Assembly: GCA_017633675.1 (NCBI GenBank)
Contig: JAGBOW010000050.1
Span: 1 to 34,193 of the forward strand
DNA length: 34,193 bases
Direction of reading: 5' to 3'
Origin: a bacterium
GTDB taxonomy: Bacteria > Cyanobacteriota > Vampirovibrionia > Gastranaerophilales > Gastranaerophilaceae
The first letter of the stretch is position 1; each line of letters begins with the position of its first letter. The notes under the pieces are model-generated. The model was not told the DNA's origin. It made no database searches and worked only from the letters and a program-made list of their open reading frames with translations. Position numbers and translations under genes: made by a program. Below are positions 1-34,193 of the stretch, one piece after another.

Positions 1-54
1 ATTATCATAAACATTCTGAGTTACTATGTATTTACTTTTGTCTAATTCATTCAT
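1..54 (-). CDS. 5' end of an unidentified gene, cut by the window edge
   Basis: On the minus strand an ATG at 54-52 opens a frame that stays open for 18 codons to the window edge, reading MNELDKSKYIVTQNVYDN. It begins 12 nt after the glgA stop codon on the same strand, so it could be the next gene of that operon. No convincing Shine-Dalgarno sequence is visible, and a second ATG lies at 50-48 in another frame. Too little remains to name a family. Confidence 0.4.
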   Translation of the reverse strand, partial: MNELDKSKYIVTQNVYDN

Positions 55-66
55 ATATTATAAATT

Positions 67-1509
67 TTAACCGACCAATTCTTTGTACAAATCCAAATAA
101 ATTTTAGAACTTTTCTTCCAAGAAAAATCTTTTTCCATAGCGGTTTTTTGCATTGCGTTAAAGGTGTATTTATCTTTATAAACATTCAATGCGCAATAAA
201 TAGCCTGCATCATGCTCCAGCTGTCGTATCCCCAGAACTTAAATCCCGTAGAATCCGCTAAAGGATAGCCTGTTACGGTATCTTCCAAACCGCCTGTTGC
301 TCTGACAACAGGTAATGAACCGTATTTCATGGCTATAAGCTGACTAAGACCGCAAGGTTCAAATTTAGAAGGCATCAGGAAAAAATCGCTTCCGGCATAA
401 ATTTGATTTGCTAATTCACTTTTATAACCGACATATGCCCTTATATTTGATGAATTGTTTGAAAGCCAAATAAAGAGATTTTCATAATCCTTATCCCCAC
501 TTCCTAAGAACACAAAATCCGCATCAAGATTTTTCAATTCACCTTCCGCACCACGTATCAAATCAATTCCTTTTTGACCGACAAGTCTTGATATCAATGC
601 AAACATAGGTCTTTCAGGATTATATTTAAGTCCGAAAGCCTCAAAAACGGCTTTTTTATTTTCTTCTTTGTTTTTTAGAGTTTTAACATCATAATTTTTG
701 ACTAAATATTTATCGGTTTTTGGGTTGAATACGTCATAATCAATACCGTTTAAGATACCTACAATTTTATGACGGTTCATTCTGAGGGTATAATCCATTC
801 CCTCGCCAAATTCGCCTGTCAAAATTTCTTTTGCGTAATTAGGGGATACTGCGATAATTTTGTCTGAATAATTTATTGCACCTTTCATCCAGTTAACTTT
901 TCCGTAGTGTTCAACACCCCATTCGTTGTAGACAATGTCTTTGCGCATATTGGCAAAATCAAGAACATCTTCAAACCAAACACCCTGATAAGCCAAATTG
1001 TGGATTTCAAAAACGCACTTTGTTTTCTGCCAGAATTCGTCATATCTGTAATTACTGTGAAGATAAACTGGAATCATTGCCGTATGCCAGTCGTTTGCGT
1101 GAATAATATCTGCTCTGAAATTCAAAAGTTTTGCATATTCCATTGTTGCAAGCGAAAATGCGATATATCTTTCATGCTCATATCTTGGGTCAAGCCATTT
1201 TGGATAAACATCTCTAAAACAAGTAAAATACCAGTCATTGTGTACAAAAAATACATTTATGTTTGTATTCGGCAATTTACACATAAAAAGTCTGAATTTG
1301 TGCCCGTTACCGCCAAAATGAAGCCACATTTCGGAATTTTCAAGTTCTTTAATACCGTACTTATTTACATCAATAAGTCCGTGAAGCGGAGTAAAAATTG
1401 CAACTTCCGCATCTTTTTCAATATATTTCGGCAAACTGCCCACTACATCAGCTAACCCTCCTGCCTTTGAAAAAGGTGCAACTTCAGCCGATGCAAATAA
1501 TACTTTCAT
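67..1509 (-). CDS. glgA: Glycogen (starch) synthase, GT5 family
   Basis: Transfers glucose from an NDP-glucose donor to the non-reducing end of an alpha-1,4-glucan in the cytoplasm. The product is about 480 residues, the usual length. The N-terminus reads MKVLFASAEVAPFSKAGGL, with the KxGGL donor-binding loop. The C-terminal half has the SRLVGQKG segment and the EPCGLSQL nucleotide-sugar motif followed by RATGGLEDTV. Two ATGs are in tandem (1512 and 1509). The second is preferred because it matches family starts and lies 6 nt after GAGGG, whereas the first lies only 3 nt after it. The gene starts about 25 nt after the stop of the large regulator-like gene upstream, suggesting co-transcription. 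With the GH57 enzyme at the other end of the window it indicates storage-glucan metabolism. Confidence 0.95.
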   Translation of the reverse strand: MKVLFASAEVAPFSKAGGLADVVGSLPKYIEKDAEVAIFTPLHGLIDVNKYGIKELENSEMWLHFGGNGHKFRLFMCKLPNTNINVFFVHNDWYFTCFRDVYPKWLDPRYEHERYIAFSLATMEYAKLLNFRADIIHANDWHTAMIPVYLHSNYRYDEFWQKTKCVFEIHNLAYQGVWFEDVLDFANMRKDIVYNEWGVEHYGKVNWMKGAINYSDKIIAVSPNYAKEILTGEFGEGMDYTLRMNRHKIVGILNGIDYDVFNPKTDKYLVKNYDVKTLKNKEENKKAVFEAFGLKYNPERPMFALISRLVGQKGIDLIRGAEGELKNLDADFVFLGSGDKDYENLFIWLSNNSSNIRAYVGYKSELANQIYAGSDFFLMPSKFEPCGLSQLIAMKYGSLPVVRATGGLEDTVTGYPLADSTGFKFWGYDSWSMMQAIYCALNVYKDKYTFNAMQKTAMEKDFSWKKSSKIYLDLYKELVG

Positions 1510-1536
1510 CATTAACCCTCACTTTCAACACTTATA

Positions 1537-4500
1537 TTATTCCTGTTCGGGAATACCTGTCGTATACGGATGCACTGAAAGGTCATGTTCATCAATGCTA
1601 ATCGGTATATAATGGTTAGGATCCGTATCAAATTGGAAATTAATATCATATTTTGTTGCAATATACTTGGCATGATTGATACAAATTTCTGCGGTTTCAG
1701 GTTCCTGTTTATACATAAGAACTTTATACATATTGTATTTAAACAGCATTAACAAATATTCGCTGATATTATTATTTTTTTCCAGCTGAATTTGTGTATT
1801 GTTGATAATACCGAAGGCAATATCATATTTATGTTGTTTAAGCTGTATCTCACTCATTATATACCAAGCCGTGTACAGAATAACCATCATTCCGTTATCA
1901 CTTGTTGCCTTAATGATTCTGTAAATAATATGTTCGGCTTTTTCAAAGGAGCCTGTTTTAAAATATGCATACCCGATTAATAAATCAGCAAACAATTCCA
2001 ATTGATACAGTCTTGCATTTCTTGCCGCAATTTTGGCTCTGTAAATGTGTTCGGCAAAAACCTGATAATTTCCGTTCAGCGAATTAAATGCCGAAATTAT
2101 ATGTATAAGAACACCACCAAAACGATCATTCTTTGATATTTGATTTGACACATTTGAAACAGAATTTCCATGCAATAAATCCTGAACAATAACAAACAAA
2201 TCATAAGAAGCCGGAACAAAATTAACAGCACCTCTCAAAATATTTAAGAATTCCTGAACTCCGCCGGTCATTAATAAAACGTTTGCCATTGCAACATATC
2301 CTGCCGCATCTACAATTAAGCCTTTAAATTCTTCTTCGGATAAGTGTTCCGGTTTTAATGAGGATAAAACGTCATTATTAACCACATTCAATACTTTATA
2401 ACCGACATCTATACAATCAATCAGTGAACCGATATTAAACAAAATCTGAACATGTATCAGCGACATTAAGAAGAAGTAGGAATTAAAGCTTTCATCCATC
2501 GGATTTATTGATGAAGGCGGTAAAAGTGTTAAAACCTTATGCATCAAATCCAAAGCCTGACTGTAATCTCCGGCAAGCAAAGCTCCGTTAATCATTCTGT
2601 TGCATAAACGTATAATTTTATCGGTATCAGTAGTTTTTTCAATATTCTGAAGCGTGGTTTTTGCAATATTTGCAGTCTTTTCCGGAATATAATCATACAA
2701 ACTTTCCGATATTTTTTCATATATCTGCATTTTGTAATCGTTTATTTCATCAGCTTTTTCAATATTTTTATTTTCGTCTAAGAGTTCAAGAATTCTTTCC
2801 GAACAATGAATATAAGCATTAAAATCACCTAAAGAAATGTCTACTTCCGCAAGATGTTCCCATTCCGCCTGTTCTTTTTCATTATCGTGAAGTAATCTGT
2901 ATAAATATGCTTCTGTTGTACTTGGCATATCTGCATTATTATAAACTTTTTCAAATAAAAATTCCGCAACTTCTTTTAAATATACCGGACTTATTGTTGT
3001 AAGAAGATTTCTTCTTAAAAGGTTATAGTTCGGGAAATAAATGCAATTATTATATTCATACAAATAACCCAAGTCCGACAGTTTTTCCAAAATCTCGGAA
3101 TAATTATCGTATTCCAAACCTTTTACGGTTTCCATATCTATACGTGTACCCATAAGAACAATTGATGTTAAAAACTTCATTGTATCAGGATCATCTTGTA
3201 ACAGGCTTAATCTTCTTGCCGTCAGTTTATCAAGGTTTGACGGAATAATGATTGTTTTCGGATTAATCATACTGATACTGTGTTCATCAGCTGCATAAAC
3301 TTCTTCTTCTATAAGATACTGCAGTGCATAATCTATAAACAAACTGCTTCCGCATGCATATTTTGCTATTCTTTGAAAATAAAAATCGTTCAGAATATTT
3401 TTGTAATAATCTTTATTATCCTCAACCATTTTTTCAAAATTTGCTGCTTTAAGGGTTATTTCAGTATAATAAGGACTCATTAACAAAAAGTGACAATCTT
3501 TATGTATAGAAAAATTCTTGTCATGCGAAATCAGGAAACTTATATCAAGCTGATCAAACATTTGGAACAGATATTTCATTACATCATAGGAGCTTGAATC
3601 AATCTTCTCAAAATCTTCAATATAAATCAGAGTTTTGGGAATAATCTGAAACATGGTAAGAAATATATCATAATATGCAAATCTTAAATTTTCAGTACCG
3701 TTATTATTATTTCTCTTTTGTAAAGTTAATAAATCTCTCATCAATCCGTCAGGATCAATATTTCTGAACATAGAAAAATCATTTTGGAAAAATAATTTTT
3801 GATTTACCGTATATTCAAATATCGTTGAAACCAAATCCCTGAAGAAAGAGTATGGCGCATATTTCATCTCATCATAACAGGTAATTGCAATCAAATTATT
3901 AAACTGTCCCGATTCCGCAGCCGCATTAAGAACTTTTAATGTATACGGTTTGTACATTTCAGGGGTTTTGACGGATAATATTCCTTTCGGATTGGTTTTT
4001 AATTTCTCTGCTATTTCATCAACAACATCAACATTTTCAATTCTCCTGAAATCGCATTTTATCTCTTCAAATGTAATGGTATCAATATCATATATCGCAT
4101 CATCATCTTTTTTCATTGAGTTGAGTTTATTAAGCGCAGCACCGTCAAGCTTGTCCTGTTCAATCAACATATTTTGAACAAAATTCGGAACCTCAATATT
4201 TTCTGATTCATCTTCGGGGAATTCAATTCTGATACTGTTTTTTACATTAACTTCGGAAATCATAACCATTCTGCCGTTTATCATGAGAGAATTTAACGGT
4301 GATAAACTATAATCTTCGTTTATTGAATTTGCCACATTATCATCAACAAGAATTTGGAATGTACCCAATATTTTTTCGTTTCTTGTTTTTGCCTTGTCAT
4401 TCAAAAGATTTATATTAAATCCGGAATTAACATCATTAGGATCATCATTGACAGTTTTCTTCAGAATGATAAAATTTGATTTAATTGTTGCATCTTTTTT

Positions 4501-5025
4501 CTTTGTCAATTTACAGTTCATTGCGGTAATTTTATTAATTAAATCAACACAGACCTGCACGGCTGTCATTGCCGAATTGTTAAAAGTATAGTCTTTATCA
4601 CACCTGATAATATAAGTTTTACCGATTATCTGTCTGCGCAACCCGACTGATTTTACATGATCCGCTATAACTTTATCAAGACCGGTCTTAAATTTATTAA
4701 ATAACTTAGCAGAGCCTAAAAGCTGATTCATATCCGATAAATTAGGAAAATCAATAAGAATTACCGCAAAATTATCAGTATTAGACTCATTCATAATTAC
4801 GCTTTTTTCGGTATCAAAACCGCATTTTTTACAGAGTTTTACCGCTGTTTGATTAATTTTACCGCAATTATGACATTTTGATATGATAACATAACCGCAA
4901 TTTTTACAGGTATTACTTGTATTTATTGTTTTACAAACAGGACAAACAAGCTTAAGCACCTTCTTACAGTTAGGGCACACAAGCGCTTTGTCATCTATTT
5001 CCATTCCGCATTTTGGACATTCCAT
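1537..5025 (-). CDS. Large zinc-ribbon / degenerate adenylate cyclase / degenerate STAND-ATPase / helical-repeat protein
   Basis: 1162 residues. Three zinc ribbons lie at residues 3-20, 28-43 and 51-68 (CxxC pairs). Residues about 85-265 resemble a class III nucleotide cyclase: ILIDF keeps the first metal-binding Asp, but the usual GD motif reads IIGKTYI, so the second metal ligand is lost. Next comes a STAND/AAA_16-like ATPase. Its Walker B region is readable as LIYIEDFEKID and the flanking PYSFFRDL matches the PYxPFRDLL typical of cyclase-coupled ATPases, but the P-loop position reads GILSVKTPEMYK with no GxxxxGK. A winged-helix-like stretch and a long TPR-like helical C-terminus follow. 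A scaffold or sensor role is inferred; catalysis looks unlikely. The likely promoter places the start at or near the ATG. glgA lies directly downstream. Confidence 0.75.
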   Translation of the reverse strand: MECPKCGMEIDDKALVCPNCKKVLKLVCPVCKTINTSNTCKNCGYVIISKCHNCGKINQTAVKLCKKCGFDTEKSVIMNESNTDNFAVILIDFPNLSDMNQLLGSAKLFNKFKTGLDKVIADHVKSVGLRRQIIGKTYIIRCDKDYTFNNSAMTAVQVCVDLINKITAMNCKLTKKKDATIKSNFIILKKTVNDDPNDVNSGFNINLLNDKAKTRNEKILGTFQILVDDNVANSINEDYSLSPLNSLMINGRMVMISEVNVKNSIRIEFPEDESENIEVPNFVQNMLIEQDKLDGAALNKLNSMKKDDDAIYDIDTITFEEIKCDFRRIENVDVVDEIAEKLKTNPKGILSVKTPEMYKPYTLKVLNAAAESGQFNNLIAITCYDEMKYAPYSFFRDLVSTIFEYTVNQKLFFQNDFSMFRNIDPDGLMRDLLTLQKRNNNNGTENLRFAYYDIFLTMFQIIPKTLIYIEDFEKIDSSSYDVMKYLFQMFDQLDISFLISHDKNFSIHKDCHFLLMSPYYTEITLKAANFEKMVEDNKDYYKNILNDFYFQRIAKYACGSSLFIDYALQYLIEEEVYAADEHSISMINPKTIIIPSNLDKLTARRLSLLQDDPDTMKFLTSIVLMGTRIDMETVKGLEYDNYSEILEKLSDLGYLYEYNNCIYFPNYNLLRRNLLTTISPVYLKEVAEFLFEKVYNNADMPSTTEAYLYRLLHDNEKEQAEWEHLAEVDISLGDFNAYIHCSERILELLDENKNIEKADEINDYKMQIYEKISESLYDYIPEKTANIAKTTLQNIEKTTDTDKIIRLCNRMINGALLAGDYSQALDLMHKVLTLLPPSSINPMDESFNSYFFLMSLIHVQILFNIGSLIDCIDVGYKVLNVVNNDVLSSLKPEHLSEEEFKGLIVDAAGYVAMANVLLMTGGVQEFLNILRGAVNFVPASYDLFVIVQDLLHGNSVSNVSNQISKNDRFGGVLIHIISAFNSLNGNYQVFAEHIYRAKIAARNARLYQLELFADLLIGYAYFKTGSFEKAEHIIYRIIKATSDNGMMVILYTAWYIMSEIQLKQHKYDIAFGIINNTQIQLEKNNNISEYLLMLFKYNMYKVLMYKQEPETAEICINHAKYIATKYDINFQFDTDPNHYIPISIDEHDLSVHPYTTGIPEQE

Positions 5026-5031
5026 AATTAC

Positions 5032-5060
5032 AATATACCACCGTTGTTAAATAATGTAAA
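5032..5060 (-). promoter_or_regulatory. Promoter of the large pseudo-ATPase gene; predicted leaderless
   Basis: On the minus strand TTTACA (5060-5055), a 17-nt spacer and TATATT (5037-5032). Only 6 nt separate the -10 box from the ATG at 5025, so transcription would start about at the ATG. No Shine-Dalgarno sequence is present. Confidence 0.5.
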
Positions 5061-5067
5061 GAATTTT

Positions 5068-5180
5068 AGTGAAAAGTGAGTTGTGAGTAGTGAATAGTCA
5101 GTATCATAATGTTGTATTTGCGAATTGTTAAGACTGCTTTGTGTAATGAACTTTTCACAACTCACCATTCACTACTCACT
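5068..5180. repeat. Heptamer-arm inverted repeat, copy A
   Basis: The left arm 5068-5100 is four consecutive heptamers fitting DGTGARW (AGTGAAA, AGTGAGT, TGTGAGT, AGTGAAT) plus AGTCA. The right arm 5148-5180 read on the other strand is again four heptamers plus AGTTC. The core is AT-rich and degenerate compared with copies B, D and E. The right arm overlaps the end of dapL and supplies its last codons and TAG stop. Confidence 0.9.
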
Positions 5181-6344
5181 GTAACAAATTCCCGCCTCTT
5201 TCATTCTTCTTATACATTCTTTTATTGTTTCGGCATCTTTTGTTAAGGCTACACGGAAATATCCTTCTCCGTATTCACCGTAACCTCTGCCTGAAGGAAC
5301 AACAACATGCGCTTTTTCAAGCATTAGCGTTACAAATTCTTCTGATGTCATACCTTTCGGAACAGGAAGCCACAAGTAGAATGTCGCTTTTGAGGGTTTT
5401 ATATTCCAGCCCAGTTCTTTAAAACCTTCCTCTGCAACATCTCTGCGTTCCTGATACATTTTGTTTAAATCATCTATATACTTATTATCTATATCAAAAG
5501 CAACTGAAGCAGCGTCCTGAATAGCCTTAAATGTTCCCGAATCAATATTATTTTTGATTGTACCGAGAGCCTTTACGGCATCTTTGTTTCCGCAGACAAA
5601 TCCTACTCTCCAACCCGTCATATTATAAGATTTTGAATGTGAATAAAATTCTATCGCAACATCTTTTGCACCCTCAACCTGCAAAACAGACGGTGCTTTG
5701 TATCCGTCAAACGTCATTTCCGAATATGCCATATCGGAACATAATAAAATATCGTATTTTTTACAAAAATCAACGGCTTTCTTCCAAAAATCCAAATCAC
5801 AAACCGCACTTGTCGGATTGTTCGGATAATTTAAAAACATAAGTTTTGATTTTTTTGCAATATCTTCGGGAATTTTGTCGAAATCGGGAAGATATCCGTT
5901 TTCTTCCAAAAGAGGCATGTGATAAGGTGTTCCTCCTGCAAAAACCGTTGCATTATGGTAAACGGGATAACCCGGATCAGGAACTAATGTATAATCACCT
6001 TTATCGACATAGGCAAAGAAAATATGAGCGATTGCTTCTTTTGAACCTATATTTGCAAGCATTTCCGTATCACAATCCAAATCAACCCCAAAACGTTTTT
6101 TCATCCAATTGCAAGCAGATTTTCTGAATTTCTCCGTTCCGTTGTATGGCGGATAATCATGATTTTTTGGATTGTCTATTGCTTTATGCATCTCATCAAC
6201 TACAGGCCGTAAAGTCGGAGTGTCGGGATCACCGATACCAAGACTTATAATATCAATGCCTTTTGCTCTGGCTTCTCCAATTTTTCTGTCGATTTCCGCA
6301 AACAAATACGGCGGTATTTTTTCCAAACGCTCTGAAACTTTCAT
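5172..6344 (-). CDS. dapL: LL-diaminopimelate aminotransferase
   Basis: PLP-dependent class I/II aminotransferase converting tetrahydrodipicolinate to LL-diaminopimelate in one step, for lysine and peptidoglycan. The 390-residue length fits. The PLP lysine lies in SHSKSYNMTGWRVGF; the substrate-side motifs SLGIGDPD and YPNNPTSA are also present. DapL is the lysine route of Cyanobacteria, Chlamydiae and plants, which supports the taxonomic guess. The start ATG is preceded by AAGGAGA. The final Ser-Glu and TAG stop are encoded by the AGTGAGTAG of repeat copy A, so the original 3' end may have been replaced. A related aspartate-type aminotransferase is possible, but the motif set fits DapL best. 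Confidence 0.85.
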   Translation of the reverse strand: MKVSERLEKIPPYLFAEIDRKIGEARAKGIDIISLGIGDPDTPTLRPVVDEMHKAIDNPKNHDYPPYNGTEKFRKSACNWMKKRFGVDLDCDTEMLANIGSKEAIAHIFFAYVDKGDYTLVPDPGYPVYHNATVFAGGTPYHMPLLEENGYLPDFDKIPEDIAKKSKLMFLNYPNNPTSAVCDLDFWKKAVDFCKKYDILLCSDMAYSEMTFDGYKAPSVLQVEGAKDVAIEFYSHSKSYNMTGWRVGFVCGNKDAVKALGTIKNNIDSGTFKAIQDAASVAFDIDNKYIDDLNKMYQERRDVAEEGFKELGWNIKPSKATFYLWLPVPKGMTSEEFVTLMLEKAHVVVPSGRGYGEYGEGYFRVALTKDAETIKECIRRMKEAGICYSE

Positions 6345-6404
6345 AATCTCTCCTTATTTTCTTATCACTGATTTTATGCTATCATAAAGTAAAGGGAAAC
6401 ACAA

Positions 6405-7601
6405 ATGAGTATTATTTCTGATGACGAAAATGAAACTAAGCAGCCGGGCAGCCGGGCAGCTAAGTTAGATAATGGTGAAACTTCACAGGCTCAGCAATCC
6501 GATACGGACTTATCGCAATATCGCCCTATCGCCATATCGCCCTCTGATAAAACACCTTCAACCATTCAACCTTTCAACTCTTCAACCAAAAATAAAGAAA
6601 TCAAGCCCGAAGCCAGCGATTTCGACAAAACCTTTGAAAATACCATTCGTCCAAAATCTTTTGATACTTATATCGGACAATCAGCCCTGAAAGAAACCCT
6701 CAAAATTTCTATAGAGGCCTCAAAAAAAAGAGGACTTCCTTTAGACCACCTTCTGTTTTACGGACCTCCGGGATTAGGCAAAACCACTCTTGCGGGAGTT
6801 ATCGCAGAACAAATGGGGGTTGAGATAAAGATTACATCAGCTCCTGCACTTGAAAGACCGAGAGATATAATTGGAATTTTAATGTCTTTAAAAGGGGGAG
6901 AAATTCTGTTTATTGATGAAATCCACCGTTTAAATAAGGTAGCTGAAGAAATTCTCTACCCTGCCATGGAAGATTTTACTTTAGATATGACAACCGGAAA
7001 ATCGCAAACCGTCAAGACATTGAGAATTCCGCTCCCAAAATTTACCCTAATCGGTGCGACAACAAAAGCCGGAGAACTTTCAGGCCCGTTGCGAGACAGA
7101 TTCGGGATTATTCACAGACTGGAATTTTATACGGTTGAAGAACTTTCGCAAGTGATTAAAAGAACTGCAGGGATTTTGGATATTGAAATTACGGAAGAAG
7201 GTGCGAAAGCTATTGCAAAACGTTCCAGAGGAACACCACGTATCGCAAACCGTTTGGTAAAGAGAGTTTCCGACTATGCGATTGTAAAAAATGACGGGAA
7301 AATAACCGAAGATATTGCAAACAAATCGCTTGATATCTTAAATATTGATAATTTCGGATTAGATAGTACCGACAGAAGTCTTTTAAAATTGATTATCGAA
7401 AACTTTAACGGAGGCCCTGTAGGTGTCGAAACAATAGCCGCTGCACTAGGGGAAGATGTCAGAACAATCGAAGATGTATGCGAACCGTATTTGCTTCAGG
7501 CAGGATTTATCCAAAGAACACCGAGAGGAAGAAAAGTTTCTCCATCTGCATATAGACATTTGAATTATAAATATATTAACGAACAAAAAAGTTTATTTTA
7601 A
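6405..7601 (+). CDS. ruvB: Holliday junction branch-migration ATPase RuvB with repeat-encoded N-terminal extension
   Basis: Motor of RuvAB, which drives branch migration of recombination intermediates. Walker A is GPPGLGKTT, Walker B is ILFIDEIH, sensor 1 lies in LIGATT, and the C-terminal winged helix has the typical RTPRGR. The core begins near residue 80 ([10 protein letters not shown]). Residues about 12-61 are encoded by octamer micro-repeats (6438-6461, 6511-6542, 6557-6588), giving a polar, probably disordered insert that includes [22 protein letters not shown] precedes the ATG at 6405, and there is no ATG, GTG or TTG in frame between the insert and the core, so the insert must be translated. 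The gene is divergent from dapL, and its stop overlaps the stop of the convergent HTH gene by the 4-nt palindrome TTAA. Confidence 0.95.
6438..6588 (+). repeat. Octamer micro-repeat mosaic inside ruvB
   Basis: Three blocks of near-perfect tandem octamers: RRGCAGCY x3 at 6438-6461, TATCGCNN x4 at 6511-6542 followed by TCTGATAA, and TTCAACNN x4 at 6557-6588. The first two blocks and the CTGATAAAA tail recur in the same order, strand and reading frame inside folP. Confidence 0.9.
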
Positions 7602-7819
7602 TTATCGATATCTCTGTAAAATTCCATAATATTTATATTCAAAATTTTTGATAATTTATAAATAACATAAGCACTTGGAATTATTACACCTCTTTCGAGT
7701 TTTCCTACATAATTTATGCTCATATCCAACAACTCTGCTAATTTATCTTGAGTGTATTTGCGTCTTAAACGTTCAAGTCTTATATTATCCCCCATAATAC
7801 GAGCAAATCTGTCTTTCAT
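7598..7819 (-). CDS. Small XRE-family HTH regulator, divergent from the first prepilin-like gene
   Basis: 73 residues, almost entirely one Cro/C1-type helix-turn-helix: [23 protein letters not shown] holds the recognition helix, followed by [15 protein letters not shown]. There is no effector or dimerisation domain. It is transcribed away from the prepilin-like gene at 7945, and the shared 125-bp region carries AT-rich inverted motifs, which suggests local control of that gene (inference). TATAAT lies only 12 nt before the ATG, so the leader is very short and no Shine-Dalgarno sequence is seen. Its stop codon overlaps that of ruvB. Confidence 0.8.
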
Positions 7820-7837
7820 AAGAATAATTTTATTATA

Positions 7838-7866
7838 TTGACAAATTTTAACAAAGAGATTAATAT
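7838..7866 (+). promoter_or_regulatory. Promoter of prepilin-like gene 1
   Basis: Consensus TTGACA (7838-7843), 17-nt spacer, TAATAT (7861-7866). Transcription would start near 7873, inside the AT-rich inverted repeat that follows. The bases around the -35 box (TTGACAAA) match those at the second prepilin-like gene. Confidence 0.7.
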
Positions 7867-7868
7867 AA

Positions 7869-7934
7869 CCATGATAATTATTATTATATATATATTAATT
7901 ATAATAATAATCATTATGGCTATTATTATCATGG
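7869..7934. promoter_or_regulatory. AT-rich inverted motifs in the leader of prepilin-like gene 1 (operator or RNA hairpin)
   Basis: CCATGATAATTATTATTAT at 7869-7887 faces a close inverted copy ending CATTATGG at 7919, and a third copy, TATTATTATCATGG, lies at 7921-7934 touching the GGAGG ribosome site. It could be a binding site for the adjacent HTH protein or a 5'UTR hairpin masking the ribosome site. The sequence cannot decide between them. Confidence 0.55.
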
Positions 7935-7944
7935 AGGTTATTAT

Positions 7945-8664
7945 ATGAAAAAATCCGGATTTACACTCGCAGAAGTATTAATAACACTGGGGGTAATTGG
8001 TGTTGTTGCAGCTATATCACTTCCGATACTAATAAAAAAATATGATGAAATGGTTACAGTAAACCGTGTTAAACAAACATATTCAATATTATCACAAGCA
8101 TACTTAAGAGCCGTTCAGGATAATGATGATCCAAAATTTTGGGATATCGGGACTGAAAATTCACAAGCCGGTGCTGATAAATTATATAACTATTTTAAGC
8201 CGTATCTTTATAAAGTTAAGGATTGTAATAAAATAAAACGAGGTTGTTTTGCCGATAATTATAAAGCATTGTTTACAGAACAACCATACATTTATCAACC
8301 TGATGGAAATAGTACTTATGCCGGAGGGGTATTAAAAAACGGGACAGTAATTGCATTTTGGTCAATTGGCAGCGGGTGTAAATATTCAGATGGTTACCAA
8401 GCTTATGTTTGTGGATCAATAAAAGTAGATATAAACGGGAAAAAAGGTCCCAATAGAGCAGGACATGATTTCTTTAATTTTGATATAGTTTATTATAAAG
8501 GAATAAAGGCATCTTATGTACCGAAAAATCAAAGAAGCAGTAAATATGGAGAGTATTGTCAATACAATGATCCCTCACAATACAACGGTATAATGTGTAC
8601 AGGCTGGATAATAAAAAACGGCAACATGGACTATTTAAGGCATGATGTTTCAAATAAAAATTAA
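7945..8664 (+). CDS. Prepilin-like protein with type IV/II N-terminal methylation motif (paralogue 1)
   Basis: 239 residues. The N-terminus MKKSGFTLAEVLITLGVIGVV is a class III prepilin signal: short basic leader, cleavage after Gly5, new N-terminal Phe methylated, Glu at +5, then a hydrophobic helix. It is a pilin or pseudopilin processed by PilD-type peptidase and assembled in the inner membrane. The globular part holds several Cys and the motif VDINGKKGPNRAGHDFFNF; the C-terminus has CTGWIIKNGNMDY. All three landmarks recur in the paralogue at 14855. GGAGG lies 7 nt before the ATG. A divergent HTH gene lies upstream and a terminator directly after. Exact role (minor pilin, secretion or adhesion) is unknown. 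Confidence 0.85.
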   Translation: MKKSGFTLAEVLITLGVIGVVAAISLPILIKKYDEMVTVNRVKQTYSILSQAYLRAVQDNDDPKFWDIGTENSQAGADKLYNYFKPYLYKVKDCNKIKRGCFADNYKALFTEQPYIYQPDGNSTYAGGVLKNGTVIAFWSIGSGCKYSDGYQAYVCGSIKVDINGKKGPNRAGHDFFNFDIVYYKGIKASYVPKNQRSSKYGEYCQYNDPSQYNGIMCTGWIIKNGNMDYLRHDVSNKN

Positions 8665-8689
8665 AAAGCTCCCGTTTAGGAGCTTTTTT
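8665..8689. terminator. Bidirectional terminator between prepilin gene 1 and the HEAT-repeat gene
   Basis: AAAAAGCTCC, loop CGTTTA, GGAGCTTTTTT. It starts immediately after the pilin stop. The A-run on the left lets it serve the convergent gene (stop at 8724) as well. Confidence 0.85.
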
Positions 8690-8723
8690 GTGTAGTTAAA
8701 GAAAGAAATTATTATGTATATTA

Positions 8724-9830
8724 TTAAGCTAACTGTTCAAGTTTAGCCAAAGCTGATGTTGCAGCTTCTTTTACCATAGGATCCTGATCGTTCTTTGCTA
8801 TTGAGAACAAAGTGTTCAGGTCTTGTTTGTATTCGGGTTGCTGAACATAACTCAATGCTTCGATTGCTGAAGTTCTAACCATAGGGTTCGGATTGTTTTT
8901 CAATTGTTCAACAATTGTAACCGCTCCGGGCAGTTCAGTCAGAGGAACTTTTGTTCCTGTTAATTTATTTACTTCATCAGCATACAATTTTTGCATTATT
9001 GCAGCCGTAAACATTGCATAACTTTTGTTGCGTTCTGCTTGTTCCATCGGGGTAATTGTTGATGCTAACTGTTTTTCCGCATCAGACAATTGTTCACCTT
9101 TCATCATTTTTTGTCTTGCTGCAATCTGTTCGGGAGTCGGCCCTGCCAATTTTGATGAATCTGCATTAATTATTGAAGTCAAAGCATTAACAACTTTTTC
9201 GTCTAACAATTCCGTTGCTTTTTGCGGATTATCATTTACCATATTTGCAATTTCTTCCATAGCATTAGCCTGAACATCATAATCAGGGTTTGTTAATTTT
9301 GCGATAAAAGAATTTAAGTCTACTTGCGGAGCCATTGCCTGAGGTTCGACTACTTCAACTTTTGGAGTTTCCTTAGGAGTCTGCTGAGGCTGTGTAACCA
9401 TCGGTTGAGGAGCATTTATATTTTGTTGTTGAATTACTTGCTGAGGAACAACCTGCGGAGCTACTGTTTGTGCAACCTGTGCAGGTTGAACTTGTTGTTC
9501 CGGCTGTTGACAAATACACGGAGGGCAAACGGTTTGAGGCATCATTTGAGGCATCGGTTGCTGCGGCATGTAATAGGGTTGAACAGGAGCCTGCGGATAT
9601 TCATACATTTGAGCCTGCGGGTAGTTATATAACGGTTGAGTTACCGGTGCATACTGCGGTGCTGGGTATTGCGGTGCCTGTGCATACTGAGGCATGTTCA
9701 TTGCAACTTGTCCTACTCCCGGTGCACTCATTGTAGGATTGTTTACATCAATCTTTACTGCATTATAAGTCGGAGCAGGCACTACCGGACACTGCAGGTA
9801 AGGATTTACATAGTTTGGAGCTTGAATCAT
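8724..9830 (-). CDS. Pro/Gln-rich protein with C-terminal HEAT-like repeats
   Basis: About 368 residues. Residues 1-165 are low-complexity, rich in Pro, Gln, Tyr and Met (QYPAPQYAP-type repeats), with a CPPCIC cluster. Residues about 170-368 are helical and HEAT-like: NPDYDVQANAMEEIANMV and later NPNPMVRTSAIEALSYV and DQDPMVKEAATSALAKL. There is no signal peptide or membrane span. The start is set at 9830 because the ATG six codons earlier contains the Shine-Dalgarno sequence (AAAGGAAGA) that serves the 9830 ATG. A scaffold or protein-interaction role is inferred from the fold type only. It is monocistronic, convergent with the pilin gene, and the upstream gap holds repeat copy B. Confidence 0.75.
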   Translation of the reverse strand: MIQAPNYVNPYLQCPVVPAPTYNAVKIDVNNPTMSAPGVGQVAMNMPQYAQAPQYPAPQYAPVTQPLYNYPQAQMYEYPQAPVQPYYMPQQPMPQMMPQTVCPPCICQQPEQQVQPAQVAQTVAPQVVPQQVIQQQNINAPQPMVTQPQQTPKETPKVEVVEPQAMAPQVDLNSFIAKLTNPDYDVQANAMEEIANMVNDNPQKATELLDEKVVNALTSIINADSSKLAGPTPEQIAARQKMMKGEQLSDAEKQLASTITPMEQAERNKSYAMFTAAIMQKLYADEVNKLTGTKVPLTELPGAVTIVEQLKNNPNPMVRTSAIEALSYVQQPEYKQDLNTLFSIAKNDQDPMVKEAATSALAKLEQLA

Positions 9831-9947
9831 AAAATTTCTTCCTTTCACTAAAATAAACTATATTTTTATTCTACTGTTTAAATACTCCTCAAGAATAAAA
9901 ATTGCTAAAATACAGAAAAAATTTAATAAATCTTAACAAACTATTTG

Positions 9948-10066
9948 AGTGAGTAGTGAATAGTGAGTGGTGAATAGTTCATATCAGTTTGTTTCGCAAA
10001 CAAAAATATACTTTCGAGCGAAGCGAGCTTAACAAACTATTCACTATTCACTATTCACTACTCACT
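9948..10066. repeat. Heptamer-arm inverted repeat, copy B
   Basis: The left arm 9948-9980 is four DGTGARW heptamers plus AGTTC; the right arm 10035-10066 is four heptamers inverted, 30 of 32 bases complementary to the left. The core has a hairpin GTTTG-TTTCG-CAAAC and the mirror-symmetric box GAGCGAAGCGAG next to the right arm. This is the clearest of the five copies. The rest of the 9831-10103 gap is AT-rich and shows only the promoter of the next gene. Confidence 0.95.
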
Positions 10067-10079
10067 TTAAAATATTCAT

Positions 10080-10087
10080 GATATAAT
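10080..10087 (+). promoter_or_regulatory. Extended -10 promoter for the transketolase-ftsEX operon
   Basis: TGATATAAT is an extended -10 (TATAAT at 10082-10087). The -35 position falls in the right arm of repeat copy B and matches poorly. The predicted start lies just before AGGAGCC and the ATG at 10104, giving a leader of about 10 nt. Confidence 0.5.
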
Positions 10088-10103
10088 CTTATCAGGAGCC
10101 TAT

Positions 10104-11069
10104 ATGATTATTAACAAGGAAAACAGAAAATCAATCAGAGCAGTATTTGGTAAAACATTGGCCGAATTAGGAAAAACAAACAAAAATATAGTTGTTTTGG
10201 ACGCTGATTTATCCTGTTCAACTCAGACAAAGATATTTGCGGATACTTTTCCGGACAGATTTTTTAATTGCGGAATAGCAGAACAAGATATGATTACAAC
10301 TGCAGTTGGCTTAGCATCTGCAGGAAAAATTCCGTTTGCATCAAGTTTTGCCATGTTTGCAACAGGCAGAACGTATGACCAGATCAGAAACTCCGCATGC
10401 TATCCGGAATTTAACGTAAAAATTGTCGGAACACATGGCGGTATAACAGTCGGCGAGGACGGTGCCAGTCATCAGGCATTAGAAGATATTTCTCTTATGC
10501 GTTCAATTCCTAATATGACGGTAATTGTTCCTGCAGACTGCAGAGAATGCGAACAGGTTATAAAATTTGCGGCAGAAAATTACGGCCCTATGTATATAAG
10601 AATTCCCCGCACGAACGTTTGTGATATTTTTGATGAAAATTATGAATTTGATTTCAGCAAGGCGCAAATTTTACGGGAAGGAAATGACGTAACAGTAATT
10701 TCTAACGGAGAAACTCTTGCGGAAGTAATTGAAGCTTCTCAAAATTTGGAAAAACAAGGATATTCGGTTCAAATTTTACATGTTCCAGTCATAAAACCGC
10801 TTGACGGAGCTACAATTATAAAATGTGCCAAAAAGACAAGGTTTGTAATGGTTGTTGAAAATCATTCCATAATAGGCGGTTTGGGAAGCGCAGTTTGTGA
10901 ACTTTTATCGGAATATTATCCGACACCTGTTCACAGAACAGGTATCAATGATGAATTCGGTCAAAGCGGAAAGTGGAATGAATTACTCGATTATTACGGT
11001 TTAAGTGCAAACAAATTAGAAATAAGCATAAAACGATATATAGATAAATACCGTCTGGTAAAGGATTAG
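10104..11069 (+). CDS. Transketolase C-terminal subunit (split transketolase)
   Basis: 321 residues, corresponding to the pyrimidine-binding and C-terminal domains of transketolase. The catalytic Glu that activates thiamine diphosphate lies in NCGIAEQDM (about residue 58), followed by AVGLASAGKIPFASSFAMFA and GITVGEDGASHQA. The C-terminal domain reads VMVVENHSIIGGLGSAVCE. Split transketolases need an N-terminal TPP-binding partner; none is in this window. A 1-deoxyxylulose-5-phosphate synthase half is less likely from length and motifs. The ATG follows AGGAGCC. It is the first gene of an apparent five-gene operon, 3 nt before ftsE, an odd partner for division genes. Confidence 0.88.
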   Translation: MIINKENRKSIRAVFGKTLAELGKTNKNIVVLDADLSCSTQTKIFADTFPDRFFNCGIAEQDMITTAVGLASAGKIPFASSFAMFATGRTYDQIRNSACYPEFNVKIVGTHGGITVGEDGASHQALEDISLMRSIPNMTVIVPADCRECEQVIKFAAENYGPMYIRIPRTNVCDIFDENYEFDFSKAQILREGNDVTVISNGETLAEVIEASQNLEKQGYSVQILHVPVIKPLDGATIIKCAKKTRFVMVVENHSIIGGLGSAVCELLSEYYPTPVHRTGINDEFGQSGKWNELLDYYGLSANKLEISIKRYIDKYRLVKD

Positions 11070-11072
11070 TTT

Positions 11073-11753
11073 ATGATAATTCAGTTCAGAGCAGTTACAA
11101 AAAAATATAAAAACGACAATTATGCATTAAAGAATGTCAATTTAGACATTCTTGCAGGTGAATTTGTATTTATTGTCGGAGCATCAGGTGCAGGAAAGTC
11201 AACACTGATGAAGCTTTTATACAATGAAGAACGTCCTACAAGCGGAACAGTTACAATCGGAGGTATAAATATCGCAAATTTACCTAACGATAAAGTTCCA
11301 AGTTTAAGACGCTGTATGGGAATCGTTTTTCAGGATTATAAATTACTTCAAAATCAGACAGTTTTTGATAATGTTGCATACGTAATCCGAACTCTCGGCA
11401 TAAGCACAAAAGAAATTAACACAAGAGTTTCCGGTGCATTAAAAATTGTCGGTTTGTTCGATAAGATAAATGCTTTTCCTTCCGAATTGTCCGGCGGAGA
11501 ACAACAGAGAGTAGGAATTGCCAGAGCAATTGTAAACGGTCCTCCGTTATTAATTGCAGATGAACCGACAGGAAACTTGGATCCGAAAAATTCTATGGAA
11601 ATTATGCAGATTTTGGATCAAATTAATCAAAGAGGAATTACCGTAATAGTTTCAACCCATGACAATGCTATGGTTGATTATTTCAGAAAACGTGTAATCA
11701 CGCTTGATAACGGTGAAGTTGTAAGGGATATACAAGCAGGAACTTATGAATAA
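11073..11753 (+). CDS. ftsE: Cell-division ABC ATPase FtsE
   Basis: 226 residues, the normal length. Walker A is GASGAGKST, the Q-loop lies in IVFQDYKLL, the ABC signature is LSGGEQQRVGIARA, Walker B is LLIADEPTGNLD, and the H-loop is VSTHD. FtsE with FtsX forms a membrane complex that controls peptidoglycan hydrolases at the division site. It overlaps ftsX by 8 nt, which implies translational coupling. Confidence 0.95.
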   Translation: MIIQFRAVTKKYKNDNYALKNVNLDILAGEFVFIVGASGAGKSTLMKLLYNEERPTSGTVTIGGINIANLPNDKVPSLRRCMGIVFQDYKLLQNQTVFDNVAYVIRTLGISTKEINTRVSGALKIVGLFDKINAFPSELSGGEQQRVGIARAIVNGPPLLIADEPTGNLDPKNSMEIMQILDQINQRGITVIVSTHDNAMVDYFRKRVITLDNGEVVRDIQAGTYE

Positions 11754-12654
11754 TACAAAAGCAAATATAAAAAGAAAAGTAAAAAAACACATTCCAAAAG
11801 ATTGGTTGTGTCAGTTAAGAATTTTATACAGATTAACAAAAGAAACTATCTTAGATATATACAGAACAGGTATTGTTAATTTGGTTATTATTACGACTAT
11901 GGCCGCAATTTTAACAATATTCGGTTCTTTTTTCAGATCGGCTATAACAATATCATCATTTGCTCATGAATTAGGCAACGTTTTGGAATTGTCAGTTTAT
12001 TTAAAAGAAGGAACAGATGCCAATGTAGCTAAAAACAGAGTGAAAGAATTTGAACATGTCGAAAATGTTACAGTCGTTCCAAAAGCAAGTTCCTGGTTCG
12101 ATTTGAAACGGGAAATGGATTTACCCGATATGGACAATCCTTTGCCTGATACATTACACGTAAAAATTGATAAACCTGAAAATATAGAAGCCGTATTTAA
12201 AGATGTAAAAATGATGAAATCGGTTGAAGATGTCAGTTATGCACAGGATTTGGCAAAAAAAATTGAAGCATTAAATCATGTCGTAAATATAATAACCGTA
12301 TTTGTAGTTATAATTATGGCAATTTTGACCATAACTATTATAAATAATACTATTCAACTGGTAATTCAATCCAGAAAAGACGAAATAGAAATTATGCGTC
12401 TTATGGGTGTTTCAAATTGGTATATAAGATTTCCGTTGATTATGCAGGGAGCTTTTTACGGATTTTGCGGTTCACTGATTGCTTTGGTACCGTTGGGTTT
12501 TGTACAAAACGGGTTAAACAATATGCACCAATTCTTTATGGTTCCGGCTCCTTTAGGTGCTCAGCAGATTGTTGTTGCAGTAATGTTTATTATGGCAATA
12601 TCATTTGGTGCAGGCGGAAGTTTTTTATGCATAAAGAAACATTTACAGGTGTAA
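11746..12654 (+). CDS. ftsX: Cell-division membrane protein FtsX
   Basis: 302 residues. Four membrane spans: one near residue 40 (IVNLVIITTMAAILTIFG), then three in the C-terminal half (NIITVFVVIIMAILTI; GAFYGFCGSLIALVPLGFV; IVVAVMFIMAISFGAGGSF). Between spans 1 and 2 lies the extracytoplasmic domain with ELSVYLKEGTDANVA, which in other bacteria contacts a hydrolase regulator. EIEIMRLMGVSNWYIRFP is the typical FtsX cytoplasmic loop. It pairs with ftsE; the next gene starts 3 nt downstream. Confidence 0.93.
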   Translation: MNNTKANIKRKVKKHIPKDWLCQLRILYRLTKETILDIYRTGIVNLVIITTMAAILTIFGSFFRSAITISSFAHELGNVLELSVYLKEGTDANVAKNRVKEFEHVENVTVVPKASSWFDLKREMDLPDMDNPLPDTLHVKIDKPENIEAVFKDVKMMKSVEDVSYAQDLAKKIEALNHVVNIITVFVVIIMAILTITIINNTIQLVIQSRKDEIEIMRLMGVSNWYIRFPLIMQGAFYGFCGSLIALVPLGFVQNGLNNMHQFFMVPAPLGAQQIVVAVMFIMAISFGAGGSFLCIKKHLQV

Positions 12655-12657
12655 ATT

Positions 12658-12975
12658 ATGAATATATTGCTTGTAAGTGATAATGAAAATGTTTTAGAGC
12701 AATTGAATTCAAAACTGGTGTTTTTACGCAAAGATGATTTTATATGTAAATCAGATTACAGAAACGCTCAGAGTAATATTACGTTGAAAAAACCTGATGT
12801 TATTTTGCTCTGCGAAAATGAACTTAATGATGAAACCGTTGATTTAATAAAAATAATAAAAAGAAAAACCTCCTGTCCGCTTGTTTTGGTAACAATCAGT
12901 AATAACAGAGATTTTATTTTGTGTCAATTAATATTCCTGATTATGAACTTGTTGTTAGAATTATATATAACATAA
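12658..12975 (+). CDS. N-terminal part of a frameshifted pseudo-receiver response regulator
   Basis: 105 residues. It begins MNILLVSDNENVL, like a response-regulator receiver, and continues with KKPDVILLCENEL and CPLVLVTISNN, corresponding to beta-3 and beta-4. The phosphoacceptor Asp is replaced by Cys (LLCEN) and the acidic pair is reduced to SDN, so it cannot be phosphorylated in the usual way. After about residue 86 the frame runs into a short nonsense tail. The proper continuation (YFVSINIPDYELVVRI, matching the end of a receiver) is in the -1 frame, and about a dozen residues expected in between are absent. It starts 3 nt after ftsX. The break could be a real mutation or a sequencing or assembly error. 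Confidence 0.6.
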   Translation: MNILLVSDNENVLEQLNSKLVFLRKDDFICKSDYRNAQSNITLKKPDVILLCENELNDETVDLIKIIKRKTSCPLVLVTISNNRDFILCQLIFLIMNLLLELYIT

Positions 12976-13841
12976 AATACAATTCTTTAAAGGATAAAAA
13001 CAAACAATATCTGGCACTGTTAAATCAATTGAAAGTCATAGATGAAGTTCAGTATATATATAATTATGATTATGCAAAACAGGTTACAGAAAATTACATT
13101 GACAGCAACTTGATAAAAGACGGTTCATTTATGATTATTTCACCGTCAAATGAAAGTAAAACATATTATTCATCAGAGAATTTTGTAAATGCAATAAAAA
13201 CATCAATAAGAAGCAGCGATATTTTAACTTTGGGCAAAGGCGTTAACTATTGCATTTTCATGCCTAATACCGATTTAAACGGAGCAGTATGTGTCTTAAA
13301 TAAAATTAAAGAAAAATTAGATTTTGATATCCGTGCAGGAATTTCTGACATTTTGGACAAAAAATACAATGAATTTGAACAAGATGCACAGAAAGCTCTT
13401 TTGGAATCTCTGGCCTTAGAAAAGGATTTTACACTTGTACAAGATGAAAAAATCGAAACTCTTGATGATTGGTTAAACGACAAATCTTCAAATGATTACA
13501 AAATTTTCAGGCAAATGTTTAATAAAAAGCTGGAAAAGGTTATAGCCCCTGTCTTTTATCGACTTCAAAATATTTATGAAGAAAAATTATTCAATACGGA
13601 AATTGAACAATATATTGATAAAAACCAATGTGTATTTAACTTAAAAAACAAAAAAGGAAACAGCTCTTTAAAGATAATTTATCCCGGATTTGCAAAAATA
13701 ACATTGTTAATAACCCATGAAGGTTTTGATTCTCCCGAAAATAAAACAATAAAACTTCCGCTCACAAAAATTACCCAAAAACAACTTGTGGAAATTATAG
13801 AAAATTTTGTCAAGGAGTATAAGGAAAATGTTATCTGCTGA
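12921..13841 (+). CDS. C-terminal part of the pseudo-response regulator: degenerate GGDEF domain plus unknown domain
   Basis: Open from a GTG at 12921 with no ribosome site, so it is probably the second part of the broken gene rather than an independent one. The first 15 residues complete the receiver fold. Residues about 70-190 resemble a diguanylate cyclase domain: SSDILTLGKGVNYCIFMPNTDLNGA aligns with RxxDxxxRyGGDEFxxllPxt, but GGDEF is replaced by GKGVN, so no cyclic-di-GMP synthesis is expected. The last 110 residues (FRQMFNKKLEKVIAPVFYRL onward) match nothing I recognise. Lying between ftsX and the next gene with a 14-nt overlap at its end, it may be an envelope or division-linked regulator. 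Confidence 0.6.
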   Translation: MSINIPDYELVVRIIYNIKYNSLKDKNKQYLALLNQLKVIDEVQYIYNYDYAKQVTENYIDSNLIKDGSFMIISPSNESKTYYSSENFVNAIKTSIRSSDILTLGKGVNYCIFMPNTDLNGAVCVLNKIKEKLDFDIRAGISDILDKKYNEFEQDAQKALLESLALEKDFTLVQDEKIETLDDWLNDKSSNDYKIFRQMFNKKLEKVIAPVFYRLQNIYEEKLFNTEIEQYIDKNQCVFNLKNKKGNSSLKIIYPGFAKITLLITHEGFDSPENKTIKLPLTKITQKQLVEIIENFVKEYKENVIC

Positions 13842-14445
13842 AAACAGTCTTGTTTTGGTTATTGATATTCAAGAAAAATTGGTTAAGGCTCTTGAAAAAG
13901 ATACGATTATTTCAAAGGCATCAAAAATCGTTGAGGGCGCAAGAATATTGGATATCCCAGTTTTATTTACCGAACAGTATCCGAAAGGGTTGGGGAAAAC
14001 CGTTGCGGAACTTCAAATGTCCCCTCGCCCCTACCCTCTCCCAATGGGAGAGGGAGTTAGTGTTAATGAGCAAAGCGAATGTTACACTAACTGGAAAGGG
14101 GGAAATGTTACAGGCGAAGTAATTGAAAAAACGTACTTCAACGCACTTTTAGAAGAAGGTTTTTTAGAAAAAATCAAATCTTACGGCAAAAAACAGATTG
14201 TTATAATGGGAATTGAAACTCATATTTGCGTTTATCAGACGGCCTGCGCACTTGTTGATGAAGGTTTTGAAGTTTATGCAATAAAAGATGCCTGCGCAAG
14301 CAGAAATAAGTATGAATTTAAGCAGGGAATTGAAAGTATGAAAGATAACGGAGTGAAAATTTCCTGTGTCGAAATAGCTTTGTTTGAATGGCTAAAAGGT
14401 TCAAAACATCCAAAGTTTAAAGAAGTTCAGGCTTTGATTAAATAA
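13828..14445 (+). CDS. Isochorismatase-family cysteine hydrolase with a repeat-encoded insertion
   Basis: About 205 residues. The catalytic triad is visible: Asp in LVIDIQEK, Lys in EVIEKTYF, Cys in GIETHICVYQTA. Substrate unknown; the length and layout match the YcaC/ISOC1-type branch rather than isochorismatase proper. Residues about 64-97, between TVAEL and EVIEKTYF where relatives run straight through, are encoded by a GC-rich palindromic element and read SPRPYPLPMGEGVSVNEQ and onward. The frame and all three catalytic residues are kept, so the protein may still work. The ATG at 13828 follows AAGGAGTATAAGGAAA and overlaps the preceding gene by 14 nt; an earlier TTG lacks a ribosome site. 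Confidence 0.85.
   Translation: MLSAENSLVLVIDIQEKLVKALEKDTIISKASKIVEGARILDIPVLFTEQYPKGLGKTVAELQMSPRPYPLPMGEGVSVNEQSECYTNWKGGNVTGEVIEKTYFNALLEEGFLEKIKSYGKKQIVIMGIETHICVYQTACALVDEGFEVYAIKDACASRNKYEFKQGIESMKDNGVKISCVEIALFEWLKGSKHPKFKEVQALIK
14019..14110. repeat. GC-rich palindromic element inside the isochorismatase gene
   Basis: CCCCTCGCCCC leads into a perfect 9-bp hairpin, CCCTCTCCC-AAT-GGGAGAGGG (14034-14054). A second hairpin follows with arms GTTAGTGT and ACACTAAC (14056-14091), and AAAGGGGG closes the element. It is much richer in GC than its surroundings. The same conserved boxes recur at 14455-14530 around a different stem. Confidence 0.85.
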
Positions 14446-14454
14446 TAAACATAC

Positions 14455-14530
14455 ATCCTCGCCCCTTGTGGGAGAGGGTAGAATTTCAATATGAGAACGT
14501 AGTTTGAATATTAGAAATTCGGGTGAGGGG
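14455..14530. repeat. GC-rich palindromic element, intergenic copy
   Basis: CCTCGCCCC, then GGGAGAGGG, then a variable stem (GAATTTC near 14482 pairing with GAAATTC near 14514) and GGGTGAGGGG directly against the stop codon of the minus-strand HTH gene at 14531. It fills the gap between two convergent genes and may act as a terminator. Confidence 0.8.
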
Positions 14531-14743
14531 TTATTTTTCATTCTTCATGGGCACTAATTTATAATCAATGATTTCAAAAATTTGTAAAAGTTCTTTGAGG
14601 GTAATACTTTCTCTGATTAATTTCCCTGATATTGATTTCACTGTATAAGGGTAGCCTGTTTTTTCTGCCATTAGTTCTGCAATACGTGTAAGTGTATATC
14701 CCTCTTTTGCCAAAATATATTTAATATCGTTTCTGATGTCCAT
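14531..14743 (-). CDS. Small HTH-like protein divergent from the second prepilin-like gene
   Basis: 70 residues. It begins MDIRNDIKYILAKEGYTLTRIAELMAEK, then SVKS-like KSISGKLIRESITLKELLQIFEIIDYKLVP, the pattern of short Cro-like helix-turn-helix proteins in which KLxRExIxxKExxxI follows the recognition helix. It is not closely similar to the HTH at 7598 but occupies the same position next to a prepilin-like gene. TATAAT ends 6 nt before the ATG, so the transcript is predicted to be leaderless. A role as local regulator is inferred from position. Confidence 0.7.
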   Translation of the reverse strand: MDIRNDIKYILAKEGYTLTRIAELMAEKTGYPYTVKSISGKLIRESITLKELLQIFEIIDYKLVPMKNEK

Positions 14744-14761
14744 TTTACAATTATAGATAGC

Positions 14762-14790
14762 TTGACAAACTTAAAGAAACATTTTATCAT
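14762..14790 (+). promoter_or_regulatory. Promoter of prepilin-like gene 2
   Basis: TTGACA (14762-14767), 17-nt spacer, TATCAT (14785-14790), with a predicted start near 14797. The layout is the same as at 7838, including the TTGACAAA context. Confidence 0.65.
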
Positions 14791-14807
14791 TATCCTAATA
14801 AAATTGG

Positions 14808-14833
14808 AATTATACTAATATATTAGTATAATT
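14808..14833. promoter_or_regulatory. Perfect 26-nt palindrome in the leader of prepilin-like gene 2
   Basis: Centred between 14820 and 14821, with half-site TATTAGTATAATT reading outward. It lies about 10 nt after the predicted transcription start and before the AGAGGAG ribosome site. It could be an operator for the neighbouring HTH protein or an RNA hairpin. Confidence 0.7.
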
Positions 14834-14854
14834 ATCAAATAAAGAGGAGAATAG

Positions 14855-15685
14855 ATGACTAAAAAAGGTTTCACATTGGCAGAGGTTTTGATTACATTAG
14901 GTGTAATCGGTGTAGTTGCTTCAATAACTCTGCCGACATTGATAAAGGAATACAACAAGCATGTCTGGGTTAGCGCATTGAAAGAAAACTATTCACTACT
15001 CAATCAAGGTTTTAAAAAGATGATAGCCGATGACGGGGTGGAATATATTGCGGATACGGAGGTGTGGAGGAGTATGGGGGAATGGAAACCATGGTTACGG
15101 GGCTGTGATTCTTCTAATATTTCATCAGGTAATTGTAAAGATTTTTTTGATCAATTGAAAAAATATTTTAAAATTACATATATAGGCATAGGTTCAGATA
15201 ACTATATTGGTAGCAATGGTACTACTGAAATGGGTTATAAATATAAATACAGAAATTCTTCCAAAGAATTTGTTGATACTGGTAAAATAATATACCTATC
15301 AAATGGTGCAATGATATGGGGTTATAATTTTGATATAGGTTGCTCTATTAGATCGGATTGTGATGAACTCTACGCAGCAGGAGGACATATGTGTGGTCGT
15401 GCCGGTCATTTTAAAATAGATATCAACGGTAACAGAGGACCTAATGAATTTGGAAAAGATATATTTATGTTTTATATAACAGAAAGAGGACAGCTTGCAC
15501 CTTATGGTGGCAATGATTATGCTATGAGTATGGCTTGGGGATCTGGTTTCTCTCAAGAAAAATTAGATAAATATAAAGCAAAAAAAGGTTTGAAAGGTGA
15601 GTGTCTTATGGGTTCCGGTATGAACGGTGGTGAAGCATGCGCCGGCTTGCTTATCGACCAATTAAATTGGAAAATGGATTACTAG
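14855..15685 (+). CDS. Prepilin-like protein with type IV/II N-terminal methylation motif (paralogue 2)
   Basis: 276 residues. The N-terminus MTKKGFTLAEVLITLGVIGVV is nearly identical to paralogue 1 over the signal and hydrophobic helix, then diverges. Shared landmarks return at KIDINGNRGPNEFGKDIFMF and at the C-terminus (CAGLLIDQLNWKMDY, against CTGWIIKNGNMDY). The DxNGxxGPN motif may form a metal-binding or turn structure (inference). Multiple Cys suggest disulfides outside the membrane. AGAGGAG precedes the ATG. The stop overlaps the ribF stop on the other strand by CTAG. With the divergent HTH gene it repeats the arrangement at 7598-8664. Confidence 0.85.
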   Translation: MTKKGFTLAEVLITLGVIGVVASITLPTLIKEYNKHVWVSALKENYSLLNQGFKKMIADDGVEYIADTEVWRSMGEWKPWLRGCDSSNISSGNCKDFFDQLKKYFKITYIGIGSDNYIGSNGTTEMGYKYKYRNSSKEFVDTGKIIYLSNGAMIWGYNFDIGCSIRSDCDELYAAGGHMCGRAGHFKIDINGNRGPNEFGKDIFMFYITERGQLAPYGGNDYAMSMAWGSGFSQEKLDKYKAKKGLKGECLMGSGMNGGEACAGLLIDQLNWKMDY

Positions 15686-16560
15686 ATTTTAGATATATCT
15701 TGCTTTATCTGTTCTTTTAATTCATCAAGGGAATTGAATTTCCTTTCAGGGCGGAGCATGCGGAGAAATCCGACTTTAATCGTTTTTCCGTAAATATCTT
15801 TGTCAAAATCTAAAATATGAACTTCCAAAACAGGTTTACTGCCGTTTATAGTTGGGCGCAGACCATAGTTTGAGATAGCTTTTCCGTAATTTGTAATAAC
15901 ACTGTATACACCGTAGGGTATGTTAATCAATTCGTATGGGTACTCGATATTTGCAGTTTTAAAACCAATTGTCCTTCCGATTTTATTGCCTTCAACAACT
16001 TTTCCAGTGATAGAAAAGTTAAAACCTAACATTTGGTTTGCTTTTTCTATTTTCCCCGCCTGCAAATATTTTCTGATAGCAGTGCTGCTTATAATTTCGC
16101 CTTCACATTTTTGTGGCGGTAATTCAAAATATTCATACCCGAATTTTTTTGAATTTTCCCTCAAAAATTTCGTATCACCCGATTTTTTGTACCCAAAATT
16201 ATGATTCCAACCCGTAAAAATCGCAGACGGCATAAAATTATTTACTAAAACCCTTTTCAAATAATCCTCTGCCGTTAGCCCTGCAATACTTTCAAAATCC
16301 AATTCATATAAAAAATCTATACCCAATTCTTCAAATTTTTCCTGTCTTTCCTTACGGGTTAAGATATATTTTGGAGAAATCCCTTTTAAAAAACAACAAG
16401 GATGATCTTTAAAAGTTATTACGGCTGATCTTGTATTATTTTGTTTGGCAAAATCAACGGCATTTTCAATAACCGATTTATGCCCCAAATGCACTCCGTC
16501 AAAAAAACCGAGCGCAAGAGATAAATTCGGGTTTTTATTTAATTCAGTATATATTTGCAT
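15682..16560 (-). CDS. ribF: Bifunctional riboflavin kinase / FAD synthetase
   Basis: About 292 residues. It phosphorylates riboflavin to FMN and adenylylates FMN to FAD. The N-terminal adenylyltransferase has ALGFFDGVHLGHK (nucleotidyltransferase HxGH) and ISSTAIRKYL; the C-terminal kinase has GRTIGFKTANI and IPYGVYSV. The start is put at 16560 (MQIYTELNK) because the earlier ATG at 16590 would place the aspS terminator hairpin inside the coding region; neither has a strong ribosome site. Confidence 0.93.
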   Translation of the reverse strand: MQIYTELNKNPNLSLALGFFDGVHLGHKSVIENAVDFAKQNNTRSAVITFKDHPCCFLKGISPKYILTRKERQEKFEELGIDFLYELDFESIAGLTAEDYLKRVLVNNFMPSAIFTGWNHNFGYKKSGDTKFLRENSKKFGYEYFELPPQKCEGEIISSTAIRKYLQAGKIEKANQMLGFNFSITGKVVEGNKIGRTIGFKTANIEYPYELINIPYGVYSVITNYGKAISNYGLRPTINGSKPVLEVHILDFDKDIYGKTIKVGFLRMLRPERKFNSLDELKEQIKQDISKI

Positions 16561-16576
16561 AAAATAATGATAATAC

Positions 16577-16606
16577 AAAAAAAGAGCCATAAGGCTCTTT
16601 TTTTAT
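16577..16606 (-). terminator. Terminator after aspS
   Basis: On the minus strand, AAAAAAAGAGCC-TTAT-GGCTCTTTTTTT, beginning at the aspS stop codon and ending before ribF. The opposite strand also has a T-run. Confidence 0.8.
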
Positions 16607-18378
16607 TTATGTGCTGTGCTTTTCAGATGAAGTTCTCTTAACTGTTGTAATGAAGCTTCTCCGGGGGCATCACTCATCAAACATTTTGCCCCTGAGTTTT
16701 TCGGGAATGCTATAACATCTCTTATGCTTTCTGTTCTGCAAAGTAGTGCGACAAGTCTGTCTAAACCGATTGCCAAACCTGCGTGAGGTGGTGTTCCGTA
16801 TTGCAAAGCATTAACCATAAATCCGAATTTTTCTTCGGCTTCTTCCTGAGTTAAGCCTAATGCTTTAAATATCGCTGACTGAACTTCCGATGAATGGATT
16901 CTGACAGATCCTCCACCCAGTTCCGTTCCGTTATAAACAATATCGTAAGCGATTGATTTAACGTTACCCAAATCACCCGATTTAAGTTTGTCTAAATCTT
17001 CTATACAAGGAGATGTGAACGGATGGTGCATTGCCATAAATCTGCCTTCTTCATCACTCCATTCAAACATCGGAAAATCTACAACCCACAACAAATTGTG
17101 TTTGCTTTCGTCAATCAAATCAAGACGTTTACCGAAATAAAGTCTTAATCTTCCCATAATGTCGTATACTAATTTCGGTTTATCTGCGACAAAGAAAATT
17201 ATATCACCGCTTTCGGCTTTTGCTCTTTCTTGAATTTGTTTTGCCTGTTCTTCGGTAACAAATTTCAAAACAGGAGATTTTGCCGTTCCGTCCTCATTGT
17301 AAATAATATTTGCCAAAGCTTTTGCACCAAAAGATACCGCAAGTTTTGTAATATCATCAATATCTTTTCTTGAGAATTTAGCACCGCCCGGAATTCTTAT
17401 ACCACGCACAATACCACCATTTTCAAGGGTTGATTTAACAATTTGGAATTCCGATTGCAGGATAATATCACCGATATCAAATAATTCCAATCCGAAACGG
17501 GTATCAGGTTTATCGGAACCGTATCTGTCCATAGCTTCCTGCCAAGGCATCTGAATAAACGGAGGTTTAACCTCAACTCCCGCAGCTTTAAATGTGTCAA
17601 CAATCAAGCCTTCAACAGTTCTTATTACGTCCTGTTGTTCCACAAACGACATTTCAAGATCAATTTGTGTAAATTCAGGCTGTCTGTCGGCACGTAAATC
17701 TTCATCTCTGAAACATTTTGCGATTTGATAATATCTTTCGATACCGCCAACCATCAATAATTGTTTAAAAATTTGCGGTGATTGGGGAAGTGCATAAAAT
17801 TTACCTTCCTGAACACGTGACGGAACAAGATAATCTCTTGCACCTTCAGGAGTAGTTTTAATTAAAATAGGTGTTTCAACTTCCAAGAATTCCTGATTAT
17901 TCAAGTAATTCCTTGCTGCCTGACAAATTTTGTGACGTAAAGTCAAATTATGAAGCATATTTTCACGTCTTATATCCAAATATCTGTATTTCAAACGAAC
18001 ATCTTCGGATACATTTTCATCGTCCAAAACAAACGGTAATGTTTTTGCTTCCGATAAAATTTCAACGTGTTCGGGATACATTTCAACCTGACCTGTAGGA
18101 TATTTTTCATTATAAGTTTCTTCAGGTCTTTTTGAAATCTTACCTTTTACGTTTATTACATATTCTGATTTAATTTTTGAAAATATTTTGTGTACGTCGG
18201 GGTTAATTTGAGGATTTGCAACTAACTGGAAAAATCCTGATCGATCTCTCAATTCAATAAATAAAATTCCGCCTAAATCACGAATGGTTGATGCCCAGCC
18301 TGATAATACAACTTCTTCATTTAAATTGCCAAGATTTAATTCCCCGCAATTATGGTCTTTCAATTTTGTCTTAATCAT
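16603..18378 (-). CDS. aspS: Aspartyl-tRNA synthetase
   Basis: 591 residues, the bacterial-type length. The N-terminal OB-fold anticodon domain includes VVLSGWASTIRDLGGILFIELRDRSG. Class II motif 2 lies in CFRDEDLRADRQPEFTQIDLEMSF, the bacterial insertion (GAD) domain lies between, and motif 3 is GLAIGLDRLVALL. It charges tRNA-Asp, and possibly tRNA-Asn if the genome relies on the Asp/Glu-tRNA amidotransferase, since gatB is in the same window. AAGGA precedes the ATG. Confidence 0.97.
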   Translation of the reverse strand: MIKTKLKDHNCGELNLGNLNEEVVLSGWASTIRDLGGILFIELRDRSGFFQLVANPQINPDVHKIFSKIKSEYVINVKGKISKRPEETYNEKYPTGQVEMYPEHVEILSEAKTLPFVLDDENVSEDVRLKYRYLDIRRENMLHNLTLRHKICQAARNYLNNQEFLEVETPILIKTTPEGARDYLVPSRVQEGKFYALPQSPQIFKQLLMVGGIERYYQIAKCFRDEDLRADRQPEFTQIDLEMSFVEQQDVIRTVEGLIVDTFKAAGVEVKPPFIQMPWQEAMDRYGSDKPDTRFGLELFDIGDIILQSEFQIVKSTLENGGIVRGIRIPGGAKFSRKDIDDITKLAVSFGAKALANIIYNEDGTAKSPVLKFVTEEQAKQIQERAKAESGDIIFFVADKPKLVYDIMGRLRLYFGKRLDLIDESKHNLLWVVDFPMFEWSDEEGRFMAMHHPFTSPCIEDLDKLKSGDLGNVKSIAYDIVYNGTELGGGSVRIHSSEVQSAIFKALGLTQEEAEEKFGFMVNALQYGTPPHAGLAIGLDRLVALLCRTESIRDVIAFPKNSGAKCLMSDAPGEASLQQLRELHLKSTAHK

Positions 18379-18471
18379 TTTTTATTCCTTCTTATTGTAA
18401 TTAGAGTTTAGCAAAAACATAAAAAATGTTAAACAGTTTTGAATTTTTATGACGAAATATCCGTATGTAAT

Positions 18472-19401
18472 TTAAATTTTATTTTCAAAATATTTAATTG
18501 TTTTTATTAAACCGTCTTTAATATGAATTGAAGGCTGATAATTTAATTTTTCTTTTGCAAGAGTTAAATCAGGTCTGCGTTTACAAGGGTCATCAGACGG
18601 CAAAGGCTTGAACACAATTTTTGAATTTGAATTTGAAAGTTCTATAATCATTTTTGCAAGTTCAAGTATTGTATATTCACCGTCATTTCCGACATTTACA
18701 GGACCGATAAAGTTTTCGGTATTCATCAATGCAATCATACCTCTGACTAAATCATCAACATAACAGAAAGAGCGGGTTTGACTTCCGTCACCATAAATTG
18801 TAATATCTTCGCCTTTGAGAGCCTGTATTATAAAATTTGATACAACTCTGCCGTCATTTTCAGCCATACGCGGACCGTATGTGTTAAATATTCTTATCAC
18901 TCTGATATCTACATTATTTTGACGGTGATAATCAAACATTAAGGTTTCCGCAACACGCTTACCTTCATCATAACAACTTCTTATACCTATCGGGTTAACA
19001 TTTCCCCAATATTCTTCTTTTTGAGGGTGAACGGAAGGATCACCGTATACTTCACTTGTTGAAGCCTGCAAAATCCTTGCTTTTGTTCTGTTAGCAAGCC
19101 CCAGCATATTTGTAACACCTATTACATTTGTTTTTACGGTTTTAACAGGGTCAAATTGATAATGAACAGGACTTGCAGGACATGCCAAATTATATATTTT
19201 GTCAACTTCCAAAATAATCGGTTCAATTATATCATGTCTTATTATTTCCAAATTTTTATTATCAATCAGGTGTTCAATATTCTTTCTTGAACCTGTGAAA
19301 AAATTATCAAGACAAATTACCTGATTGCCTTCCGACAAAAGTTTTTCACACAAATGTGAACCGATAAATCCTGCTCCGCCTGTTACCAATATTGTTTCCA
19401 T
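18472..19401 (-). CDS. UDP-glucuronate decarboxylase-like sugar-nucleotide dehydratase/epimerase (extended SDR)
   Basis: 309 residues. The Rossmann NAD-binding motif is [11 protein letters not shown]; the active site has [10 protein letters not shown] and [12 protein letters not shown] (YxxxK). The CYDEGKR context, [13 protein letters not shown] and the C-terminal [10 protein letters not shown] are characteristic of UDP-glucuronate decarboxylase (Uxs), which makes UDP-xylose; a related 4-epimerase is possible. The product would feed surface polysaccharide. The start lies 3 nt after the clpB stop, so it is probably the second gene of a clpB operon. Confidence 0.88.
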
Positions 19402-19403
19402 AA

Positions 19404-22055
19404 TTACCTTTCTTTATTAAATATCAAATTATTTTTATCCGTATCAAGTTTTATTTTATCACCTTTTTTAAATTCCCCTTCCAGAATTTTCATTGATAAA
19501 GGAATTTCAATTAATTGTCTTATTACACGTCTTAATGGTCTTGCACCATACAAAGGCTCATAACCCTCATTCGCAAGGAAATCTTTTGCACTGTCTGTTA
19601 TTTCAAGCTCAATATCCTGTTCTTCCAGACGTTTTTTTAATGATGATGTTTGAATATCAACGATTAGTTTAAGATTTTCTAATGTAAGAGGATTAAACGT
19701 TATTATTTCATCAATTCTGTTTAAAAATTCGGGTTTAAACTTTCCTCTTAATGCTTTTTGAATTTCTGATTTTCTACTTTCTTCCGACAAATTTTCATCA
19801 AGAATAACTTCGCTTGCAAGGTTGCTTGTCATAATGATTACGGTATTTTTGAAATCAATTAATTTTCCCTGACCGTCTGTCAAACGCCCGTCATCAAACA
19901 TCTGAAGCATTATGTTAAATACATCTGAATGTGCTTTTTCAACTTCATCAAACAAGACAACCGAATAAGGTTTTCTTCTGACGGCTTCAGTCAATTGTCC
20001 GCCTTCTTCGTATCCGACATAGCCTGCGGTTGCTCCGACCAGTCTTGAAATTGACGCTTTTTCCATAAATTCCGACATATCAATTCTTACCAAAGCATCT
20101 TCATCATTGAATAAAATATACGCAAGGGTTTTTCCGAGTTCGGTTTTACCGACACCCGTAGGCCCTAAAAACAGAAATGTTCCGATAGGACGTTTGGGAT
20201 CTCTCAAACCCGAACGTGAAAGTCGTATTGCATTTGCAATCTTTTCGACAGCCTCATTTTGTCCGATTACACGTTTTTGCATAACTTCTTCCATACTGAT
20301 AAGCTTTTGGGTTTCTTCTTCCATAAGTTTATTAACAGGAATACCCGTCCACTTTGCAACAATTGATGCTATATCATCTTCGTCAATTTCCTCTTTTATA
20401 AGCCTGTTTTTGCCTGTTGCCTGCAAATCCTTCAATTTCTTTTCCATATCAAGCATTTGACTGTATTTTGTTTCAAGCGATTTGCTCATATCGGGATTTT
20501 TTTTATTTTGTTCAATCTGTGCTTTTAATTTTTCTATATTTCTTTTTACTTTAACAGCAGAATCAATAACTTTCTTTTCCTGAAGCCATTGCGATTTCAG
20601 TTTTTCTGTTTTGTTATCCAAATCATTTATTTTTTTATTAATTTTTTCAAGTTTCTTTAAAGCTTCACCTGAACCGTCTTTTTCCAATGCTTTTTTATTC
20701 ATTTCAAGCTGAAGTTTTTCTCTTATATAAATATCAATTTCTTCGGGCATTGTATCAATTTCTATTCTCAAAGCGGAAGAAGCTTCATCAAGAAGGTCAA
20801 TCGCTTTATCAGGCAGACATCTGTCCGAAATATATCTGTGTGAAAGCTTTACGGCTGCCACAATAGCACTGTCCATAATTTTTATGCCATGATAACCTTC
20901 ATATTTGTCTTTAAGCCCCCTAAGAATACTTATTGTAGTATCGACAGAAGGCTCATCTGCAGTAACCGGTTGAAATCTTCTTTCCATTGCTTTGTCTTTT
21001 TCAATGTATTTTTTATATTCATCAGTAGTCGTTGCACCGATTACCCTTATATTTCCTCTTGCAAGCATTGGTTTTAAAAGGTTTCCTGCATCAGCCGAAC
21101 CTTCCGCAGCACCGGCCCCCATTATTGTATGAATTTCATCAATAAATAGCATTAAATCATCAGCTTTTTCTTCTATTGCTTTAAGAACTGATTTTAATCT
21201 TTCTTCAAATTCTCCCCTGTAAGATGCGCCTGCAAGCATAGCACCCAAATCAAGCGCCAAAATTTTATCATTTTTCAAACTTTCAGGAACATCACCGGAT
21301 ACAATTCTTTGCGCTAATCCCTCTATTATTGCGGTTTTACCGACACCGGGTTCTCCTATTATTACGGGGTTATTTTTTGAACGGCGGTTGAGAATTTGAA
21401 TTGTCCTTCTTATTTCATCATCTCTGCCGATAACGGGGTCAAGTTTGTTTTGTTTTGCAAGTTCTGTCAAATCAGTTGTGAATTTTGACAAAACATCATT
21501 CTTCTTATCAGTTTTTTTATCAAATTTTTTATCGGGAGATATTTGTAATGATTGAATTTCTATTGTTTCCGCTTTTACGGGTATATTTTCTGCGGTTTGA
21601 GTTTCTTCGATTGTAGTAATATTATTGACTTCTTCGGTCATTTTTTCATAAAGTTCAAGCCTGTTTATTCCGCTTTGTTCCCACAAATAATTAAGAACCT
21701 TATTATCAAGTCTGAATAAGGCAAGAAACAAATGTTCTATACTGACATTTTCATCTCCTCTTTTTTCGGCTTCCTCCTGTGCGGTGCGCATCATAATTAT
21801 TGTTTCAGTTGAAAGTCTGACATCGGAAAATTTTCCTCTGGCATAATAAGAACGTTTTGAAACATAGCTGTTTAACCTGTCAACTACTTCGGGATTATCA
21901 GCACCGACACGTTCAAGCAGAATTTTTGGTAAATCGTTTTGATCAAGCATAAGAGCAAGCATAATGTGTTCAGGATTTAATTCTTTATAATTCCTTGCTA
22001 CAACTATTGATTTTGCTGATTTTATGATTGCTTGAACATGATCCGTAAAAAGCAT
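19404..22055 (-). CDS. clpB: Disaggregase chaperone ClpB
   Basis: 883 residues. An N-terminal Clp repeat domain is followed by AAA module 1 (Walker [10 protein letters not shown], Walker [10 protein letters not shown]), a long coiled-coil M domain at about residues 390-520 that separates ClpB from ClpA/ClpC, and AAA module 2 ([22 protein letters not shown]). No ClpP-binding loop is evident. It extracts proteins from aggregates together with DnaK. The start is set at 22055 ([15 protein letters not shown]), preceded by AGGGGA; the longer frame would add 17 residues not seen in the family. Confidence 0.95.
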
Positions 22056-22073
22056 ATTTTCCCCTTTTTTTAG

Positions 22074-22102
22074 ATTATAAAAGGTTAAAACAATTCTTGC
22101 AA
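22074..22102 (-). promoter_or_regulatory. Promoter of the clpB operon
   Basis: TTGCAA (22102-22097), 17-nt spacer, TATAAT (22079-22074) on the minus strand, giving a leader of about 12 nt that is mostly the AGGGGA ribosome site. No inverted heat-shock operator (CIRCE) was seen. Confidence 0.55.
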
Positions 22103-22144
22103 TCATTCAATCGCTTTAAATTGTAATAAATTTTATAAAAAGGG

Positions 22145-22173
22145 TTGAAATTTCTTAAAAAACAAGTTATAAT
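22145..22173 (+). promoter_or_regulatory. Promoter of candidate structured RNA
   Basis: TTGAAA (22145-22150), 17-nt spacer, TATAAT (22168-22173) on the plus strand. There is no plus-strand gene before 31392, so it most likely drives a noncoding RNA. Confidence 0.65.
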
Positions 22174-22179
22174 GTAGAC

Positions 22180-22318
22180 AGATGATATTTTGACATACAG
22201 AAAGTCGCTACGGCTGTATCCCATTGAGCATAAAACATTTTTTGTATTTATTGTGTCTTTGGCTACTTAGGTAGAGAATGAGAGATAAGCGCCTCTCCAA
22301 GATATCATCTTTTATTTT
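22180..22318 (+). ncRNA. Candidate structured noncoding RNA, about 135 nt
   Basis: It starts at the predicted transcription start of a good promoter. The ends form a 13-bp closing stem (22180-22192 with 22298-22310, one G-U pair) followed by TTTTATTTT. Inside are three local hairpins: TACAG...CTGTA (about 22196-22218), a long AU stem around 22230-22255, and GAGAG-loop-CTCTC (22281-22297), plus CTAC-TTAG-GTAG. No open reading frame of note. The rod-like closing stem and length allow a 6S-type RNA, but I could not match conserved 6S or SRP motifs, so the class is open. Confidence 0.55.
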
Positions 22319-22710
22319 GCATTTCTGCTGCAATAAGCAGTTAATAAAAATGTTCTTTTGCCGTTTGTTTCTTTCGGCTCAATTATGGCTATTTTTCCGT
22401 TCATACGAATTTCCCACCTGCCCCTGTTATTAAGTGTTTTGCTTCGTTCTCCGTTTATAATAACATTAACCATATCAAACACGAAATTTTCAATATCCGG
22501 TTTTTCATCTTTACCGCGTCTTTTTATAATATGACTTAATCCTTTACTTCCATCTCCCCATATTAAATCTATATGCCCTATATCTTTTCTGTAAAATGCG
22601 TTTTTTATAATGCCTCTTTTTTGTAATAACATCTGCATGACTGCCTCTAGTCCTGTCAGATTTTTTTTAAAGTTTTTATTAATATTTTGGGTATTTGCTT
22701 TATTATTCAT
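22312..22710 (-). CDS. Probable BECR-fold (phage barnase-EndoU-colicin-RelE-like) nuclease
   Basis: 132 residues. The segment IGHIDLIWGDGSKGLSHIIKRRGK (residues 44-67) matches the pattern G-x-I-D-x-x-W-G...G-L-x-H-I of phage-associated BECR nucleases, with His60 a likely active-site residue. Later strands RGRWEIRMNGKIAIIEP and KRTFLLTAYC fit an RNase-like sheet. Such domains usually sit at the C-terminus of phage MuF-type or toxin proteins; here it is nearly free-standing, 3 nt after the holB stop, with no visible antitoxin. The family assignment rests on motif recognition alone. Confidence 0.6.
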   Translation of the reverse strand: MNNKANTQNINKNFKKNLTGLEAVMQMLLQKRGIIKNAFYRKDIGHIDLIWGDGSKGLSHIIKRRGKDEKPDIENFVFDMVNVIINGERSKTLNNRGRWEIRMNGKIAIIEPKETNGKRTFLLTAYCSRNAK

Positions 22711-22713
22711 TAT

Positions 22714-23568
22714 CTATAGTATTATACTAAAACTCAACATCTCCACAACAGTCTGAATATTCATATTTAACCGAATTTCTTTTTTTGCTGTTTCGATATG
22801 TTTTAAATCAGAAATCAATTTTAATTTTAAAACAGGATTGTCTAAATTGGATTTTAATAAATTTTCAATATAATTTTGCATTTGGGTAAAGATTATTTCC
22901 GGTTCATTGTCTTTTATTACGCTTAAAATTTTGTCATTAAAATCCAAAACTTCATTCTTTTCCAAATCCAAATATCCGTCCATAATATCAAATACAAGAG
23001 AATAATCTTTATTTTCATCAAGCTTGGAAGGAACATAAAAACACTGCGCCCTTGATACAATTGTTGAAATCATATCGGATTTATCTTTTGTAAGAAAAAT
23101 GAAAGTAGTATTATTTGGCGGCTCTTCAAAAGTTTTTAACAGAGCATTTGATGCTTCTTCCTGAAAATTTTGTGTATTCAAACCTGCAATATTTCCCTCT
23201 TTATCTCTGTCGCAAAAGATTAAAACCCTGTGATAATCAGATGTTATAAGAAGATTGTTTTTAATCATTCTTGCCTGTTCGATTGAAATAACTGTTTTGG
23301 AATTATCATCAGTTGGTTTATTATCAACTCTCGAAATTGTCATTACTGCCGGATGTTTGTTTTCTTTAATCCAATTACAATTTAAACATTCACAAGCATC
23401 TGATTTATCACCCTTACAATTTAGTAATCTTGCAATCTCCAGTGCAAGTTCATATTGCGCACTCAAATCAGACCCGTAAAACAAAAGACAATGAGAAATA
23501 TTTTGATTATTAATACCGTTTGTAAAATATTTCATCAAGAATGGATATTGTTCATCTAAACAAGGCAT
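22714..23568 (-). CDS. holB: DNA polymerase III delta-prime subunit (clamp loader)
   Basis: About 284 residues. It has the AAA-like clamp-loader fold with the typical zinc module CxxxxxxxCxCxxC (NCKGDKSDACECLNC), ISIEQARMIKNNL, NALLKTFEEPPNNTTFIFLT and IVSRAQ (SRC-like motif). The P-loop is degenerate (FYGSDLSAQ), as is usual for delta-prime. The start is set at 23568 because the ATG seven codons upstream contains the GAGGTGG ribosome site. The gene overlaps the holA end by 17 nt. Confidence 0.88.
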   Translation of the reverse strand: MPCLDEQYPFLMKYFTNGINNQNISHCLLFYGSDLSAQYELALEIARLLNCKGDKSDACECLNCNWIKENKHPAVMTISRVDNKPTDDNSKTVISIEQARMIKNNLLITSDYHRVLIFCDRDKEGNIAGLNTQNFQEEASNALLKTFEEPPNNTTFIFLTKDKSDMISTIVSRAQCFYVPSKLDENKDYSLVFDIMDGYLDLEKNEVLDFNDKILSVIKDNEPEIIFTQMQNYIENLLKSNLDNPVLKLKLISDLKHIETAKKEIRLNMNIQTVVEMLSFSIIL

Positions 23569-24508
23569 TTTCCACCTCTTTTTCAACATCTGATGATAAC
23601 CCTGATTTTATTCGATATTCCGCTTCCGTCAAATTTTCTTTTAATTTGACCAAATCTTTCAGATTTGTATTTTTTAATTTTTGAAGATTTAATTTAACAA
23701 CGTATTCGTGCATGCCTGTTAATCTTGAAAGCTCAATTGTTGTTGAAGTTCTTGCTTTAGCCTTTAATATAATCCATCTTCTTATCATTGTCTGCAAAGT
23801 TGAAAGAATTTCTAAAGGATATTTTGTTTCTAATAATTTTCGGTATTCCAAAACAGCCGTATCAAGTTTGTTTTCCATTAAAAAATCCGAAAAAGCAAAC
23901 AAATCTTCATTAGATATACAAACTTCCTTAACCATTAATGATGTAATTGTGTCTGAAGGATATGCAAAAAGTTTCAATTTATCAAGTTCTTTATCTATTT
24001 GTCTTAAATTATTTCCAATCTGAACAATAATTGAAGTCAATGCATCTTTTTCAAATTTTATGCCCTTAGATTTACCTGCTTTTATAATCCAGCTTTCAAG
24101 TTCAGCTGTTTTGTATGAAGGAATGACAGGAAATTCCCGTACATTTTGTTTTGATAAAAGTTTAAAAAATTTTTTACGACTGTCAAGTTTTTTCCCTTCA
24201 CCTCTGGGTAATTGCGCCACAAAAACTATATCCGAATTTTCATTATTATCTTCCAAAGCCTGTTCAATCTGTTTAATTTCTTTGTCATCAAAAGTTTTTG
24301 AAAAATAATCCATACAATTAATAACAATAAGCATTTTGCCAAACATCATTGGTTGAGTTCGCAAAATTGAAATCAAATCAGGAAATTTCGGATTATCAAA
24401 AGTTTTAAAACTCATTTCAAGAAAATTTTTATCCAATCCTTTTTTGAGTTTTAAAATTTCCTGCTCAATATTGTAGTCTTCTTCACCGTAAAAGAAATAA
24501 ACTGCCAT
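23552..24508 (-). CDS. holA: DNA polymerase III delta subunit (clamp loader wrench)
   Basis: 318 residues. VYFFYGEEDYNIEQEI at the N-terminus is the delta-family lid; later come LRQIDKELDKL and the C-terminal collar helices (LLETKYPLEILSTLQTMIRRW; YVVKLNLQKLKN). It opens the sliding clamp within the clamp loader. It overlaps holB, so both clamp-loader subunits are made from one message, and lies 37 nt after the SIS gene. Confidence 0.9.
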   Translation of the reverse strand: MAVYFFYGEEDYNIEQEILKLKKGLDKNFLEMSFKTFDNPKFPDLISILRTQPMMFGKMLIVINCMDYFSKTFDDKEIKQIEQALEDNNENSDIVFVAQLPRGEGKKLDSRKKFFKLLSKQNVREFPVIPSYKTAELESWIIKAGKSKGIKFEKDALTSIIVQIGNNLRQIDKELDKLKLFAYPSDTITSLMVKEVCISNEDLFAFSDFLMENKLDTAVLEYRKLLETKYPLEILSTLQTMIRRWIILKAKARTSTTIELSRLTGMHEYVVKLNLQKLKNTNLKDLVKLKENLTEAEYRIKSGLSSDVEKEVENALFR

Positions 24509-24545
24509 AACAAATTATTAGCATGAATTACAACTCAACACAATA

Positions 24546-25604
24546 TTATTTAACGACTTTATTCAATCCATGCGGTTTATCAACATTTTTGTGCAGAGCA
24601 GTTGCAATCTCTAATGCCAAAAGCTGAATTATTACAACCAGACAAAAAGATTTTACAATCGGACTTTCACAAGGTATATCCAGATTAAACTTCGGTGAAA
24701 TCTTTTCGTTTGAACAGCCGATAACACACAATGCAGGATTATAATCATCTTTAATTTTATTCAAATTTTTTATTGCAGTGTAATTAAGTTCGTTTACGGA
24801 AACATAAATCATTGCCTGTTTGTTATTCAAAACTGCCAGATGTCCGTGCATAAATTCACCCAAAATACTTGAATAAACATTGATATAAGAGGTTTCTTTT
24901 ATTTTTAGTGAAGTCTCTTTTGCCAGTGCATAAGATATTCCGTCTGCCGTAACGACCATGTTTTTAAATTTCGATAAAAACTTTGCGGTCTTTTTTATTT
25001 TTGGTTGAAGTTTGTATGTTTCTTCGACTGATTTTGAGAGTGTTTTCAATTGTTCGATAAATGGAGCTATATCAATACCTTTATGTGCAGCGTATTTTAA
25101 AACAAGTAAAGTACAGCACAACATCTGTGTTGTCAAAGATTTTGTTGCAGCGATACTTTTTTCTTCACCTGCATGACAGTCTATCTGAAAATCAGAACCT
25201 TCCCAAATAGACGAACCTTTTTTGTTTGTAATACAAAGAGTTCTCATTCCAAGTTCTTTAGCTTTTTGCAGTGCCGAATTTGTATCAGAGGTTTCACCCG
25301 ATTGAGTTATAAAAACATACAAAATTGTATCTTCATGAGGAACTGCCGATTTCAGAAGAAATTCACTTGAATAAATTGCTCTGGCTTCAATATTTGCAAC
25401 ATTTCCGAACAAGTCGGCCGTATATCTTGCACAATGGTAGGAAGAACCGCTTGCAACCAAAACGACTTTCTGAATATCAGTCGGAATATCAAACAAGATA
25501 TAATTATTGTCATTAACATGGGTTTCAAGAAGATTGTTCAGAACATATGCCTGTTCAAAGATTTCCTGTTCCATGCTGGTTTGTCGATTTTTGTGAAAAA
25601 ACAT
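24546..25604 (-). CDS. SIS-domain protein resembling the isomerase half of GlmS
   Basis: 352 residues, two SIS domains: ASGSSYHCARYTADL with TQSGETSDTNSALQKAKELG and AGEEKSIAATKSLTTQ, then SIS 2 with YVSVNELNY and the C-terminal PHGLNKVVK, which parallels the GlmS tail. The N-terminal glutaminase domain is absent, so it cannot use glutamine by itself. It may be an aldose-ketose isomerase or a deaminase-type (FrlB/AgaS-like) enzyme on an amino-sugar phosphate. The start ATG at 25604 follows AAGAAAGG, which overlaps the end of the octamer repeat. Confidence 0.8.
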   Translation of the reverse strand: MFFHKNRQTSMEQEIFEQAYVLNNLLETHVNDNNYILFDIPTDIQKVVLVASGSSYHCARYTADLFGNVANIEARAIYSSEFLLKSAVPHEDTILYVFITQSGETSDTNSALQKAKELGMRTLCITNKKGSSIWEGSDFQIDCHAGEEKSIAATKSLTTQMLCCTLLVLKYAAHKGIDIAPFIEQLKTLSKSVEETYKLQPKIKKTAKFLSKFKNMVVTADGISYALAKETSLKIKETSYINVYSSILGEFMHGHLAVLNNKQAMIYVSVNELNYTAIKNLNKIKDDYNPALCVIGCSNEKISPKFNLDIPCESPIVKSFCLVVIIQLLALEIATALHKNVDKPHGLNKVVK

Positions 25605-25617
25605 AATACCTTTCTTA

Positions 25618-25756
25618 CGGCTATATGGCGATAAGTCTACAAGGCGATAAGTTCGTTTCGGTTAAAAATTGAATAAAAATCAATTTTGATAACATTTTAC
25701 TTTGATTAATTTCTATAAAGAACTTATCGCCCTATCGTCTTATTGCCATATCGCCC
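25618..25756. repeat. Octamer-arm palindrome between gatB and the SIS gene
   Basis: The right arm 25725-25756 is four tandem octamers related to TATCGCCN. The left arm 25618-25649, on the opposite strand, is four more (one diverged). Flanking GAAC/GTTC pairs extend the palindrome. The core of about 70 nt is AT-rich. The same octamer block lies inside ruvB and folP. It separates gatB from the SIS gene and touches the SIS ribosome site. Confidence 0.85.
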
Positions 25757-25760
25757 TTTT

Positions 25761-27206
25761 TTATCCAAGTATTTCCTTCAATATTTCATTAACCGCTTTC
25801 GGATTAGCTCTGCCTTTGGTTTCTTTCATTACCTGTCCTACAAAGAAACCTAAAAGCTGGACTTTACCGTTTTTGTATGCCGAAACTTCACTCGGATGAG
25901 CTTCAACAACTTTTTGCGCAACATCTTTTATCGCACCTGTATCGGAAATCTGGCTCAAACCTCTTTCTTCAACGATTTTTGAAGCAGGTGTGCCGTCTTT
26001 CATCATATCTGTGATAATCTGTTTTCCGATATTATTTGAAATTGTGTTTTTTTCAATTAATGAAATCAATTCAACAAGATTTTCTGGTGTTAATTTTGTA
26101 TCAGTAATTTCAAGTTTTTCTTCTTTTAAATAAGCGGTAATTTCGCCCATGATAAAATTAACCGCAACTTTAGGAGATGCACCGAGTTTCAGAACTTTAT
26201 CAAAGAATAATGCAAGTCCCATTTGTTCAACAATTACTGATGCATCATATTCACTCAAACCTAAAGACATGTATCTTTCACGTTTTTGCTGAGGAAGTTC
26301 AGGCATTTTATCTTTAATTTCCTGAACCCATTCTCTCGAAATTTTTAATGGCATCAAGTCAGGTTCGGGGAAGTATCTGTAATCGTGAGCGTCCTCTTTT
26401 CCTCTCATTGAACGGGTTTCTCTTGAATTATCGTCCCACAATCTTGTTTCCTGAACGACTTCTCCGCCTTCTTCAACGATTTCGATTTGTCTGTCGATTT
26501 CGTATTCAATAGCTCTCTGAAGTGCAGAAAAACTGTTTACGTTCTTGATTTCCGCTCTTGTTCCGAAAGTTTTTGACCCTTTTGGCATGACAGAAATATT
26601 TGCATCACATCTCATTGAACCTTCTTCAAGGTTTCCGTCACAAACACCGATATAACGGACTATATTTCTCAATTCTTCCATATAATTTCTGGCTTCTTCG
26701 GAACTTCTCATATCAGGTTCAGATACGATTTCCAAAAGCGGAGTACCAGCTCTGTTCAGGTCTACTAAAGAATAGCTTGACCCCGCAATTCCGTCTGCGC
26801 CTGCATGAACAAGTTTTCCCGCATCTTCTTCCAAGTGCGCTCTTGTTATACCGATTCTTTTACCTTTAATATCCAAATAACCGTTTATACAAATCGGTTC
26901 ATCATACTGAGAAATCTGATAACCTTTCGGAAGATCGGGATAAAAATATTGTTTTCTGTCAAATTTACATCTTTCAGGGATTTCACAATTTAAAGCCAAA
27001 CCTGTTAAAATACCCATATTAACAACTTCTTTATTCAAAACAGGCAAAACACCGGGCATGCCTAATGTTATAGGGCTTGTTTCAGAATTTGGTTCATGCC
27101 CGAATTCACATCCGTCCGGTGCAAATATTTTTGATTTTGTTTTCAGTTGTGCGTGAACTTCCAAGCCGATTACGACTTCGTATTTATCTCTCAATTCTGT
27201 TGTCAT
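25761..27206 (-). CDS. gatB: Asp/Glu-tRNA amidotransferase subunit B
   Basis: 481 residues. Family hallmarks: YEVVIGLEVHAQL, PLGMPGVLPVLN-like segment ITLGMPGVLPVLN, FDRKQYFYPDLPKGYQISQYD, HLEEDAGKLVH, DLNRAGTPLLEIVSEPD and the C-terminal YqeY-like domain with LLGFFVGQVMKETKGRANP. As part of GatCAB it converts misacylated Glu-tRNA-Gln and/or Asp-tRNA-Asn. gatA and gatC are not in this window. AAGGAGA precedes the ATG; repeat copy C lies immediately upstream. Confidence 0.97.
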   Translation of the reverse strand: MTTELRDKYEVVIGLEVHAQLKTKSKIFAPDGCEFGHEPNSETSPITLGMPGVLPVLNKEVVNMGILTGLALNCEIPERCKFDRKQYFYPDLPKGYQISQYDEPICINGYLDIKGKRIGITRAHLEEDAGKLVHAGADGIAGSSYSLVDLNRAGTPLLEIVSEPDMRSSEEARNYMEELRNIVRYIGVCDGNLEEGSMRCDANISVMPKGSKTFGTRAEIKNVNSFSALQRAIEYEIDRQIEIVEEGGEVVQETRLWDDNSRETRSMRGKEDAHDYRYFPEPDLMPLKISREWVQEIKDKMPELPQQKRERYMSLGLSEYDASVIVEQMGLALFFDKVLKLGASPKVAVNFIMGEITAYLKEEKLEITDTKLTPENLVELISLIEKNTISNNIGKQIITDMMKDGTPASKIVEERGLSQISDTGAIKDVAQKVVEAHPSEVSAYKNGKVQLLGFFVGQVMKETKGRANPKAVNEILKEILG

Positions 27207-27220
27207 AATATCTCCTTATT

Positions 27221-27336
27221 AGTGAACTGTGAGTGGTGAGTGGTGAGTGGTGAATGGTTCTTTACAAAAATAGTCAATATCAGATTTTAACAACTTTTGA
27301 TATGAACTACTCACAATTCACAACTCACTACTCACT
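27221..27336. repeat. Heptamer-arm inverted repeat, copy C
   Basis: The left arm 27221-27260 has five DGTGARW heptamers plus GGTTC; the right arm 27304-27336 has four plus AGTTC. The core is AT-rich without the GAGCGAAGCGAG box. The last base of the right arm is also the last base of the folP stop codon. Confidence 0.9.
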
Positions 27337-28646
27337 TATCCTACCACAAACATTTTCATCAAATCAACAAGTGCTCTGTGCATTTTTACATTGTGAACAC
27401 GAATGTAATCGACTTTTCTTTCTACAGCCAGTGCATTTATTGCGACCGTGAAAATATCACGCTCATTATTATCTTCCATTTGAAGAAAACTTTTCCTTGA
27501 AATCCCGAGCATGACAGGATAACCCAATGATTTAAATTCTTCAACACGCCTTATTATTTCAAAATTGTTCTCTCTTGTTTTGCCAAAACCTATACCGGGA
27601 TCAACTATAATATTTTCTATCCCTTTTGACTTTGCAAACTGACATTTTTTATAAAGTTCAAGATAAATTTCTTCAATAACATCACCATATTGCGGATTTT
27701 CCTGCATATTTTCGGGAGTACCTTTTGAATGTTGGATAATAACGGGGCAATTATATTTTGAGATTATATCAACCATTTTTTTATCATAATCAAAACCCGA
27801 AACGTCATTTATAACAGTTGCACCTGCTTTCAGACATTCTTCGGCAACTTTTGCACTTCGGGTATCAATGCTCAAAGGGATTTTTTCTTTGGCAAATTCT
27901 ATTACGGGAAGAAGTTTTTTAAGTTGTTCTTCATCAGAAATGGGAGAAGAATAAGGTTTTGTACTTTCCGCACCGATATCTATTATATCTGCACCGTCAT
28001 TTATCATTTCCTCCAAATGTTTTTTTGCACTTTCAAAATCGTTATACATTCCGCCATCAGAGAAAGAATTATTTGTGATGTTGAGGATACCGACAATGGA
28101 GGGCAGGCTTTTATAGGTTGAAGGGTTTTTATCAGAGGGCGATATGGCATTAAGGCGATAAGGCGATAGGGCCGTATCAGTTTGTTGATGCTGTGAGATT
28201 CTGCCAATATTACTATCATTAAAAAGCTTGTCTTCCTGCCTTCCTGACCTCTGTTCTTCTAAATTCTTAGCTTCATAGCTGCCTGGCTGCTTAGCTGCTT
28301 TTGACATTAAATCAAGCAAATTTTCCCCAAGCATTTTCAATCCGAACGGCTGAAATTTCAACTTTTCCGCAATCTTTTTTATCTGAGAAACACTTCCGCC
28401 CAAAATGCAGTCGGAAGTTTCTATTTTTCCCGTAATTACTTCCCTGTGCGTTGCACAATCAGCTCCTACAGAAATAGCAGTCTGTTTTATAATATTTGCT
28501 TGTGCAGGGGTAAGAGAATAAATTTTTATATTTTTATAGTCAAATTTTTCACACACTTTATGTATATAAGATTTGTCAAACCCTATTTTTTCGATTTCAC
28601 ATGCAATATCCGTATCTTTAATTTCTCTCAAAATAAAATCGTGCAC
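27336..28646 (-). CDS. folP: Dihydropteroate synthase with N-terminal domain and repeat-encoded linker
   Basis: 436 residues, against about 280 for the core enzyme. The DHPS barrel begins near residue 183 (SIVGILNITNNSFSDGG, pterin site), with DIGAESTKP, LSIDTRSAKVA, INDVSG and IVDPGIGFGKT. It condenses hydroxymethyldihydropterin diphosphate with p-aminobenzoate for folate. Residues 1-115 form an N-terminal domain seen in some anaerobe DHPS proteins. Residues about 116-180 are encoded by octamer repeats homologous to those in ruvB and include YRLNAISPSDKNPST. The start is GTG at 28646, inside a terminator stem. No Shine-Dalgarno sequence is seen, and an in-frame stop lies just upstream. Confidence 0.9.
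   Translation of the reverse strand: MHDFILREIKDTDIACEIEKIGFDKSYIHKVCEKFDYKNIKIYSLTPAQANIIKQTAISVGADCATHREVITGKIETSDCILGGSVSQIKKIAEKLKFQPFGLKMLGENLLDLMSKAAKQPGSYEAKNLEEQRSGRQEDKLFNDSNIGRISQHQQTDTALSPYRLNAISPSDKNPSTYKSLPSIVGILNITNNSFSDGGMYNDFESAKKHLEEMINDGADIIDIGAESTKPYSSPISDEEQLKKLLPVIEFAKEKIPLSIDTRSAKVAEECLKAGATVINDVSGFDYDKKMVDIISKYNCPVIIQHSKGTPENMQENPQYGDVIEEIYLELYKKCQFAKSKGIENIIVDPGIGFGKTRENNFEIIRRVEEFKSLGYPVMLGISRKSFLQMEDNNERDIFTVAINALAVERKVDYIRVHNVKMHRALVDLMKMFVVG
28137..28300 (-). repeat. Octamer micro-repeat mosaic inside folP
   Basis: On the coding strand: four RRGCAGCY-type octamers (28300-28269), a short CAGGAAGR pair near 28245-28230, and four TATCGCCN-type octamers (28168-28137) followed by TCTGATAAAA. 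It has the same order, strand and translated frame as in ruvB. Confidence 0.9.
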
Positions 28647-28670
28647 AACATAAAGTTAGCACGATTTTTT
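28635..28670. terminator. Hairpin terminator of the 29847-28693 operon, overlapping the folP start
   Basis: AAAATCGTGC (28635-28644) and GCACGATTTT (28659-28668) form a 10-bp stem with a 14-nt loop and T-rich sequence on both sides. On the minus strand it follows the stop at 28693. The GTG start of folP (28646) sits at the edge of the stem. Confidence 0.7.
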
Positions 28671-28692
28671 ATATTTAACAATATTTATTTTA

Positions 28693-29166
28693 TTATTTGC
28701 CTTGAGCTACATCTGTTGCAACTTTTGCAATATCGGAACAGCCCGAAATCAATGTTACAAGTCCGAAACCATAACCTAACGCACCTGCAAACATCATAAA
28801 CGGTTTACTGTTAACTAAAGGTTTAATATATTTCATATTTTTAAATTTTGTACCCCAGTTTATGATTGCATTTTTTGCCCATTTAGCGTTTTCACAAACT
28901 TTAGCCCAGAGAGTTGAACCTTTTTTTGCAACTGTTGTTGCGGTTTTACCTGCATTTGTAACGGTTTGCAAGCCTTGAGAAACTTTTTTTGATGAAGCAA
29001 ATACGTCAAAACCTGATTTTGCAGCTTTTGCTCTGGAAGCACTAATTGCCGCCGCTGTTGCACCACCGCCCGTTACAACTTTCTTTTCGGCTTCTTTGCG
29101 TTTTTCTTTAGCATCTTTTACATCTTCTTTACTTGTAAAACTCACAGTATTAAAAGAAACCTGCAT
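28693..29166 (-). CDS. Unidentified small protein with C-terminal hydrophobic segment
   Basis: 157 residues, no family recognised. It opens MQVSFNTVSFTSKEDVKDAKEKRKEAEKK: a short motif (VSFTS), then a charged helix. The middle is Ala/Lys-rich and low-complexity (ATAAAISASRAKAAKSG). Residues about 125-145 (FMMFAGALGYGFGLVTLISG) are a probable membrane span. The start ATG is immediately adjacent to the stop of the preceding gene, with GAGGGAAAATAG inside that gene, so the two are translationally coupled and probably work together. Confidence 0.7.
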   Translation of the reverse strand: MQVSFNTVSFTSKEDVKDAKEKRKEAEKKVVTGGGATAAAISASRAKAAKSGFDVFASSKKVSQGLQTVTNAGKTATTVAKKGSTLWAKVCENAKWAKNAIINWGTKFKNMKYIKPLVNSKPFMMFAGALGYGFGLVTLISGCSDIAKVATDVAQGK

Positions 29167-29847
29167 CTATTTTCCCTCATCCTGTTTTTTCAATGCTTCA
29201 GCACCAGATGCAATACCCGTAGAAACTCCTACTGTATTAACAGTTCCTTTTTCCCAAGTTTCTTTTTTAACTCCGCGAATTTTATTATAAAGTTTTTTCA
29301 AACCGTTTGACAAATCTTTCCTAAATTCTTTCAAACCTTTATTCAGACGGCTGAAGAAGTTCACAACAGGTTTACCGATTTCCGTTGATGCAAATTTTTC
29401 TTTTTGTTTTTTGAAATAATTTGCAGGCATTTTATATGCATCAGATTCTTTAAATTTTGCTTTAATAGTTTTTGCAGAATCTTTAATAAAATCAATTACT
29501 GCTTTAAAATGTTTTTTTGTACTTTTAACCGGTTGAGTTTTTGCTAATTTTGCAAAACCTTCAATTGATTTTTTGGCACCCCAACCGCCTGCCATTCCTC
29601 CTAAAAGTCCGGTAGTTAAAACAGCTCCGCCTTTGAGTAATTGTTTTGCCGGTTTTGGCATTTTAAAATCAGAGCTTTCGGCAAGTTCGTTAAAATTGTC
29701 CCTTTGATCTTCCAAATCATAACGTGCAGACTCATAAGTATCTTCGTCCATATCTGCAATATCAATTATTTCTTCATTTCTTCTGTCAGATGCTTTAAAT
29801 ACAGGGGAATAATTATAATTTAAAATTTTGGACTGTACTGTTAACAT
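29167..29847 (-). CDS. Unidentified basic protein with glycine-rich hydrophobic segment
   Basis: 226 residues, no family recognised. The N-terminus MLTVQSKILNYNYSPVFKAS ends in a short PVFKAS motif similar in position to VSFTS of the next gene; an acidic stretch follows (EEIIDIADMDEDTYE). Residues about 70-92 (LKGGAVLTTGLLGGMAGGWGAKK) are a Gly-rich hydrophobic, possibly membrane-active segment. The rest is strongly basic (Lys-rich helices). GGAGAAG precedes the ATG. It is first gene of a two-gene operon ended by the hairpin at 28635. Confidence 0.7.
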   Translation of the reverse strand: MLTVQSKILNYNYSPVFKASDRRNEEIIDIADMDEDTYESARYDLEDQRDNFNELAESSDFKMPKPAKQLLKGGAVLTTGLLGGMAGGWGAKKSIEGFAKLAKTQPVKSTKKHFKAVIDFIKDSAKTIKAKFKESDAYKMPANYFKKQKEKFASTEIGKPVVNFFSRLNKGLKEFRKDLSNGLKKLYNKIRGVKKETWEKGTVNTVGVSTGIASGAEALKKQDEGK

Positions 29848-29926
29848 ATCTTCTCCGTTTTCTCCTTTATTGTAACATATGAAAATAAAAAATTTTGCTA
29901 TTGTGTTAAGGAATGTTAAGAATAAT

Positions 29927-30040
29927 AGTGAGTTGTGAATGGTGAGTAGTGAAATGACCTTTTCGGTTTGCTTCGCAAACAGAAGTTATATTTTTCGAGC
30001 GAAGCGAGCTTAAAGAACCACTCACAATTCACTACTCACT
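29927..30040. repeat. Heptamer-arm inverted repeat, copy D
   Basis: The left arm 29927-29959 has four DGTGARW heptamers plus TGACC; the right arm 30015-30040 has three plus GGTTC. The core holds a perfect hairpin, GTTTGC-TTC-GCAAAC, and the GAGCGAAGCGAG box next to the right arm. The right arm encodes the last residues (VSSEL) and stop of the radical SAM gene. Confidence 0.9.
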
Positions 30041-30936
30041 TTATAGCCTTGATAAGAATTCCTCCGCTCAAATTCCTTGTCCAATTTATTCAAACATTCC
30101 CATTTTTTGCCCAGCCATAAAGGTGCAATATTTTCTGATACTAAACCGTTTCCCGCCAGACGGTGAATGGTTGTTTCTTTTGGTAAATATTCCAAAAAGT
30201 CGCATAAAAGACTGACGTATTCGTCCTCTGTTTCAAAATCGATTTCGCCTCTCTCATACATTTTTGCAAGTTCTGTTCCTTTTAGTGCGCTGAATTGATG
30301 TAATTTTACCCCGTCAATTCCAATCCTTGCCAGCTCTTTAGCTGTCTGCATCATCTCATCATGCGTTTCCCACATGCCCAAAATTACATGCGCACAAACC
30401 TTTATCCCTGAATTTTTCGCTTTTTCAAAAGCCCTCAAAAAACATTCATAATCATGTCCTCTGTTTATTCTTTTCAAAGTTTTGTTGTGGATTGATTGAA
30501 GTCCGTATTCAAGCCATGTTTCATAATCTTTTGTATAATTAGAAATCAATTTTATTTTTTCATCATCAACACAGTCAGGGCGTGTGCCGATTGAAATTCC
30601 GACAATATCGGGGTGATTTAGTGCAGAATTATAAATTTTTTCAAGTTCTTTTACGGGTTTATAAGTGTTTGAATAAGCCTGAAAATAGGACATAAATTTT
30701 TTTGCCTTAAATCGCTCACTCTGAAGTTTTATCCCTTCTCTAAGCTGTTCATCTAAAGACAATTTATTGGAATAAGTTTGTGCAAAACTCCCTCCCTCAT
30801 CACAAAAAATACAACCTCCGTCTGAGATTGTTCCATCTCTGTTCGGACACGAAAAACCGGCATCAAGAGTTATTTTATAAACCTTAACACCGAACTTGTT
30901 TTTTAAATAAGCACTGAACTGGTTGTAACGCTTCAT
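30022..30936 (-). CDS. Radical SAM protein of the YhcC/TIGR01212 type
   Basis: 304 residues from 30936. The N-terminus MKRYNQFSAYLKNKFGVKVYKI and the cluster motif CPNRDGTISDGGCIFC (spaced C-x11-C-x2-C) are those of the YhcC-like family; GISIGTRPDCVDDEKI, ELGLQS-like EYGLQSIHNKTLKRINRGHD and HVILGMWET follow. Function of the family is poorly known; an [4Fe-4S]/SAM radical reaction is expected. The frame extends upstream to a GTG at 31032, but those 32 codons are repeat copy E translated, so the family-consistent ATG at 30936 is chosen. No ribosome site is seen before it. The C-terminal five residues come from repeat copy D. Confidence 0.85.
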   Translation of the reverse strand: MKRYNQFSAYLKNKFGVKVYKITLDAGFSCPNRDGTISDGGCIFCDEGGSFAQTYSNKLSLDEQLREGIKLQSERFKAKKFMSYFQAYSNTYKPVKELEKIYNSALNHPDIVGISIGTRPDCVDDEKIKLISNYTKDYETWLEYGLQSIHNKTLKRINRGHDYECFLRAFEKAKNSGIKVCAHVILGMWETHDEMMQTAKELARIGIDGVKLHQFSALKGTELAKMYERGEIDFETEDEYVSLLCDFLEYLPKETTIHRLAGNGLVSENIAPLWLGKKWECLNKLDKEFERRNSYQGYKVSSEL

Positions 30937-30940
30937 AATA

Positions 30941-31054
30941 AGTGAAATGTAAAAGGTGAGATGTGAAAAGTTCTTTAAGCTCGCTTCGCTCGAGAATATT
31001 TTTTGCACGAAGTGCCGATACGGTCTTTTCACGTTTCACTTTTCACTTCTCACA
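30941..31054. repeat. Heptamer-arm inverted repeat, copy E
   Basis: The left arm 30941-30973 and the right arm 31022-31054 each have four diverged heptamers, mostly DGTGAAA. The core is inverted relative to copies B and D: the GAGCGAAGCGAG box (read on the minus strand) is next to the left arm. The hairpin is GCAC-TTC-GTGC. The element begins 4 nt before the radical SAM start codon. Confidence 0.9.
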
Positions 31055-31070
31055 AATTTTCATATCGCCT

Positions 31071-31235
31071 TTATTTATTCTCCTCGTCATAAATCGGATA
31101 AACATAATGTTCACCGCAATTTGGGCAAACAACTTCCTGCTGTTTACCTTTTTCTAATTCCGCTACTTCAAATAATGTTTTGCAGCCTGACTGAACACAT
31201 CTTATTGCCAATACCGGTCTGATTAATCTTGCCAT
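31071..31235 (-). CDS. Small zinc-ribbon protein
   Basis: 54 residues starting MARLIRPVLAIRCVQSGC. Two Cys pairs (CVQSGC and CPNCG) are about 25 residues apart, enough for one zinc site in a rubredoxin-like knuckle. The start is set at 31235 because GAAAGGAAAG lies just before it; the frame continues upstream without any ribosome site. Function unknown; an RNA-polymerase or ribosome-associated role is possible for this size class but not shown. It lies upstream of the radical SAM gene on the same strand, with repeat copy E between. Confidence 0.75.
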   Translation of the reverse strand: MARLIRPVLAIRCVQSGCKTLFEVAELEKGKQQEVVCPNCGEHYVYPIYDEENK

Positions 31236-31391
31236 AATAAACTTTCCTTTCTTAAAAAATATTATCATTTTAAACACTATTGTGCAAGTTATTAATAATG
31301 GTTGAACAGTTAAAAAGTTTTTAATAAAATTACCCGAAATATTAATTAAATTTTCGCTCTTCAAGTATAAAATATCAAAGGAGATTAAATT

Positions 31392-31685
31392 ATGAACAAA
31401 ACCTTGATACTTGGAACCGTATTATTTATAATCGTAACAGCATTTTTTGAAACAAAAGATTTACTTTCATATATTGAAAACAGATCGGCATATTCAAAAA
31501 CACCTTCCCAAATGGAAATGTCAGCACCGTTAAACAGAAAAAATGTTGAAGCGGATAGCCTGAATTTTCAAAGAAACACAGAAAATATCCACGATAATTT
31601 CAGAAAAGAAAATCAAAAAAAGCAACAAAACAATTTTAACAAAATTAACAAAAATCCAAACAACAATTTTTATCATAGCAGATAG
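31392..31685 (+). CDS. Small Asn/Lys-rich protein with N-terminal membrane anchor
   Basis: 97 residues. MNKTLILGTVLFIIVTAFF is a membrane anchor or signal segment; the remainder is polar and low-complexity, ending NNFNKINKNPNNNFYHSR. No family recognised. AAAGGAG lies 8 nt before the ATG. It is followed by the GH57 gene, which seems to have its own promoter. Confidence 0.65.
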   Translation: MNKTLILGTVLFIIVTAFFETKDLLSYIENRSAYSKTPSQMEMSAPLNRKNVEADSLNFQRNTENIHDNFRKENQKKQQNNFNKINKNPNNNFYHSR

Positions 31686-31714
31686 CTAATATAAATTCTT
31701 TTTATAATTTTCCA

Positions 31715-31723
31715 TGTTATAAT
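31715..31723 (+). promoter_or_regulatory. Extended -10 promoter of the GH57 gene; predicted near-leaderless
   Basis: TGTTATAAT, with TATAAT at 31718-31723, lies 9 nt before the ATG at 31733. No Shine-Dalgarno sequence is present and the -35 match is weak. The predicted leader is 2-4 nt. Confidence 0.5.
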
Positions 31724-31732
31724 AATCTCAAA

Positions 31733-33955
31733 ATGGGAAGTCAAACAAAAAAATTATCAATAGCATTCTATTGGCACATGCATCAACCGGTTTATCAACT
31801 TTCGCCCGAAGGAGATTGTTTAATGCCATGGGTAAGACTGCATGCCGTCAAAGATTATCTTGATATGGTTATGTTTGTTGATAAATTCAAAAATCTCAGG
31901 CTTAATATTAATCTTGTTCCGGTTTTACTTGATGCCCTGATAGACTATGGCGAAAACGGTTTGCATGATATTCACTCACGTCTGACGGTTACTGATATTG
32001 ATGATTTGTCTGATGATGACAAAGAATTTATAATAACAAACTTTTTTGACGCTAATTATCATTCAATGATATTGCCGAATGATGAATATAACAGACTTTA
32101 TCAAAAATACCAATCATACGGCAATGATGATATAAATATGTTCTCCAATCAGGAATATTCGGACCTTATGGCATTATTCAATTTGGCATGGATAGATCCT
32201 GTTTTTAAAAATTCCGATAAAGATTTGAAAAAACTCGTCAAAAAGAAAAAAAATTACACGCTTGATGACAGAAAAAAGATAATAGAAATTCAACGTGAAA
32301 TTATAAGAAAAATTATTCCCACATACAAAAAATATATTAAAGAAGGAAAAATAGAAGTTACAACAAGTCCGTATTATCACCCGATTTTACCAATACTTTT
32401 AGATATAAAAAGCGCAAAAAAATCTTTTGACAGCGATTTGCCGGAAAATCTGAAAATGGAGCCTGATGCAAAAATTCAGACTCAAAGTGCCGTTAATAGG
32501 ATAGAAGAAATTTTTGGTGTCCGTCCTAAAGGTATATGGCCTTCGGAACAATGTATAAGCCCTGAAACATTGAATTTGTTTAAAGAATTAGGCATAAACT
32601 GGACTATTGCCGATGAAGGCATTTTATCAGAGTCTGTTAATTTTGAATTTGCAAGAGATTTCAGAGGATATATGGAAGATCCTTACCATCTTTTAAAAAC
32701 CTATAATTATGACGGTACAAATATAATTTTCAGAGATGGTTTAATTCCGAATTTAATAGGTTTTGAATACTTTAACCATTCCCCCGAAGATTCTGCAAAC
32801 GACCTTTATGACAGAATTAAAACTGCACAAGGAAAATTACTTTCATCACCTGATGAAAACCATCTTTTGACAATTGCAATGGACGGTGAAAATTGTTGGG
32901 AAAACTATAATTCGGACGGTTTTGAATTTTTAAATACACTGTATTCTTTAATCGAAAACGATTCTACTCTGGAAACCGTTTTGATAAGCGATTATGTGGA
33001 AAAAGACACTCAAAAGCCTTTGAATAAAATCAGTTCCGGCTCATGGGTTAACAGAAATTTTAAATTATGGATAGATGAACCTTTAAAAAATTTGGCCTGG
33101 ACTTATTTAAAACAGGTCAGAGATGATTTTTCAAATTTTGTTAAACAAAATCCCCTAAATCCAAATATTGAAAATGCCCGAAGGGAATTATTTATATGCG
33201 AAGGTTCGGATTGGTTCTGGTGGTACGGAGAACCTAATGATTCGGGCAGAGATAATATCTTTGACTACCTTTTCAGGGAACATTTAAAGAATATTTACAG
33301 GTATTTGGAAATTGAAATTCCTGATTATTTGGACACCCCGCTGTTATCTGCGATTTCAAAACCTTCCAGATACCCAAAAGGAGAGTTTACACCGTTATTG
33401 GACGGTGATGAAGATGATGACAGCTGGCTGAATGCAGGCTGTATAAAAATTCCCGACGGCCCTGTCTTAAAAGAAAATAAATTTTACGACAAAATTTGTT
33501 TCGGTTACGACAAAGATTACTTGTATCTGAGATTTTATATAAATGAATATATCGAACAGTCAAAAATATTCTCAAAACAGGTTAACCAAATGTACATTTA
33601 TATGCGAAACCGTGATATAAAACAGTCACTTTCACCAATTAGAATTATTCAGAAAACAGAAAGTATTTTACCGATAACGAAAGAAAAATTTCATAACGAA
33701 CTTCAGGTTTCAATTTATAATGGCGAAATAAATCTTGTAAGACTTGTAAAAGCCGTTCCGAACAATTTATGGACAATAGTTTCTTCAAAGAAAATAACTG
33801 CCGTTTTCAATAAATATGTTGATGTAAGCATTCCTTTTGATGAAATCTCAGTTGCACATGGAGATACTGTGGAATTTTTGTTTGTAAACGCAAACTTTGG
33901 TGTTACAAATTATTTACTTCCAAACGAAATGCTTTTGACTATTAAGAGGGTTTGA
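31733..33955 (+). CDS. Glycoside hydrolase family 57 alpha-glucanase
   Basis: 740 residues. The N-terminal GH57 barrel has FYWHMHQPVY (motif 1, HxHQP), GIWPSEQCISPETL with the likely nucleophile Glu, and AMDGENCWENY with the likely acid Asp. Residues about 540-740 form a beta-rich, DOMON-like C-terminal domain (YDKICFGYDKDYLYLRFYINEYI) of the kind that follows several GH57 enzymes. There is no signal peptide, so it probably acts on intracellular glycogen, as amylase, pullulanase-type or branching-related enzyme; the exact activity cannot be read. It fits with glgA at the other end of the window. Confidence 0.9.
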   Translation: MGSQTKKLSIAFYWHMHQPVYQLSPEGDCLMPWVRLHAVKDYLDMVMFVDKFKNLRLNINLVPVLLDALIDYGENGLHDIHSRLTVTDIDDLSDDDKEFIITNFFDANYHSMILPNDEYNRLYQKYQSYGNDDINMFSNQEYSDLMALFNLAWIDPVFKNSDKDLKKLVKKKKNYTLDDRKKIIEIQREIIRKIIPTYKKYIKEGKIEVTTSPYYHPILPILLDIKSAKKSFDSDLPENLKMEPDAKIQTQSAVNRIEEIFGVRPKGIWPSEQCISPETLNLFKELGINWTIADEGILSESVNFEFARDFRGYMEDPYHLLKTYNYDGTNIIFRDGLIPNLIGFEYFNHSPEDSANDLYDRIKTAQGKLLSSPDENHLLTIAMDGENCWENYNSDGFEFLNTLYSLIENDSTLETVLISDYVEKDTQKPLNKISSGSWVNRNFKLWIDEPLKNLAWTYLKQVRDDFSNFVKQNPLNPNIENARRELFICEGSDWFWWYGEPNDSGRDNIFDYLFREHLKNIYRYLEIEIPDYLDTPLLSAISKPSRYPKGEFTPLLDGDEDDDSWLNAGCIKIPDGPVLKENKFYDKICFGYDKDYLYLRFYINEYIEQSKIFSKQVNQMYIYMRNRDIKQSLSPIRIIQKTESILPITKEKFHNELQVSIYNGEINLVRLVKAVPNNLWTIVSSKKITAVFNKYVDVSIPFDEISVAHGDTVEFLFVNANFGVTNYLLPNEMLLTIKRV

Positions 33956-34068
33956 ATCAGAAGATTAGATGAGCAGAGGATTATAAGAATAGCTAATTAC
34001 GTTAAATGACTAATTTATCTATTCCTCTCTTAATTTTTCTTAACATTTCTCTTAAATTATTAAAGTTC

Positions 34069-34097
34069 TTGATTTCTTGTGCCGTAAATAATATTAC
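34069..34097 (+). promoter_or_regulatory. Possible promoter of a small RNA
   Basis: TTGATT (34069-34074), 17-nt spacer, TATTAC (34092-34097). It is moderate by sequence and supported mainly by the terminator about 65 nt downstream with no gene between. Confidence 0.35.
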
Positions 34098-34103
34098 AAG
34101 GAA

Positions 34104-34185
34104 ACAAAAATATACTCCTCATAAATTTTATTCCTCAAATTTTCCTCATAACTACTTTTAGAAACGAATGAAAGTTCGTTTTTTT
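34104..34185 (+). ncRNA. Candidate small RNA with three UCCUCA motifs
   Basis: About 80 nt from the predicted start to the terminator. Three TCCTCA motifs lie at 34116-34121, 34132-34137 and 34143-34148 in AT-rich, probably unpaired sequence; the first reads ATACTCCTCATAA. Such motifs can pair with Shine-Dalgarno sequences. The layout recalls cyanobacterial Yfr1, whose unpaired core is ACUCCUCACAC, but the match is partial. The rest of 33956-34103 shows no gene; a pyrimidine-rich stretch lies at 34017-34055. Confidence 0.4.
34162..34185 (+). terminator. Intrinsic terminator at the right end
   Basis: AAACGAA-TGAAAG-TTCGTTT followed by TTTT: a 7-bp stem with a 6-nt loop. It could end the candidate small RNA or the GH57 transcript, about 205 nt after the GH57 stop. 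Confidence 0.75.
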
Positions 34186-34193
34186 ATTGTAAA

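Follow-up and report, generated by a model that had tools for sequence, protein, structure and literature searches.

The window (the whole 34,193-nt stretch of DNA that was analysed, contig JAGBOW010000050.1 of assembly GCA_017633675.1) contains two genes, folP and ruvB, each interrupted in frame by an insert made largely of tandem octamers. The features of folP are as follows.

27336 to 28646, minus strand: folP, dihydropteroate synthase with an N-terminal domain and a PF00809 barrel (ORF call; Pfam Pterin_bind at residues 186-418)
28110 to 28303, minus strand: whole in-frame insert, a gap in relatives from residues ~112 to ~183
28269 to 28300, minus strand: RRGCAGCY octamer array (KAAKQPGSYEAK)
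about 28235 to 28258, minus strand: AGGNCAGG octamer units (EEQRSGRQED)
28169 to 28235, minus strand: non-repetitive core (EDKLFNDSNIGRISQHQQTDTA), common to about ten other ORFs in the same frame
28137 to 28168, minus strand: TATCGCCN octamer array (LSPYRLNAISP)
about 28116 to 28136, minus strand: TCTGATAAAA tail and CTTCAACC unit, reading TCTGATAAAAACCCTTCAACC

The second host, ruvB, is organized similarly.

6405 to 7601, plus strand: ruvB (ORF call; Pfam)
6435 to 6590, plus strand: whole in-frame insert, ahead of the RuvB_N domain
6438 to 6461, plus strand: RRGCAGCY array (KQPGSRAA), three units AAGCAGCC GGGCAGCC GGGCAGCT
6462 to 6511, plus strand: spacer encoding a 17-residue peptide, 50/50 nt identical to the murT spacer (L142:2715-2764)
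about 6511 to 6542, plus strand: TATCGCCN array (11-residue peptide), units TATCGCAA TATCGCCC TATCGCCA TATCGCCC
6542 to 6590, plus strand: TCTGATAAAA tail (TCTGATAAAACACCTTCAACC), then TTCAACC octamers

Along the minus strand from 28300 to 28269, the RRGCAGCY-type units of folP are AAGCAGCT AAGCAGCC AGGCAGCT ATGAAGCT; the consensus fits three, and the fourth is degenerate. The TATCGCC-type units from 28168 to 28137 are TATCGCCT TATCGCCT TAATGCCA TATCGCCC, the third being degenerate. The first-pass annotation had described four-unit arrays in both genes. Their positions hold, but the GCAGC units of ruvB number three rather than four, and each gene has one or two degenerate units. The spacers between the arrays are unequal in length, ~100 nt in folP and 49 nt in ruvB, but partly homologous.

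The same annotation had proposed that the two genes have one octamer insert in common, and we agree, as the order of the blocks, their strand relative to the gene and their frame all match. Local DNA alignment of one insert against the other reaches a best score of 93 across 96 columns; the highest among 2000 codon shuffles is 35.

Orthologues in relatives lack the inserts. Among 18 congeners, FolP was recovered from 17, always without the insert, although one of these is a fragment ending short of the site, and RuvB from all 18, again without it. FolP and RuvB of 11 more distant relatives of the same order are also without inserts. Relatives' FolP aligns to the window protein over residues 1-112 and again over 183-435, leaving the stretch in the middle unmatched, and relatives' RuvB alignment begins only past the insert. 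Because PF00809 starts at residue 186 of FolP and RuvB_N at residue 81 of RuvB, both inserts lie outside the catalytic domains. The ends of the folP insert are placed to ~10 nt; at this precision, and with relatives too diverged at the DNA level, no target-site duplication is established.

Copies across the genome

TATCGCC unit pairs (at most one mismatch) occur 176 times in this genome, where the reversed-pattern control occurs once; the 32 congeners have between 0 and 3 pairs apiece. Three-unit arrays (at most two mismatches) number 145 here; most of the 240 other genomes of the order have zero, and the highest count among them is 24. The genome with 24 belongs to another genus (G133; L341-L352), and those of its ~24 arrays that were examined are all intergenic. 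In G133 and three other genomes of the same family (G073, G114, G078), arrays in 20 stretches include none inside a gene, with one at the start of a long ORF.

Searched with an HMM of the insert peptides, the ORFs of at least 200 aa in this genome return 33 matches (E ≤ 1e-3), spread over 32 ORFs; 31 congeners return none. Among the 20 insert-bearing hosts that were scanned are PflA, TrhP, an AddA-like helicase, NadE, ObgE, MurE, MurF, MurG and MetG, and further NadC, QueF, MurT, AroA, ThiL, FolC, IspG and HydF. In MurE, MetG, ObgE, IspG and ThiL the insert lies within the family-match span, that is, inside the enzyme domain. The earlier statement that the element is tolerated only in linker positions is therefore too strong.

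The inserts are built of modules in a fixed order: GCAGC octamers (KAAKQPGSYAAK), a middle part, and TATCGCC octamers (DTDLSPYRPIALSP). The middle part comes in three versions, namely AGGNCAGG octamers with the core (EEQRSGRQEDKLFNDSNIGRISQHQQ), a short 11-residue version, and a heptamer hairpin (SGKWKVESGKLNNFQLSTFNFQ). In a 704-kb sample, the 60-nt core is found in about ten ORFs in one frame, and elsewhere as just one 17-nt fragment. This sample, used for all counts of coding and non-coding position, strand and frame, is 37% of the genome, with contigs partly picked for hits.

The first-pass suggestion of a mobile or recombining element gains from these data: an insert in 32 ORFs, with 0 matches in 31 congeners and with a spacer identical over 50 of 50 nt between ruvB and murT, points to a mobile or copying element rather than to coincidence or homology of the hosts. 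The folP and ruvB inserts are probably copies of one small non-autonomous selfish repeat that has multiplied in one species and sits in frame in many genes. Blocks of tandem octamers (RRGCAGCY, AGGNCAGG, TATCGCCN and TTCAACC) and a short non-repetitive core make up this composite element, which would have spread by transposition or copying.

Recombination or gene conversion among dispersed short tandem repeats, with no dedicated mobile element, might instead have seeded the arrays in genes. The mosaic nature of the 7-8-mer arms, their variable unit number and the joining of left and right arms of different families in one insert fit such a process, which we nevertheless regard as unlikely, as it does not readily explain a 50-nt non-repetitive spacer identical in ruvB and murT or a 60-nt core in about ten genes, and in the relatives, whose genes are intact, the site has no array for recombination to act on.

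The genome is a draft (147 contigs, 89% complete), and octamer arrays are located near the ends of many of its contigs, e.g. C44, C45, C94, C120 and C127, suggesting that the repeats fragment the assembly and that the true copy number is higher. Draft quality and contig ends near repeats also leave some room for an assembly or binning artefact, in which repeats were misjoined into genes of a metagenome-assembled genome. We consider this very improbable: in 32 ORFs the reading frame runs on across the insert, with protein matches on both sides in those checked, whereas misassembly would break the frame two times in three, and the octamer family recurs, in intergenic positions, in independently assembled genomes.

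Strand, frame and stop codons

Neither 8 nor 7 is divisible by 3. Whichever forward frame is read, an octamer array therefore encodes a single cyclic octapeptide, YRPIALSP in the case of TATCGCCC, and heptamer arrays likewise encode a single heptapeptide. The reverse strand of TATCGCC has TAG or TAA in every frame, AAGCAGCT arrays have a stop in every frame of both strands, and GTGARTR arms have stops in every frame of the forward strand. Of 35 inserts, 29 are closed in all five other frames, and the six exceptions are short or partial.

In the 704-kb sample, all 19 of the four-unit TATCGCC arrays in genes have the same strand and phase, as expected if all descend from a single composite in which one frame was open. 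Coding copies are thus not spread over strands and frames in proportion to chance, which agrees with the earlier expectation. The restriction to one frame had also been taken to point to a frame-specific tolerance, and here we differ, as the identical cyclic peptide in every forward frame rules this out as evidence of mechanism; common descent and a stop-codon filter account for the shared strand and frame.

The families free of stops are present in genes at approximately the coding-density rate. Their coding to non-coding counts are 21/2 for GTGGAAA, 16/1 for RRGCAGCY and 14/3 for AGGNCAGG, at a coding density of ~80%. The count for GTGARTR is 0/101, where 15 hits overlapping ORFs on the opposite strand near ORF starts were counted as outside genes. 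Four-unit TATCGCC arrays depart from coding density, at 19 genic to 49 intergenic; many copies are palindromic, with stops in the other arm. Where the phase of a genic unit would turn GTTGAAA into a TGA stop, the unit reads GTG in 31 of 31 cases, and units at other phases have T in 11 of 34 (p = 4e-4), although the test is partly circular in that the ORF had to be open.

The counts of the stop-free families and of GTGARTR would follow if insertion were roughly indifferent to coding and intergenic DNA and selection then purged every copy in which a stop codon came along. Stop-free arm families would enter genes at the coding-density rate, and those with stops, such as the GTGARTR heptamers, would be left only between genes. 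The stop codons of the units would in that case be a built-in account of which repeat families can enter genes.

The palindromic forms are of use in comparison with the folP and ruvB inserts.

25612 to 25762, no strand assigned: intergenic palindromic element of TATCGCC octamers in inverted arms, fold z -8.2
9940 to 10075, no strand assigned: intergenic hairpin with GTGARTR heptamer arms, fold z -14.7

Genic GTGGAAA inserts are also palindromic (z -5.4). A hairpin in the folP and ruvB inserts was considered and rejected, as neither is palindromic and neither shows excess folding (RNA fold z +1.35 and -0.50, respectively). Each joins the left arm of one family to the right arm of another. The absent partner arms, GGCGATA on the left and AGCTGCT on the right, bear stops, which in part explains why these inserts are non-palindromic. 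Their lack of a palindrome, unlike the intergenic forms and the Rickettsia elements discussed below, speaks against the selfish-repeat reading. Incidentally, the window has five inverted-repeat elements of GTGARTR or GTGAAAR units in intergenic or gene-end positions (5045-5180, 9925-10067, 27215-27336, 29904-30040 and 30940-31054).

As the inserts occur in core enzymes and some are inside domains, ribosomes could conceivably skip them, as at the byps of yeast mitochondria or in gene 60 of phage T4. Such translational bypassing is barely plausible here, as in-frame, stop-free inserts with arms adapted to avoid stops would be needless under it, and those in folP and ruvB have no notable fold. 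The insert peptides would be translated and harmless; each probably forms a flexible loop or linker that the host protein accommodates but does not profit from.

Selection on the peptide, another check that the earlier annotation had called for, is only partly discernible. The ratio pN/pS is below 1 for all modules (0.37-0.56), but the spacer core (0.50, 95% interval 0.31-0.91) is the sole module whose interval excludes 1, the other intervals including it. Codon-level constraint on the insert peptide is thus weak at most.

The low ratios, particularly that of the core, together with the constant frame and invariant module order, would also suit a functional module such as a degradation tag, a localisation signal or a binding motif, which recombination would have distributed and selection would maintain in core enzymes. 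This is quite unlikely in our estimation. The hosts have no evident common feature, per-column variation of TATCGCC arrays is about the same in genes as in non-coding DNA with no third-codon-position pattern, most pN/pS intervals include 1, and stop-free families are no commoner in genes than coding density predicts.

Repeat units at PF05635 genes and in other bacteria

PF05635 is the S23p (23S-rRNA IVP) family of four-helix bundles. Every unit family of the inserts that was examined is an arm of some PF05635 element in the genus. In G008 and G043, TATCGCC octamers (GGCGATAA/TATCGCC) form inverted arms around a 114-aa PF05635 ORF between rimP-like and nusA-like genes. The arms are RRGCAGCY (GCAGC) octamers in G035, AGGGCAGG octamers in G018, G033 and G038, and the AGGNCAGG unit, as in the folP insert, in congener loci L160, L169 and L171. 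A unit like the TTCAACC octamers of ruvB (GTTGAAAG/CATTCAAC) flanks PF05635 in G033 (L150). In the present genome (G000), GTGAGTG heptamers flank a PF05635 copy on contig C62, with GTGARTR arms as at 9940-10075 of the window; PF05635 copies with RRGCAGCY or TATCGCC arms were found only in congeners, none in this genome.

In the rimP-nusA gap, five congeners (L154, L158, L157, L148, L151) carry a PF05635 gene whose arms belong to one of three families. In each case the two arms are complementary to one another, so that, judging from the sequences, they change together. A frame-broken PF05635 copy on contig C12 of this genome (L176:1501-1815) has GTTGAAA/TTTCAAC arms, a family otherwise almost confined to genes here.

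The association extends beyond the order. We surveyed 80 PF05635 loci (L231-L310), mostly from Bacteroidota, with Geobacter, Clostridia, candidate phyla and others. The inverted-repeat score of the flanks is at least 30 at 37 of 74 loci (e.g. L249, L276, L269, L298, L291) and at 1 of 138 control positions, and the flanks are periodic at lags 7 and 8 (p = 2e-39). Beside the arrays in the 20 stretches of G133, G073, G114 and G078, a search for PF05635 by a simple motif gave no match.

Since their units serve as inverted arms of PF05635 genes in the genus, the folP and ruvB inserts are most likely related to a mobile element associated with PF05635, differing from it in having no ORF within. The link to PF05635 is one of association, from which we infer mobilisation; the protein or its element may supply the machinery. 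A MITE of a DDE transposon would have its terminal inverted repeats in common with an autonomous copy; here the arms recur in PF05635-bearing elements, but PF05635 is no known transposase, and no transposase is tied to the insert element. A Y1 (RAYT) transposase was rejected as the mobiliser, as PF01797, the Y1 family of IS200/IS605 type, is absent from this genome at 89% completeness. The units common to inserts and PF05635 flanks offer a concrete, testable connection: they tie a protein family that is very common but functionally uncharacterised to tandem heptamers and to small, scattered repeats.

To our knowledge, selfish repeats lying in frame within protein genes have been described chiefly in a few bacteria, namely Rickettsia, Wolbachia and, for REPs, some others.

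The Rickettsia RPE and Wolbachia WPE (Ogata et al. 2000, 2002, 2005, reviewed in PMC2229807) are selfish repeats of ~100-150 bp that lie between genes and also, in frame, inside many conserved protein genes. The inserts described here appear to work like RPE, and are placed beside them for this mode of working rather than as members by sequence. Here too stop-free members sit in genes, in many unrelated hosts (32 ORFs), and the relatives' FolP and RuvB lack the insert. RPE are palindromes with 12-bp terminal repeats, whereas the units here are tandem 7-8-mers and the folP/ruvB form is a non-palindromic composite; the palindromic stem-loop of RPE has its counterpart in the GTGGAAA inserts and the intergenic TATCGCC form. 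The host also differs, being a gut-type bacterium that is Gastranaerophilales-like to judge by its gene content, as does the match of the units to PF05635 arms.

The stop-codon logic has a parallel in the Correia/NEMIS elements of Neisseria (107 bp and 155 bp), whose stop-free species are found in ORFs and whose stop-bearing species are almost only intergenic, although sequence and structure differ and NEMIS have no tandem octamers (PMC2229807). BrickBuilt, a MITE of Porphyromonas, similarly has a tandem-repeat array, but with 23-nt units and always in intergenic positions (PMC4596501). REP/REPIN sequences with RAYT are short dispersed palindromes, some in ORFs (PMC3116915, PMC3733652), unlike here, where the genome has no Y1 transposase. 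Heptamer repeats (STRR) of cyanobacteria and Xanthomonas are dispersed tandem heptamers, some of them inverted repeats, reported as intergenic; the available portion of that report describes neither a PF05635 link nor in-frame invasion (PMC4692102).

The 23S rRNA intervening sequence of Coxiella has an inverted-repeat stem around a PF05635 ORF, with tandem heptamers (GACAGAT) directly upstream of the ORF that vary in number between strains (PMC4990558). The tandem 7-8-mer arms are thus common to it and to the folP and ruvB inserts, but these have no ORF between inverted arms, and the PF05635 elements described here lie between protein genes rather than in 23S rRNA. Apart from the Coxiella heptamers, a search of open-access literature found no link of PF05635 genes in general to tandem 7-8-mer arms.

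We offer tentatively, as a reading that may well prove wrong, that a widespread class of mobile elements has gone unrecognised, with inverted tandem 7-8-mer arrays as its ends and PF05635 genes as its coding part, with the 23S-rRNA intervening sequences as one special case and with ORF-less derivatives that can invade protein genes wholesale when their units are stop-free, as in this species. If so, those intervening sequences, long unexplained, would fall under this class.

In-frame invasion by RPE and the stop-codon logic of Neisseria elements are already known. As far as the open-access literature shows, absence from which is no proof, the tandem 7-8-mer composite in a non-rickettsial lineage, its species-limited burst and the PF05635 association are new. 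In-frame repeats seem to have multiplied recently, in a burst, in a lineage distinct from those in which they were known, hitting enzymes of folate synthesis, the cell wall, tRNA charging and recombination. Elsewhere in the window, two pilin-like proteins with FTLAEVLITLGVIGVVA N-termini are encoded at 7945-8664 and 14855-15685.
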